A stretch of DNA of 36,103 nucleotides from Clostridiales bacterium. GTDB taxonomy: Bacteria; Bacillota; Clostridia; Lachnospirales; Lachnospiraceae. Under the pieces are notes generated by a model. That model was not told the DNA's origin and made no database searches. It saw only the letters and a list, made by a program, of their open reading frames with translations. The stretch lies in NCBI GenBank assembly GCA_023663185.1, contig JAMPHY010000029.1:1-36103 (forward strand), written 5' to 3'. The position numbers and the translations under genes were made by a program. Numbering within the stretch: position 1 is the first letter of the stretch; the number at the start of each line of letters is the position of its first letter. Shown here in pieces: positions 1-36,103 of this stretch.

Positions 1-349
1 TTAATTTTTCTTTATTATTACTAACAAAAGAAGAATAATTGCTTCCCCACAGTACCTGATAAATCTTTTCTCTTGTTTTCCACAAAATATGCCGCCCCAC
101 ACGATCATACAATTCCGTCCGAAGCGCGCTCAACATGCCTATTACTAAAAAAAGCGCCACAAAAACCACAACATATCCTATAAAAAAAGGTACGCTCTTC
201 TGAGCTTCCGTTTGGTCAATCAGCCATTCCATATAGAAAGGAAGTGCAGATTCTAAGCCTAAAAGCAAAATGATAACAAATATACATTTGCACAGTAGTT
301 TTTTATCCACAGTAAACATGAGTTTAACGACTTGAAAATAGTTTTTCAT
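1..349 (-). CDS. ABC exporter membrane subunit, N-terminal part (runs off the left edge)
   Basis: The frame opens with ATG at 349 and stays open to base 2, giving 116 residues; the rest lies outside the window. The protein starts with a short cytoplasmic stretch and a membrane helix at about residues 21-40. A second hydrophobic stretch follows at about 53-75, and then a polar coupling-helix-like segment (ALRTELYDRVGRHILWKTRE). That order matches the first half of the transmembrane domain of ABC-type exporters, in which an ATPase domain normally follows in the same chain. The ribosome binding site GAGGGG lies just behind the stop of the WalJ-like gene, 12 bases upstream, so the two genes are probably co-transcribed. 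Substrate cannot be judged. The ABC exporter call is by topology and local pattern only; another multi-helix transporter is possible. Confidence 0.6.
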   Translation of the reverse strand, partial: MKNYFQVVKLMFTVDKKLLCKCIFVIILLLGLESALPFYMEWLIDQTEAQKSVPFFIGYVVVFVALFLVIGMLSALRTELYDRVGRHILWKTREKIYQVLWGSNYSSFVSNNKEKL

Positions 350-361
350 TACTTAACCCCT

Positions 362-1159
362 CTATATCTCAATTATCTCCGATACCTCGCTGCGCTTGGC
401 GACATAAATAGGAAAATCGTCTTCACGGTATCCGCTATCCGACATCATAATTTCGAGTTTTACCGCTTCATAAGCAAGCTCCGGCATATTATTCTCTTTA
501 CTAAGATGTGACAGAACCACCGCCTGCATATGATTGTTCAACAATCTGCTTAAAAGTCTTCCTGCCGCCTCATTGGACAAATGCCCTTTATCTCCCATTA
601 TACGTTGTTTAAGAAAGTACGGGTATGGTCCAACCTGAAGCATTTTTACATCATGGTTTGCCTCCAGATACAATACGTCCAAATCCTTAAGGCATTCCAC
701 TGTGTAATCGTTATAACAGCCTAAATCGGTAATAATGCCGGCTTTCTTTTTATCATGGCTGATTCTGTACGCGACCGATTCCGCTGCATCATGGGAAGTA
801 CGCATCGGATACAGAGTCATATCCTTTACTATACATTTTTCGTCCGCCCTGATTACATGGAACAATGCTTCATCTATCGTTCCCAGTGAATGCACCTTTT
901 TAATCTCTCTTATGGTTCCTTCTGTTCCGTAAATGGAAATGCCGTATTTTCTTGCCAAAACTCCCAAGCCGTTTATATGATCCGCATGTTCGTGCGTGAC
1001 AAATATTGCGTCCACTTCTGATATCTTTATGCCGAGTGCTAAAACCCCTTCTTCTATGCGCTTACAACTGATTCCTACATCAATCAAAAGATGCGTCGTA
1101 TCAGAGCCCGCATATATACAATTACCGCTGCTGCCGCTGGCTATACTGCATAATCTCAT
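362..1159 (-). CDS. MBL-fold metallohydrolase, WalJ/YycJ-like
   Basis: A 265-residue metallo-beta-lactamase-fold protein of the WalJ (YycJ) group. It opens with the family-typical RLCSIASGSSGN and carries the metal motif THEHADH (H56, H58, D60, H61). A later histidine in TSHDA (about H123) and aspartate in ITDLG (about D145) complete a two-metal site. WalJ-type enzymes are linked in Firmicutes to cell-wall two-component signalling and to coordinating division with replication, and resemble 5' exonucleases; that is family knowledge. No walK or walR is visible here. The longest frame begins with TTG at 1186, but that overlaps the end of the upstream gene; the ATG at 1159, 14 bases after that stop, fits the family N-terminus. 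The binding site there is weak, which suggests translational coupling to the FtsA-like gene. Confidence 0.85.
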   Translation of the reverse strand: MRLCSIASGSSGNCIYAGSDTTHLLIDVGISCKRIEEGVLALGIKISEVDAIFVTHEHADHINGLGVLARKYGISIYGTEGTIREIKKVHSLGTIDEALFHVIRADEKCIVKDMTLYPMRTSHDAAESVAYRISHDKKKAGIITDLGCYNDYTVECLKDLDVLYLEANHDVKMLQVGPYPYFLKQRIMGDKGHLSNEAAGRLLSRLLNNHMQAVVLSHLSKENNMPELAYEAVKLEIMMSDSGYREDDFPIYVAKRSEVSEIIEI

Positions 1160-1173
1160 ATGTATCTTATATC

Positions 1174-3405
1174 TCAATCTTTCCAATAAATTTTTATCAC
1201 ATCGCCGCTGTGAATAGGCTCCATATACTGCGCGTCCTTTTCATTCAGCTTAGTTACGATTCCACTCCCCTTTGGTACGGACAAGTCGAAATCTATATAG
1301 TCAAATACATCTACGAATATATATTCCGCCTTTCCTTCGAGGCGAATCTGCTCGTCATTCACAGTAACCTGAATACTATGCGGTATATTCCGTGTAGTAT
1401 TTTCCACTGTTGCGTCAGTGCTAACGAACTCTGTGTCTGCTGCGCTTGTCACGCCTACGGCTTCCGCGCCCACTATATCTTCCGCACCTTCCATGTCCGC
1501 TGTGCTTGTCACACCCACGCTTCCTATATCCGCCGCGTTTTCTTCTTTTTTAGGCTCGCTCTTTACATAACTTCCATCGTCTTCCGGTAAAGCGTCATAA
1601 GTATCGGGCGCGCCGCTTCCATATATATCCCTGTCTGACAGTTGCAGCTCTTCCATAGTCCAGATAACCGAAAAGTTCTCATATACTTTGGTATCCATGT
1701 CGGCAAGCTTATTATTTACATAAATATTCAAATCCTCGTTAATAATAACGTCCATAAATTCCGCAATCTGCTTGACAGTATAATAATTCAAAAAGTCAAT
1801 CGAGTCATTCTCCTGAATACCGTAAAAACCCGACTGCAACTGTCCGTTTACCATAGCGAATACCGGAAGTTCCACTTTTTTCTCATTGACTTCCACCCAC
1901 AAAGATGCGTCGTACTCCGGAAGCTGATTTATATCCAATGACGCAGGCTCGCCCGCCGTTGACTCGACTACTCTAATCTGGTCGTTGGCATGAATGGGCG
2001 TGTAAATGTCAGCTTCCTGCCCATTTACCATAATGGCGGCTGCTTCTCCTAAAGCCCCCCTTGCAATACGCGGTTTGCCGTTGACAAAATAATTTAACGC
2101 TTTCCCACGCTTCGGGAAAAGTCCTTCGTTAGAAAATTCCGCCTGCATAGCGGCGTCTACTACGGCAAGTTTATTGTTATCATAAAGTTTGATTCTCTGC
2201 TCATTGAAATAAACAAAGATAAAATTATTACTCTGCTCATAGAAGCTTAGGCAGATTCCGATAGGCGTTACCATAAGCGAATCGTGTTTCGCGTCTTTAT
2301 CATGGAACACTATCTGCTGCATAACCTCCTCGCCGCGCACCGCCACCCTCTCAGGCTGTATGCCAAGCTGCGCCGCCAGCTCGTTAGTATATCCGGATAG
2401 CTTCCCGCCGCCGCCGACTACAAAGACTGCGCTAACGGACTTATCGCCGTTTAATTCCTTAATCTTATCCGCCACCTGCTTAGTCATGTCTTTAATGACA
2501 GGCTCAGCGACTTCCAGCACTTTCTCCCTTGAAATAGTCTGAGAAAGTCCCATGATATCTTTATATTCCACAGATTCTTTATCTCCGGCTTCACGTTTGA
2601 TTTTCTCAGCGGTCTTAAAGTCCACCAGACAATGCCTTGCCACCACTTCTGTCAGCGCATCGCCTGCAATCGGAATCATTCCATAAGCAATAATGCTTCC
2701 ATCATTCGTAATAGAAATATCAGATGTCCCCGCTCCTACGTCCACCAGCGCAATATTGAGCATACGGTACATATCCGGTATAGCTACCTGAATCGCCGCA
2801 ATAGGCTCTAGGGTAAGGTTTGCCACTTCCAGTCCGGCAATCCCTACTGCTTTATACAAGCCGTCCACCACATCGTCAGGAAGAAACGTCGCAATTATGT
2901 CCGCGCCGATACTTTTCGCCTTATGCCCTTCCAGATTAGCGATGTGATAATGATTAAGATAATAACGCACAACCGAATAGCCTACGCAGTAGAACTTCAT
3001 CTCGGTATTATTGGTTTTTAAAAATTCTTCATAAGCCTTCTCAACTCCCATAGAGTCAAGCGCATAGATATCTTCTCCGTTTATTTCCTTATCCGCGGGA
3101 AACTCATTTTCGACATTGACCGTCATTGTACGCAGCACACGCCCAGCGGCAGCTATACATACATCGGTAAGCTCTCTGCCGGTCTTTTCTTCCAGACAGC
3201 GTTTCACCTCGCTGATTGTAGCGCCCACTTTATGTATATCATGAATCTGTCCGTCCAGCATGGCGCGCGTCTCATGCTCCCTTATGCACTGAGCCGCCAC
3301 ATGAAAATGTTCTCCCGTGCGGTATCCTACGGTTCCTACTATGCTTCTTGTCCCTATATCCAGACCAAATACCAGTTGGCCCGGTAGTTTCATTGTCTCT
3401 GACAC
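1174..3405 (-). CDS. FtsA/PilM-like actin-fold ATPase with a long C-terminal extension
   Basis: A 743-residue protein whose first ~390 residues have the actin/FtsA nucleotide-binding layout: phosphate-1 loop FGLDIGTRSIVG (about 13-24), phosphate-2 loop VDVGAGTSDIS (about 221-231) and adenosine motif VVGGGGKLSG (about 329-338). FtsA proteins tether FtsZ to the membrane, and PilM relatives organise pili. Typical FtsA is about 420 residues, so roughly 350 residues are extra. The extension has several modules of the form V-N-G/N/D ... GD/ND-x-I, the last being residues ~668-743, which look like small beta-grasp domains (inference). No amphipathic FtsA membrane helix is evident at the C terminus. 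Start is GTG at 3405 with GGAGG seven bases upstream, overlapping the end of coaE by 16 bases, so the pair is likely coupled. It may act in division or shape; its exact role is unknown. Confidence 0.75.
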   Translation of the reverse strand: MSETMKLPGQLVFGLDIGTRSIVGTVGYRTGEHFHVAAQCIREHETRAMLDGQIHDIHKVGATISEVKRCLEEKTGRELTDVCIAAAGRVLRTMTVNVENEFPADKEINGEDIYALDSMGVEKAYEEFLKTNNTEMKFYCVGYSVVRYYLNHYHIANLEGHKAKSIGADIIATFLPDDVVDGLYKAVGIAGLEVANLTLEPIAAIQVAIPDMYRMLNIALVDVGAGTSDISITNDGSIIAYGMIPIAGDALTEVVARHCLVDFKTAEKIKREAGDKESVEYKDIMGLSQTISREKVLEVAEPVIKDMTKQVADKIKELNGDKSVSAVFVVGGGGKLSGYTNELAAQLGIQPERVAVRGEEVMQQIVFHDKDAKHDSLMVTPIGICLSFYEQSNNFIFVYFNEQRIKLYDNNKLAVVDAAMQAEFSNEGLFPKRGKALNYFVNGKPRIARGALGEAAAIMVNGQEADIYTPIHANDQIRVVESTAGEPASLDINQLPEYDASLWVEVNEKKVELPVFAMVNGQLQSGFYGIQENDSIDFLNYYTVKQIAEFMDVIINEDLNIYVNNKLADMDTKVYENFSVIWTMEELQLSDRDIYGSGAPDTYDALPEDDGSYVKSEPKKEENAADIGSVGVTSTADMEGAEDIVGAEAVGVTSAADTEFVSTDATVENTTRNIPHSIQVTVNDEQIRLEGKAEYIFVDVFDYIDFDLSVPKGSGIVTKLNEKDAQYMEPIHSGDVIKIYWKD

Positions 3406-3998
3406 AGATATTCCTCCAATTCCTTATCAATCTGTCTGCATGTATCAGCAAGGCTTCCATTATTGTCAATTACTACTTTGCAATGCTGCCTGAATACTTC
3501 GTCGGGCAGCTGCCCTTTTAAAATATTGTCTATCTTTTCATCGGAATACGCCCTTGAGCTTTTCAGTCTCTTTCTTCTTATCGCAGTTTCCGCATATATA
3601 TACCAAAGCTCGTCCACTATCTGAGCATAACCGCCCTCTATTAGCAGCGCCGCCTCAATAAAGACAAAATCCGTCTTTTGCTCTCCCCGCCAGTAGTCAA
3701 TCTTCTCAAGGATATACTCTTTTACTGCCGGATGGACGATTCCATTTACCTTCTCCAAAATACTGCTGTCGGCAAAAATCTTCTCCGCCATCAATGCTTT
3801 ATTTATGGTTTTATCATGGTTTAGGACTTCTTTACCCAAAAGTGCAACCAACTCATCATAGCATTTCTGCCCTGGTTCTTCCAAGCTGTGCGCTACCCTA
3901 TCCGCTAAAATCACCTTCGCGTTATAATGTTCTTTTATATAATTTAAAAGTTCAGACTTTCCCGCGCCTATCCCGCCAGTAATTCCGATTATTTTCAC
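3390..3998 (-). CDS. coaE: Dephospho-CoA kinase
   Basis: A 202-residue P-loop kinase that phosphorylates the ribose 3'-OH of dephospho-CoA, the last step of coenzyme A synthesis, in the cytoplasm. It begins KIIGITGGIGAGKSE, with the Walker A loop at residues 8-15. It continues with ILADRVAH, GIVHPAVKEYI, FIEAALLIEGG and a basic lid segment (RRKRLKSSRAYSDE), all typical of CoaE, and the length is normal. The frame could extend upstream to 4043, but that would reach into the inverted repeat of the 137-bp element. The GTG at 3998 has GGGAG just upstream and gives the usual family N-terminus. A gene order polA-coaE is common in Firmicutes, though here the two are separated by the palindromic element. 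The end overlaps the FtsA-like gene. Confidence 0.93.
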   Translation of the reverse strand: MKIIGITGGIGAGKSELLNYIKEHYNAKVILADRVAHSLEEPGQKCYDELVALLGKEVLNHDKTINKALMAEKIFADSSILEKVNGIVHPAVKEYILEKIDYWRGEQKTDFVFIEAALLIEGGYAQIVDELWYIYAETAIRRKRLKSSRAYSDEKIDNILKGQLPDEVFRQHCKVVIDNNGSLADTCRQIDKELEEYLCQRQ

Positions 3999-4020
3999 GC
4001 TGTCTCCCTTTCTTGACTTA

Positions 4021-4157
4021 GTTGTACAATATATACAAAACATAAGCAGGGTGCTCTGCCGCCGTCGGTACTTAGCGAGGTTTTTTCGAGCTTAGTACCG
4101 CTATGGCGGCAATGCAGCGAAAGCGTGCCCTACGTTGTTTTGTATATATTGTACAAC
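4021..4157. mobile_element. 137-bp palindromic, MITE-like element between polA and coaE
   Basis: The ends are a perfect 21-base inverted repeat (4021-4041 and 4137-4157), beginning GTTGTACAATATATAC. Between them the arms continue as an imperfect palindrome. GCAGGGTGC near 4046 pairs roughly with GCGTGCCCTAC near 4122, GCCGCC-GGTAC near 4060 with GTACCGC-GGCGGC near 4095, and the centre is a run of T around 4081. There is no coding capacity. The whole unit could fold into one long hairpin in DNA or RNA. Size, perfect terminal repeats and intergenic position suit a miniature inverted-repeat transposable element; no target-site duplication is obvious. It could instead be a processing or structural element of the polA-coaE transcript. 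Confidence 0.6.
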
Positions 4158-4171
4158 GTGCCTGATAAATA

Positions 4172-6985
4172 TTACTTCGCATCATACCACGTCATTCCCG
4201 TATGCAAATCTATCTCCAACGCCACGGAAAGCTCAGCCGCCTTATGCATCTCTTCTGAAAGGATACTCCGTACCGCTTCTTCCTCCGGCGCATAAGTCTC
4301 AATCAGCAGTTCGTCATGCACCTGTAGTATGAGTCTGGATTTAAGCCCTTCCCGCTTAAGCCTCGCCCACACATTAATCATGGCAATCTTGATGATGTCC
4401 GCCGCCGTTCCCTGTATCGGAGAATTCATAGCGACGCGCTCTCCAAATGAACGCTGCATGAAATTAGCCGATGACAATTCCGGAATCGGTCTCCTTCTGC
4501 CAAACATAGTCTTTACATAACCGTATTCCTTCGCGTCTTTAACCAGTTTATCCAGAAAGACTTTAATTCCCGGATAGGTCTTAAAATACTGTTCTATATA
4601 CTCAGCCGCTTCCTTTTTGGAAATACTAAGGTCCTGACTCAAGCCAAACGAGCTGATACCGTAAACAATGCCGAAATTAACCGCTTTGGCGTTCCTTCTT
4701 TGCAGCGGCGTTACCTCTTCAAACGGAGTGTGGAACACTTTGGAAGCCGTAATCCTGTGGATATCCTCTTCCATCTGATAAGCCTCAATCAACTGCTTAT
4801 CATCTGACATATGCGCTAAAACCCTTAGTTCTATCTGCGAATAGTCCGCGTCCATAAAAATATAGCCGTCCGCAGGAATAAATATCTTGCGAATCTGTCT
4901 GCCTAAATCCGTCCTTATCGGAATATTCTGTAAATTTGGCTCTGTCGAGCTTATCCGTCCGGTCGCCGTAATGGTCTGATTAAACGTCGAGTGAATCCTA
5001 TTTCCCTCATCTATATACGCCGCGAGCCCGTCCGCGTAGGTCGATTTTAACTTGGCAAGCCCCCTATACTCCAAAATATCTGCGACAATAGGATAATCCG
5101 CAGATAACTTCTCAAGAATATCCGCAGAAGTTGAATAGCCCGTCTTGGTCTTTTTCCCGCCGGGTATTCCCATCTTTTCAAAAAGGACTTCCCCCAACTG
5201 CTTAGGCGAATTTATATTAAACTGCATTCCCGCCTGCTCGCAAATAGACTGCTCTAACTGTTCTATCCTGCCGATAAGCCTCTCGCCGTAAGCCTTAAGC
5301 TCGTCGGGTTTTACCATAATCCCTATCTGCTCCATTTCATACAGCACCCTTGTTAAAGGCATCTCTATATTGTAAAGCAATTCCAACATTCCCTGTTCTT
5401 TCAGCTTTTCTCTTAACACAGCCGCCGACATAAGCGCAACATACGCCTGAAAACATGCAAACTTTTCAAATTCCTGCGGTTTTTCTTCCAGCGTCTTTAC
5501 ATATGATTCTTTTCCACACACCTGCTTCTTATCAGGGATTATCAGATTAAGATACTCGTTTGCAATCGCTTCCGTATCATAATCGCTTTTGAGCGGATTG
5601 AGCAGATACGCGGCAAGGCAGATGTCAAAATACTTCCTATCTGCATATGGCTTCATTACGTCAAAGCCTTCCTTACCTTCCGCAGCCGTTGCACTAAAGC
5701 TCTCTTCGCCTTCTACGTCCATAACATCATAAGCCTGCTTTATATCGCAGATATTGATTTTGCACAAGTCGTTTTTATTTAATAGAGCCAGTTTGCCCGA
5801 CAGATATTTACCTGTAATAAATCCCTGACATTGAATAAAATAAACTTCCTTCTTAGAAACGGCAATCGCTATACCCGCAAAGTCCTCATACCCTTTACCG
5901 TTCTTAAGTATGGAAAGTCCGATTTCAATTCCCTCTTTATCTGCTTCCCCTTTATTAGCCTTTACTTTATTACTTTCTCCTTCATTCCTTTTTCCTTTTT
6001 CTTTATTTCCCTTCTGTTTTTGACTATTCCGGTCAATATCTGTGAAAAGCCTTTCAATTTCATCAAGCTCCGTCAAAGTTTTAAAATATTCAACTTGGCT
6101 GTTCTCAACAACCACATCATTTTCAAACCTCGATAACAGATTTCTAAATTCCAACTGTTTACACAGTACATACGCCTCCTGCGTATAGAAATTCCCCACT
6201 TTAGCATTCTCAAAAGAAAATTCAATATCGCTCTCAACGTTAATGGTAGCAAGCGTCTTGCTTAAATCCGCCAAATCTCTGTTATTTATAAGCGATTCCT
6301 TAATGGCTTTCTTAGAAACTTCATCAATCCTGTTATATATTTCTTTCAATGAACCAAACTGCACCATAAGTTCGGTAGCCGTTTTCTCCCCGACCTTCGG
6401 CACTCCCGGAATATTGTCCGCGGTATCGCCCATCAACGCCTTTAAATCAATAAACTGCAGGGGCGTGACCTGATATTTCGCCTTCACATCGGCGGCATAG
6501 TAATCTTCAACTTCCGTCTTACCACCCTTAGTCTTGGGAATCCTTATCTTAATATTATCCGAGGCAATCTGCAATAAATCCCTGTCGCCCGAAACCAACG
6601 ACACCGCCATACCCTCTTTCTCAGCGCGCTTCGCCAACGTCCCCAGAATATCGTCCGCTTCAAGCCCCGCCTTCTCCATTATGCAGATATTCATTGCTTC
6701 AAGCATCTGCTTAATAATTGGAACCTGTTCGTGCAGCTCGTCCGGCATCGCCTTCCTTGTCCCCTTATATTCCTTATATATTTCATGCCTGAATGTCGGC
6801 GCATGAACATCAAACGCCACTGTCAGATAATCCGGCGTCTCTTCTTCCAGAATTTTAAACATTATATTCAGGAAACCATAGACGGCGTTAGTATGGACTC
6901 CCTGACTGTTTGTTAAATCAGGCACTCCGTAAAAAGCTCTGTTCAAAATACTGTGCCCGTCTATCAAAACGACCTTTTTACCCAT
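4172..6985 (-). CDS. polA: DNA polymerase I
   Basis: A 937-residue family A DNA polymerase for gap filling and RNA primer removal. Residues 1-~290 are the 5' nuclease domain (LIDGHSILNRAFYG at the start, VSGDRDLLQIA, MGDTADNIPGVPKVGEKTA). A basic, low-complexity linker rich in K, N, G and E follows (about 325-355). The middle domain is in the position of the 3'-5' exonuclease but lacks its acidic DxE signature, so proofreading is probably absent, as in Bacillus-type PolI. The polymerase domain has motif A DYSQIELR (~712), motif B RRNAKAVNFGIVYG (~760) and motif C VHDELL (~888). ATG at 6985 is preceded by AGGGGG nine bases upstream; an in-frame GTG at 7003 overlaps that site and is rejected. 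It follows the zinc-finger gene by 55 bases and shares its promoter. Confidence 0.95.
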   Translation of the reverse strand: MGKKVVLIDGHSILNRAFYGVPDLTNSQGVHTNAVYGFLNIMFKILEEETPDYLTVAFDVHAPTFRHEIYKEYKGTRKAMPDELHEQVPIIKQMLEAMNICIMEKAGLEADDILGTLAKRAEKEGMAVSLVSGDRDLLQIASDNIKIRIPKTKGGKTEVEDYYAADVKAKYQVTPLQFIDLKALMGDTADNIPGVPKVGEKTATELMVQFGSLKEIYNRIDEVSKKAIKESLINNRDLADLSKTLATINVESDIEFSFENAKVGNFYTQEAYVLCKQLEFRNLLSRFENDVVVENSQVEYFKTLTELDEIERLFTDIDRNSQKQKGNKEKGKRNEGESNKVKANKGEADKEGIEIGLSILKNGKGYEDFAGIAIAVSKKEVYFIQCQGFITGKYLSGKLALLNKNDLCKINICDIKQAYDVMDVEGEESFSATAAEGKEGFDVMKPYADRKYFDICLAAYLLNPLKSDYDTEAIANEYLNLIIPDKKQVCGKESYVKTLEEKPQEFEKFACFQAYVALMSAAVLREKLKEQGMLELLYNIEMPLTRVLYEMEQIGIMVKPDELKAYGERLIGRIEQLEQSICEQAGMQFNINSPKQLGEVLFEKMGIPGGKKTKTGYSTSADILEKLSADYPIVADILEYRGLAKLKSTYADGLAAYIDEGNRIHSTFNQTITATGRISSTEPNLQNIPIRTDLGRQIRKIFIPADGYIFMDADYSQIELRVLAHMSDDKQLIEAYQMEEDIHRITASKVFHTPFEEVTPLQRRNAKAVNFGIVYGISSFGLSQDLSISKKEAAEYIEQYFKTYPGIKVFLDKLVKDAKEYGYVKTMFGRRRPIPELSSANFMQRSFGERVAMNSPIQGTAADIIKIAMINVWARLKREGLKSRLILQVHDELLIETYAPEEEAVRSILSEEMHKAAELSVALEIDLHTGMTWYDAK

Positions 6986-7040
6986 GACTAAATTCCCCCT
7001 CACAAAATAGCACTAATACCTCAAAACATCACGGCAATTC

Positions 7041-7364
7041 TTAAAACTTAAATACCATAACCAAAGCGATTATAATAGCCGCCGCAACTGCCGCTTCCAG
7101 ACAGATTAACGTATACTTTAATCCCCTGTGGACTTTAATTTCATGCTCCGAACTTTTTACCCTGCTTTCTAACGCATGCTGTAAATTAAAATTGTTTCCT
7201 GCTTCCAGCCTTTCTAAACCTTCCGATACCAGAAACTGAATAGAAAGCTCCTCTGTACATTCAGGGCAGTCCTTAATATGCTCAATAAACTCTTCTAATT
7301 CTCTATTACTTAAATCGTCCTGTAAGAATGCAGGAATCATTTTTTCTGTTTCTTTGCAGTTCAT
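7041..7364 (-). CDS. Small zinc-finger (zf-HC2-type) single-pass membrane protein, anti-sigma-like
   Basis: A 107-residue protein starting NCKETEKMIPAFLQDDL, with the motif HIKDCPEC (H29-x3-C33-x2-C36) and an early Cys at position 3. This is the zinc-binding pattern of the zf-HC2 anti-sigma-factor family. A single membrane helix covers about residues 83-105, so the zinc domain would face the cytoplasm. Such proteins usually hold a sigma factor inactive and are encoded beside it, but no sigma factor gene is adjacent; the next gene is polA. ATG at 7364 has an excellent site (GGAGG, seven bases away); the longer frame from 7400 is not supported. The function on its own is unknown. Confidence 0.75.
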   Translation of the reverse strand: MNCKETEKMIPAFLQDDLSNRELEEFIEHIKDCPECTEELSIQFLVSEGLERLEAGNNFNLQHALESRVKSSEHEIKVHRGLKYTLICLEAAVAAAIIIALVMVFKF

Positions 7365-7415
7365 ACCTTTCCTCCGGCATTCGACTGACCTTCCAGACAT
7401 AATAACACAAGTTTA

Positions 7416-7444
7416 ATTATATACCATAATGACGCCTGTTGCAA
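7416..7444 (-). promoter_or_regulatory. Predicted sigma-A-type promoter for the zinc-finger/polA operon
   Basis: On the minus strand a -35 box TTGCAA (7444-7439), a 17-base spacer and a perfect -10 box TATAAT (7421-7416). This puts the transcript start near 7409 and leaves about 45 bases of leader before the zinc-finger ATG. No other comparable promoter is seen before polA, coaE and the genes that follow. Confidence 0.7.
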
Positions 7445-7445
7445 A

Positions 7446-7497
7446 CAAGAAAATTGCTCCGCAATTATCTTGAAGAAAACCGCTTCGCGATTATCTT
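7446..7497. repeat. Two adjacent copies of a small palindromic repeat
   Basis: Copy one (7446-7472) has arms CAAGAAAATTGC and GCAATTATCTTG around a TCC loop. Copy two (7473-7497) is a diverged version with arms AAGAAAACCGC and GCGATTATCTT around TTC, in which paired changes keep part of the stem. A third copy, nearly identical to the first, lies at 24537-24563. They sit between the lysozyme terminator and the polA operon promoter. The pattern resembles REP-like extragenic palindromes. Confidence 0.65.
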
Positions 7498-7502
7498 AAC
7501 AT

Positions 7503-7540
7503 AAAAGAAAAGGTTGGAAGATTTATTATTCCTCCAACCT
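7503..7540 (-). terminator. Rho-independent terminator of the GH25 lysozyme gene
   Basis: Read on the minus strand, AGGTTGGAGG pairs with CTTCCAACCT across a 10-base AT loop, one pair being mismatched or wobble. The stem is followed by TTTCTTTTAT. It lies 45 bases after the lysozyme stop codon. Confidence 0.85.
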
Positions 7541-7584
7541 AAAAACATCAAAAATTAAATTTTCTGCGCCTTATTCATCTATTT

Positions 7585-8868
7585 TTATTGTACCGGAACA
7601 GCTTCCGGAAGCTGCGCCTGTACTGGTACTGGCGTTACAACGCCGTTTTTATCAGATACATATACTATATCTCCCGTCGGAGCTATAGTCTGCTGGTTCT
7701 TTACCAAAGCGCCTGCGGCATCGTAGAAATACATATTTCCGTCCGGCTTCGTCACCAGACCTGTCTGCATCACGCCGTTGGTCCCGAAATAATAATCGTT
7801 GCCATTTATTTTCACATCTCCAACTAACATATGTCCATCTTTAGTAGAAAGATAATATGTTCCCGTCGTATCTGCAAACCAGCCCTGAACCATCGCCCCG
7901 TTAAGCGGTGAATAATAGAACCTTCCTACGCCCGGCAGGTCAACCCAGCCCATCTGCATTACGCCGTTGGTATCAAAATAATAGTTCTGTCCCAATATAG
8001 AAGCCTGTCCTCTTGTGATACTTCCGTCTGCCGAGAGGAAATAAGTTCCCTTTTCGTCTGCAAACCAGCAATTTCTCTGCAGGAAGCCTGTCGGTCCCAA
8101 ATAATATCTAGTGTTATTATAATCTATCCAACCGCGCTGCATCTTATAGCCGGAGAAAAACATCGTCTGTCCGTACCTGTCCACGAAACCGTCCGAAATT
8201 ATCAATGAAGAAAAATCTTTAAACTGATAGTTAATATCCACATTCGTTCCTACTCCCGGAACAACGCCATTAGAACTGCTCTGCCAAAAAGAAGCTCCGC
8301 TGTATTCCAAATTGTCTGCATACTGCGCTACCCACTTATCGTAAGGAACATTACCTATTCTCTGGTTAAACCAGTTCTTACTTGAATATACCATAGGATA
8401 ATATCCCGCCGAAGCAACAGTCATACAAAACGTATTAATCAATGACTGAAGCTGATCCGGCGACATTCCCTTGTGGCATGAATCCTCAATATCATATACT
8501 ACCGGAAAAGTAACGGTATAGTTGTTAAGCCATGCAACCACCAGATTAGCTTCATTCTGTGCCTGCTCAACAGTCGTTGCATATGAATACAAATATACTC
8601 CGACTTTCAGCCCTGCATTCTGCGCCCCTCTTATATTTACATCAAAAAACGGGTCTATCCCCGAATATGTACTTCCGACTTTAATAAATGCGAACGAATA
8701 TCCCGCCGCGGCAACGCTGTTCCAATCCACAGCGCCGTTATGTTTTGAAACATCGATTCCTTTAGCTATTGCATTCCCTGCATTTGCAGCATAGGCATAA
8801 TCCATCGGCGCCAGTGCCGTAACTACCGCCAGCGCAAGCGCTGCAACTTTTTTAAGTATTTTCTTCAT
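7585..8868 (-). CDS. Secreted GH25 lysozyme with C-terminal cell-wall-binding repeats
   Basis: A 427-residue exported muramidase that cleaves the MurNAc-GlcNAc bond of peptidoglycan. Residues 1-27 are a signal peptide (KKILKK, hydrophobic core, cleavage probably after AYA). The GH25 domain runs from about 36 to 225: KGIDVSKHNG (D39), the catalytic pair in VVYDIEDS (D126, E128) and WQSSSNG near its end. Residues ~235-410 hold choline-binding-type repeats of the form GWxD...YYxxxxGxMxxG, which in Clostridia often bind wall polymers other than choline. The last ~20 residues are Pro/Val/Gln-rich. ATG at 8868 has AGGAGG five bases upstream. It is a single-gene unit closed by its own terminator. 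A paired direct repeat at 8891-8910 may be a regulatory site. It probably acts in wall turnover or autolysis. Confidence 0.92.
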   Translation of the reverse strand: MKKILKKVAALALAVVTALAPMDYAYAANAGNAIAKGIDVSKHNGAVDWNSVAAAGYSFAFIKVGSTYSGIDPFFDVNIRGAQNAGLKVGVYLYSYATTVEQAQNEANLVVAWLNNYTVTFPVVYDIEDSCHKGMSPDQLQSLINTFCMTVASAGYYPMVYSSKNWFNQRIGNVPYDKWVAQYADNLEYSGASFWQSSSNGVVPGVGTNVDINYQFKDFSSLIISDGFVDRYGQTMFFSGYKMQRGWIDYNNTRYYLGPTGFLQRNCWFADEKGTYFLSADGSITRGQASILGQNYYFDTNGVMQMGWVDLPGVGRFYYSPLNGAMVQGWFADTTGTYYLSTKDGHMLVGDVKINGNDYYFGTNGVMQTGLVTKPDGNMYFYDAAGALVKNQQTIAPTGDIVYVSDKNGVVTPVPVQAQLPEAVPVQ

Positions 8869-8890
8869 GTCTTCCTCCTAAGGCAAATTA

Positions 8891-8910
8891 TTACAAAATG
8901 TTACAAAATT
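8891..8910 (-). promoter_or_regulatory. Tandem 10-bp direct repeat upstream of the lysozyme gene (WalR-like box?)
   Basis: On the minus strand TGTAAC-ATTT-TGTAAT, that is two TGTAA half sites one helical turn apart, just upstream of the lysozyme ribosome binding site. WalR, the Firmicutes regulator of wall hydrolases, binds two TGTWAH half sites separated by five bases. Here the gap is four, so the resemblance is imperfect. The position would suit a repressor or an operator downstream of the start of transcription. Confidence 0.3.
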
Positions 8911-9002
8911 ATTTCAATTCCTTATAAGAATAACATATTTTTTATGTTTTGCCTATAGGTTATTTGTAAAAAAAGAAAAAATTTCTGCCTATAACATTCC
9001 CC

Positions 9003-9030
9003 TTGAAAATTTTCCCTATTAATGTAAAAT
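9003..9030 (+). promoter_or_regulatory. Predicted promoter of the GH43 gene
   Basis: A -35 box TTGAAA (9003-9008), a 16-base spacer and a -10 box TAAAAT (9025-9030). The transcript start would be near 9037, about 33 bases before the GH43 ATG. This is the only plausible plus-strand promoter in the 201-base divergent region. Confidence 0.5.
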
Positions 9031-9069
9031 TAAGCTATATAAATAAAAACTAAAAGGAGTACCACAACT

Positions 9070-10413
9070 ATGCCTAATCCATACCTTCCATTATGGGAAT
9101 ATATCCCCGACGGCGAACCCAGAGTCTTTGGCGACAGACTGTATGTTTACGGCTCTCACGACAATTCAGGTTCTGTCAAATTCTGCGACTATGTTCTGAA
9201 ATGCTGGAGCGCGCCGCTTGATAATCTGAACGAATGGACATGCCACGGAGATATTTTCCGCACACAAGCAACCGCCGACTATCCCGCCGACACGGACTGG
9301 ACCGATAAATCCCACTATCTGTATGCCCCCGATGTCGTTGAAAAGGACGACAAATACTACCTTTACGCATATATCCTCAACTCTGTAGGCTGCGTGGCGG
9401 TAAGCGATACACCCGAAGGTCCTTTTAAACTGATTTCAAAATATAAATATACCATTCCCGACGAAATCTGCGGCAATGGCTGGTTCGTTGACCCCGGAGT
9501 CCTTGTCGATGACGACGGCAGGACCTACATATATTGCGGATTTGAGCACTCGTTTATGGCGGAAATCAACAGCAACAATATGTACGAGGTCATTGACGGA
9601 AGCTATATCGACCACATCATTCCGCGTGAAGTTACACAGGAAGGCGGATTTACCAATCCCGACGACCTTTTCTTCGAGGCATGCTCTCCGAGAAAAGTAG
9701 GCGATACATATTATCTGATATATTCCCCTATACGCGGCAGCCGGCTTGCATACGCCGTTTCTGATAAGCCGACCGGTCCTTTTACTTATAAAGGGTATAT
9801 TGTCGATAACGGCGTGGATTATCCCGGCGGAAACGACCACGGTTCAATCATGCAGATAAACGGACAGTGGTACATTTTCTACCATAGAATGACTAACGGA
9901 ACCATTATGTCGCGCCGCGGCTGCGTGGAGAAAATAGAAATTCTTCCGGACGGAACCATTCCCACGGTAGAAATGACCTCGCTCGGATTTGAAACTTCCC
10001 TAAATCCGTATAAGATAACACCCGCAGAGATTGCCTGCGTATTAAAAGGCGGTGCCATAATCACGGAGAAAAATGTATTTGAACGTCTTATAACCAACAT
10101 TACGCAGGACTGTGTTATCGGCTATAAGTATTTTGATTTTGGCGACGATTTTGGAAGTAAGACAATGGAACTGTCCATAAATACTAACGGCATGGGCTGC
10201 GACTGCGCTCTCCATGTCCTTATTGACGATACTGAAATCGGACAGCTTAAAATAGGCAGGGACGGCGGCGTCATTACTTCAAGAGTAAAAGCTGTTACAG
10301 GCAGACACAGCCTGTTCTTTAAGGTTTCAACAGACTACCCTGACGACTGGACAGGGCAGTCCTTTAAAACCAGATGTCTTTTTGAGCTGAAATCATTTGT
10401 ATTCATGAAGTAA
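9070..10413 (+). CDS. GH43 family glycosidase (beta-xylosidase / arabinofuranosidase type), cytoplasmic
   Basis: A 447-residue five-bladed propeller glycosidase. It starts PNPYLPLWEYIPDGEPRVFGDRLYVYGSHD, written here as two parts: PNPYLPLWEYIPDGE then PRVFGDRLYVYGSHD, which holds the general-base Asp (about D14). The pKa-modulating Asp is in FVDPGVLVDDDG (D141) and the acid Glu in LFFEACSPRK (E203). Residues ~320-447 form a second beta-rich domain resembling CBM6-like C-terminal modules of this family. No signal peptide is present, so it would act on imported oligosaccharides, probably xylan- or arabinan-derived; the exact specificity cannot be read by eye. The ribosome binding site AGGAG lies ten bases before ATG. 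It stands alone: the neighbours point the other way and no sugar transporter is adjacent. Confidence 0.85.
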   Translation: MPNPYLPLWEYIPDGEPRVFGDRLYVYGSHDNSGSVKFCDYVLKCWSAPLDNLNEWTCHGDIFRTQATADYPADTDWTDKSHYLYAPDVVEKDDKYYLYAYILNSVGCVAVSDTPEGPFKLISKYKYTIPDEICGNGWFVDPGVLVDDDGRTYIYCGFEHSFMAEINSNNMYEVIDGSYIDHIIPREVTQEGGFTNPDDLFFEACSPRKVGDTYYLIYSPIRGSRLAYAVSDKPTGPFTYKGYIVDNGVDYPGGNDHGSIMQINGQWYIFYHRMTNGTIMSRRGCVEKIEILPDGTIPTVEMTSLGFETSLNPYKITPAEIACVLKGGAIITEKNVFERLITNITQDCVIGYKYFDFGDDFGSKTMELSINTNGMGCDCALHVLIDDTEIGQLKIGRDGGVITSRVKAVTGRHSLFFKVSTDYPDDWTGQSFKTRCLFELKSFVFMK

Positions 10414-10485
10414 CATATGTTATTATATAATCAACGTTCTCAATAAATGAATGCTAATACAGCCGTTTGACTTATTGCCGCAAAA

Positions 10486-11250
10486 TCACGGTATAAACAA
10501 AAGCCAAATCAGGCTGCTCACGATATGACAAACGGCATGGCTTACCATAGAATAAATAATACCGTATTTACGATAAAACCAACCAAACACAAGCCCCATA
10601 CCGCCATTATATAAGAAACAGCGAAACAGAATTAACGGCGTTAATCCGCCAAACGTCATGATCGTTCCCGGCAGATGCCCTGCGGCAAAAGCTAATGCAA
10701 CCAAGATATTAGCGGCGATAAACACTCCTGTCGGAATATCTTCTTTGCTACAGCGGCGATAAAATATTTTCCAAATGATAAAAGCAATCAATGTCATTAA
10801 AAACAGCCGCGACATCACTTCTTCAATAACTCCGCCATACAAAACCTTTGTAATAATGCCGTTTAGCGTCATTCCTGCTTCTGTTCCCTCTTGAATACCA
10901 TCGATAGCCCTGCCGAAAGTCCAATAATCAAGACTGAAAATAATGCCGCTGATAGCAGAAACAATAAGTGCAACAGACAATTTCTTCTTTTCAAATTTAA
11001 TAGGTTTCCATAATCCTGTCTTATCGGCAAGAATATAGCCAATGAAGCCGAAAACTACTGCATAGCAAACTATTTGCACCGTATAAACGACAATTAATGC
11101 GCCGGTGCTGCCAAACTGAGCAATATTCTCGGCAAGGGCTTCTTCAGTCAATATAGTATCAATCTGATACAATATGGAAGAAATGCCTGCTACAACCGCA
11201 ATAGGCAGCAGACAGAGTGAAAATACAAGCGCTTTCTTAATTTTAGTCAT
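10486..11250 (-). CDS. CPBP-family intramembrane metalloprotease
   Basis: A 254-residue polytopic membrane protein with the CPBP (Abi/CAAX-protease-like) motifs: motif 1 IEEVMSR (E143, E144, R148), motif 2 with AGHLPG (H192), and motif 4-like SHAVCH (H238). Six to eight membrane helices are visible. Members cleave or process peptides within the membrane, some giving bacteriocin self-immunity; the substrate here is unknown. ATG at 11250 has GGAGG nine bases upstream and overlaps the end of the MerR gene by eight bases, so the two are translated together. The pairing suggests that the regulator controls this protease, or that both act in one envelope stress response (inference). Confidence 0.85.
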   Translation of the reverse strand: MTKIKKALVFSLCLLPIAVVAGISSILYQIDTILTEEALAENIAQFGSTGALIVVYTVQIVCYAVVFGFIGYILADKTGLWKPIKFEKKKLSVALIVSAISGIIFSLDYWTFGRAIDGIQEGTEAGMTLNGIITKVLYGGVIEEVMSRLFLMTLIAFIIWKIFYRRCSKEDIPTGVFIAANILVALAFAAGHLPGTIMTFGGLTPLILFRCFLYNGGMGLVFGWFYRKYGIIYSMVSHAVCHIVSSLIWLLFIP

Positions 11251-11983
11251 TATTTTTATCCTCCTTTTCATCATACACCTCAACACAAAGCCCTTTATAA
11301 TTGCATTTGCTGCAAGTCAGCCTACGTACTTTTGGCGTGTGATACGCCCAAAATGCCTCTTTAAAAGCGGGCTTAAATATCTCGTGACAATTCGGGCATA
11401 TGTATGCCGTTTTTTTGAAATAGATAAAAGACGCCATAATCAAGATAGGCGTAATACATACCACGCTAATAGCAAACGGCTGCCAGACACCCCTCTGCCA
11501 CCATAAGATAACAGCCGCTATTTCTATCGTATAGGCAATAACGCCAATAGGAATAAGAAAACGACGGCGAAACCTTGACAACTTATCTTTATTTGCCATT
11601 ATATATGCTATGCCGCCAATAGATTCAACAGATAACCGCTCAACCTCTTTAAGCTCCCGTCTGATGTTTTTCAGCATATCCAGTTTTTTCTGCCGTTCGT
11701 CAAGTTCTTCCTTAAGCGCCTGTTCCTGCTGTTCAATCAAAACAGAAACAATGTCCTTAGAATTTTCTTCCTCTAGAATTGTGCCGATGCTGTTGATGGA
11801 AAATCCGGCTTCACGAAGAAAACATATGATTTTCATTCGTTTCAAATCGTCTTCCGAATATAACCTGCGCCCACCTTCCGATAACTCGCTGGGGACAAGG
11901 ATATTTCTCGCATCATAATACTGGACGGTTCTAACAGACACATTGCAGAGTTTGGCAATTTCTCCGGTTGTGTATTTGGGCAT
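11243..11983 (-). CDS. MerR-family regulator with two membrane helices and a zinc ribbon
   Basis: A 246-residue protein. Residues 1-~70 are a MerR winged helix (YTTGEIAKLCNVSVRTVQYYD, given as YTTGEIAKLC and NVSVRTVQYYD, then GGRRLYSEDDL). A coiled-coil dimerisation helix follows at about 76-120. Two membrane helices (~143-163 and ~170-188) come next, and then a cytoplasmic-looking zinc ribbon (C196-x2-C199 ... C224-x2-C227). MerR proteins activate promoters with over-long spacers by twisting the DNA. A membrane-anchored version with an added zinc ribbon is uncommon and suggests sensing of a membrane or metal signal. ATG at 11983 has AGGAGG eight bases upstream; a GTG at 11992 lies inside that site and is not the start. 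The promoter just upstream has a MerR-type dyad, so autoregulation is likely. Confidence 0.85.
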   Translation of the reverse strand: MPKYTTGEIAKLCNVSVRTVQYYDARNILVPSELSEGGRRLYSEDDLKRMKIICFLREAGFSINSIGTILEEENSKDIVSVLIEQQEQALKEELDERQKKLDMLKNIRRELKEVERLSVESIGGIAYIMANKDKLSRFRRRFLIPIGVIAYTIEIAAVILWWQRGVWQPFAISVVCITPILIMASFIYFKKTAYICPNCHEIFKPAFKEAFWAYHTPKVRRLTCSKCNYKGLCVEVYDEKEDKNND

Positions 11984-12008
11984 AGCTTTCACCTCCTTAT
12001 ACCCATGT

Positions 12009-12039
12009 ATTTTACAATGTTACGTAACGTAACAAGCAA
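12009..12039 (-). promoter_or_regulatory. MerR-type promoter and operator (19-bp spacer with dyad)
   Basis: On the minus strand a -35 box TTGCTT (12039-12034), a spacer of exactly 19 bases (12033-12015) and a -10 box TAAAAT (12014-12009). A 17-base perfect dyad, TGTTACGT-A-ACGTAACA on the plus strand (12018-12034), fills the spacer. An over-long spacer occupied by an inverted repeat is the hallmark of promoters activated by MerR proteins. The transcript would begin near 12002, some 20 bases before the MerR ATG. Confidence 0.8.
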
Positions 12040-12096
12040 TACATAATTCAAGGAAATTTTTATATTTGCCCAAATTATATCACAGAATTTAATCCA

Positions 12097-12801
12097 TTAA
12101 TCAAAATATTCTTCCAGACAGATATTTCGTCCATAAATGTTTTCTGCCGCTTCCGCCCCGACATATCGATAATGCCACGGCTCATAACTTGTCCCTGTTA
12201 TCTCTTCTTTACCCTGCGGATATCGGAGTATAAAACCGTAACGATGTGCATTTTCAGCAAGCCACGCATATACTTCTTCATTATCAGACCGCTCCTTATC
12301 AGCATTAATATCAACTGCTATTCCAAGCTGGTGCTCGCTTGTTCCCGGTATTGCCACTACCGCTTTTGCCGCTCTTTCGGCTCTTGTCTTTGAATAACCC
12401 TCATTCCTATAGGCTTGTACTTTTTCATCAAATGTTTTCTGCTGCTCTTCTTCTGTACGGTATCCTTCCCTGACAATCGGATAGATTCCTTCCGCCCGCA
12501 TATCATCAAACATCTCCTGCAGATACGGATATATTCTGCTGTCTACCTGCTGTCCGTTCGATAATTCCGTAAGCGTCACATCATAGTCTTCCGGTATTTT
12601 ATTCCAACGGTTTACTACAATCAGATTCCATTCATCAGAAATCCGAATATAATGGCTGTCTTCATTCCCGCTCCGTGCTTCCGTAAATATTCCTATATAA
12701 CCTACATAATCCGAAATCCTGCCGATTCCCTCTGTCAACGCCTTTCCTGCTACACAAAAAATGTAAAATATAATAATAACCTTCAAACATTTCTTTACCA
12801 T
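12097..12801 (-). CDS. VanY-type D-alanyl-D-alanine carboxypeptidase (M15B)
   Basis: A 234-residue membrane-anchored zinc peptidase. Residues 5-22 are an N-terminal hydrophobic segment without a clear cleavage site. The M15 domain has SEHQLGIAVDI (zinc ligands H157 and D164) and EPWHYRYVG (catalytic E207, zinc ligand H210), plus REGYRTEEEQ. The family trims the terminal D-Ala from peptidoglycan stem peptides outside the membrane; some members contribute to glycopeptide resistance. No vanH/A/X genes or VanRS pair are near, so a wall-maturation role is likelier. ATG at 12801 is preceded by GGAGG at 11 bases. It is apparently a single gene; MerR lies 114 bases downstream with its own promoter. 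Confidence 0.88.
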   Translation of the reverse strand: MVKKCLKVIIIFYIFCVAGKALTEGIGRISDYVGYIGIFTEARSGNEDSHYIRISDEWNLIVVNRWNKIPEDYDVTLTELSNGQQVDSRIYPYLQEMFDDMRAEGIYPIVREGYRTEEEQQKTFDEKVQAYRNEGYSKTRAERAAKAVVAIPGTSEHQLGIAVDINADKERSDNEEVYAWLAENAHRYGFILRYPQGKEEITGTSYEPWHYRYVGAEAAENIYGRNICLEEYFD

Positions 12802-12844
12802 CTTATCTTTTACCTCCGCTCACCAAGACTCGTCCATAAATGTC

Positions 12845-12873
12845 TATAAATGATAACGTAGTATCCTTGCCAA
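12845..12873 (-). promoter_or_regulatory. Possible promoter of the VanY-type gene
   Basis: A minus-strand -35-like TTGGCA (12873-12868), a 17-base spacer and a -10-like TTTATA (12850-12845). The leader would be roughly 37 bases. Both boxes deviate from consensus, so this is tentative. Confidence 0.35.
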
Positions 12874-12937
12874 AAGCTTCAAATAATTTAGAACTTTTTC
12901 TTAATTTTAAAATTTCACATGATATTTTATTAATTAC

Positions 12938-12966
12938 TTGCCAACCTCATACAGTTATGTTATTAT
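12938..12966 (+). promoter_or_regulatory. Promoter of the tRNA-Leu gene
   Basis: A -35 box TTGCCA (12938-12943), a 17-base spacer and a -10 box TATTAT (12961-12966), with transcription expected to start near 12973, about 14 bases before the mature tRNA. Confidence 0.7.
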
Positions 12967-12986
12967 ATATTTCAGTTGTTAAATCA

Positions 12987-13070
12987 GCCGGTGTGTCGGA
13001 ATTGGCAGACGAGGCAGACTCAAAATCTGTTTCCGGCAACGGAGTGCGGGTTCAAGTCCCGCCACCGGCA
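12987..13070 (+). tRNA. tRNA-Leu (anticodon CAA)
   Basis: An 84-base class II tRNA. The acceptor stem GCCGGTG pairs with CACCGGC and is followed by discriminator A at 13070. The anticodon stem GCAGA/TCTGT encloses the loop CTCAAAA, giving anticodon CAA (codon UUG). A long variable arm (TTTCCGGCAACGGAGT region) and the T arm GCGGG-TTCAAGT-CCCGC follow. The 3' CCA is not encoded, as is common in Firmicutes. It stands alone with its own promoter and terminator. Confidence 0.97.
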
Positions 13071-13096
13071 TTGAAATTGAGATATAAAAGCTAAAA

Positions 13097-13138
13097 GGCA
13101 TCGTAAACACTTACCGCTTACGATGCCCTTTAATTTTA
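13097..13138 (+). terminator. Terminator after tRNA-Leu, probably bidirectional
   Basis: A perfect 10-bp stem, GGCATCGTAA (13097-13106) with TTACGATGCC (13118-13127), followed by CTTTAATTTT. On the other strand the same stem is followed by TTTTAGCTTTTAT, so it could also end transcripts arriving from the decarboxylase gene. Confidence 0.85.
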
Positions 13139-13156
13139 ACCATATTTTTCTATAAC

Positions 13157-13180
13157 AGTTCAGCCCACAAGAGCTGAACT
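13157..13180 (-). terminator. Hairpin just after the decarboxylase gene, weak terminator candidate
   Basis: AGTTCAGC pairs perfectly with GCTGAACT across an 8-base loop, 20 bases past the stop codon. The following minus-strand bases (GTTATAGAAAAATA) lack a good T run. It may instead stabilise the 3' end before the stronger hairpin further on. Confidence 0.4.
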
Positions 13181-13200
13181 ATTACCTATTTCCAAAATCA

Positions 13201-14475
13201 CTATTTAAAATCAAATTTCTCAAAAACCTCAAAACAGTCCAATGTCGCGAAATAATCCTTCGCGGTCTCCGCCCTCCTTATAAGCTCCACGCTGCCGTTC
13301 TCTTTTAAAAGAAGTTCTGCTGAACGCAGCCTGCCGTTATAATTATATCCCATTGAATGTCCGTGCGCGCCTGTGTCATGGATTACCAGATAATCTCCTT
13401 TTTCGATTTCCGGCAGCATTCTGTCTATTGCAAACTTATCATTATTTTCACACAAAGAACCCACCACATCATACATATGCTCACAAGGCACGTCCTCTTT
13501 GCCAAGCACCGTTATATGATGGTACGCGCCGTACATTGCCGGGCGCATTAAATTAGCGGCGCATGCGTCTACGCCTATATATTCCTTATAGGTATGCTTC
13601 TCGTGGATAGCCTTAGTAACCAACGCCCCATAAGGCGCCATCATAAAACGTCCCATCTCAGTATAAATCGCTACATCTCCCATACCTGCCGGAAGCAGCA
13701 CTTCATCATATACCTTATGCACGCCCTCGCCTATTGCCCTTATATCATTAGACTCCTGTTCGGGTTTATAGGATACGCCGACGCCGCCTGAAAGATTTAT
13801 AAAGGAAATATCCGCTCCGGTTTCTTTTTCAAGCTTTACCGCCAGCTCAAAAAGCCGCTTTGCCAGCTGCGGATAATAATCATTCGTCACGGTATTGCTT
13901 GCTAGAAACGCATGAATGCCAAAATGCTTCACGCCTTTTTCCTTAAGAATCTTAAAGCCTTCAAACATCTGCTCGGTAGTAAAGCCATATTTGGCGTCTC
14001 CGGGATTATCCATAATTCCATTGCTCATCTTAAACACGCCGCCTGGATTATATCGGCAGCTTATTGTCTCCGGCAGTTTTCCGAGTATATTTTCCAGATA
14101 TTCGATATGGGTTATATCGTCCAAGTTTATAATTGCGCCTATTTTAGCCGCATATTCATATTCCTGCGCCGGAGTGTCATTGGAAGAAAACATCACGTCG
14201 CTTCCATTTATACCAACCGCATTGCTTAACATCAACTCTGTCATTGAAGAACAGTCGCACCCACAGCCGTATTCATGCAGAATTTTTATTAAAAACGGAT
14301 TGGGCGTCGCCTTTACCGCAAAATATTCTTTAAATCCCTTATTCCATGCAAAAGCTTCTTTGACAGCTTTCGCATTCTCCCTTATTCCTTTTTCATCATA
14401 AATATGAAAAGGCGTCGGATACGTCTTTACAATCTCCTCAACCTTTTCCTTTGTCACAAAAGGTATTTTTTCCAT
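13201..14475 (-). CDS. lysA: Diaminopimelate decarboxylase-family protein
   Basis: A 424-residue fold-type III PLP enzyme. The PLP lysine is K55 in EYFAVKATPNP. A glycine loop (FINLSGGVGVSY) holds the phosphate, and VVGSLCENND supplies the conserved active-site Cys (C342) from the partner subunit, as does DTGAHGHSMGYNYN near the C terminus. LysA converts meso-diaminopimelate to lysine in the cytoplasm, ending lysine synthesis. The motif spacing fits LysA, but related decarboxylases of the same fold (for example carboxynorspermidine or arginine decarboxylase) are hard to exclude by eye. ATG at 14475 has GAGGAG 11 bases upstream, and the gene starts only 18 bases behind ung, so the two are co-transcribed. 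No lysine riboswitch is seen because the gene is internal to the operon. Confidence 0.85.
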   Translation of the reverse strand: MEKIPFVTKEKVEEIVKTYPTPFHIYDEKGIRENAKAVKEAFAWNKGFKEYFAVKATPNPFLIKILHEYGCGCDCSSMTELMLSNAVGINGSDVMFSSNDTPAQEYEYAAKIGAIINLDDITHIEYLENILGKLPETISCRYNPGGVFKMSNGIMDNPGDAKYGFTTEQMFEGFKILKEKGVKHFGIHAFLASNTVTNDYYPQLAKRLFELAVKLEKETGADISFINLSGGVGVSYKPEQESNDIRAIGEGVHKVYDEVLLPAGMGDVAIYTEMGRFMMAPYGALVTKAIHEKHTYKEYIGVDACAANLMRPAMYGAYHHITVLGKEDVPCEHMYDVVGSLCENNDKFAIDRMLPEIEKGDYLVIHDTGAHGHSMGYNYNGRLRSAELLLKENGSVELIRRAETAKDYFATLDCFEVFEKFDFK

Positions 14476-14493
14476 TTTATATTTGTCTCCTCT

Positions 14494-15171
14494 TTAAATG
14501 TTTTCAATCTGCCAATCTATAGGCTCCACGCCGTTTTCTTTTAAGAACTCATTCGCCTTGCTGAAATGCCTGCAGCCGAAAAAACCCCGATACACCGATA
14601 AAGGACTCGGATGTGGAGCTTTCAAAATCAAATGCTTAGGGTTAGTCAGCATGGGAATCTTACTCTGCGCCGGACGTCCCCACAAAAGATACACAATAGG
14701 CCGCTCCTGTGCATTAACAGCGTTTATAACTGCGTCCGTAAACTGCTCCCAGCCCTTGCCTTGATGGGAATTAGCCTGATGTGCGCGAACCGTAAGCACA
14801 GTGTTAAGCAGCAGCACGCCTTGATCCGCCCACTTTTTCAGATAACCGTTATTGGGTATATAACAGCCGATATCATCATGCAGCTCCTGATAAATATTCT
14901 GCAAAGACGGCGGTATCTCCTTCTGGTCCACAGGCACGGAAAAACTCATGCCGTGCGCCTGATGTTCATTATGGTATGGGTCCTGCCCCAGCAATAATAC
15001 CTTCACTTCATTTAATGGGGTAAAGTGAAAAGCATTAAAAATATCGTCTGACGGCGGATAGATTACCGCCCTGCTGTATTCCTCTTTTACAAATTGATAT
15101 AGCTGCCTGTAATACGGCTTTTTAAACTCCGTATTTAAAGCCGCCGCCCAGTCATTACTAAGCATTGCCAT
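14494..15171 (-). CDS. ung: Uracil-DNA glycosylase, family 1
   Basis: A 225-residue base-excision repair enzyme that removes uracil from DNA. It has the water-activating loop LLGQDPYHN (catalytic D64), the uracil-specific LLLNTVLTVR with Asn123 and the minor-groove loop APHPSPLS with catalytic H187. Length and order are those of ordinary bacterial Ung. ATG at 15171 has GGGGAGG about 11 bases upstream; a second ATG two codons in (15165) is also possible. It lies 25 bases behind hisF and 18 before the decarboxylase, within one transcription unit. Confidence 0.95.
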   Translation of the reverse strand: MAMLSNDWAAALNTEFKKPYYRQLYQFVKEEYSRAVIYPPSDDIFNAFHFTPLNEVKVLLLGQDPYHNEHQAHGMSFSVPVDQKEIPPSLQNIYQELHDDIGCYIPNNGYLKKWADQGVLLLNTVLTVRAHQANSHQGKGWEQFTDAVINAVNAQERPIVYLLWGRPAQSKIPMLTNPKHLILKAPHPSPLSVYRGFFGCRHFSKANEFLKENGVEPIDWQIENI

Positions 15172-15196
15172 ATATAATCACGCCTCCCCAACCTGC

Positions 15197-15958
15197 TTAT
15201 ATCCTTACGGAAATGCCTCTTTCCCTTAAGTAATGCTTCAAATCTAAGATTTCCATTTCCTTAAAATGAAATAACGAAGCTGCTAACGCCGCATCTGCTT
15301 TACCTTTAGTAAATGCGTCGTAAAAATGCTCCATTGTTCCCGCACCGCCTGATGCAATAACCGGAATCGACACATTTTCGGAAATAATTTTTGTAAGTTC
15401 CAAATCATATCCTGCTTTAGTTCCATCTCCGTCCATACTGGTAAGCAGTATTTCACCAGCCCCCAGCTTATCCGCCTTCATAGCCCATTCTACCGCGTCT
15501 ATTCCCATATCTATGCGGCCGCCGTTCTTATATATATTCCAACCACTTCCGTCCACGCGCCTTTTTGCATCAATCGCCACTACTACGCACTGACTCCCGA
15601 ATTTGTCGGCAGCATCGGAAATAAGCTGCGGATTCATAATCGCTGCCGAATTGACCGATACTTTATCTGCACCTTCTCTAAGTATTGCCTTAAAATCGTC
15701 CACACTACGTATGCCGCCACCTACCGTAAAGGGGATAAAAACCTTCTCGGCAACCTTCCTAACCATCTCTACGGCAGTCTCTCTGGCATCGGACGACGCG
15801 GTAATATCAAGAAAAACAAGTTCGTCTGCGCCGGACTTGTCATAAGCCGCCCCAACTTCCGCCGGATCGCCTGCATCTTTAAAATTAACAAAATTAACGC
15901 CTTTTACTACCCTTCCGTCTTTTACGTCCAGACAGGGAATAATTCTTTTAGTATGCAC
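15197..15958 (-). CDS. hisF: Imidazole glycerol phosphate synthase, cyclase subunit
   Basis: A 253-residue TIM barrel that, with HisH, makes imidazole glycerol phosphate and AICAR in histidine synthesis. The catalytic residues are in place: D11 in [15 protein letters not shown] and D130 in VVAIDAKR. Phosphate loops are VGGGIRS and [12 protein letters not shown]. The start is GTG at 15958 with GGAGAAG seven bases upstream, giving the standard N-terminus [10 protein letters not shown]. It follows hisH by 54 bases. The remaining his genes are not in the window. Confidence 0.97.
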
Positions 15959-16012
15959 GGTTCTTCTCCATTACATCTGTTATGCTTACGCCAGTTATGT
16001 TATCTTCTATTA

Positions 16013-16621
16013 TTACTTAATAGCCAAAAAATTCTTTAAAATCGTCATGCCTGTATCGGAACTCTTCTCTGGGTGAAACTGACAAGCGAATACATTATCT
16101 TTTTCCACGGAAGCATGAATCAAAGTGCCATATTCAGTGACCGCTTTAACAATCTCAGGCTGCTTTGCCTTAAGATAATAGGAATGGACAAAATATACAT
16201 AAGCGCCCTCAGGAATTCCGCGAAATAATCTGCCCTCATTGGGATAACTCAGAGAATTCCAGCCTATATGCGGAATTTTGATATCATTATTCTCAGGAAT
16301 CCTTAAAATCTCACCCGGCAAAATTCCTAACCCTTTTACACCTGCGCTTTCCTCACTACTATCAAATAACAGTTGTAATCCCAAGCATATGCCAAGAAAG
16401 GGCGTACCTCTGTCTACAACCTTCATAATTGTATCTACAAGCTCATACCTATGCAGTTTCTCCATAGCATCTCCGAATGAGCCTACTCCCGGTAAAATTA
16501 CATGCCTTGCTGCCAGAATTGTATCATTGTCTCTGGTTACTACTGCATCTTTTCCCAATGCCATTACTGCTTTTTCTACGCTCTTAATATTGCCGGCGTC
16601 ATAATCAATTATAGCTACCAT
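16013..16621 (-). CDS. hisH: Imidazole glycerol phosphate synthase, glutaminase subunit
   Basis: A 202-residue class I glutamine amidotransferase that supplies ammonia through the HisF barrel. It has the nucleophile C79 in LGICLGLQLL and the H183/E185 pair in FHPEKS, with LPGVGSFGDAM as the oxyanion region. ATG at 16621 has AAGGTGAGG just upstream and yields VAIIDYDAGNIKS, the family N-terminus; the longer frame to 16666 lacks support. It lies 69 bases behind the acidic repeat protein gene and directly before hisF. Some hisH/hisF pairs serve surface sugar synthesis, but these look like standard histidine enzymes. Confidence 0.95.
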   Translation of the reverse strand: MVAIIDYDAGNIKSVEKAVMALGKDAVVTRDNDTILAARHVILPGVGSFGDAMEKLHRYELVDTIMKVVDRGTPFLGICLGLQLLFDSSEESAGVKGLGILPGEILRIPENNDIKIPHIGWNSLSYPNEGRLFRGIPEGAYVYFVHSYYLKAKQPEIVKAVTEYGTLIHASVEKDNVFACQFHPEKSSDTGMTILKNFLAIK

Positions 16622-16690
16622 TGACCTCACCTTTACTGATTTTGCATAATATCCCGTGCTTTCCACATGCTACTTCGTGCTTCCCGCATA

Positions 16691-19462
16691 TTATTCGCCC
16701 TGTAAGCCTTCAATAATCTCCATCTCTTCCGGTAAAATATCTTCTACGCTCTCAGACGCTTCCGGCACTATCGATTCCGTCTCCTCAGGTACGTCATACC
16801 CGCCGATACCGCCGTTATAGCCAAAACCCTCTATTATCGAGGTCAGATATTCAGTATATAAAACCCTATCTTCAACCTCAGAAATTGCAATAACATCTGT
16901 TTCTGAAAGTCCGTATTCATAATACAAAGTATCCAGAATTTCCTGATAAATATTTCTGACTTTATCCACTACATTATGCTGCTCCGCTTCCGGAAGAATT
17001 ATATAGTATAATTCTACTCCCTGTATCAAAGCATCTAACGCCTGAAGTTCTCTTCCGCCCATCTTCTTATAATTCTGGTATGACTCCAGTTTACGATTCA
17101 TCGTTAGGATAACGGTAGTTTTTTGCAATATTTCATCATCTGACTCATTCAGCTTCTTACCATAGAGTAAATCAAAGGTTTCTTCATAATTACCCGTATC
17201 ATAGGCAACATATGCGTCCTTCTTCTGCATATATGACGGTACTACAAACGCCATAATTAAGATAGCCGCCGTTATGGTAAGACAGAAAAGTGCCACAGAC
17301 ATTATTTTCTTCTTGGAGAGCTTCTTGCTCGGTACTTCAACTACCTCGCCCTCTTCTGTTTCCTTCTTTTCCTTTTTAGGTTTCTTCTCCTTTTTAGGCT
17401 TCTTTTTCTTAGAATCCTTGCCTTCTTCTTCGCCCTCTTCACCTTCTGCCGATGCGTCTTTACCCTTTTTGCCTTTTTTATCTTTTTTGTCTTTCTTCGA
17501 CTTCTTTTCTTTCTTGGATTTTTTATCCTCTTTATTTAATTCGTCTAATAATTCCTTATTTTCGTCAGATAACTCACCCGCTCCCTCACCGTCCGAAGCT
17601 TCTTCGTCCTCGTCGGTTTCGGTCAAAGCCGCAAGCAGTTTAGCGAAAAATCCCGGCTTTTTCTCCACAGGAGCTTCTGCACCTTCCGCATTCTCACCGT
17701 CGGCGCCGTTTTGTCCCTCCTCAGCTCCCTTTGCTTTCTTTCCGCGGCGTTTTCTCTTCTTTTTCTTCTTATTACTACTATCGTCCTCTTCTTCCGCCGG
17801 TTGTTCTTCCTGCGGACCTTCTAATTCCGCCATTAAATCGGTCAGATGGTCGGTATCGCCGCCATCGTCACCACCGCTTAGGAAATCAAACTCATTACTA
17901 TCAGAGTCCACCATGTCGTCGCCCGCCGAATCAGAAACACTTTCTAATAATGCAAGCATCTCATCATCAATATCATCATCACTTCCCGATTGTCCAAACG
18001 CATCGTCGATTTCTGAGAGTCCTTCATCAAGGCCGCTATCGTCCATACCAAGTTCAGAGGGCATTTCTTCCTCTCCGGACTCTTCTAATGCTATTCCGTC
18101 AAAGTCATTCATATCCGGTTCGCTTTCTTCAAGCGCTATACCGTCAAACTCACTGGTATCAAGTCCATTATCTTCAAGCGCACTCACATCAAGTTCACTT
18201 CCATCAAGCTCTCCCACATCAGACTCACTCTCCATAAAGTCATTCACATCAAGTTCGCCTAGCTCATCTACTCCAAGCTCACTCTCTGCCGACTCTTCCA
18301 TCTCTTTCGGAATCATATCGTCTAAACCGCCCTCTTCAAGCGCTATTCCATCAAAGTCATTTATATCAGACTCGCTTTCTTCAAGCGCAATATCATCAAA
18401 CTCACCGGTATCAAGTCCATTATCTTCAAGCATACTCATATCAAGTTCGCTTCCGTCAAGCTCACTCTCATTAAATCCAATTCCGTCAAGCTCTCCCACA
18501 TCAGACTCACTCTCCATAAAGTCATTCACATCAAGCTCGCCTAGTGTATCTACTCCAAACTCACCCTCTGCCGACTCTTCCGGAAGCATGTCGTCCATAC
18601 CGCTTTCTTCCAGGGCAATGCCGTCCAATTCACTAATATCAAGTTCATTATCTTGAGGCGCACTCATATCAAGTTCATTTCCATCAAGTCCACTCTCAGC
18701 AAGCCCGATTCCGTCAAGCTCGCTCTCATCAAGCTCTCCCGTATCAATCTCACTCTCTATAAAGTCGTTCACATCGAGTCCGCTTATATCAGACTCATTT
18801 TCTATAAGACCACTCACATCAAGACCGCTTTCATCAAGCGCATTCATGTCAAGTCCATTTACATCAAGCTCAGGTTCTGTCGGCTCTTCTGAAATTATAT
18901 CATCTACATTTAAGCCGCTCTCATTAAGCCCCGTATCCTCTAATCCTGCTAAATCTTCCGGCATTGACAACATATCTCCAATATCCGATAAATCCGGCAC
19001 ATCTTGCATGTTTGTCATATCCGACACATCTGCTATATCCGGAATCTCCATTGTATCTGATATATCTGATAAATCCGGCATTTCCATTGAATCTGATGTA
19101 CCTGATAAATCCGGAATCTCAGTTGCGTCCGATATCTCTGGTATATCAGACATAAGGCTGTCTATATCAAGCTCTGCCGGTTCTTCGGCGCCCATATCCT
19201 GCGGCGTATCCGGACTAGGTTCTGTCAAAGTCATAAAATCCTGCTCAAGACCTTCCAGCCCTATATCCGCTAAATTTGTTTCCTCTATTGTCGTATCGTT
19301 AAAACCGGGGTCTTCTAAGGTCATGCCTTCCAATCCCAGCTCATTTTGCGCATAGTTATCCATATCGGACGTCTGCTCTTTAACAGACTCCTCTTCCGGC
19401 ACTGTCTCGCCATTAAGAACTGCCTGTAACATTTTTTCCAAATATTCTTCGTTTGAATTCAT
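16691..19462 (-). CDS. Large acidic repeat protein with a single membrane helix, unknown function
   Basis: I do not recognise this 923-residue protein. Residues 1-~540 are extremely acidic and built from short L-D/E units (for example SGLDVND, GELDGIG, FDGIALEES). Within them a longer unit recurs three times (about 228-308, 309-402 and 403-475). Lys-rich blocks follow near 562-573, 641-668 and 684-705, separated by Glu-rich stretches. A membrane helix spans ~721-744. The C-terminal ~180 residues look helical and TPR-like (DTGNYEETFDLLYGKKL) and end in another acidic tail. There is no signal peptide, so the acidic and basic parts would be cytoplasmic and the tail outside. The start has GGAGAG nine bases upstream. 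It lies between the Sir2-like gene and hisH. Base repetition makes both recombination and assembly errors likely here. Confidence 0.8.
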   Translation of the reverse strand: MNSNEEYLEKMLQAVLNGETVPEEESVKEQTSDMDNYAQNELGLEGMTLEDPGFNDTTIEETNLADIGLEGLEQDFMTLTEPSPDTPQDMGAEEPAELDIDSLMSDIPEISDATEIPDLSGTSDSMEMPDLSDISDTMEIPDIADVSDMTNMQDVPDLSDIGDMLSMPEDLAGLEDTGLNESGLNVDDIISEEPTEPELDVNGLDMNALDESGLDVSGLIENESDISGLDVNDFIESEIDTGELDESELDGIGLAESGLDGNELDMSAPQDNELDISELDGIALEESGMDDMLPEESAEGEFGVDTLGELDVNDFMESESDVGELDGIGFNESELDGSELDMSMLEDNGLDTGEFDDIALEESESDINDFDGIALEEGGLDDMIPKEMEESAESELGVDELGELDVNDFMESESDVGELDGSELDVSALEDNGLDTSEFDGIALEESEPDMNDFDGIALEESGEEEMPSELGMDDSGLDEGLSEIDDAFGQSGSDDDIDDEMLALLESVSDSAGDDMVDSDSNEFDFLSGGDDGGDTDHLTDLMAELEGPQEEQPAEEEDDSSNKKKKKRKRRGKKAKGAEEGQNGADGENAEGAEAPVEKKPGFFAKLLAALTETDEDEEASDGEGAGELSDENKELLDELNKEDKKSKKEKKSKKDKKDKKGKKGKDASAEGEEGEEEGKDSKKKKPKKEKKPKKEKKETEEGEVVEVPSKKLSKKKIMSVALFCLTITAAILIMAFVVPSYMQKKDAYVAYDTGNYEETFDLLYGKKLNESDDEILQKTTVILTMNRKLESYQNYKKMGGRELQALDALIQGVELYYIILPEAEQHNVVDKVRNIYQEILDTLYYEYGLSETDVIAISEVEDRVLYTEYLTSIIEGFGYNGGIGGYDVPEETESIVPEASESVEDILPEEMEIIEGLQGE
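18040..18781 (-). repeat. Tandem repeat region within the acidic protein gene
   Basis: Three in-frame, imperfect tandem copies: 18781-18539 (81 codons), 18538-18257 (94 codons) and 18256-~18040 (about 72 codons, with a 10-codon deletion). The first line of each reads like LDVNDF(M/I)ESE-D-GELD. The second and third copies are nearly identical in DNA around 18205-18260 and 18487-18542, exactly 282 bases apart, pointing to recent duplication. Confidence 0.85.
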
Positions 19463-19534
19463 AATCTCTCTCCAAATAAAAGTTTATAAATTTTGACGGC
19501 TTAAACCATCGTATCTATTTTATCATATAACATC

Positions 19535-20332
19535 TCATTTAACAAATCCATTCGACAAAAAATTAATAGGATTTTCTTTTATTCCCCTTCCCCTGTCTCT
19601 AATTTTTTCTTCCATCTGATATAACGACGAATGAATCCGGAATAGAGAGGCTTTTCTATTATAATATATAATTCTTTCAAAAGGCCATCTTATAATAGAA
19701 GGAAACTGCATTCCCACTCCCAATTCAATAACACACACTTTTTTATTAACTGTTCCCTGAAGCCATTTCATATAGGTATCCCATTGTTTTAGATATCCCT
19801 CTTCGGCATATTTTGCGGCTCCTATTTGATTGAATTTAAGCTGCTGTCCGCAATGTACGCATATCGGCTTATGTAATTCCTCCAAACTCAGCTTTTTATC
19901 ATAGTATGCTTTCACTTTTTCATAGGTTATATTGTCAAATTCCATTAACTGACCGTTACAATTATTATCGCATTGCATCTTCCTGAAACTTCCACAAGGA
20001 GTCACAATTCGTTCTTCCTTAAGTCCGAACTTGTACACATAATCATCAATAACAGTTGATATGATAAAATAATTGCGTTCTGCCAGAATTTCTTTTAAAG
20101 TTAAATAGGAATTTGCAAGATTATCGTCATTATACTCCTCCAGAGCCATTTTGTACAGAAACGGAACAATCCACTTGTATTCTTCCCTCTCTTCGATTTC
20201 TTTTTCTATTTCCATATATCGCTCGTTTTGAAGAAAAATATCCCAATTATATTGAAATTCTTCTCCTATTCCAACCAGAACCAGCTCCGCTTCCTCAACT
20301 TTCTTTAACATTTCCGAAAATGCGCTGTCCAT
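19535..20332 (-). CDS. Diverged Sir2-like protein with a four-cysteine zinc site
   Basis: A 265-residue protein showing, in order, features of the Sir2 group common in Clostridia: VLVGIGEEF in place of the NAD-binding GAG loop (~18-26), YFIISTVIDDYVYKFG in place of the TTNVD region (~88-103), zinc ligands C121-x3-C125 and C158-x2-C161, and VIELGVGMQFPSIIRWPFER (~201-220). Sirtuins use NAD to deacylate or ADP-ribosylate proteins. Here the glycine loop and the Asn-Asp motif are altered, so catalysis may be lost or changed. The longer frame starts with ATG at 20380, on the T-tail of the cheV terminator and without a binding site; ATG at 20332 is chosen, although its site is also weak. It is 72 bases before the acidic protein gene. 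The family assignment is by pattern, not search. Confidence 0.6.
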   Translation of the reverse strand: MDSAFSEMLKKVEEAELVLVGIGEEFQYNWDIFLQNERYMEIEKEIEEREEYKWIVPFLYKMALEEYNDDNLANSYLTLKEILAERNYFIISTVIDDYVYKFGLKEERIVTPCGSFRKMQCDNNCNGQLMEFDNITYEKVKAYYDKKLSLEELHKPICVHCGQQLKFNQIGAAKYAEEGYLKQWDTYMKWLQGTVNKKVCVIELGVGMQFPSIIRWPFERIIYYNRKASLFRIHSSLYQMEEKIRDRGRGIKENPINFLSNGFVK

Positions 20333-20380
20333 AATCCGCCGACACTCTCTTTCCAAATTAATATATAAGAATATTTCCAT

Positions 20381-20410
20381 AAGAAAAAGCCGGATAAAAC
20401 CGGCCTTTTT
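20381..20410 (-). terminator. Rho-independent terminator of cheV
   Basis: On the minus strand GGCCGG-TTTTAT-CCGGC forms a short GC stem with flanking A and T runs that extend it, followed by TTTTTCTT. It lies nine bases after the cheV stop and only about 50 bases before the Sir2-like start, so downstream genes depend on readthrough or on a promoter I cannot see. Confidence 0.85.
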
Positions 20411-20418
20411 CTTTTAAT

Positions 20419-21315
20419 CTATTTCAATACTAATTTATCTACCTCTCTTACCAAATTACCAATTTCAGGTTTAGAAAGCTGCGCGTCAGCTCCTAATGCC
20501 TCTCCTTTACGCTTCATTTCATCATTGACAAGAGATGAAAAGATAATAACCGGAATATGCTTTGTTTCTTCATCTTCTTTAACAAGCTTCGTCAGTCTGT
20601 GCCCGTCCATAAGCGGCATCTCGATATCTGTAATGATACACTGTACATGCTTATCAAGATCCCCACTCTGTTTAAATTCCTGAATCGTGTCATATGCCTG
20701 CTGACCGTTCTCCGTATGTATCAGATTCACATATCCCGCCTTATGCAGCGAGTCTACAATCAGTTTATTCAATAACTGTGAGTCCTCCGCTATAAGAATT
20801 GGAATGTCATTCCTCTGCCTTTCTCCCAGCTCTTCAATCTCAGTCATCTTCAAGCCGGTTTCCGGATTAATGTCAGTCATAATTTTTTCAAAATCCAGTA
20901 TTATAATAAGCCTTCCGTCAATCTTGACGATTCCGGTGGAAATACCTTCCTCAGCGGAAGAAATTGAAGAATCCGGTTTGATGATTTCTTTCCATGATAC
21001 CCTGTGTATTCCGACAACAGAATCAACGTGAAATGCAATATCAAGTTTATTAAAGTTAGTGATAATGAACAAGCCGCCCGGAGTTGATACTCCACGTTGT
21101 AAACAATTCTTTAAATCGATGGCTGTAATCATGACGTCACGCGGCATAAAGATTCCCTCTATACTGGGGTGCGCATTAGGAACCGGCGTGACTTCCATAT
21201 AATTAATTATCTCTCTGATTTTTGCAACATTGATGCCGTATGCGTTGCCATCAAGTTTAAATTCAAGTATTTCTAACTCGTTTGTGCCATTTTCAAGCAG
21301 AATCTTTGTATCCAT
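20419..21315 (-). CDS. cheV: Chemotaxis coupling protein CheV (CheW-receiver fusion)
   Basis: A 298-residue fusion. Residues ~10-160 are a CheW domain that links receptors to the CheA kinase. Residues ~171-298 are a receiver domain with acidic pocket E177/D178, phosphorylation site D230 (IITDIEMPLMDGH), S260 (IIFSS) and K282 (LSKPE). CheV is thought to tune receptor coupling when phosphorylated, giving adaptation. ATG at 21315 has GAGGTGG six bases upstream. It is a single-gene unit ended by a strong terminator. No other chemotaxis or flagellar gene is in the window, so the rest of the pathway must be elsewhere. Confidence 0.93.
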   Translation of the reverse strand: MDTKILLENGTNELEILEFKLDGNAYGINVAKIREIINYMEVTPVPNAHPSIEGIFMPRDVMITAIDLKNCLQRGVSTPGGLFIITNFNKLDIAFHVDSVVGIHRVSWKEIIKPDSSISSAEEGISTGIVKIDGRLIIILDFEKIMTDINPETGLKMTEIEELGERQRNDIPILIAEDSQLLNKLIVDSLHKAGYVNLIHTENGQQAYDTIQEFKQSGDLDKHVQCIITDIEMPLMDGHRLTKLVKEDEETKHIPVIIFSSLVNDEMKRKGEALGADAQLSKPEIGNLVREVDKLVLK

Positions 21316-21371
21316 TTAATCCACCTCACGCTGTATATTTAGAAAATAGCATATATATCCACTAAATTGTT

Positions 21372-21401
21372 TATATATTTATGCACATTTCCTATTTTCA
21401 A
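21372..21401 (-). promoter_or_regulatory. Possible cheV promoter
   Basis: A minus-strand -35 box TTGAAA (21401-21396), an 18-base spacer and a -10-like TATATA (21377-21372), about 57 bases before the cheV ATG. A TATAAT further upstream has no good -35 partner. No flagellar sigma-28 pattern was found. The region is very AT-rich, so chance matches are likely. Confidence 0.35.
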
Positions 21402-21485
21402 TTATATATCAGTTTTATTATAACACAAACTTTCATAAAAAAAAACACTATTTATATTTTTTTATTGATTTTATAATAGAAAATC

Positions 21486-22229
21486 TTATTCATAATCAAA
21501 TGTCTTTAAAAATGCCTGCGCCCTCTCGGTAGCAGGCTGCCTGAAAAATTCTTTCGGGCTGCTGCTTTCCTCAACAATCTTCCCATTCTCCATAAACAGC
21601 ACCCTGTCTGCAATCGCTTTGGCAAACGCCATCTCATGCGTTACAATCAGCATTGTACTGCCCGCCTTTGCGAGTGAAAGAACTACTTCTAACACTTCGC
21701 GCACCATTTCAGGATCTAGAGCCGCGGTAATTTCATCTAACAATAGGATTTCAGGATTCATAATCAAGGCACGTACAATTGCGATACGCTGCTTTTGACC
21801 ACCCGAAAGCTGTCTTGGATAATCGTCTCTTCTGTCTGCAAGCCCGACTCTTGTAAGAAGCTCCATAGCCTCTTTCTCAACATCTTGCCGATTTCTTTTC
21901 TGTACCTTAAGCGGCGCCAGCAATATGTTTTCTATTATTGTTTTATGCGGAAATAAATCATAGTTTTGAAAAACCATGCCGATTTTCTGACGCATTTTAG
22001 AAATATTTTTCGCTTCTTTTCTAACCTGTTCGCCGTTTAAGATAATTTCTCCGCCCTGAATATCTTCTAATGCGTTAATGCAGCGCAAAAGCGTACTTTT
22101 TCCGCAGCCTGACGGACCGATGATAACGACCACCTCTCCCTTACCTACTTCAAGGCTGAAATCGTCAATAATCTCACTACTTCCATAAGTTTTCTTTATA
22201 TGATTGATTTCTAAAAGCGTCTCTCCCAT
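21486..22229 (-). CDS. Polar amino acid ABC transporter ATPase
   Basis: A 247-residue ATPase of the GlnQ/ArtP/TcyC group that energises import. It has Walker A GPSGCGKST (38-46), Q-loop MVFQNYDLFPH, signature LSGGQKQR (141-148), Walker B ILLLDEITAALDP (161-173, E166) and the switch H198. ATG at 22229 has AAGGTGG eight bases upstream and begins two bases after the stop of the permease gene; the earlier GTG at 22241 lies in the permease frame and is rejected. It is the last gene of the four-gene importer operon. A run of nine T on the transcript side near 21445 is the only terminator-like feature after it. Confidence 0.93.
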   Translation of the reverse strand: MGETLLEINHIKKTYGSSEIIDDFSLEVGKGEVVVIIGPSGCGKSTLLRCINALEDIQGGEIILNGEQVRKEAKNISKMRQKIGMVFQNYDLFPHKTIIENILLAPLKVQKRNRQDVEKEAMELLTRVGLADRRDDYPRQLSGGQKQRIAIVRALIMNPEILLLDEITAALDPEMVREVLEVVLSLAKAGSTMLIVTHEMAFAKAIADRVLFMENGKIVEESSSPKEFFRQPATERAQAFLKTFDYE

Positions 22230-22231
22230 AC

Positions 22232-22906
22232 TTATGACCACCTTTTCTCAAGATATCCCGCCAGCCTGCTGACCGGCCAACAGATTAAAAAATATAACAA
22301 AAAAACTACTGCAAACAAGCCAAACGCCGCATTGGGTGAAGTCCTCCTGTTTGCTTCGATAATCTGCTGTGCTACTTTTAATACTTCCACTATTCCAATC
22401 ATCATAACAAGGCTTGTCGTCTTAATCATTCTTGTAATCAGATTGATGGAAAGCGGAAGTAACCGCCGAACCGCCTGCGGCAGAATGACGTGCAGGTAAA
22501 TTTTAGGCTCGGTCAATCCCAGCGCCTGCGCACTCTCATACTGTATCTTAGGAATACTGATAAGCGCGCCGCGCACCAAATCTCCCATTTCCGCTACGCC
22601 CCAAAAGCTGAAAACAATAATCGCGGAATATTCTGCCGACAAATTCCAGCCAAATACCCTTGTCGTACCAAAATATACGATAAATAACAGTACCATCTGC
22701 GGCATGATTCGGACAATTTCCAGATATATACGGAAAAGCGCTTTTAACAGCTTATTTTGGGAAGTCATAAGCATTCCCATCACAAGCCCAAGCACAATAC
22801 TGATTCCAACAGAAATCAGGCTTATGCGGATTGCAACCCAGAGACCACTAAGCAGCCGCAGAAAATTTTTTCCTTTAAATAAAACATCAATCCCCAAATT
22901 CTGCAT
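22232..22906 (-). CDS. Polar amino acid ABC transporter permease (second subunit)
   Basis: A 224-residue His/Glu/Gln/Arg-type permease with about five membrane helices and the EAA coupling loop ESAQALGLTEPKIYLHVILP, which contacts the ATPase. It pairs with the next permease to form a heterodimeric channel. ATG at 22906 has AAGGAG eight bases upstream and overlaps the end of the other permease gene by 20 bases; the longer frame starts with TTG and is not supported. Confidence 0.93.
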   Translation of the reverse strand: MQNLGIDVLFKGKNFLRLLSGLWVAIRISLISVGISIVLGLVMGMLMTSQNKLLKALFRIYLEIVRIMPQMVLLFIVYFGTTRVFGWNLSAEYSAIIVFSFWGVAEMGDLVRGALISIPKIQYESAQALGLTEPKIYLHVILPQAVRRLLPLSINLITRMIKTTSLVMMIGIVEVLKVAQQIIEANRRTSPNAAFGLFAVVFLLYFLICWPVSRLAGYLEKRWS

Positions 22907-23546
22907 GCCGCAATCTCCTTTCAACAAAACTTCCCAATATGGACACCGGAAGCAGCATAATCAAGTAAAAAATAACTAGCAACGTTAAACATTCAACAGT
23001 CTTGGCGTATATGCCGATAAGGTCTTTTGCCGTAAACATCAAATCCATCAAGCTTATTGTAGAAAACACGCTTGTTTCTTTTAACAAAAATATTATATTG
23101 GCAAGAAATCCGGGTACGCTCGAAGCTATTGCTTGTGGCAGAATAACATATCTAAACGCCTGCATTCTGTTCATACCAAGACTCTGTGCACTCTCTGACT
23201 GAATCGGGGCAATATTTTCCAGCCCGCTCCGAAATGTTTCCGCCATATATGCGCCGCCCAATAGCCCAAGTCCTAAACACCCGCAAACTTGCGCTGAAAC
23301 TCGGACTCCGATTTTGGGAAGTGCAAAATATATAAAAAATAACTGTACCAAAAGAGGCGTGTTACGGAATACCTCGATATAAAATCTCGTAATCTGGCGC
23401 AGAATCGGTATATGCAAATGAATTATCACCGAACATAGTATGCCTAAGATAAACGCCAGCAGAATCCCTAACCAGCCTATTTTCAGCGTGAGCAGCAACG
23501 CATCTTTATAACGCGGCAAATATGATATCATTACTTCCCAATCCAT
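22887..23546 (-). CDS. Polar amino acid ABC transporter permease (first subunit)
   Basis: A 219-residue permease of the same family, with the EVFRNTPLLVQLFFIYF motif typical of amino acid importers and the EAA loop ESAQSLGMNRMQAFRYVILP. It has about five membrane helices. ATG at 23546 is preceded by GAGGTAGG; it lies eight bases after the stop of the binding protein gene. Tight spacing and overlap show one operon. Confidence 0.93.
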   Translation of the reverse strand: MDWEVMISYLPRYKDALLLTLKIGWLGILLAFILGILCSVIIHLHIPILRQITRFYIEVFRNTPLLVQLFFIYFALPKIGVRVSAQVCGCLGLGLLGGAYMAETFRSGLENIAPIQSESAQSLGMNRMQAFRYVILPQAIASSVPGFLANIIFLLKETSVFSTISLMDLMFTAKDLIGIYAKTVECLTLLVIFYLIMLLPVSILGSFVERRLRHAEFGD

Positions 23547-23554
23547 AACCTACC

Positions 23555-24463
23555 TCAATTAACCACGCCGCCTTCAACGACCAGTGTATCCTCATAATCT
23601 GCACCATAGGTATCAAGAAGGGTTGCTTCATAATCTGCATGGAAGAATTTTTCTTCGCCGAGGGTTTTGATTTCATCATTCAGCCAGTTAAGCAGGCTTT
23701 CGTTGCCTTTCGTTACTGCGGGAGCGATTGTGTCTGCGCTGCCGAGCGATGGTATTCCGACTTCATATCCCGGATTTTCAATAGCAAATGCGATAACTTC
23801 CGTGTTGTCGTTTGCCCATGCCACGCCGTTACGGTTCTCAAATGCGGTTTTGGCTTCTGCGTAAGCGTCATATTTCTGCAGTTTGATGTCGGGATAGTTT
23901 TTCTCCAAATAAGTCTCAGCGGTTGTTCCCGAAATAACAATCACTTCATCGTCCGCGCCAACGTCATCAAGACTGTAAAGCACCTCATCATCATGAGAAA
24001 CAACTCCCAGCGCTACATTCATATACGGAAGCGCGAAATCAACCTCCTGCGCACGCTCCTCTGTGACTGTGAAATTTGCCAGAATAATATCTACTTTTCC
24101 CGTCTGTAGATACTCGATACGATTTGCCGCCTCAGTAGATACATAATTAATTTTTACATCAAGGTCTTCACCGATACGATTACCAAAGTAAACATCATAT
24201 CCCTGATACTCGCCGTTCTCGTCTACATAACCGAAGGGGCTTTTGTCAGAAAATACGCCAATATTAATTGTTCCACTTTCCTTAATCTCATCAACCGTCC
24301 TGTATACTGTGTCATTATTTACCGTTTCTGTAGTATTGTCGGTGGGATTTGTCAGCGCTATTGTGTCTGTATCGTTTTCAGAGCCGCAGCCCGTCAGCGC
24401 CGACGCTGCTAATGTAAATGTAAGAGCAAGAGCTCCTAGTTTCTTAAATGATAAATGTTTCAT
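23555..24463 (-). CDS. Amino acid ABC transporter binding lipoprotein, cysteine- or acidic-amino-acid type
   Basis: A 302-residue periplasmic-type binding protein (SBP family 3) held to the membrane as a lipoprotein: signal peptide with lipobox ALTGC (C26). A Thr/Asn-rich linker follows, then the two-lobed domain from about residue 60 (GTINIGVFSDKSPFGYVDEN) with AANRIEYLQTGKVDIILANF and FALPYMNVALGVVS. From memory of the family, these segments recall the PEB1/CjaA group, whose members bind aspartate/glutamate or cysteine. The Cys-rich leader frame upstream favours cystine or cysteine, but that is inference. ATG at 24463 has GAGGAGG seven bases upstream. First gene of the importer operon; its long leader is described separately. 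Confidence 0.88.
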   Translation of the reverse strand: MKHLSFKKLGALALTFTLAASALTGCGSENDTDTIALTNPTDNTTETVNNDTVYRTVDEIKESGTINIGVFSDKSPFGYVDENGEYQGYDVYFGNRIGEDLDVKINYVSTEAANRIEYLQTGKVDIILANFTVTEERAQEVDFALPYMNVALGVVSHDDEVLYSLDDVGADDEVIVISGTTAETYLEKNYPDIKLQKYDAYAEAKTAFENRNGVAWANDNTEVIAFAIENPGYEVGIPSLGSADTIAPAVTKGNESLLNWLNDEIKTLGEEKFFHADYEATLLDTYGADYEDTLVVEGGVVN

Positions 24464-24536
24464 AATAGTTCCTCCTCTTTTTCTGCCTGATATCCAGCAA
24501 ATTAAAATTATTTTGTTCTATATCAGAATTTGAGCA

Positions 24537-24563
24537 CAAGAAAATTGCTTCGCAATTATCTTG
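24537..24563. repeat. Third copy of the small palindromic repeat
   Basis: Arms CAAGAAAATTGC and GCAATTATCTTG around a TTC loop; only one base differs from the copy at 7446-7472. It lies between the leader terminator and the binding protein start, so on the transcript it would form a hairpin 74 bases before the ATG. Confidence 0.7.
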
Positions 24564-24577
24564 ATTTTCTATATAAT

Positions 24578-24697
24578 AAAAAAACCGAAGCATTGATTGC
24601 TCCGGGCATATGGTAAGATAGCATCTCAGATTGAAATGTCATACATCAAGTGCAACACAAAACAGACGAATGCACCAGACCATATTGATACGCCCGG
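24578..24697 (-). promoter_or_regulatory. Transcription attenuator of the amino acid importer operon
   Basis: On the transcript (minus strand), CCGGAGCA (24605-24598) pairs with TGCTTCGG (24592-24585) across a 5-base loop and is followed by seven T: a good rho-independent terminator inside the leader. An alternative helix is CCGGGCGTAT (24697-24688) with ATATGCCCGG (24611-24602), ten pairs including one G-U. Its 3' strand takes up the CCGG that the terminator needs, so the two folds exclude each other. The 5' strand of this antiterminator lies inside the Cys-rich leader frame, 14 bases after its Cys-Cys-Cys codons. The arrangement fits ribosome-stalling attenuation responding to charged tRNA-Cys. 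I see no T-box (no GGTGGNACCGCG-like sequence) and no SAM riboswitch core. Confidence 0.7.
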
Positions 24698-24756
24698 AAA
24701 CTCAACATTCGACAACAACATGCGGTTGCAGCATAGGATTTGTTTGTTCTATACAT
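24646..24756 (-). CDS. Cys-rich leader peptide (candidate attenuator peptide)
   Basis: A 36-codon frame within the leader of the importer operon. ATG at 24756 has GGGAGAAGG just upstream (AAGG five bases away), as good as many real genes here. The peptide begins YRTNKSYAATACCCRM, with three consecutive TGT codons (residues 13-15, 24720-24712), and ends SVLCCT with TGT-TGC (24657-24652): five cysteines in 36 residues, far above normal use. It covers the 5' strand of the antiterminator. Runs of one amino acid in a short frame before a matching transport operon are the mark of translation-coupled attenuation. Its stop codon is about 40 bases past the antiterminator strand, so the geometry is not a copy of the trp scheme. 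Confidence 0.65.
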   Translation of the reverse strand: MYRTNKSYAATACCCRMLSFRAYQYGLVHSSVLCCT

Positions 24757-24806
24757 AATATCCTTCTCCCTTCTCAAATATTATCTGCTCAAATCTGATA
24801 GCATTT

Positions 24807-24845
24807 ATAATAAACCTTTTTTCCTAGTATGTCAATAGGTTTATT
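24807..24845 (-). promoter_or_regulatory. Strong promoter of the importer operon with an overlapping inverted repeat
   Basis: A perfect -35 box TTGACA (24835-24830), a 17-base spacer and a -10 box TATTAT (24812-24807), with the start near 24800. A perfect 9-base inverted repeat, AATAAACCT (24809-24817) and AGGTTTATT (24837-24845), brackets the -35 box and overlaps the -10 box. This is suitable as a repressor site. Transcription would thus be controlled both at initiation and by the attenuator about 200 bases further on. Confidence 0.75.
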
Positions 24846-24893
24846 GGGAAATTTTTATATTTTTTCAAAATCTGATTTATGATATATTTTTTA

Positions 24894-27146
24894 TCACATA
24901 ATATAGAGTTTCATACGGTAAAATATATACTTCCTCCCCTTATTTATGCGCAATGCTTGAATAAGGGCTTTTTGTTGCTCTAAACATTCTTCAAGCTCTG
25001 CCGCTCCAATTTCTCTGTTTCCATATAGAATGCTTTCATATGTTTCAATAAAGGCTGTTATTATATAACTTCCATCTTTACTAAGCTCTATGCGCTCTAA
25101 GAACTCATGATAAGTCTCAGAATCCGCTCTCTCATACCCCAGCATTGCTAATATCTGTAAATTTCTTAATACGGCTGCCTTATATTTCTGGCTTAAACTT
25201 CTTTTCTTTTCACGGCGTTTCTCACTTACCTTGTCTATTGCAAAAGCAAGGATACTTATTATCATAATAAGAAGCGCTCCCCACAGCACATATTTTACCC
25301 ATCTAAGCCGTTCTTTCTTTTCGTAATCCGCTTCATCGGTTTCCTCTGTATACTCTGCTTCTGCTGAAATATCTTCTTTAGGCGTTGTCCAATTATGGTT
25401 TACATAATCGTCTTTCTTGTCCGTTTTTATTTCCCATGTTGCATAACGCCTGTTTCTATATTCTGGCGTAGGTTCAAAAGGAATCCAGCCTTTCCCCTCA
25501 ATATACACCTCCGGCCACGCATGTGCCATACTTGAATAAACCGCCGTCTCCTTCTCGTTTCCTGTTGGAATGCAGAAACCCTGCACATATCTTGCCGGAA
25601 ATCCTTCCATTCTGGCAAGCAGTACAAACGTCGTGGCAAAATAAGAACAATAGCCTTCCTGCTTTTCCAAAAGAAAATACTCAAGAAAACTTTGCGCGTC
25701 CGTTATCTCGTCCGGCAGACTTCCCGGATTCGTATTATATGACATTCCTGCCAACTCCTCTTCAATGTAAAAGAGCTTTTCCACATCGTTTTCTGCATAC
25801 TGTGTAACACTGACAAGCCATTCTTCCACTTGCGGACTATCCACTACTTCTTTAAGATACTGCGCCTGAATATTTTCCCTATACGCATTTAAGTCGTCAG
25901 CCGCTATGTCCATGCCGGCATATCTGTAAACTGTTTTCTCCCATATCATCTCATCTTCTTTAAGCTCTGTTAGAAGAAAATCGTATAGCATCTCCCTATC
26001 CATGTTAAGATGGCAGAATTTCAAGAGATACCCCGTACCGTATCCCGCCTTTTTATCAAATATTAAATCCGCGCCGCTTTGATGGTAGCTTATCTTATTT
26101 TCCGTCCCCTGCACACTCCATGTCTTTGACGGCGCTAAGAGATAATTCGTATGAAACTGCTGATAGTTCACTTCCAGATTAATATTCTTATAATAATTGC
26201 CTTCGCCATTATTAGCATATCTCTCCAACGCATATGCGGTTTCGACTGTATCAAACAGCCTTTCATCGCCGCTATTTTGATTAAGGCTTACCCACTCTCT
26301 ACCGTCAAAGGAATCATAGACTTTTCCCGTAAGATAAAAAGGCAGATTCCTTGTATCTAAAGTCGCTATCGTCATAATCTGCCGCTCTCCTACACTGACG
26401 TTTGAGAAAAGATTCGCTTCGCCGGAAAATCCGCTGACCGCGTTTTCCATATCTTCTCTTTTTCCATTCATAAAGTTTTCCAGACACATCGTAATTTTTT
26501 CTTCTACATTATGATATATATCCTTCGCCCACTGCCAGCTATAAGACGTATCCGGCGCAGGAGCCAGACATAAAAGGCCAAAATATAAGGCAAGAAACGG
26601 CGTTATCCAGAGGATAAATGAATAAAAATGTTCATTTTTGACTTTTTTCCATGCAAAATGAATAAATTCCGTCATTGCTTCCACGGCATACATAAGCAAA
26701 AACGCAACTCCCATCTTATGCACTTGCTGTTTACTGAATAAAGCATAGATAAGCCAGACAAGCAAAATAATAACAGTTGTTTTTCTAAGAGCAGCCCTTT
26801 TTTCCATTAAAATCTGCCAAATGCAGACAATTACCGTTACAGCAAATGTCCACACAAGGTCTTTCTGCGCCAAAATCCAGCTAAGACATTTTTCCCTGCC
26901 GATAATTATAAAAAGCAATGCCGCAATCAAGGTTCCAAGCAGTAATATATAAATCTGTTGTCTTATATTCAGTCTCTTTATTAAAAATAAAAGAATAATT
27001 GAAAACAATAATACTATGTAATGTCTCCATGTTATATCCGCAATGCCAAAAAAGTCAAAAAAGCATAATATTACCGCACATGCAAGAACTCCCGCATTTA
27101 AGAAATGATATAAGAAATCAATTAGGACGGCGGAATTTTTCTTCAT
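24894..27146 (-). CDS. Membrane-anchored transglutaminase-like protein (TgpA-like)
   Basis: A 750-residue membrane protein. The first ~210 residues form about seven membrane helices. A large extracytoplasmic part carries the transglutaminase core with C500 (EGYCSYFATTFVLLARMEG), H542 (SMAHAWPEVYI) and E558 (WIPFEPTP), where the third residue is usually Asp. A further membrane helix (~625-645) and a cytoplasmic DUF4129-like tail end the chain. Such proteins are encoded with MoxR ATPases and DUF58 proteins; the substrate is unknown, and protease or amidase activity on surface peptides is considered. The ATG shares an A with the TAA of the DUF58 gene (TAATG), so translation is coupled. It is the last gene of the run that starts at the glycosyltransferase; no clear terminator follows. 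Confidence 0.88.
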   Translation of the reverse strand: MKKNSAVLIDFLYHFLNAGVLACAVILCFFDFFGIADITWRHYIVLLFSIILLFLIKRLNIRQQIYILLLGTLIAALLFIIIGREKCLSWILAQKDLVWTFAVTVIVCIWQILMEKRAALRKTTVIILLVWLIYALFSKQQVHKMGVAFLLMYAVEAMTEFIHFAWKKVKNEHFYSFILWITPFLALYFGLLCLAPAPDTSYSWQWAKDIYHNVEEKITMCLENFMNGKREDMENAVSGFSGEANLFSNVSVGERQIMTIATLDTRNLPFYLTGKVYDSFDGREWVSLNQNSGDERLFDTVETAYALERYANNGEGNYYKNINLEVNYQQFHTNYLLAPSKTWSVQGTENKISYHQSGADLIFDKKAGYGTGYLLKFCHLNMDREMLYDFLLTELKEDEMIWEKTVYRYAGMDIAADDLNAYRENIQAQYLKEVVDSPQVEEWLVSVTQYAENDVEKLFYIEEELAGMSYNTNPGSLPDEITDAQSFLEYFLLEKQEGYCSYFATTFVLLARMEGFPARYVQGFCIPTGNEKETAVYSSMAHAWPEVYIEGKGWIPFEPTPEYRNRRYATWEIKTDKKDDYVNHNWTTPKEDISAEAEYTEETDEADYEKKERLRWVKYVLWGALLIMIISILAFAIDKVSEKRREKKRSLSQKYKAAVLRNLQILAMLGYERADSETYHEFLERIELSKDGSYIITAFIETYESILYGNREIGAAELEECLEQQKALIQALRINKGRKYIFYRMKLYIM

Positions 27147-28312
27147 TACAATATATCCTCCAGTCTATCCTGCGGCGTAACTATAATTATCTTTCTGTTT
27201 GCATTGCCCATTGTCTTGAAGCTTTCCATATTTTCTTCGGTAATTACATAAAAAACGACGATAACTCCGCTTTCTGAAATTCGCTTTGTCATATCCATAA
27301 TTTCATAATCTATCTGTTGTAAGACGAAAAAAACAAGATGTTTATCAATAAGCGGCGCTTTACTTAAAATATGGCTGATTCCGCTTTTCATATCTTCCGC
27401 TTTGTCAAACCTAAGCCCCTTAGTCAGCTCATAAAACTCCCCTAAATCTCCCATACCATTTATACGTTCTTGATATATCTGCCCCTGACTATAATAAATA
27501 ACAAGCGGTATGTTTTTTTCAGACATAAAAAAAGTCAACGCCAATACAGTCTCTAGGAGTCTGTTTTCCATAGGCAGATAAATCTCAGGGTTTTCATCAT
27601 ACCTGTGCATGTCAAAAAAGAGAAGAACCCCCTCCTTCTCTTCTCCGGTCATTCTTCTGGACATCAACTTCCTCTCCCTTGCCGTTGCTTTCCAGTGAAT
27701 CTGATTTATGGCGTCGCCTCTTGTATACTCTCTTGCCACAATGTCTAATTGTGAAGCCAGCCTTGTATTTTCCCTATACATCATATCATTTATATCCGCA
27801 ATGCTATTCAACTCATGAATTTTTATCAATCTGGGCGCGACAATCACCTTTTTGGTTTCTTTTACCTTTCTTCTAAGGCAGAATAATCCAAAGAAATCAT
27901 AAATTGTCACTTCCTTTATTCCCACCTCATATTCTCCTCTGTACCTACATACAAAAGAGGTCTCATATCTGTATTTATCTCCCGGAAGCAGCTCATACTC
28001 AGTTTTTTCCGGCAGTTCTTCTATATATGAAAAGTCGGAAAAGAATGAAATCCCTATTCCCGCAAAAGCAAATTTATCTTCATTCTGCAAAACAAAATAA
28101 TATGGGGTTGATTGTCCGCAGACAATATTTCTGCTTCCGATTTCCTGATAGACCTTATACCTAAGACTTACGCAGGCTATATAAATGAGTGAGATAAACG
28201 GAATTAAAGTAAGGGCGGAAAAGATACCGTAACTTACAGTTCCGCCATAGAAGCTTATTAATACCAATGATAAAATCCATAAAATGAAAAAAATAATTCT
28301 GCGCATTTTCAT
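27146..28312 (-). CDS. DUF58-family membrane protein
   Basis: A 388-residue protein with two N-terminal membrane helices (~4-50) and, later, the DUF58 signature INQIHWKATARERKLMSR (~204-221). A von Willebrand A-like fold follows (GVLLFFDMHR). DUF58 proteins always travel with MoxR ATPases and often with transglutaminase-like proteins, probably as the ATPase's target or adaptor. The start is ATG at 28312 with only a weak site (AAAGAGAAA); a second ATG two codons in is possible. It is 50 bases behind the MoxR gene and overlaps the transglutaminase gene by one base. Confidence 0.88.
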   Translation of the reverse strand: MKMRRIIFFILWILSLVLISFYGGTVSYGIFSALTLIPFISLIYIACVSLRYKVYQEIGSRNIVCGQSTPYYFVLQNEDKFAFAGIGISFFSDFSYIEELPEKTEYELLPGDKYRYETSFVCRYRGEYEVGIKEVTIYDFFGLFCLRRKVKETKKVIVAPRLIKIHELNSIADINDMMYRENTRLASQLDIVAREYTRGDAINQIHWKATARERKLMSRRMTGEEKEGVLLFFDMHRYDENPEIYLPMENRLLETVLALTFFMSEKNIPLVIYYSQGQIYQERINGMGDLGEFYELTKGLRFDKAEDMKSGISHILSKAPLIDKHLVFFVLQQIDYEIMDMTKRISESGVIVVFYVITEENMESFKTMGNANRKIIIVTPQDRLEDIL

Positions 28313-28362
28313 ATCACATATTTTCTCTTTTCATATATTTCTCATTTTGCATATTTACACAT

Positions 28363-29295
28363 TTATTCCGGTATCTTGGCTTTGACAATCAAACTATTAA
28401 GTATCTTTGAAGCGTCTTCTTTTTCAATTTCCGCCTTTGACGACAGGCTTAGTCTGTGCAGCAGCACCTTCATTGCCACCTGTTTTACGTCGTCAGGCTT
28501 AACAAAATCTCTTCCGTTTAAGAATGCTTTCGCCTGAGACGCTCTTATCAGCGCAAGCATTGCACGAGGGCTGGCTCCGACTACAAATCTTTTTTCTTCC
28601 CTTGTCAGATTTATAATGTCCTCTATATATCCCAGCACGCTGTCCTTTACAGTGACTTTTGCCGTTTCCTGCTTTATTTTCTCAACGTCTTCCGCCTTAC
28701 AGACAGGATTTATCTTAGAAACGGCTTTCCCTTCCAAAAATTGCGACGCCATCTTAATCTCCTGCTCCCTGTCCGGATATCCTATGGACAGTTTCATCAT
28801 AAACCGGTCCAGTTGGGCTTCCGGCAGCGGATATGTCCCCAGATATTCTATCGGATTCTGTGTAGCAATCACCATAAAAGGCTGTTTTAACGGATATATA
28901 ATTCCGTCCACCGTCACCTGATTTTCGGACATTGCTTCTAACAGGCTAGACTGCGTCTTAGGCGATGTTCTGTTAATTTCATCGGCTAAGAGAATTTGAT
29001 TCATCACCGCTCCGGCGCGATACTCAAATTCATTGCTTTTCATATTATAAACGGAAATTCCCACTACGTCGCCCGGCAGGGTATCAGGCGTAAACTGGAT
29101 TCTCCCGAAGCTGCACTCAATGACCTGAGCAAAGCATTTTGCTAAGGTGGTTTTCCCGATTCCCGGTACGTCCTCTAACAGCACATGACCGCCTGCCAAA
29201 AGGCAAATCAGCATATTTTCAATTACATCTTCTTTTCCCACAAAAATTCCGTTTATGGAAGCTTTTATCTCTTTTGCCTTCTCATACTGCCACAT
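28363..29295 (-). CDS. MoxR-family AAA+ ATPase
   Basis: A 310-residue AAA+ chaperone-like ATPase with Walker A EDVPGIGKTTLAK (41-53), Walker B ILLADEINR (D105, E106) and sensor 1 VIATQNPIEYLGTYPLPEAQLDRF, given here as VIATQNPIE and PLPEAQLDRF; the arginine region SPRAMLALIRASQA is typical. MoxR proteins help assemble or activate other complexes, here presumably the DUF58 and transglutaminase proteins coded next. ATG at 29295; AAGG lies eight bases before it and GGAGC a little further. It follows the GH20-like gene by 43 bases. Confidence 0.93.
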   Translation of the reverse strand: MWQYEKAKEIKASINGIFVGKEDVIENMLICLLAGGHVLLEDVPGIGKTTLAKCFAQVIECSFGRIQFTPDTLPGDVVGISVYNMKSNEFEYRAGAVMNQILLADEINRTSPKTQSSLLEAMSENQVTVDGIIYPLKQPFMVIATQNPIEYLGTYPLPEAQLDRFMMKLSIGYPDREQEIKMASQFLEGKAVSKINPVCKAEDVEKIKQETAKVTVKDSVLGYIEDIINLTREEKRFVVGASPRAMLALIRASQAKAFLNGRDFVKPDDVKQVAMKVLLHRLSLSSKAEIEKEDASKILNSLIVKAKIPE

Positions 29296-29338
29296 ACTAT
29301 TAACCTTGCTCCTTCCTATGCCTGTTGGTTTTGCTTAT

Positions 29339-31735
29339 TTACCAAAGTTTATCCGCGATTATCGGAAGCGGCTTAGCAAACCTTTGAAAAAGTTCTTCAT
29401 CTGTGATACTCTCGCCGTTTAACTGATACAGGTCATTCCAAAGCATATACGAAGCTCCAAGCATCTGCGGCGAGTATGCGGGCAGAATCCATGTACGCTC
29501 ATTTGTTTCAAATACATTCGGCTGCCACTTTTCCTTAAGAAAATCCATATCCAGCCAGTCGTATCCCCCGTCCGGAATGATATAGAGGCTGCTGCTTAAG
29601 GAATTAATTATAGGAAATCCTTCTTCATACATCTCATTCGGCTTCGCCCATTCCGTATTCCATATGTGCATCTGTAAGTCGTTTAATTCCGCCATGCGTT
29701 CCGATTTAATCTGTGAAAGGCTTCCCCATATGCGTATTTCCTTATCCGGCGCAAGTTCATGTACATAGTCTGATAGTTTTGTCAAATATTCAATATATTC
29801 TTTTTCATCTCCATAATATTCGTCCATACCGATATGCACGGCATTGCAGCCGCTAAATACAGCCTCTTCTCCTAAGAGATACTCGCTCCATATGCTTTTC
29901 ACAAGCTCTGTAGTTTCCGGCTTAGACAAATCAAGCTGGTCGGCGCTTTCGGGGTTTCCTGATAAGCCCAGATTCTGAAATACCTTGGTAATAAAAAGAC
30001 TGTGCGCGGGCGTGTCTATTTCCGGAACTATCTCTACTCCGTATGCGGCAGCGTCGTCTATAAACTGCGCAAATTCTTCCTTCGTATAATAAAAATCTGC
30101 AGAGGTAATTCCTACGCCCTCCGCATTTTTTATCTCAGACTCTAGTCTGAAACCCGCATATAATGACCTTGCGCCTTCTATTGTTCCGTCATAATCGCTC
30201 TGCGCAATAATATTGTTATCGTTCAGATGAACTATCAGGGTATTCATTTTATACTTGGACATTTCCTTTACGATATTATACAGCATTTCCATCGGCACAG
30301 CGCGCCGCCCTACATCAATTCCAAAGCCACGCACACTGTATCGCGGATAGTCTCTTATCATGCCTTTAGGCAGTTCTCCTTGCACTTTCTTACATAACTC
30401 AAGCAGGGAAACACAGCCCCAGCGTATCCCCTGCGCAGTATTAGCGACAATCCACGTTCCTTTTGCATAATCGCTTTGCAGGCTAATCTGATATCCTTCA
30501 TCTCCTATTCCGTCAATCCACACATCATCTTCACTCTGCTGATAATTCTCTAAGAAGGACAAATAAATATCGTCTGTTTTTATATTTTCTTCAAGCACAA
30601 CCTCTACATTACGTCCGAGCAGTTCTGAAAGTTCTGCCGCAAACAATGACGCTGTTGCATAAAGCTCTTTCTCATATTCCTTAGGCACAACTATGCGCGT
30701 TGCTTCTGTCAATTCATATGTTCCGCCCTGAGCATTCCATTCCGCTGCTGAATACCCTTCCGGCAGTTCTGAGGTTATACCCGTTATAATTCTCTGTGCT
30801 GCGGGTATCTCCACTTCCATACCCGGCAATTCATAGCTGATGCCGGAATTTTCAAGAGCGAAGCCAAGTTCAACCGTAGTGTCCGCTATGGTATCGGCAA
30901 TTTTTCCGTCCCCCCCCATTAACATATCATAGTCCGCACCGACGAAACTAAGACTGTATCCTGCGGGTACTTCAGGATAGTAAACTGCGCAGATATTTTC
31001 ATCATTTTCATATGTCTCCGTCCCACAGTCTTCTATGTCTGTCAACCAACGCCTGCTCTGCACGGGGATTTCAGGCTTTCCTATTATAAAGCTGTCTTTT
31101 ACTCCTTCATAGACTTCCATCTCCAACACGGAAACATTCTGATAATAGAGACTCAAATCCTCCTCATTTTTTACAACGTCCATAACGTGCAGCCGCACAT
31201 ATTTTGCTGCTACCGGCTCGGCAAGATAAATATCCTGAATTTCTTCTTCGGGACACTCTGTATACTCCGCCGCCGTTATCCAGTTTTTATGGTCGTTTGA
31301 ATATTCTATCGTATAAGAACAAGCATTCTTCCGTTCCCAATAAATACGCACAAGTCCTACCGTTACAGTCTCCGGAAAAGATATTTCCAGCCAGTGTTCA
31401 TTATTCTCCCAGTCATTTGCCGACGACCATCGTTTTGTTATATCATCGTTTATTCCATCTCGCACCATATAAGCAGACAATTCCTTATTCTCTGTACTGT
31501 CTGCCTTAACCTTAACTCCGGAATGTAATACCAGATTTTCGCCGCAGGTCTCCACTCTAATTCCTTCCGGAACAACCTCGGCATTTATCAGACGCCATGA
31601 CTCCTGTTCCACATAGTCCGCAGGTAAGCCCTCTTTCGCCATCTGTGCAACTAAAAAGAGCAGCGCTAATAATAAAATTACAGACGCTATTTTAATCTTA
31701 AAATCTTTTGTCCCTTTTAAGAATTTTCTTTTCAT
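29339..31735 (-). CDS. Membrane-anchored GH20-like glycosidase with a discoidin-type domain
   Basis: A 798-residue protein with an N-terminal membrane anchor (~14-32) and no evident cleavage site. Residues ~75-210 resemble an F5/8-type C (discoidin, CBM32-like) domain (RWSSANDWENNEHWLEISFP ... YVRLHVMDVV), which binds sugars. The region ~320-440 has the GH20 N-terminal fold and ~455-790 the GH20 barrel, with EIVPEIDTPAHS and the catalytic pair D638-E639 in HIGMDEYYGD. GH20 enzymes remove terminal beta-GlcNAc or GalNAc by substrate assistance. It would face the outside and act on surface or host glycans. ATG at 31735 has GGAGAG six bases upstream. The 98 bases before it hold a 7-bp hairpin (31789-31810) without a T run. 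Its place between YfhO and MoxR suggests a shared surface role. Confidence 0.82.
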   Translation of the reverse strand: MKRKFLKGTKDFKIKIASVILLLALLFLVAQMAKEGLPADYVEQESWRLINAEVVPEGIRVETCGENLVLHSGVKVKADSTENKELSAYMVRDGINDDITKRWSSANDWENNEHWLEISFPETVTVGLVRIYWERKNACSYTIEYSNDHKNWITAAEYTECPEEEIQDIYLAEPVAAKYVRLHVMDVVKNEEDLSLYYQNVSVLEMEVYEGVKDSFIIGKPEIPVQSRRWLTDIEDCGTETYENDENICAVYYPEVPAGYSLSFVGADYDMLMGGDGKIADTIADTTVELGFALENSGISYELPGMEVEIPAAQRIITGITSELPEGYSAAEWNAQGGTYELTEATRIVVPKEYEKELYATASLFAAELSELLGRNVEVVLEENIKTDDIYLSFLENYQQSEDDVWIDGIGDEGYQISLQSDYAKGTWIVANTAQGIRWGCVSLLELCKKVQGELPKGMIRDYPRYSVRGFGIDVGRRAVPMEMLYNIVKEMSKYKMNTLIVHLNDNNIIAQSDYDGTIEGARSLYAGFRLESEIKNAEGVGITSADFYYTKEEFAQFIDDAAAYGVEIVPEIDTPAHSLFITKVFQNLGLSGNPESADQLDLSKPETTELVKSIWSEYLLGEEAVFSGCNAVHIGMDEYYGDEKEYIEYLTKLSDYVHELAPDKEIRIWGSLSQIKSERMAELNDLQMHIWNTEWAKPNEMYEEGFPIINSLSSSLYIIPDGGYDWLDMDFLKEKWQPNVFETNERTWILPAYSPQMLGASYMLWNDLYQLNGESITDEELFQRFAKPLPIIADKLW

Positions 31736-31833
31736 TTAGTCTCTCCATTATAACGATAACATTTACACCTGTCGTTCATAGCCTTTGAGCTGCATGGACT
31801 CATATGCAGCAATCAGCCCGTTAATACTTACTG

Positions 31834-34473
31834 CTAGCTAATCCGCAAAACTTTCATCACAATATAAATCGCAAGCCCGAATGCCGGAATTATATACACA
31901 ATAATCAACCCCAATGCAAACAGATATTCATAAATCCATGCAGCTTTCCTCTCCACTGATTCAGACAAGCTTACCTTAAGCATTGTATCAATAACAAGTG
32001 TAATTAATCCTATGAGCATTAAAAGGCTTCCCAGCTTAATTCCGGGCGGTATAAACTTAAAAATAATTTCGTTCCTGCCTTCCATACTCTCTGTTCCCAA
32101 AAATCCAAAAACGTCGGATATCCCGCTTTTTTCTCCATTTAACACGCAACTCCAACCATCTATCGCCGCTACGGGCAGAAAAATCGTCCAGCTTTTATCC
32201 GCATTATCAATTACCACGCTGATACGTCCCTTAGCTTCGTCAACGCTAAGCTCTTGCGCTGTTAAAAGTCTTGCGCTATCAGATTTACCCTCGTCCATGA
32301 CTTGCGACCACTTATTAACATCAAGCAATGCTATCTCCATATTTTCCACAGGCAGCGGATTTCCGTCCTTATCTGATATAAGAACTTCTATTTCTTCATC
32401 GACATATGTCCCTAAATCCACAAGCCTATGCGGTCCATAATATACATCGGACTCCGGTATCTCTAATTCCTCTCCGTTTATGAACACCATGAAACTATCA
32501 GCGCTTAGTCCCGAATCCAAATAAATATTCTGTCTCCCTAATATATTAAGGCAGACCACACCGCTATTGTTTATCTTTATTTCCTTAGCCTCTGCTCCGC
32601 TATCGTCTATCTCTATTCCCTTAGCCTCTACTTCGCTCAAAGCCATTATCTCAAGACAGCTTTCACCTGCCGCGAATATTCCCATTTCTTCCTGCCGCTT
32701 AAGAGGCGAATCACCCTTTAACTCCAATTCGGATACTCCCTTATAAAAAACCATTCCCTCTGACAATATTCTATCTGATATATCAGTGCCGCCAATATCC
32801 TGTGTGGCTACCCAATGAACCAGATATCCCAAGTTTTCCATAGTATTCTGAAAGTTTTGATTACCTGTAGGCAAGTACCCCCCTAGCGAACTTTGGCGGT
32901 TTACCAACGGCGCATTTGCCGGCATTTCATAATCAATCTTCGTTCGATATAAAGCATTGTTATCCGCTTTTTGTGTCTGCTGTACCAGTTTAACATATGC
33001 GGTCTCATTTATATCACGTAAAGGGTTATTCTGCGGCAATAAAATAAAAAGCCAGAAACACACGCCGCTTACCATCGATACACATATTAGCAGTTGTCTT
33101 TTATACTTAGTCATCACAGCACAGAACGCCGCGGCAAAAAACAGCAGCAATATTATACATACCTGTATCGTTTCCTTTTTACAATTCAAGCTTATTGCCA
33201 GCGAAGAAAACGCCTGAGTTATTCTGTAATTCCATAAAAATGTTAGTATACAAGCCACCACACACAAGACAATAACACATATGGACATCAACATCGTAAT
33301 AACTGCACGTTTTATTCCTGATGCGCCTTCTACGCACTCTACGCTCTGAGCCATAAACTTAATCAGACTAATTCCTGAAAGCAGCACCATGTAAGCATAT
33401 CTTACCGGAAAGCAGACATACGAGCCCATATGCCAGATAAGATTGGCAGGCTGCAATAGCACTGTCAGCCATAAAAATATATTTAAAAAAATGAAAAATT
33501 TCCTTTTGCCCTGCATTTCATCATCAATTATATTGTCAGTTTTTCCTATGCACTTCCTTTTTATAATAAACCGCCTTATAATAAGCCACGCGCCTGCCGC
33601 CAGCAGCACCGGATGCGCTATCTGGAACAACCTTTCGAACAAATCGTCAAACCCGTGCCTTTTCATGATACCAAAATATGACAGATTTTCGTCCGCACGC
33701 GACGAAGACAAAAGAATCATTAGATTAGGGATTAGCACACCTGCTGAAAGCAAGAGCCCTATGAACGTATAAACGCCCAATCTGAACATAGCCCCTCGCC
33801 GCTTCTCCTTCTTTTTACAGCAATAAAAATATATTCCACTACTAAACAGGGTAAAAAGCAGCGTCATAAAACCGATTTGAATACTTAAACATATTTGATA
33901 AGCAAGTAAAAGCGCATAAAAAACGCCTTTTCCCTCTTTGATAAGACGGCGCAGCGCCAGACAGAAAAAAGGGAAAATAACCGGAAAGAGCAGCCATTTG
34001 ATTATCTGATAATTATACGCCATATAGCCCGACATCGCATAACACAAGCTTAAGATAAGATTACACTTGTTATTCTTAGGAAAGACTTTTAAAAGAAAAA
34101 TATTTGCCGCAGCCGCAGCCGCAGCCGCATATAAGAGCAATAGCACATTTACCGCCTTATAAATCATCTGTCTGCCAAATAGAAGCAGTACATAGTTAAA
34201 AGGGTTAATAATCTCATTGATGGTATCCACATACAAATTCGCGCCGCCCGACACCGAAAAATCAAAAAAAAGACTTTTTTCTCCCATGACAACATCATAG
34301 AAACGGTATAAAAGCGGCACATATTGGGAGTACATATCCGTAATCATAATAGAGCCGTCGCCAAACGGATACAGCCCTCTTATAAAATATATCAGCAGAA
34401 AAAGCCCTATCGTAAGCAAGGCGGCAAAAATGGGCTGTATATATTTCTTTTGGCTGATATTATAATTCCACAT
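31834..34473 (-). CDS. YfhO-family membrane protein (putative GT-C glycosyltransferase)
   Basis: An 879-residue protein with a dozen or so membrane helices, a large extracytoplasmic domain (~480-800) and a last helix pair. The early motif DMYSQYVPLLYRFYDV, followed by SGGANLYVDTINEIINPFN (shown in two pieces), is typical of YfhO. Relatives in Bacillus and Listeria glycosylate lipoteichoic acid or other wall polymers from lipid-linked sugars outside the membrane. Two small repeats are visible: (GCCGCA)x4 at 34106-34129 coding eight Ala in a membrane helix, and a 36-base in-frame tandem duplication at 32564-32635 in the outer domain. ATG at 34473 has AGGAG six bases upstream. It follows the glycosyltransferase gene by 94 AT-rich bases. 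Confidence 0.85.
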   Translation of the reverse strand: MWNYNISQKKYIQPIFAALLTIGLFLLIYFIRGLYPFGDGSIMITDMYSQYVPLLYRFYDVVMGEKSLFFDFSVSGGANLYVDTINEIINPFNYVLLLFGRQMIYKAVNVLLLLYAAAAAAAANIFLLKVFPKNNKCNLILSLCYAMSGYMAYNYQIIKWLLFPVIFPFFCLALRRLIKEGKGVFYALLLAYQICLSIQIGFMTLLFTLFSSGIYFYCCKKKEKRRGAMFRLGVYTFIGLLLSAGVLIPNLMILLSSSRADENLSYFGIMKRHGFDDLFERLFQIAHPVLLAAGAWLIIRRFIIKRKCIGKTDNIIDDEMQGKRKFFIFLNIFLWLTVLLQPANLIWHMGSYVCFPVRYAYMVLLSGISLIKFMAQSVECVEGASGIKRAVITMLMSICVIVLCVVACILTFLWNYRITQAFSSLAISLNCKKETIQVCIILLLFFAAAFCAVMTKYKRQLLICVSMVSGVCFWLFILLPQNNPLRDINETAYVKLVQQTQKADNNALYRTKIDYEMPANAPLVNRQSSLGGYLPTGNQNFQNTMENLGYLVHWVATQDIGGTDISDRILSEGMVFYKGVSELELKGDSPLKRQEEMGIFAAGESCLEIMALSEVEAKGIEIDDSGAEAKEIKINNSGVVCLNILGRQNIYLDSGLSADSFMVFINGEELEIPESDVYYGPHRLVDLGTYVDEEIEVLISDKDGNPLPVENMEIALLDVNKWSQVMDEGKSDSARLLTAQELSVDEAKGRISVVIDNADKSWTIFLPVAAIDGWSCVLNGEKSGISDVFGFLGTESMEGRNEIIFKFIPPGIKLGSLLMLIGLITLVIDTMLKVSLSESVERKAAWIYEYLFALGLIIVYIIPAFGLAIYIVMKVLRIS
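34106..34129. repeat. Hexanucleotide repeat (GCCGCA)x4 in the YfhO-type gene
   Basis: Four perfect copies of GCCGCA; on the coding strand they give GCG-GCT alternation for eight alanines (residues ~116-123) inside a membrane helix. Unit gain or loss would keep the frame and change helix length by two residues. Confidence 0.85.
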
Positions 34474-34567
34474 CTTTTTCTCCTAATTGGCAAATACTAC
34501 TACAGGCAATTATTATATCTCAATAAACGCGCAGACCTGCTGAGTAATTATAATAATTTTGCATTTC

Positions 34568-35956
34568 CTATCCCAGACACCATACGCCAATCATAACCGT
34601 ACTAAGAATACAGAACAAAACAAGAAGCGCAGTCATTGCGGCTTTTAACCACTTATTAGTTATATTTTGGCACATAAATCCAAGCGCCACAGCCGGAAAC
34701 AGCAGTTCAATTTCAATATATCGAAAATTCATGCTGCACTGAAACGGATAATCAAAAGCAAATTTCAGATAAAAAAACATATTTACTAAATATCCTACAG
34801 TAAACATAATTCTGCACGGTATATCAACAACTTCCATTTCTGCCTTTTTTTCTGGATTTTTTATCAGACATAGCCTTATCCAGTTGATAATAAATACTTT
34901 GCAGAAGGATAAAAACGCCAAAAAAGCTATCACCGCAGCCACAAACATTAGAAGCACAGCCAGTATTTTCACGTATTTGGCAACGTCAACCATGTCCCAT
35001 TCGCCCAATACGGAAGTCCGTATAATCTGCATCCAAACATTATAACCACAGCCAAGTTTAAAATGTATAAGATTGTCAAGCATTTCTGAGGGAACCGGCC
35101 ATAAAAAACGATTCAGTACAGGCACATTCCCCGTATACTGCCATGAATCCATTGGAAGCGTATAAACCCAGACAAGCGGCGTATTAAAGCGAAGCATATT
35201 TCTTATATAAAAACTCATTCCTATTGGAATAGACAGCACACCAAATACAACAAATTGCACAAGCAGCTTTTTAGGCAGTCCCTCTTTTCTCCACTGTCTG
35301 ATAAACACATAAAGAAAAACAAAGGCAATCGGAAACGCCATCTCCGCCACATTTTGCTTCGTCAACATACCAAGTGAAATTGATAACGCGACATAAATTA
35401 TATTACGCATATTAGGAGTTCTACTCCACTTTATTGTAGTATAGACACAAAGTAAAGTAAATAACAGACTCATACAATCGTTATTTACACTACCCGACAG
35501 TAATATTAATGCGGGGTGAAAAGCAAATAGTAGCATTAATAAACGTACTGTTCTTTCGCTAAGTTTAAATTGACGTAAAATCTCTAATATAACTATCAGA
35601 ATTAAAAGAGAACAAATAAATGGAACAACTTGTATCAGCTCTTCCAGCACATCTGTATTATGAATAAAAAGGGAACAAAACCTCATCAACAGTGCGCAGC
35701 AGAAATGATGAAGCGGCGGGTGATGAAACTGATATACGCTTGTCGGATCAATATCCGGAAGTCGAAGATTCTCGTAAAGATACTGAATATAGGCGAGATG
35801 TCCGCCTGAAACGGTATGTCCTGCATCAAGGTCAATCATACCGATATCATACTGTCTGTCATATATAGTAGAAAACAACACATAAAAAAAGCGCAGTAAA
35901 AAACCTGCCCCTAATACTGCCGCCATTTTTAATTTATCTATCTTTGTCTGGTTCAT
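34568..35956 (-). CDS. GT-C type membrane glycosyltransferase (ArnT/PMT-like)
   Basis: A 462-residue protein with ten or more membrane helices. After the first helix comes an outer loop with acidic residues (IDLDAGHTVSGGHLAYIQYL, written at its 20-residue limit) and YQFHHPPLHHF, the layout of lipid-linked-sugar transferases such as ArnT or GT39/GT83 relatives. Those enzymes move a sugar from a polyprenyl carrier to a protein or lipid outside the membrane. ATG at 35956 has GAAGGAA nine bases upstream. The open frame continues to a TTG at 36022, with another ATG at 36001 that lacks proper spacing, so the shorter form is preferred. It lies just 111 bases after the 23S rRNA end and heads the surface-gene run. 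Confidence 0.75.
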   Translation of the reverse strand: MNQTKIDKLKMAAVLGAGFLLRFFYVLFSTIYDRQYDIGMIDLDAGHTVSGGHLAYIQYLYENLRLPDIDPTSVYQFHHPPLHHFCCALLMRFCSLFIHNTDVLEELIQVVPFICSLLILIVILEILRQFKLSERTVRLLMLLFAFHPALILLSGSVNNDCMSLLFTLLCVYTTIKWSRTPNMRNIIYVALSISLGMLTKQNVAEMAFPIAFVFLYVFIRQWRKEGLPKKLLVQFVVFGVLSIPIGMSFYIRNMLRFNTPLVWVYTLPMDSWQYTGNVPVLNRFLWPVPSEMLDNLIHFKLGCGYNVWMQIIRTSVLGEWDMVDVAKYVKILAVLLMFVAAVIAFLAFLSFCKVFIINWIRLCLIKNPEKKAEMEVVDIPCRIMFTVGYLVNMFFYLKFAFDYPFQCSMNFRYIEIELLFPAVALGFMCQNITNKWLKAAMTALLVLFCILSTVMIGVWCLG

Positions 35957-36067
35957 GGTTTGCTGTTCCTTCACACTCAGAGCCGTCACAATAAAAGACA
36001 TACCCTCAAAACCAAATACCAAAAATCTACATCTATTAAACAGCTTCTAAGCTTCCTGTCTCTGTTT

Positions 36068-36103
36068 GGTTAAGCCCTCGACCTATTAGTATTAGTCAGC
36101 TGT
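36068..36103 (-). rRNA. 23S rRNA, 3' end only (continues past the right edge)
   Basis: The minus strand reads GACTAATACTAATAGGTCGA then GGGCTTAACC, the well-known 3' end of Firmicutes 23S rRNA; the mature end is placed at the CC at 36068 by similarity. The rest of the gene is outside the window. A 5S gene would normally follow within some 100-200 bases, but coding sequence begins 111 bases on. Confidence 0.92.

Follow-up and report, generated by a model that had tools for sequence, protein, structure and literature searches.

The leader of a four-gene amino acid importer in a Clostridiales bacterium of the Lachnospiraceae (contig JAMPHY010000029.1) is, with a probability that we put at about 0.86, a ribosome-mediated transcription attenuator, which senses charged Cys-tRNA and controls the import of cysteine. 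The leader lies in a stretch of 36,103 nucleotides, which was analysed as a whole and is referred to as the window. An earlier prediction, made from the window alone, had already read it as an attenuator of this kind, and the Cys codons and covarying helices conserved in orthologous leaders lend support to this reading. By computation we established conservation, covariation and spacing of the leader elements, a switch point in a folding model and an association of the leader with sulfur genes.

In the proposed mechanism, RNA polymerase would transcribe the leader with a ribosome close behind, which translates the leader frame and keeps pace with the polymerase; this coupling we infer, as we do the role of Cys-tRNA as signal and of cysteine as cargo. 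If Cys-tRNA is short, the ribosome would halt at a run of Cys codons, with its front edge just short of an RNA strand that we term A. The free strand A could then pair with the emerging strand C, by which the terminator is blocked and the importer is transcribed. If Cys-tRNA is plentiful, the ribosome would advance over strand A, strand C would pair with its own 3' arm and transcription would stop. A hairpin termed B and a second pair of Cys codons probably tune the outcome once the ribosome has moved past A.

Architecture of the leader and its importer

All elements of the locus are encoded on the minus strand. The strong promoter claimed in the original prediction is present (sigma-70-type, TTGACA-17-TATTAT, 24807..24835, 11/12 consensus matches), as is the leader frame of 36 codons (MYRTNKSYAATACCCRMLSFRAYQYGLVHSSVLCCT, 24646..24756, from ATG at 24756 to TGA at 24646), which has a ribosome binding site (GGGAGAAGGA, 24761..24770) and five Cys codons (CCC and CC). 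Such a short frame with start codon and ribosome binding site is what is expected of an attenuator, and both the frame and its Cys codons are conserved in orthologues. Orthologue comparison identified the first Cys run, TGT TGT TGT (24712..24720), as the candidate sensor codons. The run is followed by the near-invariant hexamer CGA ATG (Arg-Met, 24706..24711) and by strand A (24691..24699), the 5' strand of the antiterminator, which is located inside the frame and covaries in the leaders of importers as well as of other genes. Covariation also defines hairpin B, with a 5' arm GGTGCA (24671..24676) and a 3' arm TGCACT (24649..24654) overlapping the second Cys pair (24657-24652), and strand C (24600..24608), which forms the 3' side of the antiterminator and shares bases with the 5' arm of the intrinsic terminator. 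The latter (24578..24605) consists of a stem of 8 pairs, 5 of them G-C (24605-24585), and of seven T (24584-24578), and stands before a four-gene ABC importer of the polar amino acid type, as had been described.

Some details of the earlier description required correction. An antiterminator with one strand in the frame and the other overlapping the terminator was borne out, but instead of 10 bp there are 9 pairs in the window (alignment register), of which two are G-U, and the gap between Cys run and antiterminator strand, given as 14 bases, actually amounts to 11-12 bases, counted from the final Cys codon of that run. The folding stability of the window leader showed no excess over shuffles (z 0.37). 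The strand at the 5' end of the transcript, CAGATTTGAGCA (24786..24797), is complementary to bases past the terminator (24524-24536), and close orthologues show, by eye, matching changes on both sides; this pairing could be possible only in read-through RNA. A small inverted repeat, AATTGC-GAA-GCAATT, is located 3' of the terminator (window 24539-24563) and was not seen in the other close leaders compared.

The importer is composed of a substrate-binding lipoprotein (23555..24463), two ABC permeases (22887..23546 and 22232..22927) and an ABC ATPase of the polar amino acid type (21486..22241). The best solved relatives of the binding protein are 2YJP and 1XT8 (E about 1e-66 each; next 2e-33), both of which appear in a table of PMC9824665 as binding cysteine (dissociation constants 0.026 and 100 micromolar); a passage of a review states for 1XT8 that cysteine import is not proven (PMC4178425). 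Cyst(e)ine as substrate, as originally proposed, is hence supported independently by these relatives, which suggest that the protein is a probable cysteine binder. The binding protein reached none of the NCBIfam cut-offs for a named substrate, and we therefore speak of cysteine as the presumed cargo.

The leader in orthologous importers

Orthologous importers were collected from relatives and from public genome contigs (80 of 525 relatives retained in the one case, 30 loci in the other). For distinct orthologues with 300 or more bases of upstream sequence, a leader was sought up to 500 bases before the binding-protein gene; L004, L005, L006 and L120 are outside this tally. The comparison with related operons, which had been named as a check of the original prediction, turned out in its favour, as both Cys codons and helix pairs are conserved and the latter covary. 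Of the 101 distinct orthologous importers among the matches listed, 45 carry a Cys-rich leader frame ahead of the gene for the binding protein, or 46 if L081 is included. The core of the window's leader, consisting of Cys run, Arg-Met, two variable residues, Ser, Arg or Gln, and Ala, is common to 41 of the 45 Cys-rich leaders. Cys is conserved through both TGT and TGC, and the number in the run varies (CC, CCC, CMCMC), consistent with selection acting on Cys codons. The start of CGAATG is separated from CCCRGG by 13 bases in all 32 leaders that could be scored for the exact motif, out of 38 aligned. In leaders of other genes, the same gap is 13 in 55/57, the two exceptions having 16 and 7 bases; 37/94 rows were not scored. 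Dozens of orthologous leaders thus maintain the Cys run, the length of the gap before the pairing strand and the covarying pairs, a pattern that argues for more than chance.

The other 56 of the 101 orthologues among the matches listed were counted as being without a leader before the binding-protein gene. A locus that keeps the terminator after loss of the frame or its Cys codons would speak against the attenuator; none was found when these 56 loci were searched with a model of the part following the Cys run. This model gave two matches below E 0.01 (L081 and L054), both with a Cys frame, and three at E of at least 0.25. Since only L081 and L054 matched at this level and both contain Cys, retention of the switch without Cys codons was observed in none of the orthologues. 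L081 harbours a Cys leader with core and operator (1380-1600), which was missed by the tally as it is located farther upstream than the tally window; its frame extends beyond the usual stop and its terminator appears decayed, and perhaps this leader is being lost. L054, tallied as lacking, has a leader of metY about 1.5 kb upstream of the importer. In L129 and L135, also tallied as lacking, the leader stands before a permease that comes first in the operon (L208 in G209 and L194 in G357, respectively). Upstream of four importers without Cys leader (L102, L109, L110, L136) we noticed the apparent end of a LysR-type gene, and L094, L102 and L110 contain another short Cys-rich frame (NTCFCC).

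The residues of the core bear on an alternative in which a ribosome with the CCxRM peptide senses free cysteine or a sulfur compound and then sets the same RNA switch. Nascent-peptide arrest can serve as a sensor, as exemplified by TnaC, and the near-invariance of Arg-Met after the run would be in keeping with it. However, number and spacing of the Cys residues vary (CC, CCC, CMCMC, WC), as do the residues before the run, and RNA pairing accounts for the conserved Ser-Arg/Gln-Ala, given that the exchange of Arg for Gln goes along with a compensated pair change. The Arg codon, in addition, is CGA in 36/38 importer leaders and in 72/76 pattern-fitting rows (of 94) from other leaders, which points to the nucleotides or the codon instead of the residue. 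CGA is the rarest Arg codon in the 11 window genes (10 of 193), and none of the supported helices accounts for the constancy of this codon; it may act as a slow codon or have a role at the RNA level. We consider peptide arrest very improbable and prefer stalling at Cys codons for want of charged Cys-tRNA.

Covarying helices and modelled ribosome positions

Pairing was analysed in an alignment of 38 importer leaders (A1), from which L121, L123, L128 and L133, which are Cys-rich with another core, were excluded along with L100, L104 and L052. The consensus strand A, CTCCCGGGCA, pairs with strand C, TGCCCGGGAG, in 97.9% of cells. Six of the ten pairs have changed on both sides, and none of 500 shuffles attained the observed score for covariation; slid controls were 16 to 58% paired. 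In one group of leaders CCCAGGC is matched by GCCTGGG, and it is there that the peptide has Gln in place of Arg. Hairpin B, near the end of the frame, is 88.6% paired, its covariation score likewise unreached in 500 shuffles. Both helices covary again on 94 rows of leaders of other genes (A2, fitted to the model described below). The A2 counts include one reverse-strand match (L150, E 0.0085). Three matches without Cys leader (L209, L211, L213; E 6e-4 or worse) were kept out of A2, as were importer leaders that A1 contains and loci on the same contig. As A:C covaries and overlaps the terminator stem, terminator and antiterminator are mutually exclusive. Two protector hairpins were rejected. 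Pairing of CGAATG with CATTCG looked promising in the closest leaders; it showed no covariation and is broken in L038, L041 and L044. An A:A' hairpin, 86.5% paired and conserved, did not covary beyond shuffles.

The overlap of strand C with the terminator also bears on the question whether the leader acts on translation, or through its own translation on mRNA stability, instead of on transcription termination. Precedents would be the Cys frames of Actinobacteria described without terminator hairpin in a part of PMC1262725 and the translational route cited for mycobacterial polycysteine frames (Canestrari 2020, as cited in a passage of PMC13236596), and the 5'-end pairing past the terminator could affect stability. 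In the importer leaders, by contrast, a terminator-like end was found by pattern in 40/45 (the other five were assigned by eye), its 5' arm being the covarying partner of strand A, and the start of the binding-protein gene in the window is located about 110 bases past the T-run and hence outside the switch. Either of these routes appears highly improbable to us.

We folded 41 leaders (the 38 aligned ones as well as L052, L100 and L104) with a ribosome at each codon, employing an equilibrium model with an assumed footprint, in which 12 bases behind to 16 bases ahead of the first P-site base were kept unpaired. When the A site held the final codon of the run, A:C was favoured in 30/41 leaders and at +1 in 22/41, but at +2 to +11 in 0/41, the terminator being favoured instead; 11/41 leaders did not favour A:C even at the run. 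Median values for antiterminator versus terminator were 0.89 versus 0.03 at the run and 0.00 versus 0.75 five codons later. In the model, the conserved spacing together with the assumed footprint thus sets the switch point at the end of the Cys run.

How termination comes about at high cysteine had been conceded as a weak point of the original prediction, and the model removes this difficulty in part. A ribosome at least two codons past the run covers strand A, and A:C is then favoured in none of the 41 leaders, but with the ribosome at the stop codon 18/41 still favour it, including the window, in which A:C is favoured again from codon 27 through the stop. Without any ribosome, A:C was favoured in 26/41 leaders, and the model predicts that an untranslated leader would mostly be read through. 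Given these 26/41 and 18/41 leaders, the off state should need a ribosome on strand A at the time the terminator is made. In terms of the model, it might be reached by a ribosome closely trailing the polymerase or by a trapped fold that is invisible to equilibrium calculations. In truncated transcripts, moving the ribosome from the run to the stop slightly raised the pairing of strand A (32/41 leaders; mean 0.57 at the run, 0.66 at the stop), which is a weak effect.

Leaders and candidate operators of other sulfur genes in Clostridia

A covariance model was built from the 38 importer leaders and searched against genome samples of the family, the order and the class, which overlap. The window's genome contains a single match, and its two metY/metB-type genes have no leader, as judged by eye. 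The family sample gave 68 places in 53/397 genomes (E up to 0.01), of which at least three are without Cys leader. Matches were found in 27/392 genomes of the order sample, two other families included, and in 13/391 genomes of the class sample (E up to 0.001), which include families of other orders. We named the genes downstream of 93 non-training matches by patterns written after inspection of the proteins. The most frequent is metY (42), followed by genes of the cystathionine gamma-synthase type (11), MetQ (8), importer-type permeases (5), MetN (4), GST-like proteins (4) and M20 peptidases (3); six were not named. Single cases are a cysteine binding protein, cysK, sulfopropanediol dehydratase, metK, a JAB peptidase, LysR, another binding protein, a cyclase, an HD-like and an SDR protein. 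When representatives were checked with NCBIfam and Pfam, O-acetylhomoserine sulfhydrylase and cysK scored above cut-off, MetQ, MetN and the gamma-synthase below. The presence of Cys/Met genes among these targets, a conserved Cys-codon run and a binding protein nearest to cysteine binders together suggest that the leader attenuates genes related to its own sensor codons.

Sulfopropanediol dehydratase was identified by NF048011 (1398 bits versus a cut-off of 1000). Its gene in L183 (599-3061) is preceded by a Cys leader at 363-510, and sulfonate breakdown may be under cysteine control. The leaders before MetN-like genes in L182, L228 and L233 have few Cys and several Met codons (e.g. MCMRRM); these leaders may sense methionine too. 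The GST-like family with leaders (L154, L179, L184, L207) was assigned by Pfam for L184 and by likeness for the rest, and the M20-like peptidase family (L205, L237, L238) by likeness; a hint of roles in sulfur supply may be seen here for both families.

Within a window of 12 codons, 92 of the 93 other leaders have at least one and 76 at least two Cys, and 91/93 have a start codon with a loosely defined ribosome binding site, counts that are biased upward because the frames were picked using start site, Cys count and Arg-Met. Automatic choice of the frame gave a start in only 65/93, and TGTGTATGTGT is also open as CVCV. Since the first model includes the Cys columns, a second one was made from the bases after CGAATG only, i.e. 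without the columns for Cys, Arg and Met. It matched 51 places in 39/368 genomes, mostly shared with the first sample, all of them within the list of the first model and 10 of them training leaders. At 50 of the 51 places the leader frame has at least one Cys codon; the remaining one (G119) is without leader.

The conservation of the leader at the RNA level could also be that of a riboswitch or a T-box-like RNA that holds a reading frame incidentally, and T-boxes are a usual solution in Firmicutes according to a passage of PMC2965389. Against this, Rfam matched neither the window leader nor any of 20 other loci, and Cys is kept through TGT as well as TGC in frames that have, with the above bias, a start and a loose ribosome binding site. 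The structure compared by alignment was that from the Cys run onward. For T-boxes in particular (RF00230), nothing above the gathering score was found at the window leader. The window's genome does contain six T-box matches elsewhere, three of them over the cut-off, none of which precedes a cysteine gene. They are located on contigs C22, C53, C4, C2, C41 and C54 (L141-L146), by eye before apparent pheS, valS, metG, tyrS, trpE and aspS, respectively. We regard an RNA of this type as barely credible and return to a translated leader that would be read by the ribosome.

The promoter of the window carries an imperfect palindrome over its -35 box (CCTATTGACATACTAGG, 24823..24839, minus strand), a candidate operator for an Rrf2-family protein. 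The palindrome CCTATTGACATASTAGG occurs with at least 13/17 matches before 72/92 leaders versus 0/91 control stretches inside the downstream gene, and before 38/41 importer leaders. It is also found in 19/66 importer rows outside the leader list, some of which are duplicates of leader-bearing loci. The window holds the only exact copy in its genome, and two more places have two mismatches. In seven importer loci and in 8/55 other loci, the leader is flanked by a divergent sequence typical of Rrf2-family starts. L042 and L064, in which no leader was seen, retain operator and Rrf2 gene, the latter confirmed by Pfam. The Rrf2 homologue of the window's genome is unlinked to the importer locus. Loci that illustrate these observations on operator and Rrf2 are the window (24823-24839), L034, L036-L039, L041, L042, L044, L064 and L219. 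The operator CCTATTGACATAGTAGG is probably a site for the adjacent Rrf2 protein (L034, L037, L042). With an operator before most leaders and Rrf2 genes in the neighbourhood, many operons are probably under two controls.

Amino acid control in Firmicutes is associated above all with T-boxes and riboswitches. In enterobacterial attenuators of the trp/his type, a ribosome stalled at the sensor codons leaves one strand free for pairing with the 5' arm of the terminator, and the textbook trp leader terminates if untranslated. The Clostridia leader would share this logic of freed strand and terminator arm but differs in the read-through without translation that was modelled in 26/41 leaders. Among the closest systems is uORFC-8-2 before cysS of Rhodobacterales, which is likewise predicted to be a ribosome-mediated transcription attenuator and combines tandem Cys codons with an intrinsic terminator, as described in a part of PMC8632094. 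According to the same part, it occurs in Alphaproteobacteria, only before cysS and with its Cys codons inside the first stem, whereas here the first Cys run precedes strand A and is not part of any supported helix, and cysS is absent from the named downstream genes. The leader peptides of Mycobacterium, Propionibacterium acnes and Bifidobacterium longum also combine Cys runs, short frames and cysteine genes; they differ in a run near the stop codon and in a conserved terminator hairpin not having been found by the authors (a part of PMC1262725), and later work on them is cited as translation attenuation (Canestrari 2020, in a passage of PMC13236596). Firmicute leader peptides that act on termination, as is proposed for the window leader, are Rli60 of ilv-leu in Listeria monocytogenes (a part of PMC5864092) and the His leaders of bacilli (a part of PMC2965389). 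Judging from these parts, both differ in belonging to bacilli, not Clostridia, and in their codons and scope: branched-chain codons and one operon for Rli60, His codons and two hisS-related paralogues for the others. A literature search, which covered few subscription journals, yielded no report of this Cys-leader element of Clostridia. As there is neither an Rfam family nor such a report, we call the Cys-leader transcription attenuator of Clostridia apparently new, although its kind is known. The use of one conserved core across a Cys/sulfur regulon of Clostridia is apparently new as well.

Beyond the single locus, we propose, tentatively and as a possibility that may well fail, that Clostridia possess a general switch for sulfur amino acids in the form of one mobile leader type, in which a Cys/Met run is followed by CGA ATG, strand A, hairpin B and a terminator. 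It would couple Cys-tRNA, and perhaps Met-tRNA where Met and Cys alternate, to import, synthesis and sulfonate use, together with an Rrf2-family repressor; the leading ribosome would stay near RNA polymerase, and CGA would be a built-in slow step at the switch point. The polymerase of Bacillus subtilis is said to outrun ribosomes (a part of PMC9226507), and a Cys attenuator in Clostridia, which needs a ribosome near the polymerase, would hence provide a natural test of coupling in this phylum. Furthermore, the leaders suggest cysteine as cargo for a large family of importers, flag sulfonate and methionine genes as possibly controlled by cysteine and would make a regulon of sulfur amino acids readable for gut and rumen bacteria.
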